Source: Cinnamomum chago (Eukaryota > Streptophyta > Magnoliopsida > Laurales > Lauraceae). Taken from it: a DNA stretch of 64,000 bases. The translations under genes were made by a program, and so were the position numbers. A model generated the notes under the pieces. That model saw only the letters and a program-made list of their open reading frames with translations, made no database searches and had not been told where the DNA came from. Shown here one piece after another: positions 1 to 64,000 of this stretch (position 1 is the first letter of the stretch; each line of letters starts with the position of its first letter). The stretch lies in the NCBI GenBank assembly GCA_038049695.1, contig CP142461.1, positions 31,503,001-31,567,000 of the forward strand. The letters are read 5' to 3'.

Positions 1-614
1 GGGTGGAGAACTATTTTCCTTGTAAAACCGACCATCCACTTGCATAGGCTAGTCAAGTATGACTTTATTTCTCTCCTGTCCTAGGAAATCACTAGGAAAA
101 TATCAAGCATGCCCTTAGCAATGTGATGCCTTCTAACAGACTCCCTGAGGGTCACATTTTCCTTCTAACAGACTCCCCTGTGGGTCACATTTTGAGCAAT
201 AACATCTTTTGCCTGAGTTTGGTATCGGGACAAGCAAGTGTATTGTATTTAAGCTACCCACCGATTTTTTTGGTTTGCACTATTTGGTTAGTGGTTTCTT
301 CATTGATAATGGTAAGTTTCATTAAAAAACAAACATAGAAGCAAGTAAATAACGCACAGATATAGTTGCATGGAGACAGAGAGGCTACAGATGGACAATG
401 AAAAATAAGAATATACATCAAAGGGTCCAAAGTATGTATAATCTCCATGCGCCCCATGTTTAACTGCCAGATCCATGATATACTTAGTCCCTCAAGCATG
501 ACGGAATCCCACTTCTCTAGATTTAAAAAAAGTTCCTTACAAAAAAAAAAAAGGAAAAAAAAGAAAACTGTATTTTCATGAGCCATCTTGATTACTCTAC
601 ACTCGAGATCATTG
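1..614. other. Intron of IDH (upstream part), no feature recognised
   Basis: AT-rich sequence with no exon, no recognisable repeat end and only short chance frames. It belongs to the intron that precedes the IDH exon at 6277, since the upstream exons are not in the window. Confidence 0.5.
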
Positions 615-790
615 TCAAAACCCTATGATTCATATCTTGAATCTTACGATTTGTGTTGAACCTTAAGGAAAAAGATTCGTATCTACACAATGAATCCTGT
701 TTACGTGTGAATCATAAGATTCACACTAGAATCCTATGATTCTATGCTTGTTCTTACGAATCCTATGATTCAGGCAATTCGTCTGAATGG
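615..790. repeat. Cluster of palindromic GAATCNTANGATTC-type repeats (MITE-like)
   Basis: Short self-complementary motifs recur on both strands in about 175 bp: CCTATGATTC, GAATCTTACGATT, GAATCATAAGATTC (a perfect 14-bp palindrome apart from its centre), GAATCCTATGATTC twice. Such clusters are usual near the ends of hAT-like MITEs. No terminal repeat or target duplication was defined. Confidence 0.45.
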
Positions 791-949
791 GAATAACCAC
801 ACGCAAGAGATTACTATTAGTATTTTTTCCTTTTTTTTTTTTTTTTTTTTTTTTTTCTTTCTTTTTTTGTTACTTTCTATTTTAGAAAGCTACCTATTGA
901 TTAGCGAAACATCCTAATTTTTTTTTGCAATTTAGTATATCTATTTTGT

Positions 950-1451
950 TTTTTTCCAAGAATTTGTACACCAAGGACCATGGGAAAGGCTCTCACTCAA
1001 CAGGTTAGAATTTGATGTGCTCAAAGAGGAGGAAAGGATTAGGTTGGAGCTCCCATTTTTGTAGGAGGACGTGTAGGGGCAGCCAGTCTTTGGCATGGAA
1101 ATCGATAAATATCCAGTGCCCGATGGTTTTTGTATGTGTTCCGCCAAGATTGTTGGACGACTGGCAAAGTGGAGCTTTTGGAGGTTTTCTCATAGGCTTT
1201 TTTTTTTTGCGACAGAAAGGACCCATAAAAGAATTCCAGTTTCATTACTTTGATTCCTAAAGAGGGCCACTCACTTTATCATCTCTAAGCTGCTAGCAAA
1301 CATGTTGAAGCTGTCATGGCCTCTATCACCAGTTCTTCCAAGGGGCTTCCTTGTAGAGTAGGCAAATTGTATATGGATTTGGTTGAAGATTTGGAAGGAA
1401 CTTTTAAGAGGCATGTGTGGGTGTTGGCTGTGTTTTCTCTTTCTTTCTTTC
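950..1451 (+). mobile_element. LINE (L1-type) reverse-transcriptase remnant, left part
   Basis: Degenerate frames carry FITLIPKEG (about 1240-1268), the FIxLIPK motif of plant LINE reverse transcriptases, and soon after a KLLANMLK-like segment. Before it lies a stretch resembling the usual PGPDGF-type region. Many breaks; it is split from its right part (4927-5745) by the solo LTR at 1452-4921. The start is approximate. Confidence 0.6.
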
Positions 1452-4400
1452 TGTCACACCCCCGAACCAGGGCCCTGTAGCGGCCCGACCTCGGGGAGCA
1501 GGAATGGGGATTAAGTCAGAATTATATTTCTCCCAGGATCCACGTGTGTGAGGATGACAAATTCCAACACACTCTGAATATTTTGCGGAAGCTTTCGTGG
1601 CGTTGCGACCCGGAGTCCGTGGCCATCGAATTCCGTGACGCACTCAACCGCTAGCATATAACTATCATATCAAGAACCATATCAGACTGGAACAAACCAT
1701 CACAATAAAAATACAGAGCTGACAGTAATAGGATAATCATTCCCACATATGTTCAAGTTACAAATATCAATGTGTATCAATTAAGATCCCGAGAAAAAGG
1801 CTAATAAAAGCAATACAAATAACAAGCTAAATAAACACTACCCCACATGTGACGTAGCTCCGATGTCAAGTTTACTGTCTACATGACATAGCCGACACTA
1901 AAACCTGCAACTCATGGCTCTACAGCTGTGGTACACTCAGATCGGAGCGAAGAAGTCTGAACCTGAGTACCAAAATAGTAGGTTAGACACGGTGTTCTGG
2001 CGGGTGGGTGAAAAGATACTAAACGTACTGAAGAGTAAAATATGTGATAAATCATTTTATTTGATCAAAAGCTGCATATAATTAAAATGTGTGGAAAATC
2101 ATGGATATCTGACAAATCCTGTATTCATGTAAAACGGGTGTAAAACATGGATATTTGACAAGACATGTATTCATTTAAAGCATGTGTAAAACATGGAGAT
2201 CTGACAAAACAAGTTTTCATTTAAAACATTTGTAAAACATGGATATTTGACAAATCAGGTATTTCTCACATTGCAAACCCAATCCATATGCAGACCTTGC
2301 AAATCACTCTTCTTTAGGGGAGCGACAATCGTAAGGATAGATGGCAACCACATAAAGCTAAATCCTCCATCACTAATGTGATGAGAGCACACTAAGGGCG
2401 TTGGTCTTAGACACGCGAAGTGACGAGAACTAACTAAATATATACATATATATACACACACACACACACTATTTTGGTGGAGAAGTCAAAGCTTCTTGTA
2501 GCTCTTTGGGTGTCCATCAACCCATCTTCTAGAGGATATTCCCTTCAACAAATAGTGTATCACTGGAAAGAGCTGACTTTCTCTATCACAGAGGCCTTAG
2601 TTTGTTGTTTTTGTGTTGTCTCGCTTGTGATTTCTGCTTTCTATCTTTTGCTGTCAGTACTTATCTCTTGTACTGTTTGCTATTTTTCAATGAAAGTAAT
2701 CATTCAAAAAAAATAAATATATATATACACACATATAGCTAGACAAAACCACGGCCGCGGACCGGGTTGCAGAACAGAATAGAATCCAGACTGCAGTTGG
2801 CAAAGCAGATAGGGGGACCCCAAGTCGGTGGATCAAGCCGACAAGGTTGTCCAAGCTTAGTGGTGTCGACACATAAATAAAAAACGAGCGAACACACAAA
2901 ATACGGTGAGGAACTACTCAACAGGCCAAGTCAAAGCACACACACTCATGTAAAGAGTAGTCCTCCCAATATGCATATAAAAACTCATAGAGTTACCCGA
3001 GTTGACAAAACTGATTGTTTTTTTGATAAACGAACGAAATACCAAAATTGTTTATTTTTAGTCAAGATGAGCTAAATAATCCAAAGCGGATCATTTTAAT
3101 CCAAAACGGGCAAAAGTAACTAAATCTGGATGTTTTAGCCAAAATGAGTAAAATAAGACATGAATGGATTTCCATATAATTCCGGACTATGCATTGAGGG
3201 TTCAAGATTTAAATCAATGTGAATAAGGCACTCGTACGTCGAGTTTTGTTTTTGGCTTGGCACTCGTGAAGATCAAGGACATTCCGAGCCCCTTATACAC
3301 ATTGGCAAGACAAAAATCCTCAATAAATTTCCGTGATGGGGTTTCTTTCTCAACCAAAACTCCATACATCACCTCCTAGGTCTCACCGTTGCATTGGGGC
3401 TCTAAACAGACCTCTCCCAAGCATTAAAACATCATTTTGCAAGTTTCCAAAGCTAACCCGGGCATGAGGAACAGTTGGCTAGAGCGGACCGGAGCCAACC
3501 ACTCTCTTGGAGGGTTCGCTTGAGCGAACTCTGTCAAAAGCTGGTTTCTAGTGCATTTCGAGCTCATTTCTTCCTCCTCTTGCAAGCCCCTTTGAACCAC
3601 TGATTTGTCTCAAAATTAAGGGTCTCTTTGCCTTCCCAAAACCACCCTTAATCCACCACCAATCATTCCACAACATACACCAAGAATCCATCACATTTAT
3701 CACCATACCTCCCATCATATATGAAATCCATAGGTAACACATAAATCAAAATTTAACCAAAACAAAATGTATACATTTCCAAGAGATTAAACAAATGAGA
3801 AAGACTCATTAATATGCACATTTTCGAAATCAATAGAAACATAGTGAAAAGCATAATTAGAAGCAAGTATTAAATCACTAAGAACAAGTAATAAAATTCC
3901 CTATTTTCTCATAAAACATGCTAACACTTAAAAACATCCATTCATCCACTTGCCTTGGCCTCCAAGATAGGTAAAGAAGCTCCTAAGCACACTCCCAAGC
4001 CAAAGATCTCCAAGTTACACAAAAAGCCCCAAAATACAACCCATTTGAACCCTAAATAGCCAAAACAAAGAACAAGAAGGAGAGAGCTCCCAATAATGGA
4101 GATGGGGACTCTTTAGGGCTAGGAGAACACAAAGCTAACAGATGAGAATGATAGCTTACATGGAAGTTTTTCAAATGGCAAGGGCTTGCTCAAAATGAAC
4201 CTTGGAATGGGTGGTTTCTTCTACAAATGGTACCAATGGAAAGCCTCCAAGATGGGGAAGAAGATGATGGAGCCCATTCTCCATTTGGCAAGAGTTTGAG
4301 ATGGATTGAAGAGGAAGAAGCAAGAAGAAGAAGGGAAGAAAACCCTCGAGTGGTTGGTGCAGCCCCTCCACAATGTTTTTGAGCAAGATGAAGGGGAAAG

Positions 4401-4921
4401 TGAGGGTGAGTTCTCTTTATATAGAGAATGAAGGTGGGTCCCATAACTTAACAAACTTGTCGGGCTAAAAACATGGTTTTCCAGGCCTCGGATGAGTTCG
4501 ACGAAGAAGAGAAAGTTGTTCGTAAAAAAATCTAGTTTCCAAAAAGTATATATTTCGCGGGTTTTGGAGACATTGAAATTTGTGTCCAGATTTTGTGTAA
4601 AAAGACTGATTTTGCCCCAAGGGCTGGAAAAACTGATTGTCGGAGCTTCGAATGGGTACGGAGTGAACACGAAAGTTGTAGGGAATGACGAGATTAGTCA
4701 AACGAAGCCGAAAGGGGAATTTTTTTGGGAATCACAAAGAACCTCCCTATGCTGACCACGCAAAACAAATGGGACCATACGGGCACTAATTAGTTTCTCA
4801 AAGCTAATGAAAAACCATTATAGCTCACAAACTCAACCAAACAAACACTAATCCCACTTAGAAAACTAATGTACAAATAAATCAACACGAATCCCGGAAA
4901 TTAGGGGGTCAGGGTCTCACA
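1452..4921 (-). mobile_element. Solo LTR-like unit A, 3.5 kb, with 5-bp target duplication
   Basis: Read on the minus strand it runs from TGTGAGACCC to GGGGGTGTGACA and is flanked by CTTTC (plus strand 1447-1451 and 4922-4926), an exact 5-bp duplication. It is inserted in a LINE remnant. A TATA-like TATATAAAG on the minus strand lies at about 4414-4424. An acceptor-like CAG sits at 1963-1965, 511 bp from the 3' end. A decayed CGCTTGAGCG palindrome is near 3516-3531. It belongs with units B, C and D. It is a fossil without coding capacity; a LINE tail (2471-2717) is inserted in it. Confidence 0.75.
2471..2717 (+). mobile_element. LINE 3'-end fragment inserted in solo LTR A
   Basis: A 5'-truncated insertion ends in an A-rich tail (about 2705-2717). 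It is flanked by similar AT/AC-rich sequence on both sides (about 2436-2470 and 2713-2740), which may be a target duplication blurred by microsatellite sequence. The frame SLLGVLQ-type coding ends and a T-rich 3' UTR fit plant L1-type LINE tails. Confidence 0.45.
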
Positions 4922-4926
4922 CTTTC

Positions 4927-5745
4927 TTTCTTTTTTCTTTTTGTGTGGAGTGTGGGTGGGTGTTTCTTGTTGCAACAATGTTCGAGAGACATTATACGAG
5001 GATATGTTGATGGGAGATAGGGCTCCAAGTGAGAAATTTCCAAGACTCTATCAAGTCTCAAATATAAAGTTGAATAAATAAAAAATTGTGGGATGATGGT
5101 TGGTGGGAATTCGGAAATGGTTGTGGAACTTTGCTTTTTGTAGAAATTTTACATACTATGAGATTTCCCAGTTCAGAGACCTTCAGAGAATTTTAGGACA
5201 GATATGGTTGAGGAGGGCCAGGAGGCAAATGGAATCTTCTCTAGTATTTTTTTATGGCTAGAAAGTAGAACCAGCTCTCATTTTCCTCAAGAGTGTGAAG
5301 TGGAAATCGCTAAACTAAAAAGGGTAAGGCTTTTTGTTGGTGTGCTAGTCTTGATAACTTATTACGATTGACCACCTCAAGTCCTGTAACATTTCTATGC
5401 CTAACATGTGCTCCCTTTGTTGGTCTTATGAGGAGTCAGTTGGTGATGTCCTTCATTGCCCATTCACCCGCATTTGTGGGCTGCACTTCTTGGTCTACAT
5501 GCTATGTTTTTTGTCCTTGAGTCTCTTACATTCCTCACGAAGAGTTGGGGATCAGGACTTTTGGTCCTGTTTGTTTACATGTGTGGAGTAAAGGGGAGAT
5601 GGCCTAGTTGTTTGAATTGCTTGTATCCTTTATTTTGTTTCTTTAAATTTTTTAGGGTTTAACGTCTCACCTTGATTGGCTGGCTTTCTTTTTATATTTT
5701 TCTTATTTTAATATATGTATCAGTTACTTTTCAATAAAAAAGAGC
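4927..5745 (+). mobile_element. LINE remnant, right part, with zf-RVT-like zinc-binding segment
   Basis: Continues the LINE of 950-1451 beyond solo LTR A. The segment MPNMCSLCWSYEESVGDVLH at 5397 followed by CPF fits the C-x2-C...H-x-C pattern of the reverse-transcriptase zinc-binding domain found at the C-terminus of plant LINEs. A T-rich 3' region ends with TCAATAAAAAAGAG near 5745. Degenerate. Confidence 0.6.
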
Positions 5746-6276
5746 CAAATCAGGAAACACTGTTACAGAACCTGTTGATATGAGTGGCATCAATGAGAAA
5801 GTAATCGCATGCTTCTTTTTTTTCCAACTTTTCAAAATTTTACTACATCTCATAAGATAACATTCTAACTCCATTAAAAAAAGGGCATTCTAACTCATTC
5901 ATAAATATAAGCAGCTAAACAGTAAATAAAATACTATTACATGTCCTAAGATTGCAACGTTGAGAAACATCAGCTTCCAACTTTAAAGTGTCAGATACAG
6001 TAAATCATGAACGGCAAGCGAGTAAAAAAGAAGTTCGGTAGTGCACATTTGCAGTATAGAACTGTATAGCTGATATGATTCATCCTCATGCTTTTGGGTA
6101 ATGAAATGGTAGACATTAACACATCAAACTTGGAACAATACCTCAGTGTGATGGTGTTTTTTATATTATTTCTTTACATGATGACACCATTTTTCTATTT
6201 GCTTTTTACCAGTTCTCTAGCCTTTTTTGTTCTTTTGTTTATTTTTCTTCAATTTCTTAATCAGTTGCCTTCCTAG
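5746..6276. other. IDH intron end before exon 6277
   Basis: AT-rich intron sequence with no recognisable element. A T-rich tract and CCTAG at 6272-6276 form the acceptor of the exon starting VITKF. Confidence 0.6.
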
Positions 6277-9200
6277 GTGATAACAAAGTTCTGTTCCGAG
6301 CGTATTGCTAAGTATGCATTTGAGTATGCTTACCTCAACAATAGAAAGAAAGTAACAGCAGTGCACAAAGCAAACATTATGAAGCTGGCAGATGGTCTTT
6401 TCTTGGAATCATGTCGGGAAGTTGCAACAAAGTATCCTGGAATAAAGTACGATGAGATTATTGTGGACAACTGCTGCATGCAACTGGTTTCAAAGCCTGA
6501 GCAATTCGATGTCATGGTATGTATGGTACAAGCTACACATCATTGCTGATCATTTGTCCACATATCTGGTAAATATTTGTGTTCTGATGGGTCTGAAGAA
6601 CCTATTCTGACATTTGTGAGTGGGACTTCTTTGTAAAATGGAGTTTCTTTTTGGTGAATGAATGGACGTTCTGTTTCCTGTTTACTTTCTCATTGGTTGA
6701 TATGAGTTAGGTCTCTTTCGTGATGCATGTTTTGTTTCCTTATATTTCTTTGGTTGCAGCAATCTATGAAAATTGCATGTTCTAAATTTTATCTACTATA
6801 GCTTAATGGTAAAACATAGTGAACCAGGCTGATGAAGAATAGGTGATGCAGCAGCATTATACAATCGTTGGAGCAAGACTTATGGTCCACATGTGGGACC
6901 CAAGGAAGTTTAGGAAGTCATTATTAATTGTTAGTAATTTCTAATTTTTATTTAAGGAGTTGTATTTAGGATTAGTTTGTTTCTAGTTTGGATAGGATGA
7001 TTATTTAGTTTTCTAGTTTGATTAGGAAAGTTTTCTTAGGGCTTAAGTTTCTTTTGTTATATATATATATATATACACACACATCATTGTAGAGATTGGT
7101 AATCAGATTAGAATTGAGTTAATAGAATTCCCTGTGTGAATTTTTCGTTGGAGACTATTTCTTCTTTGAGTGATTGTTCTTCGGAACCCTAATTGTGCTC
7201 CAACACTTGCATCCTAACCCTAGGATTGCATCAATTGGTATCAGAGCCAAACGTTTCCTCGATCGTCGGCGTGTTACCCTTATCCTCACCCCTACCCATC
7301 GTCCATCCACTTTGTCCGTTCCTTGCTCCCATCCCCGACAACCCCACCATCTTCCCACGATCCTTTCCGGAACCAGAGGATACCATTGTCTGCACCACCG
7401 ACCCACTGCCAATCCCTAAATCCATCGCCGCCAGAACCCCTTCCCCATCCATCCCTGACAGAACCCATTTTGACTTTTCCAATCGCCCACTCCAAGCCCT
7501 CACACCCTCCAGACAAGCCTCCCTAATCCCTCTTCCCACTCCACCCACCCCAACTCCATCGTCCGCCATCAACGTCCCAGCCCCATCAGCCCTCCACTGT
7601 GACAACCTGTCTCCCTTTCATCGTCAACCAGAAACCCTATCCCATCCCTACCTTCGTCCATCCCTGTTCCTCTTCGCTTTCGTAAAAAAAAAAAAAAAAA
7701 AAAAAGAGAGAGAAAGAGTAGAAAGAAAGAAGAAGAAAGTAGGAAAGAGGAGCGTACCGTGCACCAAGAGAGCAGCATCACCGTCGGCACTTGCATTATT
7801 GGAGTTGTATTTAGGATTAGTTTGTTTCTAGTTTGATTAGGAAAGCTTTCTTAGGGCTTAAGTTTCTTTTCTTATATATACAGCATTGTAGAGATTGGTA
7901 ATCTCAGATTAGAATTGAGTTAATAGAATTCCCTGTGTGGATTTTTTGTTGGAGACTGTTTCTTCTTCGAGTGATTGTTCTTCCGAACCCTAATTATTCT
8001 CCAGCACTTGCATCCTAACCCTAGGATTGCATTAATAGGTCAATTTAGCATTTGGTCCATTTATTTTAGACAATTGAATGGAAGGGAAAGGAGTAGTGAC
8101 TGTGCTTCCCTTTTTCTCCCTGAATAGTATAGGTGCAAAATCATCTATTAATTAAATCAATATGAAGCCTGCAAGAACCTTTACACTATTACCAAAAAGA
8201 TTCAGATTAGACATAAAAAAGAGTGCCAAATGAAGTAATAATTTATTATACAGGAGCAACGCTTTGAGAATGGGCGTTGGGTTGTGAGTTGTGACCTTCT
8301 AAATTTTTTTTATTTTGATTTATTTAGTTTTTAGTATTTTGAGCAAATTTGCTGTCTCTCAGATTAAAAGAATAGATTTTGAGAAGCCTGAAATGACCAT
8401 TGTTCCTTCAAATTTTGAATAAAATCTAGGCACACTTTCATGATTGCTTGATGCAACTTCACCACAATTTCATGGGAGATAAATTATGGGCCACATGTTG
8501 GACCCAAGGAATTTTGATTTTATTAGTTTCTATTTTTATTAGTTTTAGTAAAGAATTACAATTAGGAAGGTTTTCTAAACTCTCTAGGATTCTTATTTTT
8601 GTTTCCTAGTTTGATTAGGATTGTTTCTTTGCCCTTAAGTTTCTTTTTATTATGTATACAACATTGTAGAGATTGATAATCTCAGAGATTTTGGAATTAA
8701 TAGTATTTTTCTCATTCGTGGGTTTCATCGCTGGAGCGTGTCATCATGTGTGATTGTTTCTGTGGAAACTCTAATTGTGCCTCGGCACCTGCGATCCTAA
8801 CCCTAGGATTGCATCAATTGGTATCAGAGCGAAGATCCATATTGCTTTGATCGCTGATCTCCGATCCATCACCGACCGTAGTCTATCCGTCATTCATCGT
8901 CACCTCTTAATCCATCTGCTGCCATATCCCCATTCATAATAAAAAAAAAGAACCCATCCCTCTGTCGAACAAAAACCCTATACATACTTCCATCACTTTC
9001 ACCCATCTCAATCCAACCCTTCCCAAACACCCAACCCTCAAAACGTATTACAGCCTCAAAACCAATAGACCTGCCGAATCCCACCCGCTGTCCAAACCCA
9101 TTCTCGAAACCATCCCAATGTTCCCAATCTTCTAAACCCTACCCACTGCCATTGAAATCCCCTACCGATTCCCCAACATCCAACAAACCCAGTCTATCGT

Positions 9201-12200
9201 CCGCCCTCTTCCAGCAAACCTATCCTCATCGCCCGCCCTCCAACAACACCAGCCCCATCATCGCCCTCGTCCAATCTAGAACCCAAACCCGTGTATATAA
9301 AAAAGAAGAAGAGAAAGTAGAGAAGAATAAGAATAAGCAGAGTGAGAGAGAGAGATTGAGAAGTACCTGTCACCGAAGACGAAAGCACCTTGCCAACGAT
9401 TAGCGGCATTGTCTTCGCCCTCGCAGTGCGTCGTCTTCAACAGCTGTAGAGCCCCATCCTTTCCTCTCGTCACCAACGAAGCATAGAACAGAGGCTCTCT
9501 TTACTCCCCTTTGTCATTGCTTCATAAGAAGAAGGCAGAAGTTGAGTCTTCCTCCGCAAACGATGAGGATTTGAGGGGAATCGTTGCGGAGTTATCGAAA
9601 AATGTTAATTAACTCTCCGCAATGATGGTTCAAATCTAAGGGACTGTTGCAAGGATGGAAACCGATTAGCCAATTTGGAAACAAATCAGTGTTCAAATAA
9701 TCATCGAGATGATGGAGAAAATATTCGGAATCAACGGGATCCACAAGCAGTTAATGTTGATCGAGATTTAGGAATTAAACTTTTGATTCCTGAATATGAT
9801 GAAAAATTAGAGCGAGATGAATTCATGGATTGGTTAGTTATTGTTGAAAATATATTTGCACACAAGCCAATGACGGATGGTCATAAAGTCATCCTAGCGG
9901 CAACTCGATTTTGAAATTATGTTGCAATCTGGTGGGCCGAGTTGCAAAAGAAGAGAAGGAATCAAAATTTTGACCTCGTTGAAACATGGGTTGAGATGAA
10001 AAATCTTTTAAAACAAAAGTTCGTTCCGGTCAACTACTCGAGATCCGCGTTCAAGTTTTCAAGATTTGAAATAAGGATCCAAGACAGTTGTTGAGTATTC
10101 TGAGAAGTTCATGACCATGCAAGCTCGTTGTGGCTTGAATGAAGATGGCGATGTATTAGTTGACAGATACTTTCATGGGCTTAGACTTGACATACAACAT
10201 TTCCTCACATTAAATTTTTTTATAATGTTGATGAGATCGTCTCGCATGCTATCAAGGCCGAGGATTTTGCAAATTATCAGGCTAGAAAATTTAATGCATC
10301 TAAATGGGCTGCACACAAGAATGCATCAATGCAAGATTCTAAACCAAGTGGTTCATTGGATAAAGTTTTCACCAAGCCTGAAGGTCATAATTGGATCACT
10401 TGCTTTCATTGCAAACATTAAGAGCACCGTGCAATGGAATGTCCCAAACGCATCCACCTCATTGAAACTGAAAGTGATGTGAAAAGAAACTCTAGATGAT
10501 CCTAAAGAGAATGAAACAGAGGAGGTGGAGGATACAGGGCCTTTGGAGGGCCTTGAATCTCTTATGGTCCTCAAGGAGGCTACGCCTACTACTGAAAAGA
10601 AGTGGTTGCGAAATAATATTTTTCGCTCAAAAGTTATAGTCGATGGTCAAGCATGCACGGTCATAATTGATGGTGGCAGCTGTGAAAACATAATCTCTCA
10701 AGCTCTTGTGGATCGATTGTAGCTAAAAGTTCGAAGGCATCATCGTCCATGTTTTGCTAGATGGTTAATGAAAGGTGATGAAGTGCAAGTGAGATATGCA
10801 TGTCCAGTTACCTTTTCTGTTGGTGAAGATTATACAGATACAGTTTGGTGTAATGTGATCCCCATGGATAGTGGTGATATCTTGTTGGGTCGCCCATGGA
10901 TGTATGACACCATGGATGTATGACAAGAATGAGACTAATGGCATGCGCGGCAAGCCGGCAACACATATACATTCATGTATGATGAAAAGAAAGTCATGCT
11001 CCATCCTATGAATCGCACCACCAAAGAAAGGGTCAAGTTCTTGTATCACCAAGGAAGTGCTTCAACCTTCAAGTGCACAATTCTATAAAAGCAACATCAC
11101 GAATAGCTGAGTTCGAGGTCGAACTTTTTTTCAACCTGGGGGGGAATGGTGCAATCACACCACAATTCCATGGGAGATAAATTATGGGCCACATGTGGGA
11201 TCCATGGAATTTTGATTTTATTAGTTTTAGTAAAGAATTACAATTAGGAAGGTTTTCTACACTCTATAGGATTCTTATTTTTGTTTCCTAGTTTGATTGG
11301 GACTGTTTCTTAGCCCTTAAGTTTCTTTTTATTATATATACAACATTGTAGAGATTGATAATCTCAAAGATTTTGGAATTAATAAAGTTTTTTCCTTTTG
11401 TGGGTTTTATTGTTGGAACGCGTCTTCATCGTGTGATTGTTTCTGCGGAAACCCTAAGGGCACGTTTGTGTAGAGGGAACTTCCATGGAAAGATGAAACT
11501 GCCACATCAACAAATTCTATGGTTTTTAAATACCTCGGAAAAGGTTTTCTGAGGAAGTTGGAAATTCATGTTTGGTGCAAAAAGTCTTTCTCGATGTATG
11601 CTTCTTTTGATTCATTAAATACTTCGTAGATGTTTTTCTAAGAAACAAGTTTGTTATGGATTGTGACAAATTGAGACAATTTGTTTGAATATGGCTTATT
11701 TTGCACAATATATTTTTGATAATATGGAATAATATCTTTATACCTTCTAACTTCATTATTGTCATCAAAGCCTTATCCTACCTGGGTTAGCCACATGAAT
11801 TATGTTCACCATTTCAGTCTATCCTGAGCCAAATCCTCAAATAGGTTGCACTTCTTCATATCTATCCTTGCTACATCCATTTATGTCCTCTTCGGCCTTC
11901 CCCCTTTTATTGGTGGGCCACAAACCTGCGTAGAATTTTTTTTCCTTATTGGTGTCGTTGCTGGCCTGCATTGGTTGTTGTCCAAATAATCTCAAACAAG
12001 TCTCTCTTAATTTGTCACCTATTGATGTTTGGGGAAGCCTGACTGCACATCATGTGCCCAATTCTAGACCCTCACTCAAGTTACTTTCAAATATTTGGGA
12101 AACCTTACAAATAAGGGTAGGAGCACTTCCAAGGGACATCCAAGCCCGAGTAAACTCCAAAAGGATTCAAGACCCATTTATAACAGATCGAAAGATTCCA

Positions 12201-13805
12201 AGAAACTAGAAGACATTTCAGTTGATTCCATTGCAGAGGGATTGTAGAAGGGGTATTGCAATATGGAGGGTCTTGACTGAAAATATCGAGGACATACCAA
12301 TTGCTAGTCCTATTAGCTCATATTTCAACTATTTTGATAAGATTTTTCTTCTTCCCTATCTCTTTTTTCTTTACTAGAGACTCGAACTTGCTCCCTCGCA
12401 ACATGATGTCCCTAACTGCTACCAGCTGGGTACAGCCATGGACCTTTATATATATATATATTATATTATTGGTTTTGTTTTATATGAATGTGTCATGCCA
12501 AGAGAGGGAAGGCCTATTAAGAACTTGGATGAAGTAGTGAGGAAAGGCACGTTGGACTTCGGACTTCCTGAGAACATGACCTCATAGGTTCAAGTGGAAA
12601 GTAGAACTGTAGAACTCGCAAAGGGGACCATAAATGGTTGGACTAGGCCACATTTATGATGAGTGATGACGTTCTTGAGATTTTGTACCTTATGTCATTT
12701 CTTTTCGCACACCTGGAGAGAGATTCTAAGTTGATTTTTTTTTTTTTTTTTAAGAAATGTCTTCCAGTACTTTACATTTTTTAGAGAGGCAATGCTCAGT
12801 TGATGATACATTTTTCCCCCTTTAGAGATGGTAACACTAGTCATGTACAAATGTTAATGCTGTCTTATTTTTTTATTTTGCAGGTAACACCAAATCTGTA
12901 TGGTAATCTGGTTGCAAACACTGCGGCAGGTATTGCAGGAGGCACTGGTGTCATGCCAGGAGGTATGTAGTGTACAATATATTCAATTAGTTTAGGTGGA
13001 AGGGAATGGAAGTAATACCAGTTCAATTAAATAACATGAGTTTGGCTCCTTCCTCCAAGATTAGTTGGGTTCCGCCTAGATGCTTTGTGGGGCATCCGTT
13101 CTTCCTAAATTTGGATGTTCCTGAGGTTGGACCAGAAACTCCGAAATTACTCTGAGAATGAATTTTCTATTGGGTAAATGCCCAATCATGATTTGAAGTG
13201 GAACCAATCCTGTGTAATGTAGTTCCCATTTTTTAGGGTTCCTAAACATGCAGCAGAATTGATTATCACATGGGGAACAGCGTACACTTGAACTGTGGCT
13301 TTTAAGTGCCTTAAGGACAGGAAATTTTGGTTAATAGTACAAATGGCTTCTTAATATCGTTTTTTGGTTTGTCATTAATATCATCCTATACGTTGTTACA
13401 GTAAGAATTACTTTTAAAAGAATACTTTGTCAATGAATCCATTCTATTTATATAATGTATCTATTGTGATATTCTCATCCGGACGAGTAGACTTTTAAGA
13501 TGTGGGTTTAATGGGTTTTTCCCTTTGCAGGTAATGTTGGAGCTGATCATGCGGTTTTTGAGCAGGGTGCTTCGGCGGGCAATGTGGGGAATGAGAAAAT
13601 ACTAGAGCAGAAGAAGGCAAACCCAGTTGCATTGCTCTTATCGTCTGCAATGATGTTGAGGCATTTGCAGTTCCCATCTTTTGCTGATAGATTAGAAACT
13701 GCTGTCAAACGTGTGATAGCAGAAGGCAAGTACCGAACCAAAGATCTCGGAGGAATCAGCACCACCCAAGAAGTTGTAGATGCTGTCATAGCTGAGCTGG
13801 GCTGA
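6277..13805 (+). CDS. IDH1: NAD-dependent isocitrate dehydrogenase regulatory subunit, mitochondrial; last three exons (5' part outside window)
   Basis: NAD-IDH is an oligomeric TCA-cycle enzyme of the mitochondrial matrix that converts isocitrate to 2-oxoglutarate. Exons seen: 6277-6516, 12884-12962 and 13531-13805, giving 197 residues of the roughly 370 usual for the family; all junctions are AG/GT and phases agree. Exon one reads [20 protein letters not shown] and carries [17 protein letters not shown] and [11 protein letters not shown]. Exon two reads [20 protein letters not shown]. Exon three ends in [14 protein letters not shown] and a TGA stop. The [13 protein letters not shown] and MPGGNVG segments mark the regulatory subunit; catalytic subunits have NLYGDIISDLCAG there. 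The missing N-terminal exons (transit peptide and first half) should lie left of base 1, because nothing matching them occurs in 1-6276. The 6,367-bp second visible intron holds two LTR-element remnants, a MITE fragment and a SINE-like piece, all in non-coding sequence. The visible reading frame is intact, so the gene is probably functional. Confidence 0.95.
6844..8034 (+). mobile_element. LTR element remnant 1 in IDH intron, non-coding, with target duplication
   Basis: The 5' LTR spans 6844-7233 (TGATGCAG...GGATTGCATCA). The next bases TGGTATCAGAGCC (7236-7248) match a primer-binding site for initiator tRNA-Met. A pyrimidine-rich leader follows to about 7790, then 3' LTR sequence to 8034. 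The flanks share ATAGG (6839-6843 and 8035-8039). No gag or pol is visible. Broken, short internal region. Same LTR family as 8449-11457 and the solo LTR at 60940-61312. The 7193-7831 reading frame in its leader is not a gene. Confidence 0.75.
8040..8448. other. IDH intron between two LTR remnants
   Basis: About 400 bp of AT-rich intron sequence with no recognisable feature. Confidence 0.5.
8449..11457 (+). mobile_element. LTR element remnant 2 in IDH intron, Ty3/gypsy-like, with gag and protease traces
   Basis: The 5' LTR is 8449-8816, followed by a tRNA-Met primer-binding site TGGTATCAGAGC (8819-8830). Internal sequence shows a gag-like segment from about 9760 to 10480 and an aspartic-protease-like segment with [13 protein letters not shown] near 10660-10710, typical of Ty3/gypsy elements. 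A G-rich polypurine tract (11138-11146) precedes the 3' LTR, which starts TGGTGCAATC at 11147 and is incomplete where a MITE begins at 11458. Broken in many places; reverse transcriptase and integrase were not recognised. The LTRs differ visibly, so it is not recent. Confidence 0.75.
11458..11700. mobile_element. Fragment of the GGGCACGTTTGTGT MITE family
   Basis: Begins exactly at GGGCACGTTTGTGTA, abutting the incomplete LTR, and over about 240 bp resembles the reverse complement of the right end of the element at 56917-57446, including GGAAAAGGTTTTCTGAGG and AAATTCATG. The other end was not found. Confidence 0.5.
11755..11935 (+). mobile_element. Au-like SINE body sequence
   Basis: GTCATCAAAGCCTTATCC, then GGTTAGCCACATGAATTATG, TCAGTCTATCCTGAGCC and CCTCTTCGGCCTTCCCCCTT occur in the order I recall for the Au SINE family body (GGTCGGCTACATGAATCC type). 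The tRNA-like head was not located. Identification is from memory of the consensus. Confidence 0.4.
11936..12883. other. Rest of IDH intron up to exon at 12884
   Basis: No coding exon or complete element recognised. Contains a short TA run near 12450 and a T-rich tract ending in TTTTGCAG, the acceptor of exon 12884. Confidence 0.5.
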
Positions 13806-13995
13806 CCACCCAGTCTCTTCTGAAGCTGTTATTTATCTCAAGAGTGATATACCTTCTTCCTTCAGTTCAATCATCTTTTCCTTTACACTGTTGTTAGTCC
13901 GTTTTGGCCGTGGCCCAAGTAAGAAACATCATTAATTTTTCCAGAATAATCTTTGTTTCTTTCAAACTAAAAGTTGTTTGGGTGTTGATTGTTGA

Positions 13996-14001
13996 AATAA
14001 A
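13996..14001 (+). terminator. AATAAA polyadenylation signal of the IDH gene
   Basis: AATAAA lies 190 bp after the IDH stop codon, followed by AT-rich sequence. It is the first canonical signal downstream of the stop and the likely 3' end signal. Usage is inferred from position only. Confidence 0.6.
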
Positions 14002-14254
14002 GCTTAATACAATGCCTTGTATCGGCTAAGTCATATATAGACACAATACCTAGACTCGCCCAACAGCACCTTACTCATTGTACTCCACATTCTAATTTTG
14101 CGCTTTGTAATTCTTCTTGATTTTCTCTTATGAATGGCAGAAGACAGCTACAGAAGCATTTCTATATAACAAAAACTAACATATAACAACAATGGAAACA
14201 ATAATGGAATATGTAACAAACAACAATGGGAGCTATTAAAAGAAGAGTAGTGCT

Positions 14255-14341
14255 ACTTGGACCGAGTAGCGCTAATATGTAACAAACCGACTGGGGGGGG
14301 GGGACCGATTCCTGGCCCGGTCCCCTCCAGTCGGTCCAAGT
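14255..14341. repeat. Nested hairpin element with G-run downstream of IDH
   Basis: Outer arms ACTTGGACCGA (14255-14265) and TCGGTCCAAGT (14331-14341) are perfect complements. An inner pair begins CCGACTGG and ends CCAGTCGG, with an 11-G run in its left arm. Probably a small MITE; no target duplication assigned. Confidence 0.55.
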
Positions 14342-14974
14342 GGTTTTTTCGTTAAAAAAAAAAAAAAAAAAAACATGAGAAATAACAAATCAAACACCGC
14401 GAGCTTTTTGTGTGGCAAGATGGGAATTCTTTTGCAAGTCTGACTGGCAACTTTTGATCGGCAATTATTGTCCTAAGTGGCTTTACCTTATCTTATATGT
14501 ATCTTAAAAAGTTGATGCTCTAACCAAAAAAAAAAAGAAAAGAAAAGTTGATGCAAGTTTGTAAGAGCTTTTAATCTGTTCTTGTTCTTGACATGGCCCT
14601 ACTAATCAGTTGTGTCAATGCGATTGTCAAAAGAGTTATTCAGTTTAAGTGGTGGCCTAGGGAGGAGAAGAAGTGTAGTTTGGGTGACTCAGATAGAGAG
14701 AGAATGTTTTAGAATGGAAAATTCTAAGACGATAGTAAAAAAAACTGAAAATTCCGCTGCGGGCGACCAGCTATAGTTTGGTTTTAGCAAACGAATTTGA
14801 CATTGGCCTGAGCGGTTGTGTGTGTTGATGTCAGTGATTACGTATGAAAAGTCAGCACCACTGATTCGTGTAGTGGGGGTGGGTGTGCGTGTTGGTCTAA
14901 GTGATAAAGCATAGAAAGTCATCTCATGTAGGCTTTGTTAGTTTGCATCAAAATATATGGCAATTGAATAGATA

Positions 14975-15123
14975 GGGTAGTTAAAAACGAAGATTAAAAA
15001 TGAGTTTTGAAAAAAATGAGCATCAAATATAGCAACTTCTTTTGATTGTATTTCTCGAAAAGATAATGTTATTTGATGATGTTCATTTTTAAAAAATCGT
15101 CTTTAATCTTCATTTTTAACCAC
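14975..15123. mobile_element. Fold-back MITE, about 150 bp
   Basis: Imperfect inverted arms of about 55 bp: the left starts GGTAGTTAAAAACGAAGATT, and the reverse complement of the right starts GTGGTTAAAAATGAAGATTA. Almost the whole element folds into a hairpin. Family not assigned. Confidence 0.6.
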
Positions 15124-15610
15124 ATGTAAACTCGAAATGCAAACAAATAATTAAGGCAATGAATTGTCCTTATTTCACCATGATTGGAGATGAGCTCACT
15201 GTATGATTTGTTTTGCAGCAGATATGTTTTATTTGGTGGGCAGAGCGGCTAGAGCATAAATAAATCATTAGATTGAAATTCTACCATATCCCATTCAAAA
15301 CAGAGATGCTATACAAGTGGTTGAGAGTTGAGACTCTAATAAATAGGCACACCCCTATTATGGATGGGATCAACTTTAAACAAATGTTTGAATCCTTGAC
15401 CCAATCACGGTAGTGTTTTTAATAAAGTTTATTATATTTATGAAATCTTATTATTGACACAATCATATGAGTGTCAACCTGTGCCAAATCAACTATAAGA
15501 GAGCCATTTATTTTGAGTAGTTTCAAGTTTTATAGTAAGTAGGCTGCAGTGAAGTCTTGCTGTCAGAAGGTATATTAGAATGAGTTCTTGCTTCCAAATA
15601 GATTTTTCCG

Positions 15611-15786
15611 AACCCCGAGGGGTAGCTCAGTTGGCCTAGGACTACGGTTTGCACCCGGAGGTTGTGGGTTCGAAACTGCTCTACTACACTGGGGCCACAG
15701 GGAGATTTTACCCGGCTTTCTCTCCTGGGCCCGTAGGGATTATTCTGGTCCAAAGGGCTGGGAACCCTACGTTATCAAAAAAAAAT
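15611..15786 (+). mobile_element. tRNA-derived SINE, copy 1, with 15-bp target duplication
   Basis: The head GGGTAGCTCAGTTGGCC fits a pol III A box and GGGTTCGAAACTG the B box. The body ends in an A-rich tail (about 15777-15786). Flanks AAATAGATTTTTCCG (15596-15610) and AAATAGATCTTTCCG (15787-15801) match 14 of 15, a clear target duplication. Copies 2 and 3 are at 33305 and 37838. Confidence 0.85.
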
Positions 15787-15801
15787 AAATAGATCTTTCC
15801 G

Positions 15802-16720
15802 GAGAAAACTACAAAAAAAAAAAACCCCTAAATGGTCACTAACCAAAAAACACGCCACTAGTCAATATGACACGGAAGTGGTTCCCTATGACCACTTCCT
15901 TTTTTTTTTTAAAATGTGTGACGACATCGTCGCATTCAAACCCATATAAATCGTTCGAAACCCCATTTCCCCTATATTTCCTTTCTTTCTCCCATTGTTT
16001 CCCCCCTTTTTCTGGCGGTTTCCTTCCCCCCCCTCAAAAGGTCCTTATCTTGATGATTTAGCTATCAAAAAATAATCATACAACAAAGATAATGAAATGA
16101 ATGAACTATATATCAAAACCTTAATGAACTTTTCTTGAAAAGTAAATATGAAACTTAGGCTCTATAGTAGATAATGCATGACAGAAGTTCAACTTGTGCC
16201 ATGCTTACCTTGTTAATGGAGATCAACATCCTCTACAAGGAATATTCAATGTTGGGGGAGAGTTTTGTTTTAGTTCATTTTGGTACAAAAAACCAGCAAT
16301 CGTAGATGATAAAGGTCGGTGAAGAGGTAGATTTGACGACTTAGCGACAACGTCGACACTAACTCTCGATATTAAGCGATGACAACGTCACTTGTTAAAA
16401 AAAGGCAAAATGCGGGAATACCAGTTCTCTTGCATCAAAATTATGAGTACCTATTTTGGTTAGTGGACCTCTAACGTGCTTTTTCGGATAAAATTTGCAT
16501 CTTTCTATTTTACAAAATGTCCCTTCTATATTCTTTTTAATATTAAAAAAAATATTACTGAAATCAAGATTGGCAATTTTACTATTGGCCTAAGATGATC
16601 CAGACTCTTCCAAATGAAATTAGCCCAGAGAAGTTTCTAACTGTCCCACCCCACCAGCAAGTTAGCATCTGTATGGGACTACTGCTTTTGAGTTTTGGAC
16701 AATGAAAGGAAGGAAGACCA
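15802..16720. other. Intergenic, no gene recognised
   Basis: AT-rich sequence with homopolymer runs and no supported gene or element end. Confidence 0.5.
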
Positions 16721-16754
16721 TTGACCATTGACCATTGACCATTGACCGTTGACC
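16721..16754 (+). promoter_or_regulatory. Five tandem W-box motifs (TTGACC) at 7-bp spacing
   Basis: TTGACC starts at 16721, 16728, 16735, 16742 and 16749, a heptamer repeat of the WRKY-binding core TTGAC[C/T]. It may be a working WRKY cluster or simply a minisatellite. No gene start was found within 1 kb on either strand. Confidence 0.6.
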
Positions 16755-16881
16755 AGAGGCTCCTTCATGTGGGTCCCACCCACCAAATGATGCGTGGCAG
16801 CTCATCTTTCAAATCAAATCGAGGGGTTGCGGCGGTCCCCTGCTTCGGCCGAGGAAACCTAACTCCGCACTCGGGAGAGGA

Positions 16882-17128
16882 CACGTGGCATAAGGAGGAG
16901 GACGCGGTAGAGGTCGGGACCACACAAAAAAAAAAAAAAAAAAAAAAAAACACAAAAACCAACTCATCGGGAGTACGGAAGTGGATTTCATTATCTTATC
17001 TTCTCTTCTGTTTGCGTCGGTCACGTGACTCCAGCAGAAGATCACGCCGCTGGACATGGCATCCTTCCCTTCTACCATTCTTTCGCGTGTTCATTCCTCG
17101 TGGAGTCGTGGTCGACAATTCGCACGTG
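16882..17128. promoter_or_regulatory. Three perfect G-boxes (CACGTG) in a GC-richer island
   Basis: CACGTG at 16882-16887, 17022-17027 and 17123-17128, within sequence that is clearly more GC-rich than its surroundings (16750-17150). G-boxes bind bZIP and bHLH factors. A poly-A run (16925-16950) interrupts the island. It looks like a promoter, but no gene was found to go with it. Confidence 0.45.
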
Positions 17129-17775
17129 ACAGCGGCTGCTATTTGACATTTTGACTCCAAATAGATTCGAAGCAGGATGGGGATATGCTCTGTAAAAAAG
17201 TGAACAAAAATAGTGGACTCCGTTTGTTGAAAATTTGAATTGCGGATAGTGAATTTTCTCACTGTGTCTCTAAATTTTATTTTAATAGGAGTTAGCCTCA
17301 CCATGAAATTCACCATATAATAAGTCACACGATAAAGATAAGTTTATTCATTATTATTATTCAAATTAATTAATTGTGTTATTCCTTGTATGTTCAATCT
17401 TACGGTGGTGGGTGCTAGTTCTGTTAGAGTAAGAGGGCGTTTGGTGACTCTAAAAGTAACACTATTCTTCTTATATTGGATTTTGGTTGTGGAAGTACAT
17501 TTCCCTTTTTTCATCATTTAAGAAAATTAGAAGTTCAGAAAATTTAATTATGGGTAATTCTGTTTAGAAAGTTTCAAAGTTTAGGGACTGGAAATCTGAA
17601 AAGGTCAGGGTTCTTCTTAAGATTACGGCAACTTCAGGGTGTTTTAGTAAAACCCCTTTATAAATGCTAGCTCCTTTTTAAGTGTAATTGGCATCCATTC
17701 CTCGGACCCAGGCTCAAAGGGAAAACTTCTTTTGAGGGATGCTTGTGCAGTGATACAAATATATTACAAAAACAA

Positions 17776-17814
<39 letters not shown>

Positions 17815-17817
<3 letters not shown>

Positions 17818-18371
17818 AAAGGGTCCTGTAAGGACCGTCCTTACAACTTACTGTGCGGACTGCCTAGTGGGGCCCACCGTGAGACCCCACTGGTCATGGG
17901 ACAGAGGGGGACCAAAAGATTCAAGTGGGGCCAACCTACATATCAAATTTGAAGTCAATCTAATACCTCTAACCCTTTCATCTATGGTCCAAAAGTTTAA
18001 CAACTTTATATCAAACAAGAATCCGCACAGTTCAAAATGCCCACTGGGGCCCACGTTATGACCCATCCAAATTGACCATACATTCACAACCTCCTTATAG
18101 ACACCGAATTCCATGAATTTGCATGGATTGGGATGAACTAGACCGTTAGATTGAGGGTCAATTTTTCTTGTTTGATATAAAGTTGTTAAACTTTTGGACC
18201 ATAGATGAAAGGGTTAGAGGTATTAGATTGACTTCAAATTTGATATGTAGGTTGGCCCCACTTGAATCTTTTGGTCCCCCTCTGTCCCATGACCAGTGGG
18301 GTCTCACGGTGGGCCCCACTAGGCAGTCCGCACAGTAAGTTGTAAGGACGGTCCTTACAGGACCCTTTCCC
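17815..18371. mobile_element. Mutator-like MITE with 207-bp terminal inverted repeats
   Basis: Arms 17815-18021 and 18165-18371 appear identical as inverted copies; both begin GGGAAAGGGTCCTGTAAGG. A 143-bp spacer separates them. It sits in a TA microsatellite, so the flanking 9 bp ATATATATA on both sides (17806-17814, 18372-18380) fit a 9-bp Mutator target duplication but cannot prove it. No transposase; non-autonomous. Open frames on both strands are shadows of the arms. Confidence 0.85.
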
Positions 18372-18409
<38 letters not shown>

Positions 18410-18420
18410 TATGTATGTAC

Positions 18421-18454
<34 letters not shown>
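18372..18454. repeat. TA/TG compound microsatellite
   Basis: (AT)n, then (GT)n at about 18385-18409, then a long (AT)n run to 18454. Likely the continuation of the TA tract at 17781-17814 that the MITE split. Confidence 0.9.
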
Positions 18455-18460
<6 letters not shown>

Positions 18461-19115
18461 TGATGCTATGAGAGATATCTCTCACCTTAAATGAGAGATT
18501 GTGTGGAGGCCCTCACATCCATATCTAATGCCAACAACTTAAATGTGAGGGCCCCCACCCCTATCTCTTATAATAAGGTGAGAGATACTCTTAAGCTCAA
18601 GGTTAGGATAAAATCTCGTAAGCTTGTGTTTATGGGGCCCATCTTTGGTCCATCCAAATGGACCAAACGCATGACTCTTCTAAATTGCACATGGCCATCA
18701 ACTTTCGGTCAAATCCGAGTTTACTGGATCGTTGGATCAACTATGTATCGATCCAAATGAACTGTTGACCATTAAACTTTTGGGCCCATATGGAAATGAT
18801 AGAAATTACAGTTGGGGTTGTTTTTTTGCAAAGAGAAAGATTTCAAGGAGTCCTTGAAATCCTCCTCATCCCCATCCCCATGTGGGTCCCCAAGTGGGCC
18901 TGACCATACACTTGAGCTTACCTTATTATAAGCTTGAGCCTCGGAGAGCCTTGCTCTATATACATATACATGTACATATACATATATGAGATGTGCTCCT
19001 ATGAGAGTATCTTTCACCTTATATGAGAGATATGGGTGAGGGCCCTCACATTTAAGTTGTTTGCATTGGATATGGATGTGAGGGCCCACACCTTATCTCT
19101 CATAGTAATGTGAGA
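18455..19115. mobile_element. Inverted-repeat element with GAGAGAT/GGGCCCTCACA arms
   Basis: Unit 18455-18592 and unit 18984-19115 are diverged inverted copies: GTGAGGGCCCTCACATTTAAG-type sequence and GGATATGGATGTGAGGGCC in one match the reverse complement of the other. About 390 bp lies between. Each unit is itself partly palindromic at its ends (ATGAGAGAT...). Probably a Mutator-like MITE; target duplication not resolved. Confidence 0.6.
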
Positions 19116-20211
19116 GCATATAAAATAGGGGAGCGCGACACAGCATCCAGATATTTTTTTAGGAAAAAACGCTCCTCCTATTTGGGCCCATTGGAATGCA
19201 TGATGATTATGCAGTGCATTGGATGGAAAGATCCATACGAGGCCTATCTATATGCAAAATCTGGAGTCCATATAATCATCTTAATCTTTTGATCCATGAC
19301 ACTAAAACTCAATGGCTTAGAGGCATCGTTTTATCATGATTTCAATCCAACACTTAGTAAAAGTTAGATGAGTATCAAACTTTGACTAATGACTATTCAT
19401 GGGGAGTAATACCGTGTGTGAAAAATAATAGATCGACTCAACATGGCCCCATGATGTAAAAAAAGCGGGGCGAAAAAAAGGTTGTTCTTTAGAACTTCCC
19501 ACACACAAACACACACACACACATATATTTATATATATATATATAAGAAAATTTTGAAGTTATCCAAGTCCTAACCATTAAATAAAGTGAGATGGATGCC
19601 AAAATTATTTCCATGATCACTTGAATGACCTACACAACTTTGAGTGAGGCTTGTCAAGTATTTTTTGCTGGTGCTAACTTCACTATGGATTAACCAGTGT
19701 GAAGGGAATAAATGGAGCAACTGTTTTTTAAGAATTTTCTTTTAAAAGGTTTTAAACCAGTAAGCTTACTTTACTTGAACGGCAGTTTTGTCCTTCTAAT
19801 TGGTTTTTAGTCAACCATAAAATTCAACACCGGCATATTGTAAACGAAAAACTGGTTGTTGTATGTAAAAACAGAAATTAGTGGTGGTCGATTTGCCAAT
19901 ATAAGAAGATAATAGTGGTTATGTGTACATCTCTCTACTATTAAATATGACTAATTTCAAAGACACATTAATTAGTGGGGCCAATGATTCACAATCTGTA
20001 CCTTAATTGAATCAGAATCCACTTCATCCACAGTACAAAGTCATTCATTCATTCATCAGAAGAAAGTAAAACAAATTAATATAAAGTCCCAATCAAATCC
20101 AGTTAGATCTTTTGCTCACTTTTCTCAATTTTCAAACAAATCTTATCTATTCTTCTTCCCTAATCTTCACATCTTTACAATATTCTTTCATATTCCATCT
20201 CATCCTCTAAA
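19116..20211. other. Intergenic and 3' flank of MYB, no other gene
   Basis: Contains an AC/TA microsatellite at about 19501-19545. The MYB 3' UTR should occupy part of 20000-20211; no clear polyadenylation signal was singled out. Confidence 0.5.
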
Positions 20212-20959
20212 CTAAATACCACTGCATAACTGTTGCTCAAAAGCCCACAAATCCTCCATGCTCCAAGCATTAGTGTCCCGACCAAACCACCCATCCTGTT
20301 GTGTAACTGAGAAATCTAACCCATTATTGTTAAAGTAACCAGGAGGACTGGCTAGAGCAGCTTGTAAATGGTTATTATTGTTATTTCCCTCACCAGAATA
20401 ACAGTCCATGTCTGAAACTGGTGAGACCACTTGGGTGCCACCAATTGAATCAGATGACGGACCGGGGCTAGAATGGTCCTGGGTGAGATCTGGGTCAACT
20501 GGTGCACCCCCAAAATCATAATCTTGGGTCATGGTCTCCCAATCACTCAAATTGTCCATGTTGGTGTTGTTGGTGCTGTTGTTGCTGCTGCGACTACTTG
20601 AAGATGCTGCTTGAATTCGCTCGAGCAATCGCGGTATCCAGACATAGCGCATGGCATCTTTGAATTGTTTGCTGTTGACATCGCATTTTAATTGCTTGGC
20701 TTGCTTTTGGACTCTGGTTCTCCAATAGTTCTTGATCTCATTATCGGTTCTTCCTGGCAAGTATTGTGCGATTTTAGACCACCTAAGACAAATTAGACAA
20801 AGTACAGATTAAGATCATTGTAGTTAATGACAAATGGAACTTGGACTAATTAAATAGAGAAAAGACCCACAATGAAAAAGAAAAGTAGTAAACAAAGAAA
20901 AGTTGTTAACATTATCATGAACACAATGAATTTAGACAAAAGAAACAAAGAAAGGCCCA

Positions 20960-21046
<87 letters not shown>

Positions 21047-21931
21047 TAAGTACCGATTGCCCCAGCGATAATGGAGTTCGAGTATCAAGAGCTGTTCTTC
21101 AAGGGTGATGTTTCCACGTCGTACGTCAGGTCGCAAGTAGTTTAACCATCTTAGTCGGCAGCTTTTTCCGGTTCGTTTCAGACCTGTTTTGGGATATTAT
21201 CATTTCATTAGATGCATGCTTTTGATAAGAGAAGCAAAGAGTAGAACACCCACCTTCTTCATCTAAGTAATCTTATTGAAATTCATGTTTTTTTTAACCC
21301 CTCTTTAATTTATACTATTCCTGTTGCTTTCTCTTTTGTGTTCATGATTTTAATGCAAAAAAGTGACCTCCACTTGAGTCTCTTTTTATAATGGAACCCC
21401 ACCTTGTTAACTCTTCTTCCTTTTGATTGTTTTCTATTGATCTATTGTTGTTTCTTTTCAGAATCTTCTAAAAGGCCTTCTCATGAAAAAAAGACCATAC
21501 TTTGTATCTTATAAACTTGTTACCATCAAATTTCAATAGATGAATTGTAATTGAAACTTGTGTAAAAAGTTCAGATCCAAAACAACTCAAATCAAAGGAC
21601 TAAAAAGAAAAAAAAAAACAGTGTCTAGTCTACCTATGCATAGCATAGTTGGTAGTGGATATTAGAAGGCCTGCTAATAGGTCTCTTACCCTACTCTCTT
21701 TCAACCTATCCCATGCCCACTAGAGAAGGCACCCTTGTGTATTTTCATATCTGGGTTTTGAAATTGGATCATACCTGCGCATCGAGCAAGCGAATTCCAA
21801 CGACCTTCACCATGTTTGGTAATGTAATTGACCAGTACAAAATCTTCTTCGATGGACCATGGGCCTCTTCTCATTCCCATCTCTTCTTCACTCTGAGTTC
21901 CAGAGTCACAACCTCGCCCTTGGGCATCCAT
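20212..21931 (-). CDS. R2R3-MYB transcription factor, subgroup 20 (MYB2/MYB62/MYB78/MYB108/MYB112 type)
   Basis: Complete minus-strand gene with three exons: 21775-21931, 21054-21183 and 20212-20782 (157+130+571 nt, 285 codons plus stop). It encodes a nuclear DNA-binding transcription factor. R2 starts at [10 protein letters not shown] with tryptophans at residues 25, 45 and 65. R3 has the usual Ile (I78) for its first Trp, then W97 and W116, and includes [19 protein letters not shown]. The introns interrupt the repeats at the typical plant positions (after residue 52 and within codon 96). [10 protein letters not shown] (144-153) right after the MYB domain is the subgroup-20 hallmark; members act in stress, senescence, anther or phosphate responses in Arabidopsis (family knowledge). 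The tail is rich in Ser/Asn (about 155-170) and acidic, ending [16 protein letters not shown], a plausible activation region. No bHLH-interaction motif is visible in R3. The start ATG has a good context (G at -3, G at +4). The exact orthologue is not assigned. Confidence 0.95.
20963..21043. repeat. (AG)n microsatellite, about 40 units, in MYB intron 2
   Basis: An uninterrupted GA tract of 81 bp lies within the 271-bp intron 2 (20783-21053) and ends 10 bp from the intron's 5' splice donor. In the sense (minus) strand it is a (CT)n tract, so the intron opens with the donor and then a long polypyrimidine run. Confidence 0.97.
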
Positions 21932-21992
21932 GGCCGAATACTTTTGAGAGACTTAAGAGTTGAGATAGTTAATAGAAGGGTAGAAACAGAGG

Positions 21993-22000
21993 CTATATAA
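21993..22000 (-). promoter_or_regulatory. TATA box of the MYB gene
   Basis: On the minus strand TTATATAG sits 62-69 bp before the MYB ATG, which predicts transcription starting near 21962-21968 and a short 5' UTR of about 31-37 nt. A TTTGACC W-box-like motif lies further upstream at about 22139-22145. The assignment rests on position and consensus only. Confidence 0.55.
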
Positions 22001-22575
22001 TGCACACGATGGATTAAGGAAGAAGGAAATGGAATGTGAATGTAAGAGGTGACAAGACGCAAGAGATATAGCTTTTAGTGTGAAGACTTTCATAATAAGT
22101 TATAATATAATAGTGAACGTGTGATATAGACTTTGAAGTTTGACCACCTTTTCGCTGTTCTGTCCCTCTCTCTCCCTCTCTTGAAACCTTTGTTTGAGCT
22201 GGAACTGTGCATTATTTTGCTGGCTTTCCGCACTCTTTACACCTTAATTCCGTGTGTGTTTTTAAGTGTTTTTCACTTTCTTTTTCGAGTTTGCTTGTGC
22301 GTCACTTGGATGCAAAAGATGGGACAATATTGTTTGTCTGTTTCTGCTGGCCAATTGATTTGCGTCTTTGCCAAACAGTCCAAGCGTTTGTCTGAGTGTA
22401 CACAGTATTATTATTGAAGATGCAGGGTCTTGTCAAGTTCATTCGGTTTTGGAGTGTTCTATCCTTTCTACGCACCCCAAACTATTTGCAGGATAGAGGA
22501 ATTAGCCGGGCCTAAAATCCAGATTCAGCGTACTGAGGACCAGAGGGCCTCCAAGAATGTAAAGACTCTACTTTT
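22001..22575. other. MYB upstream region
   Basis: No gene recognised. T/C-rich sequence at about 22140-22200 and a W-box-like TTTGACC at about 22139-22145 are the only notable points. Confidence 0.45.
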
Positions 22576-23906
22576 GGGGTATATTTGTGAACACATCCTT
22601 TTCGCGGAAAGAAAAAATTACTATGTCACTGAGTTTCATAGAAATGGAAATAGGGATTTTGATCATACCGGATATAAAAGATTATGAATTCTTTCAAAAT
22701 GGTGTTGACCAAAACTATATCCCAAATGTGGTTATCATACATGAGGCCCCAAATTCTTTTTCCAATTCTACCCATTTTGTGCGATATTGCACAATCTATA
22801 TGATATCACATAAACTGAAAGTGGAAATAATTGCTTTTTCTCTTATATTTTCCTCCGTTCCCATCTCTTAAAGAACTAAAGCTCCATTGCTTCCTGCGAC
22901 TTTCTTGGTTCCTACTACTTTCTTCATCGTTAAAAGGGATTTTCAATAGGGTTTCACCGTTGCTTTTCCATTTAATCCAAAAGTATTTCAAGGTTTCTTC
23001 ACAACTATTCTTCCTTTTTCTTTTTCATTTGGTCACTGCCTTGATGTGATAACTTACCCTGAGGACAATTGATGGATCCACAATATCAATACCTTGTAAA
23101 ACTTTTGGGTCTATGTACCTTTTTTAGGAACTGCCTCTCATGAATCATTTTTAGGTAAAGAGAATGAAAGACTACACTTTTTGGGAATCTTTTTTAACGA
23201 TCGAGAAAGTCGTAGGAACGGGAAGGTCGCAGGAAAAAAAAAAGAGATTTAGGGCTTTAAGAGATCAAAACAGAGATAAATGTAAGAGGGAGATCCAACA
23301 GTTTGTGCGATCTCGCACAAAATTGGTAGAATTGGAAAAATGATTTGAGGTCCTATGTATAGTACCCACATTTGGGATATAGTTTTGGTCAACACCATTT
23401 TCAGAAATTCATGGTCTTTTATATCCCGTACGCTAAAAGTCCCATGAAAATATCAGAAAAGGATTTTCACAGAATTTAGAAATTCATGTATGATGCAAAG
23501 TCTTTTTCCTCATTAAATCGGTGCTAATGTTGTTTAGTGCGGTCGTTGATTCCTTATAGAAAATCAAAATTTCCTATTTGGTAAAATAGTTTCTTGAAGG
23601 AAAATAATATAATGTGTATATTATTTCTTCAACATCAAATAATAATTTATTTTAAAGAAATAAAAAATGAAAGAGTGTAGGGTTTTGAGTTGAAATTGAA
23701 AAGAGTGAGGAAAAGAGGGAGATATTTTTCAAGGGGATTTATTTCCCATATCCTCCATAGGAAATCAATTTCTTGCATAAACAAGGAAAATGTTGACGAG
23801 ACAGCAAAGCGTTTCCGTGGAATTGTCCCACACAAAACGCATGAAAAATAAGTTTTCTGCGGAAAATCGTCCACTTTTCTGCGAAAAAGTGTAACACAAA
23901 CATGAT
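22576..23906. mobile_element. GGGCACGTTTGTGT-family MITE interrupted by another MITE
   Basis: Left end (GGGGTATATTTGTGAACAC) and right end (GTGTAACACAAACATG) correspond to the two ends of the copy at 56917-57446 in reverse orientation, and the body matches over roughly 450 bp (for example GTTGACGAGACAGCAAAGCG against its counterpart). A 791-bp Mutator-like MITE (22653-23443) with its own duplication sits inside. Confidence 0.65.
22653..23443. mobile_element. Mutator-like MITE with long inverted repeats and 9-bp target duplication
   Basis: The left arm begins GGGATTTTGATCATACCG and the right arm, reversed, GGGACTTTTAGCGTACGG; both continue with GGATATAAAAGA and GGTGTTGACCAAAACTATAT over about 170 bp. 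Flanks ATGGAAATA (22644-22652) and ATGAAAATA (23444-23452) match 8 of 9. The host sequence on both sides belongs to one other MITE, confirming the boundaries. Confidence 0.75.
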
Positions 23907-24568
23907 ATATTTTTTATATGATAAATGTATAGTTATGTATGTATAATATATATTATATTATATATAATTATTTAATGCAATTAAGTCGTTTGAGATGTTT
24001 GGACATGTTCAATGCATGTTAACAACCAGAAAATTAAAATTCTTTTATATAGGTTGATGGCCCACCAAGAAAAGAGCTATAGGCAGAAAAAGACAATCCC
24101 AGAGTTTAAACACGCATGTACATAAATGTTATTAAAACTCATATATTTCAGTTAAAAATCTAGCCATGGGCTTACCTTTCATTGGACTAAAATTTGATGA
24201 TATACCATCTTACTACTTTCTATCATAGAAGAGTACACTTCTATAGGACTTATTCTTATCATCAAATAATCATTTCAAAAACACATTTACCAAAAGAAAG
24301 AGAAAAAGTCATTATCTTTTTGTAGATGTTAAACTTAACTATGAATGGAATGAGATTTTATTGATGATAGGATATAAGGAACAACTAGTTAATATAGTTT
24401 AGATTAGATTTACAAGTTCTAAATACATGTAACAAACATTAAAATAGGTTTTTCATCTTTGATTTTTATTGGAGATACAGAAGTAATTAAAAGGAGGAAG
24501 AAGAAGGGAGAACATAGGAGGAGAGTCACTTGCAAGAAGCAAATGGCGCCACTCGAGTCTCTAGGTCT
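23907..24568. other. Intergenic, no gene recognised
   Basis: AT-rich sequence with TATATTATATTA runs at about 23940-23970 and no supported gene. Confidence 0.5.
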
Positions 24569-24797
24569 TCCTACAAAAAATTAAGTGACTTTTAGAGGTG
24601 AAAAAAACCTGTAAAAACAGGTTTTTTCTGCCTCTAAAACTAATGTTTTTGCCTCGGGATGCACCATATGATTTTCCGACAGTTTTAGTAGCGGAAAAAA
24701 AATTCGTCGTAAAAAATCACACTTATTTGATTTTTAGCGGCGGAAAATACCGGCCATAAATGCAATTTTTCCGCTGCTAAAAGTCATTTTTTGCAAT
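24569..24797. mobile_element. CACTA-like MITE
   Basis: The left end CCTACAAAAAATTAAGTGAC and the right end, reversed, TATTGCAAAAAATGACTTTT resemble the CACTACAAAAAA termini of plant CACTA MITEs. Inside are the usual TTTTAGCGGCGG and CCGCTGCTAAAAG repeats. Terminal bases are mutated and the 3-bp duplication is not clear. Confidence 0.55.
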
Positions 24798-25479
24798 AAT
24801 ATTATTACCTTCTTTTTCCCCTTTTTTAAAAAAAAAATTCAGTTCTTTTCTTTCTCGCTAGTTGGTTTATTAAGATTTCGTTAATCATGCTATTCTATTG
24901 CTAATCGCCTTTGCTGAATGGGGAAATAAGAAAATGAGGAGTTTTCCCCAGGGAATTTGGTATAAAACATTAAGTAGCAAGTCAACGTCTTATAGGTAGC
25001 CATTGTTATTAACTAGGCATCCAACCCAATGGTTTAGATTAAGCATTTAAAAAAACCTATCCCTATATCAAATGAACTAAAACGAGTTGGGAGTCCTAGT
25101 TCCCTACTTTGCTTAGAGTCGGCTCAAGTTGTTGAATTCTACTCTCACAATTGCATCCCCACGAGATAGTCAAAGTCAACTACTGCTGTAAGGTTAAAAG
25201 GCAACCAGTGGAATTTCCATGGTTATATAATAGTATAATACACAACAGTCGAGATGGCCAGCGTTGAAGAATCATGCTTTACAACATTTTAACCTGTCCG
25301 ATAGTTGGGTCCACCACAAATGAGCAGGTGTAGCTCAGGATTTTTATTGACCCCCAATGACTCTAACCTCCAATTAACAATGGACACCTGCCCTGGTTTC
25401 GCCCATGTGATTTTCAGTAACACACAAGATAATCACTATTTTGGAAGGTTCCAGTTTGTCATGATCATGTACATTGATA
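24798..25479. other. Intergenic, no gene recognised
   Basis: No open frame or element end that can be supported. Confidence 0.5.
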
Positions 25480-25500
25480 TCTATATTAATAAGGGAATAT

Positions 25501-25754
25501 ATTTTCCCTCCGTTTAACCACAGGGCTCCATGTGTCATATCTCCTCTCTCTTTCCATTCTCATCTCTCTTCACTCTCACTAACCGACCCACATAACTTCC
25601 TCCAAAAAAACCACTACATAACTTTGTATTTTCCCTTCGTTTAACCACATGGCTCTAGGTGTCAGTATCTCCTCTCCCTCTCCACTCTCCTTTCTCTCCA
25701 CTCTCACTAACCGACCCACATAACTTCCTAAAAAAAAAAAAACCACTACGTAAC
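25501..25754. repeat. Two tandem copies of a 127-bp unit
   Basis: Units start at 25501 and 25628. Both read ATTTTCCCT[C/T]CGTTTAACC at the start and carry ACTAACCGACCCACATAAC, then an A-run and CCACTAC. Lies near the 5' end of the Helitron-like element. Confidence 0.85.
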
Positions 25755-25954
25755 TTACCTGCAACTCCAAATACATATAATATTTGAAAAAAAAGAGGGA
25801 CTGATAGCAGGGGAAGAGAAGAAGAAATAGTGGGGCAGAAGAAGAAAGAAGAAGAGGGCATGGAGTCTGAGTTTTGAGATACTTGGCACCGACCGCATTC
25901 ACTTTAGCAGCAACATCAATCTTTATAGTCAGCCTGCAACTCCATCTTTGTTGT

Positions 25955-27215
25955 AGCAAGTGGGTCTCCGGTGGGTCTCTCTTTGGATTCACGGATTGGA
26001 TGGGTGATCGGGTGGCCCACCTACGTCTCGGTATCAACGCAAGAAACTGAATGGCCCAAACAATGACCGAAACTTAAAAAAACAAATTCTCGCTTCTTAA
26101 CTACTTCCTAAAACATGTACTCTCCCTTTCTCTGATCAGACGTTCGATGGTGGGCCAAACAAAGCCCACCTTGCACGGGTCCACCACCTACTGGGTCGCT
26201 CATGGGTCCTCTTTCGGATCCACGGATCAGATGGGTTATCGAGTGACCCACCTGGGTCCCGGTATCAACGCAAGAAATTGAATGGCCCAAACAATGACTG
26301 AAACTTAAAAAGGAAAAATCAAAAACAAATTTCCAATTCCTAACTGTTTCCTAAAACACGTCCCTCTCTGATCAGACGCTGGATGTTGGCCCCACCTCGC
26401 ACGGGTCCACCACCTAATGGGTCGCCGGTGCATCCTCTTTCGGATCCACGGATTGGATGGGTCGTCCGGTGGCCCACTTGGGTCCTGGTATCAACGCAAG
26501 AAACTGAATGGCCCAAACAATGATTGAAACTTAAAAGAAAAATCTTACTTCTTAACTGCTTCCTAAAATACGTCATCTCACTCTCTCTGATTAGACGCTG
26601 AATGGTGGGCCAAATAGGGCCCACCTAGCACGAGTCCACCACCTAATGGGTCTCTGGTGGGTCCTCCATTGGATCTACGGATCGGATGGGTCATCCGGTG
26701 GCCCACCTGGGTCCCGGTATCAACGCAATAAAATCAAGCGGAACAGCTGTATGGCCCAAACAATGACTAAAACTTTTAAAAAAAAATTCCCACGTCTCAA
26801 TTGCTTCCTAAAATAAGTCCTTTCCCTCTCTTTGATCATATGCTGGATGGTGGATAAAGATGGCCTAACTCACACGTGTCCACCACATTATGGGTCTCTA
26901 TTGGGTCCTCCTTCGGATCTACGGGATCGGATGGGTCATCCGGTGGCTCACCTGCGTCCCAATATTAACGCAAGCAACTGAATGGACCAAACAATGACTG
27001 AAACTTAAAAAAAAAAATTTCACGCTTCTTAACTGCTTCCTAAAACACGTACTCTCCCTCTCTCTGATCTGACGCTGGATAATGGGCCAAATAGGGTTCA
27101 CCTCGCACGGGTCCACCACCTACCGGGTCGCCCATGGGTCTTCCTTCGGATCCACGGATCAGATGGGTCATCGAGTGGCCCACCTAGGTCCCGGTATCAA
27201 CACAAGAAATTCAAT
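25955..27215. repeat. About 5.5 tandem copies of a 230-bp unit
   Basis: The anchor ATGGCCCAAACAATGA recurs at about 26051, 26281, 26511, 26751 and 26981 (one copy has ATGGACC). Each unit also holds CGGGTCCACCACCTA, a GGATCCACGGATC-like palindrome and GGTATCAACGCAAGAAA. Copies differ by scattered substitutions and small length changes (227-243 bp), so they are not recent. Confidence 0.9.
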
Positions 27216-27457
27216 GTGGAACGTGCATAGCACGGGGTGTTGTTAGTTAGATGCTATCAAAATGCACACCAATCTTATTGAATCATACGCAAGGAGATGG
27301 ACACCGGTTATGAATGGATTATATAACTTTGTTAATTGATGGTTGATGGTTTCTAATAGCCTTTTCTAATATTTTTGTCTTTTAGGATGCTCTAAAAACC
27401 TCCGCTGAGCACGAGCACTAGTGCTCACAACTTGGTTTCTAATACCAAGTGGGGCCC

Positions 27458-29664
27458 TGTTAGGCTCCGTCCCGAGTTAATCCCAATGAACTCTAATTAA
27501 TGGAACTTAAGACTAATTAAGCCGGTTTAAATGCCTTAATGGTGACATAGCCTAATGTAGGCTTAATGAAAGGTTTGACAAGATTAATAACTGAATTGAA
27601 TTGAAATGGAGCCTAAACAAGCAAACGAAGGACTTATGTGTAAATACGGATTTATATGTATTTTGTCGGATTCGGAAACTCTTGATACCCGCATGTGTAT
27701 CTCGACGAGCACGACGAATTTCATAAAAGACTTGAAGGGATTCGACGAGAAATGAATCAAATGGACCTTGATTTGACTTGAAATGGAATTCATGAGAATT
27801 ATTGGGCTTAAATGTAAAATAGCCTTTTATATAAGTTGAGATGGAACCCTAGGCACAGCTGTTTCTTCTTCTTCTTGCAATTTCTTCCATTCTTTCTTCT
27901 TCCTTTCATTCTTCTTCATCTAAGGGACTTGGGGTGATTGAAGTGAAGAGGAACCACATCTTCTTCCTTTGCTCATCATTTTCCTCTTCTTCATCTTCTT
28001 GGAGTATTCTTGGAAGTCAAGCTTCACTTTGAGGAAATTCCTACTCAAGCCAAGCTAAACAAGAGTTTTATAGCAAGCAAAGCTTCAATTGAGGCAAGTT
28101 ATACATGTACTTATGCTTGTTGAGGTAGTTTGTGGATTTTGATAAAGAGAAATGATGATTAGGGTACATTATGAGTTTTAAAACCCTAATTAGATTATGT
28201 ATTATTGTTAGATTGATTGGAAATGGATGGTGTGTGTGGAGGGGACAGGAGGTTCCATTATGCTTGCAGGTTGTGGAGGAATAAGGGAGAAGTGAGTGAG
28301 AAAGGAGAGAGAAGGAATCAGATTTTCGGAGTTGAGTTCTGGACAGTTCGCTCGAGCGAACAGGGGGTCGCTCGAGCGACCAAGGCTCTGTTTCAGAGAA
28401 AACTCGTCCTGGACCGATCGCTCGAGCGAACATTAAAGTGCGGTCGAGCGACCATCATTCTGTGAAGTGTCCGCTCGAGCGAACTTTACTCGCTCGAGCG
28501 AACCTATACAAAAACCCACATTAATAGTAAAGTGGAAATTTTCAGTGAGTTTTGGAATTTTTCAAGAACTAAGATCGCTTATGTGGTTGTCAATACCTTC
28601 ATAAGTGTTAGCGGAGGTTATCTAATGCACACTCTACTTAAAGTAATATCATCCATAGTAATCCTTGCATTGATAGCCAAAGTTACACGTAATGGTTGTT
28701 TAGAAGATTGGTTTAGTCTTAGAATGAGAGTGTTATGAATGTGTTAAAATGTCTGGCACTACCTAGTGGTTTCTTAAACTCATTATTGAATTGCACTGAA
28801 TGAATTGATAAATGAAATGACTATTCCTACTGCAGTAGATGAGATTGGGGTGTTCCGGAGCCCGTGGTGACACCAGTGATCTCTGATCAAGACGCTGGGA
28901 GATCCCACCTTATTGGACCGAAATGTCATTGACTGAAAAGTCATACACTGAAAAGCCATTAATAAAGGTTAAACCTAATGAATAAATGAATATGAAATGC
29001 TTCCTTTTAGGAAGAACTGAATGGAGTTGAAACCAATGCTAGTGTAGTTGCCATATTATTGTCATAGTTATTTCTGCTTATTGTGGATTGTCTAGCACTG
29101 TTAAACAATGAATTGATAGGAATTATGAACATGCTATAAATGTATGTATACCTTGTTGAACCATCGTGTTCACGGTATTACTGATGATATTACAGGCTCA
29201 GTTGCCCGTGCCGGTCCCTCAGCGACCGTGTCGCCAGCGGAGGAGGCCCATTCGCTACCTCCAGGAGGTTTAGCTGAATGGACATGATTGGAGTGCGTAT
29301 ACACGGGACTCTTTTTGGGGAACTTTTTAGAAATATTGTATATATTCATTTTGGTATTGTAGGTACTGTATATGATGTCCCCTGCCTTGTAATATAAATA
29401 TGCAGTGGTTGATAGTGGAAATGAAACGATGTAAAGTGAAATATGTAGTTTAAAAGTAAATGTTCTGAATCATTTTGTTAAATATTGTCAATGTATATGT
29501 ATTTGTATATGTTTTGCAATTGTACATTGACAGGTACGTATGCAAGATCCCTTATAGACTTCGTTGTAATTTCGGTTAAACGGGGTTTACGGGAGTAAGT
29601 ATGTTTAAGATCGCGACCCAGGGGTTAACCCTAATGACTCTGATCTCGAGTCCGGGTCGTGACA
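27458..29664 (+). mobile_element. Solo LTR-like unit B, 2.2 kb, with 5-bp target duplication
   Basis: Runs from TGTTAGGCTCCGTCCCGAG to CCGGGTCGTGACA and is flanked by GGCCC on both sides (27453-27457, 29665-29669). A TATA-like TTTATATAAG lies at about 27824-27833, so the later part would be transcribed. A palindrome array lies at 28346-28503, and an acceptor-like TTACAG ends at 29195, 469 bp from the end. No coding capacity; a fossil. Same structural class as A, C and D. Confidence 0.8.
28346..28503. repeat. Array of six CGCTCGAGCG-type palindromes in solo LTR B
   Basis: Two perfect 16-bp palindromes, GTTCGCTCGAGCGAAC (28346-28361) and GGTCGCTCGAGCGACC (28366-28381), are followed by ATCGCTCGAGCGAA (28417-28430), GGTCGAGCGACC (28442-28453), CCGCTCGAGCGAA (28471-28483) and CTCGCTCGAGCGAA (28489-28502). 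Spacing is irregular. The CpG-rich motifs are well preserved against an AT-rich background. Confidence 0.9.
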
Positions 29665-29989
29665 GGCCCACCTTATAATCCATCCAAATGGACCATAAAA
29701 TAGTTGCTCCCAATAGTCACCGACAAATTGGATCGATTGTGATCTCATTTTTTATGGTGAGAACTTGTTGACTATTAATCAAGTGGTTAGGATGATGACT
29801 CCAAGCGTTCGGCACCATACATAAGTAGGGTGGAGGAGATCCCCCCTTGTCCCATCCTATTGTGCAGCTCCATGAGGGCCCCACAAGAAACTGTGTTCAA
29901 CTTACCGTGAGCACTGGTGCTTAGTAGAGAGGGACCCATGGTTAAATCCATTAATGATAGAGAGGTGTGGAGAATTAGTTCAATTATTT

Positions 29990-30440
29990 TCGATATTTTG
30001 GAATTTTCTAAGTGTTCATAAAAGAAAATGGTCCGATCATAGAATCAGATAGTTCAGATTCAAACAAAATCAAAGGATTATCAAAATTGATGGAGAATAT
30101 CAACTACATGCCAAAATTGAAGCAGTGATGGACTTGATGGAGATATGAATTACCCGAAATACCAACGCTTGGTAGCACCATTGGTTGGGGCACTCCATAA
30201 CCACTAAAGGGTCTCAGCATCAAAGTCCGCCAATGTATTGGGACCCCAAACTATTCTAGCCCGAGGAACCCGGTGAGTGGAATCATGGGGAGGCCACCAC
30301 CCTGGGGATTTAGTCAGATGTTCAAAGAGACGGATATAGCAAAGAAAATAACCCGAAATTGTCTCAATCAATGATTTTGCTTAAATCCGAATCATCTGAT
30401 TCTGTGATTGGACCATTTTCTTTTATAGTGTTTTGAGATT
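29990..30440. mobile_element. MITE with about 80-bp inverted repeats
   Basis: The left arm has CATAAAAGAAAATGGTCCGA and AGAATCAGAT; the reversed right arm has TATAAAAGAAAATGGTCCAA and AGAATCAGAT. Ends approximate, family not assigned. Confidence 0.6.
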
Positions 30441-32448
30441 TTTCTCCTCTGTAAAAGGTGTTTTAAAAAGATGAATTTTGGTTTTGTTTGTAAGTCTTGA
30501 ATGAGCGAGGCCGCCGTTAATTTGGCTAGAATTGGCCATCAGTGACCATTGTCTCATTTTTTAGTAAGAATTATGACCATTGCGTTGGCCTTTTGTAGGA
30601 GTTGTTTAGCAAAAGGAGTAGCAAAGGAGGTGTAAAAATTTGTCATGATGTGATATTTTCTCCTTCATCACTGTTGGATGGAAAAAGTGAAGTGAAAAAT
30701 AAGTGAAATAGTGGAGGAAATAAGTAAAGATTAGATTTAAAAACTATTAGCCCCTTTACTCCTTTGGCCTTTTTTTATATCTTTTCTTCAATAAAAGTGT
30801 AAAAATATGGAGAGAAGTAAACTTCGCGAAGAGTGAAAAATTGCGTTTTACTTTGACCTTCTTTATCTTTACTTCACTTTGTTATTACTCTTTCCTACAT
30901 TATATTAGGAAACAAGCGTACCGAAATTATTGGTGACACATGCAATTATCCTTAAAATTAACATACAATGAACCTCACAAATGCGATCTTTGTGGTGAAG
31001 TTATATATGGAACTAAATTTGGCTAAGGTCCTGGCTGACACATGCCATTTTCAGCCTCTAAATTATTTAGGTTAGGTGTTAAATGATTACATACGTAAAC
31101 AAAGAAAAGGTGTCAGTACACATGCAATTAGGAATGTGAATGACCATCCAATTATCCGACATCCAAAATCTATGCCCCCACATAAAGCGGGTGTGCAACT
31201 TATTTTTGGATGCAGGGGAAATTCAAATCCGTTCTCGACACATGCGTGTAGGATCTAGAATCAAAATCCTAAATGTTTGGACCTGAGGGTCCATATCCAA
31301 GATGATTAACTTTACATATTAAAAATATATCTAGAGTTTCCTAAATAGCTTATGTTATATTCATGTTTGAGAGTTTACTTAGCTTTAATCATTTTCTCAC
31401 TTCATAGTCCCACTTGTATTTTTAGGCAAAAAGAAAACCGAAGCTCTTTTTATCAAATTAGTATAATGCACTCTATACTTTTATTCGGCCCGTTCCAAAT
31501 CCTTTCTTTAAGTTGATGTGAAATGCAGAAATAGCATACAGGTTCCATGTTGGATCTTGATGCAGATCCACCATGGTTCTTCTCCGAAGCTAACCCGTTT
31601 ACATCCTATATGTAGTTTCTGAAATCGAATTCGTTACGAAACACTTTTCTTTTCTGCAGTTATCTACTCATTCAAAAATATGATTCCAAACAGATATGTT
31701 TTCACATCAGAATCCATTAGATACTTCAAAGAAAAAGGAAAACCATTTTCACATCCCATGCATGAAAAGAGCCTTAAAGGAATAAATGTCAGGGTCTTCA
31801 ACTAGGGTCGGCCATTATTGTAGCAATTCTGATTGATCATAGAGGTAGATGACAGAAGCCTATGAAGTAGGCCCCCACCTGACCATCAGAGGTCTCTCAT
31901 TAGTTCCCCTTTGCAGCAGAACATACGTCGTAGGAAAATCTTATTTCTGTTCTAAAGTTATAATAAAGTTGCATATAATATGAGATAGTGTGGAATGAAA
32001 ACTTGAAACTTAGAACAAACTGACAATTGATGTGTGAGTTGGATTCTGGAAAGGAGACAGAGAGAACAAAAAACGCAATCCAAGGTGCTCGAGGAATGAC
32101 GCGTGTTGTGTTTCTCCTTCATCTAAGAATTCATTACTTGGGGAACTCAAACTCTCCCTCAAGATCATAGATACAACGAACAGGTCCCCTTTTCCCTTTT
32201 TATGTGACAGGTTGTCTAATCTTATCTCCATGAGAGAGCTCCACTATCTACAATCATATAAGCACTACTACTGGATAATTTTTAATTTTTATTTTTTTTA
32301 AGGTTACCAACGCTTTTGAGTGTCAAAAGATGGGTTCATAGTCTCTCCTCTAGGTCACTATAAAATAAAAGTTTTTTTTTTAATTAAAATTAAATTTATT
32401 TAATTTTTTTTTTAATGTGGTGGGATGAATAAATTCATGGGATTTTGA
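30441..32448. other. Intergenic, no gene recognised
   Basis: About 2 kb of AT-rich sequence. Short frames (for example 31076-31258 and 32010-32231) have no recognisable domain or exon signals. A 12-bp palindrome-like AACTTCGCGAAG occurs near 30820. Confidence 0.45.
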
Positions 32449-32978
32449 TATATTAGTCTTTAAATCTAGATTTTTCAATTTTATGATTGAAATTTAGATA
32501 ATGTCACCAAAGTCGTTTGATTCTGGTCAATGGTTTTTTAATAACTTTTTTGTCCCCGATATATATGTATTTAAACTTTTTTTTTTTACCTATATTCCAT
32601 GATATCATGGGAATAATGTTTATCACTAATAAATCTCATGCTATCATGGGACTGTTCCATGACGTCGTGGCTTTTATGCAGTATTGTAGGGGATTTTCTT
32701 CCAAATGATAAAACTTTAGAAATGATGGTCACATGTGTATTTGCACTTCATAAAATGTCATTTTTCATTAATTGTAAAAAAAAATAAAAAAGATTTGCTT
32801 GTTGGTAATTGCAAAAAGTGTATAATATCCAATTAAAATGATAAATCCCATGATATTTTGGGATATGACACAAAACAGTTAAAAACAAATACTGACCACA
32901 GTCTAGCGACTTGTGGTGACATTATCTAAATTTCATTTAAGAAGTTTGAAAAACCAGATTTAAGGATAACTAATACAT
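32449..32978. mobile_element. MITE with about 75-bp inverted repeats
   Basis: The left arm TATTAGTCTTTAAATCTAGA ... GAAATTTAGATAATGTCACC pairs with the right arm (reversed TATTAGTTATCCTTAAATCT ... GAAATTTAGATAATGTCACC). The centre carries several ATGATATCATGGG-type palindromes. Ends approximate. Confidence 0.65.
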
Positions 32979-33304
32979 CCAATATTATAGAAGTCATTGT
33001 CAGGCTAGTAGTTTTAGCTTCACAAGCCAAAATGTTCCCTCGGCACTTGCACACACAAGGTCCCCATTTGAACTGCTAGATACATCCATGGACCTAATAG
33101 GCTAATAGTGAGGTATGGACCATGCCTATGCTCAATGATATGGACCTTTGCTGTTGACAGTATCAGGTTTGGCTGGACCCACTATCTGGGTCTTAGAACA
33201 GGTCTATAAATTTAGTTTATTGGGCGAAATGTTGAGGTCAAATTCAGCCCAATCCGGGTTGTGCAAACAGATCTCATTGGGCATCAATAATAGTCACCTT
33301 AGTT

Positions 33305-33485
33305 TAATTAACTCAAGGGGTAGCTTAATTAGTTGACTTAGGACCACGATGTACACCCGGAGGTTGTAGGTTCGAAACTGCACTACCACATTGAGGCTAC
33401 AGAAGAGTTTACTTGGCTTCCCTCTGTGCCCGGATGGATTGGTCTAGTCCAAAGGATTGTGAACCCTCCGATAGTAGGAAAAAAA
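33305..33485 (+). mobile_element. tRNA-derived SINE, copy 2, with 16-bp target duplication
   Basis: Diverged A box (GGGGTAGCTTAATTAGTTG) and intact-looking B box (GTAGGTTCGAAACTG). A-rich tail at about 33478-33485. Flanks AATAGTCACCTTAGTT (33289-33304) and AATAGTCAGCCTAGTT (33486-33501) match 14 of 16. Confidence 0.8.
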
Positions 33486-33606
33486 AATAGTCAGCCTAGT
33501 TCGAAAAGTGGGTCGCTTTCATGTACCTTAGCTTGGCAGATCAATGGTCCTTATCACAATATCACTGTATCACAGAAAAATCAGTGTGATGCTATGTAAT
33601 GCAAAG

Positions 33607-33792
33607 TCTGAATCAAATGACAAATAGAGCAGAACTTGAATGTAATAGAAAGGAGAGATTATGAAATCCCACTAAATCATAAACGAAGCACATTTATAAT
33701 CTGAATCAACTGACAAATAGAGCAGAACTTGAATGTTATAGAAAGGAGAGATTATGAAATCCCACTAAATCATAAACGAAGAACATTTAGGA
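33607..33792. repeat. Two tandem copies of a 93-bp unit
   Basis: Copy 1 starts at 33607, copy 2 at 33700, with only a few differences (AATCAAATG against AATCAACTG; GTAATAG against GTTATAG). A recent local duplication in non-coding DNA. Confidence 0.9.
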
Positions 33793-36700
33793 CGTTTTCT
33801 TTGGGTATAATGCACCCTTCATAGAGGTGCAATGATTCTTGAGCGCCAGCATTTGGATATGATATATGATGATGACTTAGCTTGTTCTTTTTTAGTTGCT
33901 TCACCAAATGTCCACTCGAGCAGTGAAGTTTCTTGAACTTTTTGAACCCTCTTCTTGTAATTGTGCACAATACATCCTTTGATTGATTTGCACATAGCTT
34001 GTGTGTAGGATCTATGTGGTGAATTCTTCAATTTATTTCTTTTCAAGTTTCAATTCAGCAATGCAGGGCCCAGGATGACTATGTGTGCTCAAAAGTGGGT
34101 TTCATGACAGAGACCTGCAATTCTTATTTTCTGCATATTCTAATTCAACACATAAAATACTGAAAAGCTCATATTAAAGCGGGACCCATCCGGACAAAGT
34201 TCTACTCCAACTGGGACTCTTCGGAGAAAATTTGCGAAACATTCTAAGTTAATGCAGAAAATGTATGAAAAATATGAAAATTCAGGTTCCTAGGTGAAAA
34301 TGCATGAAATGATGGAATTAGATGAATAATGACGCAATTCACCTAATTAAACCCCTAATTCATTCTAAAATGATGAGTAAATGTGCAAATTCATGAACTC
34401 AACATGCACAACAATGTACGACACTATAAAATAGGAGCAAAAGAGAGATACAGGAAGAGGAACTGGTGTGTCGTTATCTTTTTCTTTTTCTTTTTTTCTG
34501 GCTAGATTGGGCTAAGTGGTCTAAGACCAGGGGTGTGATGCCATAATTAACCACGGACCTGATGGTCAATTCTTGGGCATATATGTAGAACGAAGGTGCC
34601 AATACCACTCAATCATGAGTGTGTTGGTGGGTGTCTTTCCTTTTGTTTGTTAAGTTGAAACAGACCTAAGATTTGGAATTAATCTGGTGCATATTCGGAT
34701 CCAACTACCAAAGAGTAATAAAAAAGGAGTACTCCCATGTCCACAAGTCGGTAGTGCAATGGTTTTCTCATGTTCCACAATGCGGGTAATTGAACTGCTC
34801 AATGCATTAGCAGGTGATTAAGATATATAATAACCCATAGAGTAATCAAAGAAAAGAAAGTTAAATTATAAGCACAAAAACTAATCTCAGGTTGGGACCA
34901 ACTGGTTGTGGCACAGCACCGCGCATGTGATTTAAAGCACTCCATGCAACAGCTTGTTAGCACAATAATTATTTATGATTCCTCTTAAGTCATCAATTGC
35001 AGGTTTAATTGATGAACACATTAATTACTTTGACTTATGGGTTAAATTTCCACCACCGTCTTTTTTGAGTATGTTACATTGCCATGTTCTTTTTTGTGAA
35101 AAGAAAGAAGGTTATGGAAGGGTAGAAGTAAAAACAAACTTGCCGTATTGGAAAAGTTACAAGGGAAAAGTTGTGTTATGGTAAAAGTAATGTAGCTAGA
35201 CAAACTTATCATGTTATAATAATTATATAGGCAAACTTGTCGGGGAAAAAATCAAATATACAATTGCTTTAGATATTCAGATTGTCTATTTTAAAAAGTA
35301 ATTTCTAATTACTCTATAAACAAGAGGCGTAAGGTCTTCAAACTGATTGAATCAGACATAGACATAAATGTTATTGAGCTCTCTAAACTGACCACTTGAA
35401 AAATAAGTTTTAAGTCAAATAAACACCGAAACTAGACTTTCCAAGTGGCACTTCATGGAAAGTAACATTATCACTCATTTGGCCTTTGCTCACAGGCGGT
35501 TTGAATTTAGAAGAAAATGAATTAAGAGATCACAATATTTTCATTGGCTGATTGTTTTCGTCCAATCATAATCCATGAGTAGACTTTTCAATTGCCTCTG
35601 CCCTATCTACAAGGGGGTCTCAAGAGCTAAAACACATGTGAACAATATGCTAGAAAAATATTGACCAAGGGATGTGAAGATAATAGAGTGCCATCAGCCA
35701 TGGTCCTGCTTTTAATGGTCGGTGTGTGATAGAGAAAAGCATCTAATTTGCTCAGAAAAAGTAGACTTTCGAGTGAAGGGTGAGGACCACTGCATTTCTC
35801 TCATCTGGAAAACCCACGCCCCTCAATTCTCCCCTTTCCCAAAGTGGTCCATTGAACTCCCATTTAGAATATATATAACTTTCACATCCCATACATTTTA
35901 CACAGTAATGCAGTGTATGTGCCATCTCCACCCATCATAATTCAAAAGCTTGAGTCGGCTCGGCCGGGTCAATTTGACTAGAAAGATATCTAGTTAAATT
36001 GAGTATGATATAAGGTTTCAAAACAATGGACAGTTTCTGACATTGTATCTAACAATTGATGAAACTTTTATGACTGAATCGACGTATTAATTTCTTGCTA
36101 AGTTACATTTCGGTCGGTTTGATCTTTTAAAACAACACTTTATTATATTAGTCATTGCCTTAGTAATTCAAATTATAAGAAAGTTAGGTCCCATCTACAT
36201 CCCTAGCTTATATCCTTCACCCGTTACCTCGTATCATTCACACCTTACCTCATGAATACTCCTTCTATGGGGGCTCATTTGATCATGAATTTTTAGGTAT
36301 TAGATTCCTATCTAATTTAATGCAAACAAAGGGCCCTTTAGGCTTAAGAATGAATTGATAAAATCATAAAACTCTATCAATTCACCAAATAATGACCTCT
36401 TCTCTTTTTTTAATTCTCACTTAATTAATAGGACTTGAACTCATGCATGCACTCTCTCTAATGGGTGCACTTGGTCATGTGCCTGACTATGCTCTTTTGA
36501 GTCACTCTCGCAAGTCATCCTTTATAACCATCAAATAGAGTTGGAGGTGGTGTCACAACTTTTCATGAGTCATGACTGACTATCCAAAACCATGTTGATA
36601 TTGGTTACAAAGTCCCCTCATTAGTGTTTCATGTTTCATGTAAGGGAGTGTCTCATTGTACGGGTGATTCCGTGGGCCTGGTGACAAGCTCTTCAAAACA

Positions 36701-37821
36701 TTCTTATCAAGTAATCCATGAATCAAGTGTCAAATTATTAAAACTTACTAAAACCCCATTCAAATCAGAAAGAAGTATCAACATTCAATATTCCAAGCAG
36801 AGAATAGTTAAAAGCAGAAGCCTAACATGTTCTACAGCAAAATAAGGTTCCGTTTCCCCGTTGGCAACCCTCCACATAAGATATTGGTCGTTTTATTCAA
36901 CTAATGAACTATTAAGCCACGTGCTGAAAGCACATGTCGATTCGTGGTTGGGGGATATGACCAAATCGAAGGCGATCGATGCGATGATGAGAAGGATGAC
37001 GAAATTTTTTAGGGATGAAGATGATGAGAATATGATGATTGCAATGGCTGTGTAGCTTGTAGTGGAGATGAAAAGCAGAAAACAAGGACGTGGGAATACA
37101 ATTCAAAGAAGGAAGTTGAGATTGGACAATGAAGAGATTATTTATATAATAAGATTTGATGCCTTGTCTAGGTACACTGGCTTCTACATACAATGGTCTA
37201 CATATGTTTTGTTTAAGAGTTTTTATAATATAATATAATGGATGGCTATTGACTAGGGTTTTGCTACGCCATGGAACACGCTTCTTTTTTTTTTTTTAAA
37301 GTGGTGGAGGCACTGCCCTTTACAGGCTTTAGATGAACGTGAAATTTGTGCCTCCCTTTACAGGCTTTACTTGAACCTGAAATATTGAGCATGATCTGTT
37401 TATTATTTGAGCCTGAAAGTCATGGTGGAGCCTGATTCATTCATTTTAATTGGTCTATAGTCGAAACTCAGGCTCAAACTTAGGGTAGGGCAGAAAAAAA
37501 AAGAAAAAAAAACTTTTCAATGTTAACGGCAGAATGGGGAGTGTCCATATGGCACCAACCTGTCTTGATTCAAGTCATTGAGTTCATACTCCCATATTGA
37601 CAAGGTAGTGGCTCAAAATTTACTCTAGTATGTAGGATTGACGCACACCGCGAATGCATCAATGTATAAAATGTTTACGAGAAATTAATGATAGTCGTCA
37701 ATTTGAAAGTTTAATCTCATTTTTCATTTTTTTAATCTATATAGCGGTGTATATCATTTTGATTGGAGTGAAATCTGCTTTATATATATATATATATATA
37801 TATTATCAAAGGTGTGATATG
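33793..37821. other. Intergenic, 4 kb, no gene recognised
   Basis: No exon set, RNA gene or complete element can be supported. A frame at 36861-37055 (ends FFRDEDDENMMIAMAV) is slightly GC-richer and acidic but lacks any recognised domain. A possible small MITE lies near 36268-36400, and a TA run at about 37781-37802. Confidence 0.4.
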
Positions 37822-37837
37822 GCAGGCTTAGAATAAG

Positions 37838-37985
37838 ACCCCGAGAGGTAGCTCAGTTAGCTTAAGACCACGGTTTGTATCCGGAGGTCGTGGGTTTGAA
37901 ACTGCTTTACCACACCGGGTCCACAGGGAAATTTTACCGGCTTTCTTAATTTCCTGGGTCCATAGGGATTATTCTTGTCTATATG
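37838..37985 (+). mobile_element. tRNA-derived SINE, copy 3
   Basis: AGGTAGCTCAGTTAGC (A box) and GTGGGTTTGAAACTGC (B box), followed by the same body as copy 1 (CACAGGGAAATTTTACC, GGGATTATTCT). It lacks the A-tail and a clear target duplication, so it is 3'-truncated or recombined. The B box carries a C-to-T change. Confidence 0.75.
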
Positions 37986-38154
37986 GCCACAGGTTCAGGT
38001 TCGGTTCAACTATTATCAGTTCATATTAGCCAGGCGGGGCCTATTTTTAGCTAGACGGGACCTACCAATCGAACTATCATGGGGCCACAGGGGAACCGAG
38101 CTATCATGTTCATTTTAGCCAGGCATGACCTATTTTTGCTTATTCTAAGCCTGC

Positions 38155-40348
38155 TTTTTTTTTTTTCCTTTAATAACACCGAGTCTGTATTTATTGTCCC
38201 ACTCATCAATCGAACCTGAACCTGACTCATTGCAGTATGACCTACCAATCCGACTAGAAACAAACTTGTTATCGACGGTTTGGATTGAGTGATTTCAACC
38301 CGATTAATAAGTGAGTGAGATTCTAGGTGATCAACCTATTCAAGCTATTATCAGTGCTCAACCTTAGAGGCAGACCCAAGTACTGACATGTGGGTGCAAC
38401 CTCACCCGTCAAATAGCAGTGCGCTTTGAGAACCTATATGAAAGTTTTGAATTGATTTTTAAAAATCCAATAAAAATCATGGGCCCACCCTAAAATATCC
38501 ATATGAAAATCCTTGGTTTGCTCCTGAAACCAATCTACCTACTAGCATCCGCACCCTTCAAACGAAAATCTTTGGTCCACCACCCTCCCCAATGAAACTC
38601 GACGGCCCATTGCCAGTCCTAGGCCCATGTGTTGAGTATTATAATCAACACGGTTTCCACACTTTCCACTCATGAAGTGCCTCAGTCGAACAATTGTGTC
38701 TTCAAAAGTGTCTCTAGAAACATGCTCAAATAAAAATATATAGACTGCAAGTAAACGAGGAATAACATTACCTTTTCTAGAGCAGCCATATCTAGTGATT
38801 AGAAAAATCCACAAGGGAACAAATGACGATTGGACGAGGAGATGTGCGTTTCAAAAGCAGCTTTATTTCTAGAAGCAAAAGAAGACTCGAGTCTTGAGTG
38901 CTTATGACTAATGTTTCCATATGTGGTGATCCAATGGGTTAAAATGATCATGTGCTCTTGGGTTTAATTATGGACTCATAGATTATTCAGTTTGTATGAT
39001 AAAGTATTTGTTTTCAGCCTATCTTTACCTTGACCATTGTTGTTTCATTTGGAAACTTGTACTTTTTTGAGCTTGGATCCTTGATGTAGAAATTTTGAAA
39101 TTATAGAGACAGGCATATAAAATTATCAGTAGGATCCTCTCATAAATTTCAAACTTCTCAAAATAAATGTCTTTTATGTATTGAGACTACAAGTTGTAGA
39201 AATAATTCATTGGATGGTGGGACAATTGGGCAAAGTCTTCTTTTTAAAGTGAAGTTTAGCCTGAATCCAATACTTGGAAGGGTTATATTTTGATGGGATT
39301 CTTACCAAGAAAAGAAAATACACATTCACATGCTTTTCAACTTCAGATGATAAGATTTTCAAAAATAACTACAGAGTGCCCTTGATCTCCTCTTCTTTGC
39401 AAAAATAACTACAAAATTACTAACAATATCTTGACCCCAAGACTCATAAGTCTGATATCATGAGTTTCATCAAAAAGTGCTTCATGGGCAGGCACTCTGC
39501 AGTCATTTTATAAAATCTTGTCAATAGTCAATTAAAAGTATATTTATAAGGTATATTTCTTGGTAATAATCCATATTTTGATCAATTTGGATTTTTGGCA
39601 GGATTTTCACTACTACATCAGAGCATTCAGATATATGGCATTAACTAGTATGAGGACTGTAGTTTGAGACCCGCACATACATTCAAGTTTATTACATATA
39701 TATATATGTAATATTAATATTTTGTACATTTATAAATTGATTCAAGATTCTTTTGGAATATTTTTGTCACCTATTCACGAAACACATATTTAACTATTAA
39801 AAAGTTGAATTCATCTCCTCCTCTGTATTATTTATTGGAAACAGCGGAGTAGATTTGTTAGGTATGAGATTAGGCATCGATCTCGAGTTTGGCACCTCTC
39901 TGAATAGATTGGACCGTTGGATCGACTGCATGCTTGTTTTGTATAGTGAAAAATTGTCAGTTATTGATCGAGCGGTTGGGATGATGATTTGAGATTCCGT
40001 GGGGGGGTGGGGGTTGGATGGATTTATCGATCTCCCCTACTTCCATCCCGAGATGGGGCCCCAAGTGGGTCGTGGGCACCATTGTGCACTGGGGATGGGG
40101 TAGTTTCATCCCCAGTCGAGGCCCGGGCGGGTCGTGGGCATGGATGCTCATTACTGTGGGACTGAGTCCTTATTTTCTTTGGGTTACATAAGTAGACCCA
40201 AGCTTGGACACGAATTTCAAGAAAGTGCTCCAAATTCTTTGCCCGCACTCGGTTGTTTGTTTCTGAGATGGCTACGTCGGGTGTTTAGGGACTCATTTTA
40301 GACCTTAATAATTGTAAACTTTAGAGAAGACCAATGAGTTTATTGAAA
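38155..40348. other. Intergenic, no gene recognised
   Basis: Contains a GC-richer stretch at 40000-40150 with GGGCCCCAAGTGGGTCGTGGGC-like repeats resembling the GC-rich parts of the Mutator-like MITEs here. No gene supported. Confidence 0.45.
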
Positions 40349-40822
40349 TAAGGTCCCACTTGGTAACTCTAAAAATAAGTTTTTATTTTGTGATTTAGAG
40401 CTTATTTTGCATATTATAGCATTCAGTAAATCTCTAATTAATTTTCTAATTTAGATCTTATTTATAAATTAGAGCTTTTGCCCCTGATAAAAATACACTA
40501 ATGAGTGTTTTTTTTAATAGCCTTTTTAGGTAAAGTGGATAGTGGTGGACAATACAAAATTCATATGTTTTGGATGAAAATAAATAACCTCATAATTCTT
40601 CAAAAAAAATGTTGGGTTCCACATTGTAATTTTTAAAAGGTGGGCCCCAATTACAACAATTGCTAAAGGTGGCCCCCAATTAGCTCAAGAAATATGATTT
40701 TTTTCATAATAATTTTATGAATCGCACTACATGTAAATTAAACTTAAATGTTAGAGCTTTTATTTTAGACCTTACTCTAATTAGCTCTTAATAAATATAT
40801 TAGAGTTTTTAAATGGCCCCCA
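40349..40822. mobile_element. Possible MITE
   Basis: The left end GGTCCCACTTGGTAACTCTA and the right end, reversed, TGGGGGCCATTTAAAAACTC share short inverted similarity, and the body repeats TTAGAGCTT/AAGCTCTAA motifs. Weak. Confidence 0.3.
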
Positions 40823-41094
40823 AGACTATTTCATTAATTTATGTGCTAAAAAATAAGCAAAGGCAGTCTAAGTTGATCAAGAAATATATTCAAATTCAAA
40901 CTTTTATCCTCCATCTTGTTTTATTTGCTCATCCTAACAATATTGTGGTCGTAAAACCTGCATAACCAAAACCTAGTCCGTAAGACTATGCTGATTGGGT
41001 TGATGGACTCCGACACTTTTTCGCAGGTAATGGGACTCATGACATAACTCAACGAGAATAAACACAACTCACACATGTGAGGTAATAAAAACTC

Positions 41095-41195
41095 ACATAT
41101 GTAAAAGGGGAAAAGCTGAGGAGGCTGGGTTTGAACCGAAGACCTCCCAATGAGAATGGTCACTCCTTACCACTAAGGTAAGGAGTCATGCTCAT
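41095..41195 (-). repeat. tRNA-like SINE head or degenerate tRNA relic
   Basis: On the minus strand TTAGTGGTAAGGAG (A-box-like) precedes GGTTCAAACCC (a perfect B-box core) by a spacing normal for tRNAs. The acceptor and T stems do not pair well, so it is not a working tRNA gene. Confidence 0.4.
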
Positions 41196-41639
41196 GTTTA
41201 AGCTAGTTGAATACAGGTTTAGCCTCAACTTGTAGACCTCCTTCAGACCCAACCTTTTTTGACCCACTAGGCGGCCACTATATCTTAACATGAACAATTT
41301 TTTTAAGGTAAAGTCTACATAATTCCTCCCCTGTTTATAATTTAAAAACTATTTACTAAGTTAAAAAGCCATATCCCAAGAATTGATTAATTAAGCGAGG
41401 TCAATACTCTTCGCACTAAAGTTGGTCAAGAGGTTCGGATGCCCTTGAGAAGAAGAAGGAAGAGGGAGAGGAGAGGGTCCGACTGATGTGATGTCTTCCA
41501 CAACAGAGAAGAAAAGGGAAGGCTTTGGCCAATAAGAAAAAGATGGATTTTTCAATTTCAAGTAGAATCGAGGAAGAAGCGTGGAAAGAATGGATTTATT
41601 AAAATCCGGAGTTTTTGAGGAAAATAGAAGTCCCATAAA

Positions 41640-41723
41640 ATTTATTCTCCGAGGAAGATCTCTGTACCAAACATTAAAAAAGTGTTTTTCTTCTGCTGAA
41701 AATGGTTACACAAACTTGCCCTT
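41640..41723. mobile_element. End fragment of the GGGCACGTTTGTGT MITE family
   Basis: Its right terminus, reversed, reads AGGGCAAGTTTGTGTAACC, followed by CAGCAGAAGAAAAACAC, like the ends at 56917 and 23906. The other end was not found. Confidence 0.4.
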
Positions 41724-43917
41724 GACATTTCTATTAATAGTATTAAATAAAACAAACTAACTCAGAGAGAAAGTATGATTTTTCTCGGTTCTGGAGAAAC
41801 CTTTCTTTTGGGGAGGGGCCTATATGTCCAGCTCACTATTGGTTTCAGAACTCATGCATCTTTGTTTTGGGCCTTGTTTGGTATTTCTAGGCTCATTGTT
41901 GGCATGTAAAAAACCACTCATTTACCCTAAACAGATATAATAAGATACGGGCATGTGTGAAAGCCTGCATTACAGACATGAAATCAAGGATGTATTACTC
42001 AGCTAAATAAAGACTAACAAAAGCTTCAAAAGTCATTGGAAGCCTAAGAAAAAGCTCAACACTGAAAATCAACTCCATATCTGAGAGTTTCAAGATGCTC
42101 AAATATGGACTCTAATAAGTTCTCAGACATGAACCCCAATAACAACTCAAAGGGATCAAACCAAGATGAATCTCAGTCCAAGGTCATAGAATGCATATTC
42201 AAGGTCTTCTCCAAAGTTTCAAAACAATCTCAGGTCATTTGAATAGAAATCCAGCCAAAGGGTCTCCAAACCCTAGCTCGCAGACATGAATTGGAAATTT
42301 CACATTCCACCAACTTCCAGAGGACAAAAGTTGATTACTATATCAAATGCAAGTTCAAAAACAAATTAAGACCATTTTGGTCTAAATCAAAGCAAAGAAC
42401 AAATGAAGTTTACTCAAGTCAAATCTATGCAAATATGGAAGGCCGAAGCCCACGTCAGCAACTTTCAGAGACTCCATTGAGGCAAGATCTATTCCAAAGA
42501 CTAAGGATAAACTTTAAGGGGGTTTTCCTAAGATTGGAGGGCAATTGAGGTCTTTTGGATCCATTTCTCACATCTTGACCCTCCATGTCATTAGGCTTTC
42601 AGACATGAGCCACGGGGACTCACGTTGACCCATTTCTAGAGGTCAAACCGAGGTGTAATCTTTCATTCTGATCTATCACAAGTCTCAAGAAGGTTTCCCA
42701 TAATTTCAAGTTCATCGAAGATCATTTGATATGAAAGTGAAAGGCAAAAGAGGCGCACAAATACGAAGTCCAAAGACCATTTTCAAAGCTCAAACATCGA
42801 TGAAATCTTCCTCAAATTCTAAAAATCATCCCAAGATGGATTCCCCAAAATTTCAGAACATTTCAACATCATTTGGATCCGTTTTCCATAGATTGGATTC
42901 CATGTCCGAATGATTGTTGGATATAAACCCATGTCTGTTTGCTCAAACATGAACTTCATGTATGAGAGAATCACTGTTTGCTCGGACATGAAGTTATAGT
43001 AAGTGTTTGGTTTCCATTTTCAAATCATAACTTCCTGGAACTACTGCAACCGCCCTCCCACTCCATAAATAGAGCCTTTGGATGATCATTCAAGCATTCA
43101 TATCCATTCCTAAGCACTCTTGGCCTCTCCAACACTCCCTACACTCTCCCAAATTTTCTTAACTCCCCTTCCATCACATTAAAGCCTTACCAGACTTCAT
43201 CCCTTCTTCATATATCTCTTCAAGAAGGTGAGATTCAGCCTATAAGTTCTGCAACATATCTCCCTAACTTATGGAAGTGTCATTCTAAGAAGAGAGACTA
43301 ACTACCCATGGCCTTATTAACCCTAATTTTGCGACTACGCAGTCATTTTTCTTTATCTTTTTCACTCAAAGGAGTAAGGGTTGTCTCTGTTTGAGACTTG
43401 GTTGTGCAAGCCCTTTTCTTGGCTTCATTCTGGTTCTTGGTATCGGTATGACCCAAAATGAAACAACCTTGAACACTCAAGCCTAGAATTGAGACTTTTT
43501 ATTTTAAGAGGATTTGCATCTACTTCTTTAAAATAGGTAGAATCGTATGACAAACACTCTTATTTGTCAAACTTCTACTCGCTTTAGACATTTAAACGAG
43601 TAGATGTTGGAACTAATAATGTCAAACATGCACTTGGTCTAGAAATAGAAAAGGAATATGCTTTAACACCATTAATTATGAACTTAGATGAGGAATAGGC
43701 TTTGGATTCATAAGTGCTGAATATCTTATCATTTACTCTAGAATAGGCTATTTTACATCCACAAATAATAAGGCATTCGTGCAACGTCAGATTTAGCATA
43801 AAAGGAGGGAGTCTTGTGCCTTTCTTGTCCTTGTTTGGTGCAAAGAGGAAACAAAGGAGGAAACGACCTTTTTAGGTGGGTTTTCTTCGATATAGAGGAT
43901 CCAAACTTCCTACCTAG
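41724..43917. other. Unassigned repeat-like sequence with a TATA-type promoter
   Basis: No gene supported. CCATAAATAGAGCC at about 43064-43077 is a good TATA box, followed by a C/T-rich stretch (43090-43200), the layout of an LTR promoter; the word CAGACATGAA recurs several times in 41960-42960. LTR ends and target duplications were not identified. Confidence 0.3.
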
Positions 43918-46900
43918 TGTAACACCCCGACCTCCACCTAAGCGTACTTAGTGTCTAATTAATCTAAATTAGATGGCTAATGTTTGTTTTAGATAATTTT
44001 AGGCCAAAATAGGTAGTCTAGCGGGGTTTTGATCAAGCTCAGGTAGCACCATGATTTCTTGAATAATTAAGGTCATGCATGTATTTCCAGTTTTAATGGG
44101 TTTTTCAGTGCATTTCATAAAGCTTATTATCATTGTCGTATTGCATGTTTGGACCCACCCATCCAGACCCAACTCGACCCGTCTCCAAGCCCATTTTAAT
44201 ACAAAAGCCCTGTTTCCAAATTAACCTTAGACACTTGGACTTGCATGCAAAAGGAGACAAAATTTATCTCCTTGATAAACCCAACCCATCGTCCTTTTCT
44301 TTCATTTCTTTCTTCATTTCAAATGAGAGAGTTTCTCTCCTTCTTCTTCTTTTCTTCTCATTTTCATCTCAAATCACCAAAGGAGAGCTCTTGCATGTGA
44401 ATTCTCTAGACTCAATCTTCATCCTCAAACTCTTCCTCATCACCTACAAGAAATTCATTCTCTCAAGCAATCTCCATTGGCAAGGTTCTTATTCAGTCTT
44501 TCTTCATTTACTTCCAGTCAAACTATTGAGGGCTGTGTGTGTTGGATTTGAGGACGTAGGAAGCATCCACCTGCCCCAAGTGCATCATCTTCTTCATCAT
44601 CAAGCTTCTTTTATCATCATCTTCTCTCCACCCATTTTATTGGTGAGTTATCTTCATTCTAAAGTATTCCCTTGCTTAGTAATGGGGAATATACCGAAAA
44701 AATTTTAGAGGCATTCCGCTCTGCCCGAGGCAAATACCAGAATGTTTCAGCCTTTAAGTGGATGAAAAAAAAGACAACTATCGTCAAAGTACCTATATAC
44801 AAGAACAAAGGAAATAGACAAAGTTGCACTAATCATCACGAAATTAAACTAATGAGCCACACTATGAAGCCTATTTAGAAATAGCAATGGAGCAAAGATA
44901 TAGACAAAAGACCAAGATATTTGAAAATCAATTTAGTTTCATGCCACAGTCAACTATATAAGCTATCTTTCTTATTAGGCAATTAATGAAAAAATATCAA
45001 AAGAAGGGGAAAAGAATGGAAATAAAGACTTAAATGATAAGCGAAGCAATGCATGTTGTAGGACATGAGCATGTCCTTATGGAGTGTTTTCTTTTTGCCT
45101 TACTCGAGTACTAAGATTCGTAACCACAATGCCACCATCAAGTCTCTTACACACTCATCCTCATAATAAAGACATTTCCACACCAGAAGACACCGTGGGC
45201 GCACATCCTCACTCTCATATGTCATAGTTCTAAGATGTAAGATGACATCATTATTTTATATTTAATTAATTGGTAAAACTCATTAAGCTTACACAAAATT
45301 GATAGAATATGGCAATGATGATTATGACCATTAGTATAAAAAAACTGCTAATAGGAATTGAGAATAAGATAGTAATAATAGGTTTCAATATCCATAACCA
45401 ACCATAGAACAAGACAAAGGGTTTGGGTTGGATATGAAAAACACATTTACTAGTGATGGGCAAAATAAGACAAGCTAGGACAGCAGCATGCAAACATTGA
45501 CTACCACTTCAATGAAGTAAACATTTTTTATGCAATGACAATATACCGACATTGCTGAATGGGAGTGAATGATGGCATTTAGGCTTACATTGTTGTATCC
45601 AAATGATGTTATACCATTATTAACATGAACCCTAAGATCGAGAACATCATGATAATCACATATAAGATTCAATCTTAAATAAGTTGAAGAGTACCTCCAG
45701 ACATCCTGATGCAGAGAGCTTTCCGATCCTGCTGTCTGGCACTGTTGTTGAGATCCGTTGAAGAAGAGGCTGGGTGAATGGTTTCGGTTTCTCTCTCCTT
45801 GCCTATAAACCTTAATGTGTTGAGGTTTTGTGTGTAGCCTTTGTGATGGACGAAATGCTTTATTTATAGGCGGAGAGAGGACCGAATTTCCTATTAGGTT
45901 TACTTTAGATTTAATCTCAACCGTCCATCAAGGTAGAGAATATTAAGGAAACTATCTCATTAGGAAACCGTTTTTGAGTAATTAGTAGCATATCTCCTAT
46001 GAAAACGGAATTCCTATTATGACCACACTTCTAGAAAGGAAAGGACTTGCGGTCCAAGTAATGGGCCTAAAATAATTTCCTTACAAATGAATGTTAGACA
46101 CCGAAGAAACAAGCTAAAGTACATGTCATTGAGATGCACATGCGAAAATGGATGCATAGAGTTATAAGGAACGAGAAATGAGTAATAAGTGGGAACCTAC
46201 AAATAACTTCTATAGAAAACGAAACAAAATATCATTTGGGATGTTTGATCATGTACATAAAAATGCCAGAATCAAATATGAAAACATAATGAAGGGTTAC
46301 GAGTTCAAGGAATTAGAGGAGAATACTAAGATAGATCTTGAATTAAGGGGTCAAGAAAGACATGTTAGTAGTTATAGAAAGCTTTGCTTCAAACCAAGTC
46401 AAGTGAAAAAGTAAACTCCTAAGCTCTGATCTTAATCAGAAGAGAAATGACACGACTCTAATATGTTCATGATCCCTCAATGAAAATTGAGAGGTTTACG
46501 TTTAACCGTAAAAATAAAGAAAAGAAAAAGAAAAAACCGTGCTTAACAATTATTACTTAGAGAGGATACCCCACATCTTGTCGTGCTTTCTTGGATGTGT
46601 TATGCAAGATAATCGAAATTTCATTTCAAGTGTTACGCGTTTATATCGTCCTCTTAATATTGCATTTCTTTCCTCATTGTCACCGACAAGTCGTCTCATG
46701 TGCACTTAATTCACACAAACAAACCCCACATTCACACTCCAAAGTTGGAAAGATAAGTAATGTAAAGATGGATAATTCTCACCAATGTACGGTATGTATG
46801 CGCATCATTCATCTGGAACCTTGGAAAGGTGGCCGGGTCTAACTTGGAATTTTACACCTCACCTGTCACTGCTGCTCCACAGTAGATAAATAGTAAAGCT

Positions 46901-49411
46901 CATACAACAAATCCCATATAAATAGGATAATGTTGAGATTGTGACAATAATGAGATTATGATTTAAGCAACTGAACACATCTGTAACAGTCTGACTTTGA
47001 AATTAAAGCAATTGTAATGTCACTCAACTAAGAGGGAAATAAGTATATAAAATAAATGCTAATGATAAAACTAGGCCTCCTCATCACAACTACAAATTAA
47101 CATAGATTTTGCACATCGTAACATGGTACAAGGATAACTATAAAAGAAACACATGGGTGCAAACAAGGACAGATACTAATATTTAAGATCACTCACCTCA
47201 ACTGAGAGGGGAAAATGTATTTGCAATCAAATTGAAGTCAATTAGTGTGCATGCATGTTAATCTTTTTTCATTTATTATACTTCACCATTGTAGGGGCTT
47301 CACATGAGTTAGCAAATTGGGGGTTTTGCTTGTAATTGAGTTAAGAGTAGTATTAGAGTTGAAAAGCACCAAAAGAAGGCAAGTATGAGCATTTTTGAAT
47401 CATGCATGTTGGTATAACCTTGATGAGATGCTAAGTATTCAATTCTATATGTTCAATTCAACCTTTACATTAATTTAGATTGATAATGGAAATGGGTTCT
47501 TCTTATAATGGGTTAATGTAGAATGAAATTGGTAATGAATGTATGGAATGAAATGTGGGGAGCATGTCGGCTCATTTTGTGCAGAAAATGGCAACCAAAA
47601 AGCCTTGGAAAGGAGAGGGGAGAGTAGAAATGAATTTTCAAATTTTGGATTTCGAATTCTATACTAGACGCTCGAGCGCTCCAGAGTACCAGCTTGAGTG
47701 GAAGTGCTTCTGGAACCTGATGTTTGAAGGATTCCTGCATAGGCTTGAGCGGCTAAGGGATTCGTTCGAGCAGAAGTGCCCTTGGATGAGGTGCGCTTGA
47801 GCGGGCCTGACGTCTGACAGGGGCTCTTTTCTGACCATTAAAGGAGTTTGATACTTACCTTAAATTGTTTATAAACCTTTATGATCAACCCCGAGGATGA
47901 TTATGACGAACACACTAAACCATTAGGGTTCTTGTAAATGGAAAGACCATATAGGGCCCTAGAAATGGCACCTTGATCGCATAACATGGCCCAATGGTAA
48001 TTATGATTACATGAGAGGTCGTGAGGCTGAGATTATTTCATGTGCCTTATCCAACTCATCTAGAACTTCACCATGGGCGTTGATTTAGAGGACTTCGATG
48101 TACCTTACACACACAACGTGGAACCAATGAAAGGTAGCTCGTGCATCGAATCACCTAAAACTATATCGTAATGGATAGATAGAGACAACAAATAAATAAA
48201 TTAGTAAATCACATTGATTCTATTAATTGGATTGCATTTGCATATTGATATTGACTTTATTATTAACCTCAATTTGTAAATAACTTTCTCCAACTTGTTA
48301 TTGAAATTGTCCTACATATGTCACTGTATATCGATTGAAATTCGAACAGAGTAAGTATGTGATTGGAATGGATTTGAATTGAAATGAATAAAATGGAATT
48401 GAATTGATTCAAAATGAGTTTAATTGAAGTATAAAGTCTTACTCAAGTTCTATTATTTCATTCGAATGGTTCAGCACTACTTAGCTTTGACTTTATAATA
48501 CTCGACGGGGTTAAGTATGGTTTAGTTAATTGAGGCTACTGTGGTACATCGCCTGGAGCATTGGAAGTCCAGAACCGGATAAGAAGGAAAACCTTTGGCC
48601 GGGTCACTGATGACATCCAAATACGAATTGCTCTTTAATTGGGAGGATGAGCCCAGGTAGTTGCCAACTAGAAAAGTAAGTTTCTCGATTTGTGATTCAA
48701 AAAGCATTATTAATTCATAATGTACAAATTGCCTAGTGAACTATTGTTTAATCACTCGTCTATAATTCGAGTTTGATGCAGCATGTATTAATCATAATTG
48801 CTTATACTTTGCTGAATCGTCGTATTCACGGTGCTACTCTTGGTGTCACAGATTCGGTTAAAGAAATTGCCGTTACGGGATTCCAGGAGATTGAGGAGGA
48901 GAACTAATACCTTCTCCGGGTTTAGAGCAATGGATTGCAGTGGACATCTTCTTGTCCTTGGCTATTAGAGAGCGTATAAGAGCTTAACTTGGGTTTGGGA
49001 ATTAGCTATTGCATCTTGTTATCTTGCACTTAGTTTACAATTACGCATATGATTAGTCATGATTTTCATCGGTCTTAGGAACTTGTTTTTAATAAGGTAA
49101 GCATCATCCTTGCATTACCTTGGTACCACTCATGTAGGGGTTTGAATTCTTAATTGGTATTAAATAGAAATCTTCGTGTATATTTATTGAAACCGTCATA
49201 GAATGTTCAAGCTTTGATATTGATGATGTATATGTTTCTGCAATCAAATGCACAGTGCCAGGTGTCTGTGGGCAAGTCTTAAACGCGCGAAGTATGATTT
49301 TCTCCTTCGTGGATTCGGACTTGGTCCGTAACATGTGCAAATTCACAGGAGTACGCATGTCACACTTCGAGGATCACACGAATCAAGGAAATTTCGGGCT
49401 GAGAAGTGACA
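43918..49411 (+). mobile_element. Solo LTR-like unit C, with foreign sequence inside
   Basis: Starts TGTAACACCCCGACCTCC and ends GAGAAGTGACA. Sequence before it is CCTAG (43913-43917); the same CCTAG occurs at 49719-49723, just after the MITE that follows the LTR end. Decayed CGCTCGAGCG-type palindromes lie at 47666-47795, and an acceptor-like TCACAG ends at 48851, 560 bp from the end. The part between about 44665 and 47250 has no counterpart in units B and D and is probably a nested insertion. A fossil without coding capacity. Confidence 0.55.
44665..47250. other. Probable nested insertion of unknown type in unit C
   Basis: On the minus strand a TATA box (CTATAAATAAAG, about 45850-45862) is followed by a leader and an ATG (45704) whose fourth codon is cut by a GGAG/GTACTC donor (10-nt coding exon 45695-45704). 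No downstream exon could be recognised, so no gene is called. The rest shows no supported feature. Confidence 0.3.
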
Positions 49412-49718
49412 GGCATGTTTGGATGTATGGTGAATTGAAGTATGGAGAGGTGAAGCATCAAATTAACCAAGAGAAAATAAAATATAAGGTGTTATGATGG
49501 TGTTTTATTTTTAGTTGTTTGGTATGAAATCTTTTTGACTTTTTGTATAGAAAAGTGGAGTTTTTTTTGTCTATTAGTGGAGAAAGGATGTTGTTTTTTT
49601 TACTTTTTTTCAAAAATTTGGAAGGAATTTTGAAATTGTATACTTTTGATATGACCACTTTTCATTTTTTGTCTGAATTTACTTTACTTCACTTTAACTA
49701 GTTAGGTACCAAACACGC
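49412..49718. mobile_element. MITE with GGCATGTTTGG / CCAAACACGCC ends
   Basis: About 307 bp; termini GGCATGTTTGG and, reversed, GCGTGTTTGGTACC. Inner arms also pair (TGAAGTATGGAG against AAGTGAAGTAAAG). It begins directly at the end of solo LTR C. Confidence 0.55.
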
Positions 49719-49723
49719 CCTAG

Positions 49724-50141
49724 GGTAGTAGGAAAGGGGTGTCGCGGAAGAGGAAAGGCAGTATTTCCTCTTCTGCAACATTACATCAACCCTCTGTAAA
49801 CGAATTTCCATGGAGCATGATGAAATCACATTATTAGACCACAGCAAGCTCGATCTAGATTTTTTTTAATTGAGTGGGGTCATCCAAGTTTGGCTTCACC
49901 TAGGCCGATCTGGCCTCTATGCACATATTCATATTTTCTCAAACGATCATTGTATTATCTTAACCTCCAAACGGGCCTCACATGCAAACCATGATAGACA
50001 ATGCCATAGGAGGGAGACATCAAATGGCATTTGAAAATCAAAATACTGAGCCCACATGGAGGGTCCTGATCATTCAACCGCTGATAAACATGGAGCCCAT
50101 GGATAAATGTGTGGCCCTAATTGTTTTATCCATATAGTGGA
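49724..50141. other. Intergenic, no feature recognised
   Basis: About 400 bp with no gene or element end. Confidence 0.5.
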
Positions 50142-51027
50142 GTAGGCCTGCTCATGGACCAGACCAAGTTTTGTCGATGCTCGGCCCATTTATTTATCAG
50201 GCCTAAGCTCAGTCTGCATCCATCTTGTGTTGGCTCAGCCTGAGTTACTTGACTCGACTTTCCTAGTAGGGTCACATTTCGATTCTTTTTCCCTTTCTTG
50301 TGTTTGCCAGGTAGGATCCAACCCCTCATGCTTAGCTAACAGTCCAAAGATTGGGCCTGGATCCGGCATAAATCCTAAAACAGATCCCATTCTAGCAAAC
50401 TCAGGCTGTGAGAGACCAGACCTGGATTGGTCCTTCACACAGACAGACTTATTGTGGACCAAAGTTGATAGTCATCCATCTGATGGGTAGTCTTAAAACC
50501 AGAGATTGGAACAGTAATGAATTGTTGACATTTAATAGGTTCATGCATGCCTAGAATCTTCTAGTTGATGTAATTTTATGAGCCAACAGATACATGGGCC
50601 TCATCGATACAGCTCCTGCCCCATGTATGCTCTCAAGGAGTAAAAAAAGTTAGCAACTCTTTACACAAATGGTCCACTCTATGTTGATCTAGTAGACCAT
50701 CAATTGAACTAACCCTAGTTTCAGATTGGGCTTCTTATAGTCCGGGCCTGCCCATGGTATTTCTGTGTATGGATGTATTTAGGCTCGGATGTGGATCCAA
50801 GCCTGAATATCTGGCCTGTAACTAAACAAGCTGGGCTAATGTCTTTGCATTCTTAGAAGTCCATAAATCAAGATATTTAACTCAGAGCATATATAGTTTT
50901 TTTTTTTTTTTTTTGGAATTGGCTGGAATGGGCCGCTGAATCCAGGCCCGAACAATGGGCCAAAACTAAACAGTACACATATGGCAAGCGGGAGTCCAGC
51001 CGAACCGAACTCTTGAACACCCCTGGT
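50142..51027. mobile_element. hAT-like MITE with GGCCTGCTCATGG ends
   Basis: The left GTAGGCCTGCTCATGGACC and the right, reversed, AACCAGGGGTGTTCAAGAG resemble the AGGGGTGTTCATGG termini common in plant hAT MITEs. The interior is rich in GGCCC, AGGCCT and CAAGCT words. Target duplication not determined. Confidence 0.4.
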
Positions 51028-51734
51028 TTTGGGTGTGTTCGTGCAACAATAGGATTCTTTGATAAAGAGAAAAAAACATGTTTCAATTTTTTTGTGCAGC
51101 CTACTATTTCATTTGAGCAGCACATTTTTCTTATGGAAAAAGAAAAGAACGATTAACTAATTTTCCCTTGTAAAGAAGATTTTGATTTTCTATGGGAGGA
51201 GGTGGCTTTTTTTTGTGGGCATTGGTAAAGTTTGATCCAGGAACTAGAAAAGTTGGTACTATTATCATTTGTTAGTCTTGTATGACACCTTCTATCATAT
51301 GATTTGTGATCTAAATAAAGACCACTTGAATTTAACTAGGCCAAAATAGAAAACTTGTGAACATAACTATTGATATCTTGATTCTTGACGGAAGGGGCGA
51401 CAATGAAAAAAAATAGAACGTACTAGTTCCGAGTGGAAATTTCTCATGTGGGAATGTTTGCATGTGGATGTTCCCATCTAATAATTAAACAGTCAGGGCC
51501 CTTTCAAAAGATTGTGACGGCCCCTGGATTAAAGATACTCACCTCATTGAAAAAAACCTCATGGAGTGTCGATGTGTTTGAGTCTTTGAGGTCGATGTAG
51601 CCCTGACCTGTTTAACTATTTATAATTTGTTTATACTTTTATAAATGGAATTTAAATCCTAAATTATTCAACATGCCTCTCATATGCCAATGGAAATAAC
51701 ATATTGCAACTACTATACCAACATGACCCATCCT
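51028..51734. other. Intergenic, no feature recognised
   Basis: AT-rich, no supported gene or element. Confidence 0.5.
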
Positions 51735-51739
51735 TTATA

Positions 51740-54700
51740 TGTAAGGTCCGCGACCTTACTGGGTCAGTTGGGCCCAATAGCAGGCCCGTTGACCCATTTA
51801 TTTTTATTATTATTATAATTATTTGTATTTTAGAGATTTAAGTGGGTTTAGGCCTTGAGTGAGTTTCTTTTAGTGTTAGAATAGTGTTGGCGAAGTTTCG
51901 TTCGATTTCGAGTTCGTTTGATCCTAGAAGGGGGTAGGTTACAAATTAGGAAAAATTGAGTGTTTTTCCGAAAAAATTATATCACCATGATTTTGGGTTT
52001 GTTGGAAAGGTCTTGTCGCACTGATCATTTTTGTCTTTTGCCTCGTCGTGATCCGACGATCATAAACCCTTCAAATAGTCCATTCTTTCACCGGACCCAC
52101 TTAAAGGGCAATTCGGTCTTTTCCTCCCTCTCTTCTTCTTAAGCAGGGATTAGCCCTAATCTCATTCCCACTTCTGCAATGAGAGTTACAGCAACCCATC
52201 TTTTTCCCCTTCTCTTCTCAAGCCCAAATCTCCCTCCGGAAGAGATCATCTCCATGATCCGGACCGCACATCTTCTTCCTTTCGATCTCCTCTCTCCATT
52301 GATACTAGTGGTAAGCCTTTTCCCATCATCAACTTTTCCATTCGTTTTCTCTTTTGTTTAGAATAGGTTGGATCATGATATTTTTCCTTTCTTTCTTCTT
52401 CTCGGTGTTCTAGATTACTTTTGAGCGGGGGTAGATTGTGATCTTTGTGGTAGAAAGCTTCTCCTCAAGCTTTTCCAATTTCTAATCTTCTTGGTTGAGG
52501 CAAGTAGACATGCAATTATATTTAATCATGTCTGTGTTGTCTTCTTTTGATTGCAATGATACTCTTGTTAGATTACCCAAATTCCAAGCTTATTATTGGT
52601 ATTGCATTGGGATTGACATGTTAGGTTAGATTTGTGGTTTGGATTGGATAAATTGTAGCTTTGGAAGTTTTTAATTTGATAGAATGGATGGAAAGAATGA
52701 TTGAAATGATTGGGGAGCATGGAAACTCGTTTTCTGCAGGAAAAAGGAAGAAGAAAAACCCATTTTCGGGTTCAGCTACAGTGCCGATCGATCGGGCCTT
52801 CAGTCCGATCGATCGGACTGAAATTGCTCTCAGTTAACTGGGACAAATCTCAGATCGATCGATCGGACCTATTGTCCGATCGATCAGAGGGCAATTATTG
52901 TGAATGGTGACAACTTTGAAAAAAAAAAAGAAGGGGAACTTAAGACCTTGACTGATGGACGTTCTGGCCATGGCATAAGTGCATAGGAATGAAAAAAAAA
53001 AAAGAATAAATAAAATAAAACAAAAGAACGTTGGCTGGCCTGACTACCTGACATGCATGTGGGTAATATTGGATCATCCATCCGATGAGTCGAACTCGTG
53101 TTGGTTCGTCGCGCTTTTATATATATATATATATAAAAAGGGTTAAACTTCTATGGGCCATAACTTCTGAACCATGCGTCGGAATTTCCCGAGCCATATA
53201 CCGTTGAAAAGCTCTTTGAGCGTAGAATCCAATGATACATGTCTCGTGATGATTGGGGATCAAGTAGGGAAGTAGTTAATGAGATTAATTATTATACCAC
53301 TTTCTTGTTAATAACGAGATTGTTAGCCTAGGTTTGGGCCTTAGACATTGGAAACCATGAAACCACTCTCACGTGACCATTAATGGGGTTTTGGAAATCG
53401 TAGCACGTGGCTTGGTGTGCTTCGATGGGTTGTCTAGGTATTCGTGTATTGTTTATGGTTAACCGAATGCGTATGGAATTGAATCATTCGATGCTCAACA
53501 TTATTGTACACCAAGGAAATTCTTTATAAGCATTGATTATTCGAATTCCCCACGCACTCCGTTAAAACACATATGGTACATGGATGACAACACTTGCCTA
53601 GGATTGGATTGTAATCTCTCCTTGATTTGTTAATCGTATCCGTTGATTTTGTATCCTTGTACACTCTTTTGGCATAAAACACCTAACTAATTATGAAACA
53701 TAATCCCTTGTAGAATTAGGACTTAGACCTGACTTGGAGTGTACCTTAGGACCCCGTGTTGTGTAATTGATGAACATGACTGGCTAGACTGAAGGGATTA
53801 TCACGTGATTGGATTTGTCTTGTATTGACTTGAATGAGATAATCCCTATGAACGTGTCTTGTATATTGAGCTAGCCAGACTTGCTTGTCTTGGTCTATTC
53901 TCGTGTCAACACCACATTATTATTATTATTATTATTATTATTTGCATATCATGGCCAGCTGCAGTTTGGGGGTTTATTGATGGGCCGGTTACTCGGACAT
54001 CGGGGTGGGCAGTCGGCTTTGAACGGCGTCCATGGCGTTGAATAGTTGGGAGCGGGCTAGGACCGTGCTACTATTCCTAGGACCGGGAGCTGGGATCCCC
54101 CTGGAGCCGGACTTTGGTATCTGTAGTCTAGATAGGATTGTTACTGGTACCCCGTGAGGTGGCTAGGACATCCACGGAGTCTCCCTTTTGTGCATTGCAT
54201 TATATTGGCAGTGGTGATTGTTAGTATTGTTAGGATTTCTATTTATGATCCTGATGGTTATTTATTCATGCTTTATGCCTAGATTCGGTTCCTTGTATTC
54301 TCTTGATTATTATACCTGTCATTACTCTTATACTTGATGCATGTCATGATTATTTATATATTGCTTATCTATTGCTCAACATGTCGTTGACTCTATCCTT
54401 TGGTGTGCAGACTCATTAGGTGAGTACTACTACGAGGAGCAATCAGGTGAGGAGATCCCAGAGGATCTCCAACCGGTTGAGGAGGAACGAGAGTGGCGTG
54501 CAGATGACGTAGAGTAGCGTCATCATACCTGGCACGAGAGAGATTCATTGAGACCTCATTAGATTCTTTATTCTTTATTTATCTCTTGTTGAAACTTTTA
54601 TATCATTGACATCACTATTGTTTTAAATGGCATTGATTAGTGGGAAGGCCATTGTAATAAATTAACTTCATTGTTTAAAATTTATTTTATTCCTTGTTCA

Positions 54701-54919
54701 ACTTTAATATATATTGAGATTCATTATTCATTGTTGATATCCGAATATGCCTGGAATTATATGAGTTCCGCATATCCTTATTATATTTGAGGCTTGAAAT
54801 ATTATCTCCTCACAACGGACTTACGATCCTTGGGCCTAAAGGGCAAAATTTTTTAATTAGCCCTAAATTTCACTCCCCAGATCCGGTTTATTCTCTAATC
54901 GGGTTCGGGGGACGTGACA
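51740..54919 (+). mobile_element. Solo LTR-like unit D, 3.2 kb, with 5-bp target duplication
   Basis: Runs from TGTAAGGTCCGCGACC to GGGGGACGTGACA, flanked by TTATA on both sides (51735-51739, 54920-54924). A palindrome array lies at 52784-52890, an (ATT)n run at about 53917-53942, and an acceptor-like GTGCAG ends at 54410, 509 bp from the end. No coding capacity. Same class as A, B and C, though overall sequence similarity is low. Confidence 0.8.
52784..52890. repeat. Array of CCGATCGATCGG-type palindromes in solo LTR D
   Basis: CCGATCGATCGG (52784-52795), a perfect 24-bp palindrome centred between 52810 and 52811 (core CAGTCCGATCGATCGGACTG), the 10-bp CAGTTAACTG (52831-52840), then GATCGATCGATC (from about 52853) and TCCGATCGATCAGA (from about 52875). 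It takes the same place in unit D as the CTCGAG array does in unit B. Confidence 0.9.
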
Positions 54920-55136
54920 TTATATATACCAAGAGCCCAGCTGTACCAAATATCCTAAACCCTGCACTGTACGGGCTAGATATGTTTCATACCAAATTGA
55001 CCTATTAACTTATATATTTATTAACAAGCAAAACAATGAGACTATCCACTCAAATTTTCTAGTAATTCAATGAAGAGTCATTTGGTCCAAAAACAATATA
55101 CAATCTTGTTCTGCCACAATGATAAAAATGATAGCC

Positions 55137-55392
55137 GAATCCGGATCCTCCGTTTGGACCAATCAAGGGGTGACACGTGAATTTGTTAAGCTTTAAAACC
55201 GGTGTTTTCTTTAAAAACCAGCTTCGTCTTTTAAAAATATTGCATGACTCATAAATTTGTTGAGTTTAAAAACCGGTGTTGTCTTTAAAAGTCAGCTTCG
55301 TCTTTTAAATACATCGTACAAACCATGCGTCACCCCCTGACTTGTCCAAAGAGGGTTTCCCTGTTTGGTCCAAAAAGGGGATCAGGACTCAA
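55137..55392. mobile_element. Small element with inverted ends and an internal 80-bp duplication
   Basis: The left CCGTTTGGACCAATCAAGGG and the right, reversed, CTCTTTGGACAAGTCAGGGG pair as inverted repeats, continuing into GGTGACACG/GGTGACGCA. Inside, AAATTTGTT[A/G]AG...AAACCGGTGTT...CAGCTTCGTC occurs twice in tandem. Family not assigned. Confidence 0.55.
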
Positions 55393-55783
55393 TGACAGCC
55401 TCTTTTGGCTTGACTAAACCGAATATAAATCACATATATTCCTCTTCATCTAAATAATTGTATGTATGATACAAGGATGAATTTTGGAATGGGTTAAGAT
55501 CGATCCAAATCAGGTTCGACTAAGAAGTCATAAACTATTGTATCTTATATTGGAGTTGACCTAATGTGTGATAGGTTTATGATTTGCGATGTCTAGTAAC
55601 ATATACAAGTTTGGTGGAGTTTCATACTATATATTTTCTCCTTTTCACTATTTAGAATTCCTCCCCACCCACTTTAGTTATTTAAAATGTCTTTCATCCA
55701 CTGCACTATACAAGATGTGTGAATCATGAGGTATTAGGAAAACATATAAAGTGATAACAAATGGGCTGGAGCAGGATGTAGGA

Positions 55784-56105
55784 GCAGAGGTGCTCATGGC
55801 TCATGCTTGGATATATAATTTGGGCCCATTAGTATTTGGATTGGTCTTGGATTAAGTGAGAAAGCCCAAGCTAGGCTCAGCCCAGGTCTGAATGATAAGT
55901 TCTTGTAATTTGGTGATGATTTGTCCAAACAATTGCTAGAAAGCAAGCGCAATTTTTTTGGCCTAAATGACTAAATGGAGGGTCTTGGGCCTGACAATTA
56001 GGGCCTCTGCCGAGCTTATGTAAGATATGGGCTTGTGTTTCCAAAGTCAAGCTAGGCTTAGATATGCCTCAGCTTAGCCCAACCTAGCCCATGAACCCCC
56101 CTATA
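55784..56105. mobile_element. hAT-like MITE
   Basis: The left AGAGGTGCTCATGGCTC and the right, reversed, AGGGGGGTTCATGGGCTAGG match the GGGGTGTTCATGGGCT ends typical of plant hAT MITEs. The interior is rich in AAGCTAGGCTC-type words. Confidence 0.5.
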
Positions 56106-56916
56106 GCAGGGCGGTAAAGGTCTTGGGTCCAAATTTATAAATTTAGACTCGCAAAAAAATCGAAAAACCCTATCGTCCAGGCAAATTCTTTCCATTTGTA
56201 ATAAATCTCGCTAAAATACATTTCATAGAAAAATAAACTTAATTCATGTATAAATTATTAAAAAGGGGAGGAGCAGAAGATATAAGGCAGAGATGTAAAA
56301 AGGACCTTTACTTTTCTATACATTAAAAAAAAAAACCCTTTTTAAGAGATAAGAGGCCAATTTGGCACTTTACTAGAGTAGTAAAAGCCAAGTAAAGCAT
56401 CCATTTGCGTTGCATCAATAACACTTTAATTTTAAGTTTTCTCAATTTCTTTAAAAAAAAAAAACAACATTTTTTCTCTATTAAAAGATAAAAAAAAAAC
56501 TCCACATCCTTATACAAAAAGTAAAACAGATTCAAAACCAAATAAAAAAACAAAATACCATCATAAGTCCATTATATTTTATTCTTTCTTGATTTCATAT
56601 TTTACAACACTTTGGCCTTTTTTCTTTAGTGGAGTTTCTATCAGGAATTCACCATATCCAGGAATACATGTACATGATGTGACAGGCTGTCCCTTGGAAT
56701 TTATGAATTTGATGTTTCTTTACTAATATTTCTGGATTCCAGCTAATTAAAATGTCTCTTTTGACCTTCGGGAATCCAAAAATTCTACTCCCTATGTATT
56801 TTGGTGGAATTCTTGGATGCTCGTCTGGGAATTCAGGAATCCCCCAAACAGGAATTTCTTGAATTCCAACAAAGAAGCGTGAACTTTTATATGTAAATTT
56901 ACCAAAAGAGCCATAT
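56106..56916. other. Intergenic, no gene recognised
   Basis: AT-rich with several A/T runs (56320-56340, 56450-56500). No feature supported. Confidence 0.5.
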
Positions 56917-57446
56917 AGCATGTTTGTGTAACACTTTTCTGTAGAAAAGTGAGCGGTTTTCCGTGGAAAACTCATTTTTCCGGCGTTTAGTACAGAACAA
57001 TTCCGTAGAAATGCTTTTCCGTCTCGTCAACATTTTCCTTGATAATTTTGGAAATGAGTTTCCAATGGAAGGTATGAGAAATTAATTTTCTCAGAAAACT
57101 TCTCCCTCTTTTCCTTTATCTTGTCCATTTTAACCCAAAAACCATATAACTATTTTATTATTTATTTATTTATATAAATTATTAGTTAATATTAAATAAA
57201 TAACATACATGTTACGTTATTTTTCTTTAAAAAATTATATCACCAAAAAAGAAAGTTTGATTTTCTATAAGAAATTCACAGTCGCACCAAACAACATTTA
57301 CACCAATTCAATGAGAAAATTCTTTCTGCACAAAGTATGAATTTTTAAATTCTACGAAAATCCTTTTCTGAGACTTTCAAATCTATGAAATTCACTGATA
57401 TGGCAATTACCTCTTTACGCGAACAAAATTTATACACAAACGTGCG
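56917..57446. mobile_element. GGGCACGTTTGTGT-family MITE upstream of UPL6
   Basis: The left end GCATGTTTGTGTAACAC and the right end, reversed, GCGCACGTTTGTGTATAAA form a terminal inverted repeat. The body matches 22576-23906 in opposite orientation. It lies about 440 bp upstream of the UPL6 start codon. Confidence 0.65.
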
Positions 57447-57888
57447 CATAATTCACATGCAAAAGGTAAGACCACAGGCCCATATGGCCATCAGGTCTAA
57501 TGTATCTGACGTCAGTAAAGGGTGTCACTGTCTCCGTATAAATTGGCCTTCATGCATACATCCATCCGGACCGCCCAGAAAACTTCCTTTCCTCTCGTTC
57601 CAGTTTCATCCCCCTTGTACCGCCCGCGATTCCCACTCCTCAAAATTCCCTCGCCCAGAAACGCAAACAGATCCCTACCTTTCCATCGATCGATCAATCA
57701 ATCACTTCACCAAAGCCCTTCTTCTCTCCCAATCAACTCTCGAATCTCCCCCATATTAGGGCAAATATCTCCTGCAATCCTCCTAAACAAGACCGATTAC
57801 GATCGATTTCATGTCCTGGTTTCGTTTCGATTAGTTCTCTCTTGGTCGTCTTTCCTCTTCTGTTGAATCGGCTTTCTGTCGAAGGAGA
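57447..57888 (+). promoter_or_regulatory. Promoter and CT-rich 5' leader of the UPL6-like gene
   Basis: This 440-bp stretch separates a MITE (ending near 57446) from the UPL6 ATG. It turns C/T-rich from about 57540, as plant 5' UTRs often do. A perfect 8-bp palindrome TGACGTCA (57507-57514) is a canonical bZIP/TGA-factor site. Several short open frames here are overlapping low-complexity frames in the leader and are not called as genes. No clear TATA box was found. Confidence 0.5.
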
Positions 57889-58047
57889 ATGTTCTTCAGT
57901 GGAGATCCTTCGTCGAAGAAGAGAGTCGATTTGGGCGGACGGAGCTCGAAAGAGAGGGATCGCCAGAAGGTGCTGGAGCAGGCCCGTCTCGAGCGGAGGC
58001 AGCGATTAGGGTTACGGCAGAAGAATTCTGCCGCGCTCAGGATCCAG
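57889..58047 (+). CDS. UPL6: E3 ubiquitin-protein ligase UPL6-like, exon 1 (53 codons)
   Basis: The exon encodes MFFSGDPSSKKRVDLGGRSS followed by KERDRQKVLEQARLERRQRL and ends in AALRIQ at a GT donor (58048). This opening is that of plant UPL6-type HECT ubiquitin ligases, which carry an N-terminal IQ motif and a C-terminal HECT domain that transfers ubiquitin through a catalytic cysteine. The exon ends in phase 0 just as the IQ motif begins (IQ, then KCFRG expected). No following exon could be found in 58048-64000, so intron 1 exceeds 5.9 kb and the HECT part lies outside. The intron carries two solo LTRs, LINE and hAT-like sequence. The ATG is the first in a good context after a CT-rich leader. 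UPL7 is the nearest alternative, but the first residues fit UPL6 better. Confidence 0.88.
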
Positions 58048-59075
58048 GTTAGTCTAAAAATGCCAGCTTTAACCTAGATTTGTTTAATCAATCAATCTAT
58101 AACATCTCACTTGAAGTTGACTATATATATACAAGTTCATGGCTCAACTCTTTTGCAGTGTGCATTTGCATCATCTTCAGGCGTTTTGCGCATGCAAGTA
58201 TACTTACAATTTGGATGATTTTTTATTGAATTCCTCAGTTGATTTATGTATTCATCTTAATTTAAGCGTTAGAAGTTCAGCTAGAGAAACTCAGTAGAGA
58301 CATGTACTATGGCTTTAAAGAGGATTGAGTGGGAAAGTAGAACTTGCAGTGTTGGGCCAGATGGGGGTGGGGGGTGCTTATTCTGTGATAATGATGATTA
58401 GGAGATGTGATACTGTTATCAATTATGTGCATGGTGCTTGCCAGTTTTTGGAGTGTGGAATGAGACCTTGATCATGTAAGTTGCATGACGACATGCTATG
58501 GATAAAAAGAGGAGGAGATCGAGGATAGATGGGAGAGTATTTAAAAGAAACATCGAGTAAGGAATATGTGATTTACGTTAAGTAATGATTTTAGAACCAA
58601 ATCATGAATTTGATCTACGCACCAGGTGAAGTACATTATGATTTATATGTTAATGCCTAGAAATGTTTGGTTTTGCATGGGGGGATACTATGTTGATTGG
58701 TTAATGAAATTGTTAAGAGGGATTTTGATTAGATGAAAATGCTCTATAAATAGAGAATAGTACAATGATTCCTTTGATAAAGGAAATGCTCAGAGCTGTG
58801 CAAATATGGAGCCATTAGACTTATGAGCCATAGGATGAAGCTCTGGGAGAGAATAATAGAGCATTGCCAATGACACGAATCTATATTTCGAAAGATTGAA
58901 TTTGTTTCATGATAGGTCAGTCCATTTCATACAGGCCATTTTTCTTCCAAGATAACTCATGATAAAGATTTGCGAGGAGAAAAAATTTACACATGCTTTT
59001 TGTTTATCTAGCAGCCAAGGTACTGAAGTAGTTGATTAAGCAGACAATCAAGAGAAAAAGAGAAAAAGCATTACT
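58048..59075. other. Start of UPL6 intron 1, no exon found
   Basis: T-rich intron sequence after the GTTAGT donor. No segment encoding the rest of the IQ motif (KCFRG) was found here or further right. Confidence 0.6.
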
Positions 59076-59080
59076 GAGGG

Positions 59081-59495
59081 TGATGCAGGCTAGGCCATGG
59101 GCCGGACAACCCATTGGGTCCAAGTCTATAGGCCCAACGGGACATCCATTTATTTATTAGTATTATTAAGTAGGTTGATTTGATTAGGATTAATATTAGT
59201 TAGTTTACTATTTTGTTTAGGCAATATTCAGATATTAGAAAGTATTGTTTCGTAGGGATCAAGGCAACTCCTTTATATAAGGATGTTAAGCCTCATTGTA
59301 AGGCAATTCTTATTCCAATTAATAAAAGATTTTCTGAGTTCTCTTCAATCACAGCGTGTTTCATGGTTGTGAGTGTGCCTTAGGGCTGGAATCCATCGTT
59401 AGATTCGATTAATCCTTCGGGAGATTGATCTGCTGCTCGATCGTGAATCTGGGGCTGTGCCGTGGTTCGGCCAACCCATGGTCTGGCCTGCATCA
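59081..59495 (+). mobile_element. Solo LTR, 415 bp, with exact target duplication (UPL6 intron)
   Basis: Ends TGATGCAGGC and GCCTGCATCA are a perfect 10-bp inverted pair, flanked by GAGGG (59076-59080, 59496-59500). A TATA-like TTTATATAAGG (about 59271) and an AATAAAAG (about 59321) fit an LTR promoter and polyadenylation signal. No internal region. Confidence 0.85.
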
Positions 59496-59548
59496 GAGGG
59501 GTATATCAAAATCATACAAGATTAAAAGGTGCCACTTACATGTGTGAG

Positions 59549-60053
59549 AACCATGGTTTTAAAACTCAGTCGAATCTGAGTTGTATCAACTGATACATAA
59601 AGATCTAGGCCAGCGGGGTGGAAACTTACGCTCCCCTCCTTCCCCTCCCCCCACCACAAAAGAAAAAAAAGAAAACCCACCAAGAAAAAAATATTTATTT
59701 ATTTTTTACAGTGCGGCTCCCCCTACCCATCAAAGGAAACATTTCTAGGCCTGCCACTTCTCGGTCATGACCGATTCAGTCTGAAACCAAATATGTATCA
59801 GCACTTCATTCTCACCACCCTTACATTGTATTTTGTTATTTCATTTACATTTACAACACATTAAAGCATTTAAAAATGAAAATGAACAATCTTTGATCTT
59901 TTGAACATTTTATAAAATTATTTATTTTAGAAAAAAAGGACAAAAAAAAAAAAACAGAAATATTGATAGTGAACCAATAGATTGGTGATAGGTAAGGTAA
60001 AGGTTTTGTCATTGACCAATACAATGTCTCGAACCATGTTTTAGAACCATGGT
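59549..60053. mobile_element. MITE with AACCATGGTTTTAAAAC ends
   Basis: The left AACCATGGTTTTAAAACTC and the right, reversed, ACCATGGTTCTAAAACATGG are inverted counterparts, about 505 bp apart. The end sequence is common in plant hAT-type MITEs. Confidence 0.5.
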
Positions 60054-60554
60054 AAGAATGGTCTTTGGAGCCACCTTTGAGTTCCCTCTTGATGTTGGTT
60101 TGTACTTTGTATCATGGGGCCACTTTGAGGCCGTATCTAATTCTGCATGATTATGGACAAGTTAATGATAGATATCTAAGATAGAGTTTCATGATTATGC
60201 TATTCGCAGATGATGTAGTACTAAGTAGTTAAACAAGCAAGTTGGTGAATGATAAATTGGAACTTAGGAGAAAAAAGACATGGAGTCAAATGGTTTAAAA
60301 GCCAGAACTTAGCAGATTTAAGACAAAATATATTGAATGCAAATTTAGACCAAGGAGTGGAGAAGTTGAGCTGGAATTCCAGAAGCATAAGCTGTTCAAG
60401 CAGTTTGATAGTGCTGGAAGGAAGAGGAAGAGTCATTGCCACATAGGATGGGATACTACTCAAAACATGTTTGAGTTGGCCCGGCAAATGAGAGCAAGTG
60501 TCTAAGGTGAATCACTGTACTAGAGTGCGATAAATTTTGTTACTTAAAGTGCTA

Positions 60555-60939
60555 TTGTAGGCATGGGCGTAAATAGGCCAGGGTGAGTAAAACCTAAACT
60601 AGCTTGATGTTGACTGCTTGATCCATGCTTGAGCTTTGCTCGAACTTGAGGAACCAAGCTTGAGCTGGCTTGTTCTCAACTTATCGAGCTCAAGCCAACA
60701 TCAAGCTTGACTATACACGAGCCAAACTCAAGATTGAGTTTGCACTTGACTTGCTTTTCTCATATATATGTTTTGCTGAGCTTCAGCTCATATATACATT
60801 TATGTAGATTAACTTAATTGGGTCAAGCTCAAGTTGAGTTGAGTTGAATGGGCCCTAGCTCGAGCTTGGGTCTTGAGCTAATGAAGTTGGGCTTGATCTT
60901 AGCTCAATTAGCTCATGAGCCAAGCTTAGGCATGAGATG
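60555..60939. repeat. AGCTTGAGCT-rich repeat, split by a solo LTR
   Basis: GAGCTT, AAGCTC, CTCGAGC and related words recur many times on both strands, as in plant hAT-like MITEs with AGCTCGAGCT subterminal repeats. The same type of sequence resumes right after the solo LTR (GACTGAGCTGAG at 61318 on), so the LTR landed inside this repeat. Confidence 0.5.
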
Positions 60940-61312
60940 TGATGCAGATGGACCTCAGGTCACATGTGTAGGGCCCAAGTAGATTTAGAATTTTTTTTTA
61001 AAATTCTCCAATTATAGTTATTAGTTATTAGTTTTGAATTTTATTTAAAGAATTGTAATTAGATTTAGGTTTCCAATTTTATTAGGATTCATATTTTGTT
61101 TCCTAAGATAGGTTATTAGGTTTCTTAGCCATCAAGATTTCTTTTCTTATTTATTTGACATTATAGAGAAGAATTTCTCGGAGTTGATTAATCGAATTGG
61201 GTTTTCCCATGATGTGCATCCTCGTTTATCATCTCTGCGGAGACTAGTTGAAGTGTCTGTGGACAAGTGCTTCGGCACTTCCCCGCAAGCCCTAACCCTA
61301 GGGCCTGCTTCA
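60940..61312 (+). mobile_element. Solo LTR, 373 bp, with exact target duplication (UPL6 intron)
   Basis: From TGATGCAGATGGACC to AGGGCCTGCTTCA, flanked by AGATG on both sides (60935-60939, 61313-61317). It shares CACATGTG..GG.CCCAAG, GTTTCCTA and CCTAACCCTAGG with the LTRs in the IDH intron (6844, 8449), so it is the same family. Confidence 0.85.
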
Positions 61313-61344
61313 AGATGACTGAGCTGAGTATGTTGGCTCGGCTT

Positions 61345-61760
61345 CTTTTTTATTTGAATGATAATGCAATTTTATTAAAAGCAAATCAGCATAAGAGACA
61401 TGTACTGAAAAGTAACAAAGGAAACCAAAAAAGGAAGAAAAGGAAATGCCAAAACCCAGAGCCGTTGCTCACAAAGCTAGAGATACAATTATCAATGACA
61501 AGATTGTCACTTCCAATACCCATTTTAGCTAGAGTGTCAGCAACCCCATTCGCGGACTCCTTAACGAGAGCAAAGGAAACTTTAAGCTTGGAGGCCAATA
61601 GCACCACCTTTGTCACACAAATCCGCCGGGTGCCAAGGAGGATCAGAAGCAGCATGAGCCCATCTTATGGCACATGAAGAGTCCCCTTACGCAATGAAGT
61701 TCCTAAAACCCATCTTGCCAGCTTCTTAGCAAATCTAATCGTAGTAAAAACAAAGGCTGT
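61345..61760 (-). mobile_element. LINE 3' fragment with RNase H-like segment
   Basis: On the minus strand FALVKESANGVADTLAKMG (about 61514-61572) fits the C-terminal RNase H block of plant L1 LINEs (...REaN..AD.LA). A 3' UTR with T-rich then A-rich end follows to about 61345. 5' truncated; the upstream part of the domain is degenerate. Confidence 0.65.
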
Positions 61761-62872
61761 TAGTTAGAGATATAGCTAGTAGAATTAATATAGTGTGGGG
61801 TAAATGGATACAAGCTAACTACGTGTTATGCAATTGTTAAGAGCTGCTTAAATTAAATGGTGATTTCTATAAGACAATTGTTAGGCCTACTATTTGGTAT
61901 GGAGTCGACTGATGGGCAATGAAGAAGCTAAATTCATGTAGCTGAGTTGTGCATGCTTAGAAGGGTGTATGAAGTTTATAGAAATGATAGTACTGGAAAC
62001 ACATGCATTATAAGAATTTTGTGCTATGGGCCTTTTTGTAAAAGGCAAGAAAATGCCTTTGAATGAATTGAAGGGTTACCAGTGGAAGGTACTTTTGGAA
62101 AGAGAGAGAGAAGGAAGGGGAGGGGGGGCGGGGGGGTTGGTGGTTCTGACTTGGTTGAGGTCTGGCTTGATGTGCACAGTTCCTTCCCTGAATATGTGCA
62201 TAACCAACGCTATATGTATAAAATATATATATATATTTTGATAAAGTATATGTATAAAATATTATATACCACACAAACTATATTTTAATGGATAACATAT
62301 TAATAACATTGTATATGGAAAAAAAATTGCTTGTTTTTTCTACATTTTGTAAGTACTACTTCTCAGGTTTGGGACTTTGTATGGAAAACTTATGTATAAT
62401 AACATTTTTTTTTTTAAATCCTTCGATTGCTAAGTAGGGCCCAGTTATAAACTAAATCAGGCCCCTGGCCTGGGTTCCACATGGACACATACCATACCAT
62501 ACCTGACCCATTGACTTCCCTATTTTAAGTGAAGTGGAAGGCAGAATATGTCATTGTGCGGAGTTACTGTGAGTATGATGTGGAATATTGTCGAGAGGGA
62601 GAACATAACTCACAAAGGCAACCCTAAGTATATGGGTTTTGCTACAACGAAGATGAGTAGGTGCATCCATCGAGTTTCAGGGGTCTTAATGTTAGCATGT
62701 ATCATATGCTCGGTAAAAAAAGCATCTCATTTCCAGAGACTATATTCTAGTTTGTAGTAGCTTGGTTTGAGTTTGTAAGTGTCATGCGTTAGCGTACTAC
62801 CCTTCTAGTCGACCCATTTTGATGGGATAAGGTTTTGACGATGATCATGATGATCCATGAACCTTAGGATCA
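61761..62872. other. UPL6 intron, no exon or element recognised
   Basis: Contains a G-run (62120-62133) and a TA run (62222-62236). A frame at 62548-62757 has no recognisable domain. Confidence 0.45.
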
Positions 62873-63119
62873 TGGATGAAAATATCGGTAGCGGCGGGCG
62901 TAGCGGCCCGCCGCCAAACCGATACGAAGCGGGCGATACGTAGCGTATCGGAGATACGTATCGGCGTAGCGGTGCGATTTTAAAAAATCGCCAAAAAAAT
63001 CTGAAAAAATTCCAGAAAATCCAGAAAATTGTAAAATGAAAGAAAATGTGGTTCTTTTGCAAAAGTAAGTAAGAAAAGGGGGCGTATCGGTGCCCTCAAT
63101 ATATGATGTCCTGTATCGC
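62873..63119. mobile_element. Hairpin-rich region, possible subterminal end of a hAT-like transposon
   Basis: The region is packed with short palindromes: a perfect 9-bp GC stem (62891-62899 with 62906-62914, loop GTAGCG), CGATACG-TAG-CGTATCG (62934-62950), GATACGTATC (62953-62962) and further GATACG/CGTATC copies to 63119. It lies just 3' of the minus-strand open frame ending at 63448. The left boundary near 62873 is a guess from where the repeat starts; no target duplication was established. Confidence 0.4.
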
Positions 63120-63447
63120 TGTATAAATAGAAAATAATAGTAATGATTAGTTTTTTCACATGTATTCATGTTTCTTAGTCATGTTAACTTAAAAAGTAAT
63201 GAAAAGCTCATTAAAAAAAAATTAGAACATGAAATAAAGGCATAAGAATTAAGAAGACTTAAGAGTTAGGTCATTACTCATTAGTGAACATTGAACAATC
63301 AAATATCAATACTTCAGCATTCAAGGTTCAAATTCAATCAAGTGAATGAACTATAAAGTGATCAACAATCAACATTCAGCACCAATTTAGAAATGACAAA
63401 GAGAGTAGAGAGTTAGTGAAAGAAAAAGGAAATTAGGAATACCTTGA

Positions 63448-64000
63448 TCACCACCAAAAGGAATGTCTACCAAGATTCAAGGGGCTATGGTTATCCTCAT
63501 CCCCATCAGTGTTATCATTTCTATTGGCACCATATTGAATTTGATATTGATGAGTATTGGGATCCACAAATCCAAAGAAGCCAGCCGCACCCACATCATA
63601 GGAACTTGGAGGAGGTGGAGGTGGTCCAGGTGGATATCTGCCATATTGCGTTTCACCATAGTCACCATATGAGTAGGACCCCGAAGTTGAAGACTGTTCT
63701 TCTCCTTGTTGTACTTGACCATATGGAAAAAAGTCAAAATACTGTGAGTGTGAGGGTCCTTGTCCACTGTAACCAGGGTTCCACGAATCAGTCCATGATG
63801 CCGCTTGTTGTCCTCCAAAATCTCCACCCCTATTTCCTTGCTCAGTACTACCTCCAGCCCCAGGTGGTGAATTTCTTCGGCGCCGTTGATAACCACGGCT
63901 TGGATCAAATCTTCCAGATGGAGGTAACTCCTGTACTTCCTCTACAGGAATGACATCGTCTTCATCATGTTGATAGTATTCACTAGTACCACCTGTCCCA
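63448..64000 (-). CDS. C-terminal part of an uncharacterised Pro/Gly/Tyr/Gln-rich protein, possibly the tail of a hAT-type transposase; open at window edge
   Basis: Reading leftward from 63999, the frame stays open for 183 codons to a TGA at 63448-63450. It has no start and so begins outside the window. The protein starts with an acidic stretch (SEYYQHDEDDVIPVEEVQEL), then SGRFDPSRGYQRRRRN, a Gly/Gln-rich part, Tyr/Gly repeats (GSYSYGDYGETQYGRY), a Pro run (PPGPPPPPPSSY) and a polar end finishing in FWW. No catalytic domain is visible. About 330 bp beyond the stop lie dense CGATACG-type hairpins such as hAT elements carry near their ends, so a transposase tail is the best guess. A host RNA-binding-like low-complexity tail is the alternative. 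A splice donor-like CAAG/GTATTC just past the stop leaves the true 3' end uncertain. Confidence 0.5.
   Translation of the reverse strand, partial: GTGGTSEYYQHDEDDVIPVEEVQELPPSGRFDPSRGYQRRRRNSPPGAGGSTEQGNRGGDFGGQQAASWTDSWNPGYSGQGPSHSQYFDFFPYGQVQQGEEQSSTSGSYSYGDYGETQYGRYPPGPPPPPPSSYDVGAAGFFGFVDPNTHQYQIQYGANRNDNTDGDEDNHSPLNLGRHSFWW

Follow-up and report, generated by a model that had tools for sequence, protein, structure and literature searches.

The window, a stretch of 64,000 nucleotides from Cinnamomum chago (C11:31503001-31567000), was compared with the genome that contains it (1.06 Gb searched, 14 contigs) and carries four LTR-like units, which we refer to as A, B, C and D. Unit D (51740..54919, plus strand) is a solo LTR of a Ty3/gypsy element with TG..CA ends and identical 5-bp flanks (TSD TTATA at 51735-51739 and 54920-54924). 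Unit B (27458..29664, plus strand) is a second solo LTR, with TG..CA ends and the 5-bp TSD GGCCC, and a tandem array with a unit of about 230 nt lies just upstream of it (25961-27252). Unit A (1452..4921) is an LTR on the minus strand with TG..CA ends and a 5-bp TSD that reads CTTTC on the plus strand. In unit C an end is visible at 49411 and neither a start nor a TSD was found, so that the term solo LTR, used for D in an earlier sequence-only reading, stands for D and B and is unproven for C. A blastn comparison of D with A, B and C detected no similarity.

A longer copy of D contained Pfam pieces in the gypsy order RVP_2, RVT_1, RT_RNaseH, Integrase_H2C2 and rve; its frames were broken by stops, the pieces were searched apart, and the rve match fell below the curated cut-off. 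Only RVP_2 and RVT_1 were recovered from a copy of B. Three bases past the LTR end of the longer D copy lies TGGTATCAGAGC, a putative primer binding site that we take to be the complement of the initiator Met tRNA. Judged by these matches, the hosts are Ty3/gypsy elements, probably of the Tekay/Del chromovirus lineage. A Pfam search of three pieces of one locus (L121) found SH3_Tf2-1 and no Chromo domain, which leaves the lineage probable and not proven; the EEATWELKDQM-like end of another (L107), translated by eye, resembles CHD ends. The LTR lengths of the units fit the range of 1.1-4.8 kb given for Del LTRs in the accessible text of PMC4029996.

Arrays of palindromic words at a shared place

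Unit D contains four words of the CCGATCGATCGG type (52784-52795, 52805-52816, 52855-52866 and 52876-52887, plus strand), of which the third and fourth each carry one mismatch to this word in the window's copy. As the sequence-only reading had proposed, they occupy the place homologous to that at which unit B has six CTCGAG-type words (28346..28503, plus strand; centres at 28353.5, 28373.5, 28423.5, 28445.5, 28476.5 and 28495.5), which surround TCGA as in GTTCGC-TCGA-GCGAAC, and they include the perfect 24-bp palindrome TTCAGTCCGATCGATCGGACTGAA that it had reported, at 52799..52822, which encloses the D word at 52805-52816. The decayed words that it placed in A and C were also found at the corresponding place: the C array spans 47666..47806 (plus strand; centres at 47673.5, 47695.5, 47746.5, 47767.5 and 47798.5), and the remnant in A spans 3474..3531 on the minus strand, with its best word, GTTCGCTTGAGCGAAC, at 3516-3531. 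Centre-to-centre spacings were 21-50-21 in D, 20-50-22-31-19 in B and 22-51-21-31 in C. Given the lack of blastn similarity, these matching spacings mean that one register recurs in otherwise unalignable units.

The words of D can be grouped into two doublets. The first (52779..52820, plus strand), made up of words 1 and 2 (52784-52795, 52805-52816) and enclosed by CAGT/ACTG flanks, is predicted to fold into a long hairpin with one bulged G, and its CAGT..ACTG flanks were retained in 32 of 40 copies. The second (52855..52887, plus strand; words at 52855-52866 and 52876-52887), delineated from the fold and the family alignment, is a 12-bp inverted repeat with a loop of 5 nt. Words in the superfamily of unit A also form doublets, with partners 19-23 nt apart; consecutive spacings there fell at 20-23 nt in 46 of 128 cases and at 29-33 nt in 62 of 128 (counts that still include a mixed locus, L027), and A-type arrays resemble tandem repeats with a period of about 52 bp.

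Palindromes of this kind were too frequent and too long to be ascribed to chance, an explanation that we rejected. The window holds 14 GC-rich (at least 50%) perfect palindromes of at least 12 bp, the longest of 24 bp, compared with a mean of 3.97, a maximum of 10 and a longest palindrome of 20 bp when the window was simulated 60 times under a first-order Markov model.

Placement relative to promoter-like and intron-like motifs

In unit B a TATA-box-like sequence, TTTTATATAA, lies at 27825..27834 (plus strand) and is conserved among copies; the array begins about 510 nt downstream of it, the start site itself being presumed. A clear TATA box was not seen in the D LTR. The donor-like motif AG/GCAAGT is common to A-D (in A at 3948-3953, minus strand), is conserved within the copies of A, B and D, and was present in 7 of 11 related stretches sampled by the 5' end of the B LTR, and a TGCAG acceptor-like motif lies upstream of the array in B, C and D. 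Together these motifs may delimit a GC-AG intron in the LTR leader. The putative intron of D (52500..52739, plus strand; donor AG/GCAAGT, acceptor TTTTCTGCAG) ends 44 nt before the array, and those of B (28094..28269, plus strand) and C (47379..47584, plus strand) end 76 and 81 nt before theirs. On the strength of these motifs we infer that the array would lie within the leader, in the exon that follows the putative intron. Further into the B LTR, the segment 28830-28960 was near-invariant among 30 copies, the window's included.

Replacement of the word among related LTRs

Searches with the D array gave 1071 first-look candidates, of which 40, the window's own included, were scored. Words 1-4 were perfect in 34, 29, 32 and 33 of these 40 copies and all four in 15, figures that are biased upward because the array itself served to retrieve the copies. 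One of the 40 had a gap within the array, and the sequence directly downstream of the array varied in length. The B array as query gave 603 candidates (40 scored, including the window's; 37 read) and the A stretch 121 (40 scored, yielding 47 matching places); one other copy of the C array was found in the genome.

A sample without this bias was drawn with the 5' end of the B LTR as query (1619 first-look candidates; 40 scored, including the window's; 31 stretches read). It comprises 30 LTRs after omission of L159, which is the same place as L148, and these are not all independent, as L145/L158 and L147/L153 may each be two ends of one element. Array words stood at the expected place in 25 of the 30, so that the shared position claimed by the sequence-only reading persists when families are compared; the other five had no array within the stretch read. 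Thirteen of the 25 arrays were B-type, nine D-type, two carried CCGGTCGACCGG and one had a CTAG core. The last (L133) has two CGGCTAGCCG words 21 nt apart. When this one B-like LTR was read (C3:48600600-48601200), its array was seen to combine repeats of the GCTAACCG/CGGTTAGC type with the two CTAG-core palindromes. By eye, D-type arrays occur in B-like LTRs whose middle is alignable.

The words thus differ between families while their symmetry is kept, which agrees with the sequence-only reading: B, D, CCGGTCGACCGG and CTAG words all occur among relatives of the B LTR, and GTTCGC-TCGA-GCGAAC of B and GTCCGA-TCGA-TCGGAC of D differ by two compensated pairs. We rejected one fixed word or fixed protein site because related LTRs carry replaced words. 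Within ten B-type arrays from the LTR-end sampling, differences from the majority affected 17 of 880 sites in words and 89 of 1345 in spacers, with deletions counted separately (48 and 13 bases, respectively). Family-specific words that are fixed in position and keep both pairing and spacing suggest a working RNA or DNA structure, not chance.

Covariation of doublets and of single words

The A superfamily makes a test of compensation possible, since its half-sites are mainly of two kinds (GTTCGC/GCGAAC and GTTGGC/GCCAAC). At the variable position, matches stood to mismatches as 36:5 when the left half of word 1 was compared with the right half of word 2 (the outer halves of a doublet), as 83:57 inside single words and as 13:18 between inner halves; L027 is still included in these counts. 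Outer pairs such as ACTGGC..GCCAGT (L114), ATTGGC..GCCAAT (L034, L110) and GTTCGC..GCGAAC (L033) each matched less well within their own words. In a count of 218 words, which takes in words far from arrays and several wrongly oriented loci, within-word position 4 showed 107 pairs against 88.4 expected (reached in 8 of 2000 shuffles) and the other five positions showed no excess.

For the other counts, the ratios above included, strands were set from the search table. Set A1 comprised 44 doublets, 43 of them distinct, and left out L035, L030 and L031 (overlapping or repeated places) and the mixed L027. In its outer helix 86.0% of cells were paired compared with 81.2% after shuffling, a share reached in 0 of 500 shuffles, and the covariation score was 0.176 compared with 0.108, above all 500; pairs with a change on both sides were not in excess (180 of 500 shuffles). 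Self-palindromes in the same set stayed near the shuffled values (paired cells 75.8 against 75.1, 78 of 500; score 48 of 500), and inner halves showed no excess (74.4 against 74.4, 312 of 500; score 238 of 500). In 14 elements, outer halves fitted their own partners in 151 cases compared with 143.7 expected from sister doublets (permutation p about 0.006); the same test on self-palindromes gave p 0.92. Strict symmetry of each word was rejected for the A superfamily; in 36 of the 43 distinct rows of A1, for example, one position of the second word of the doublet was asymmetric (columns 33-42).

Outer halves covary better than single words, so that the doublet is better supported as the unit than a word-by-word kissing palindrome. 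The compensation between half-sites expected by the sequence-only reading accordingly appears between families and in the outer halves of doublets; within single words of the A superfamily it is weak and limited to position 4. The number of independent compensations is small, since in a flank tree of the last doublet of 23 loci all A-U pairs fell in one clade. In a cross-family set (A3) of 17 representative doublets, both the score and the paired share exceeded all 500 shuffles for self-palindromes and doublet hairpins alike, so that this set does not distinguish the two, and pairs changed on both sides in the outer helix were again not in excess (183 of 500); the pair-counting tool itself cautions that relatedness among sequences can lift values above every shuffle where no structure exists. 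Changes creating G.U were not in excess over those creating A.C (12:11, 26:25 and 3:11; 7:9 in outer stems), and this asymmetry was discarded as a signature of RNA.

Predicted folding of the arrays

Array windows were the best-folding parts of the LTR in B (z -9.3) and D (z -11.3). Of the two decayed arrays, that of A was not the best-folding part of its LTR and that of C was weak. Minimum-energy structures contained doublet hairpins in D (both doublets), in B doublet 1, in one doublet of L114 and in L148; in B doublets 2-3, L024, L113 and L132 the words paired across doublets or with themselves. Arrays of near-identical palindromes permit many pairings, so that folding alone cannot choose among them, and RNAalifold predicted no consensus pairs on A1. 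The doublet covariation fits hairpins. Flanks outside the words that are able to pair were family-specific: CAGT/ACTG in D, GTGT/ACAC in L148 and, by eye, GGT/ACC in L132. A long-range stem between AATTGCTCT and AGAGGGCAATT in D was rejected, since the 40 copies differ in the sequence that follows the array. Strong folding was also predicted for the 5' end of LTR D (51740-51860; z -7.5), with inverted repeats GTAAGGTC/GACCTTAC and TGGGTCA/TGACCCA.

Possible functions of the arrays

The arrays combine position, spacing and family-wide presence with replacement of the word and, in one superfamily, covariation of outer halves. Our tentative preference is for an RNA structure that serves the replication cycle, through dimerization or packaging of genomic RNA or through pairing of the 5' and 3' repeats. 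Long Ty3/gypsy LTRs would carry a cis-acting array built of palindromic-word doublets, with about 21 nt between the two words of a doublet and 29-33 or about 50 nt from one doublet to the next. The array, which follows the putative 3' splice site and in B also the TATA-like box, would be transcribed as part of the leader, and its words could consequently pair into long stem-loops in the element RNA. Because such stems are self-complementary, copies of one family could also pair with each other, and the word could drift provided that its partner follows. We favour this account for the local compensation, the pairing flanks, the leader position and the precedent of yeast Ty3, whose genomic RNA requires a 5' palindrome in a short hairpin to dimerize in vitro, according to the available text of PMC11381356. 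Ty3 has a single palindrome of 6 nt there; the arrays described here have words of 12-24 nt, a presumed location in the RNA and predicted folds. Counting against the RNA account are the mixed minimum-energy folds, the lack of a G.U excess and of an RNAalifold consensus on A1, the outer-helix pairs changed on both sides that stay within the shuffled range, the small number of independent compensations, the unremarkable folding of the A and C arrays and the five of 30 LTRs that showed no array in the stretch read. The preference of the sequence-only reading for pairing over a fixed protein site is partly supported in that a fixed word was rejected and doublets covary, and is weakened in that kissing palindromes of single words are less supported than doublets and that neither the G.U counts nor RNAalifold favoured RNA.

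A more specific version, which we consider unlikely, is that the words form a family-specific recognition code by which genomic RNAs dimerize and are co-packaged only with their own kind. If so, replacement of the word, among TCGA kinds and then by CTAG, would mark the point at which new families arise and cease to pair with related ones.

A serious competitor, and one we hold to be quite possible, is an array of DNA control sites, in which a dimeric host or element protein binds each palindrome and the whole acts as a downstream enhancer or an anti-silencing CpG cluster; the sites would lie on one helix face and changes in the word would follow changes in the protein. The spacings come close to 2, 3 and 5 helical turns, with the clusters at 20-23 and 29-33 nt noted above, and RNA hairpins need no such phasing. 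CpGs are dense in the B array, many 60-base stretches elsewhere in that LTR contain none, and the palindromic repeats of Sireviruses are described as CpG islands beside the promoter in the portions of PMC2829016 available. VANC proteins likewise act on non-coding regions of VANDAL elements, as far as the accessible text on them goes, and these regions resemble the arrays in having short words whose sequence varies by family. A single shared protein, however, would favour one half-site everywhere, whereas compensation here is local, own outer halves matching better than those of neighbouring doublets, and the pairing flanks outside the words vary by family. The motif arrays bound by VANC belong to VANDALs, which are DNA transposons that encode an anti-silencing protein.

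It is unlikely that the host mainly processes the hairpin stretch to small RNAs while a different cis role maintains it, as has been argued for the LTRs of maize Sireviruses. Long predicted stems would suit DCL-like processing, and according to the accessible text of PMC10760457 hairpins in the LTRs of maize Copia elements are targets of small RNAs and CHH methylation; for maize Ty3/RLG elements that text describes no obvious peak, and processing alone leaves the conserved spacing and compensation unexplained. Least probable, and in our view very unlikely, is that palindromic tandem repeats arise as by-products of slippage or template switching during reverse transcription and spread between families without function: the arrays do look modular, with D-type arrays in B-like LTRs and the A-type unit of about 52 bp, but words are better conserved than spacers despite their CpG richness, spacing outlasts spacer divergence and outer halves are compensated.

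Relation to known LTR palindromes

The closest described counterparts are the RM boxes of Sireviruses, which, in the accessible text of PMC2829016, PMC10760457 and PMC5311732, are also short palindrome clusters in LTRs with a family-specific word, dense in CpG and able to form hairpins; the RM of Tnd-1, ACAATCGATTGT, even shares the TCGA core of the words described here. Sireviruses, however, are Ty1/copia elements, whereas the present arrays lie in Ty3/gypsy hosts, as judged by the domain order of the D copy. The same text places RM clusters on the upstream side of the TATA box and gives them, except in Tnd-1, a CGG-CCG core; here the B array is downstream of the TATA-like box and the core is TCGA, once CTAG. 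A paired doublet register like the present one goes without mention for RM clusters in the accessible portions of those sources. What is new relative to the Sirevirus clusters is the Ty3/gypsy host, the place in B downstream of a promoter-like box, the doublet unit and the replacement of the word. The Sirevirus palindrome story is thereby extended to Ty3/gypsy elements, a group for which, in the available text of PMC10760457, no obvious peak of hairpins emerged from a maize-wide scan.

CpG islands of Del (Tekay) elements, probably of the same lineage, resemble the arrays in that they occupy the 5' part of the LTR as a CpG-rich stretch of variable character (PMC4029996). The main text of that paper, as available, contains "palindrom" and "hairpin" 0 times, and its ten-genome survey reports no CpG island in eudicot Del elements. 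The literature searched, in which coverage extended to few subscription papers, held no report of similar palindrome arrays in Tekay/Del. Printed occurrences of the word strings were set aside as well; among the matches listed they stood in papers that are biomedical by title, and we took them for oligonucleotide sequences. Little is known of RNA dimerization, packaging and regulation in plant LTR elements (a 2025 review of host factors, PMC12786077, has the stems "dimer", "hairpin" and "palindrom" 0 times in its accessible text), and a positioned, covarying array offers a defined piece to test. The array is carried by a lineage that is abundant in plants, and the turnover of its words shows pairing evolving inside a kept framework.

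Elsewhere in the window, a perfect inverted repeat of 207 nt with a spacer of 143 nt lies at 17815-18371. The segment 57600-58100, translated by eye, is the likely 5' end of a host gene, which we presume to encode a ubiquitin ligase of the UPL6/7-type HECT class.
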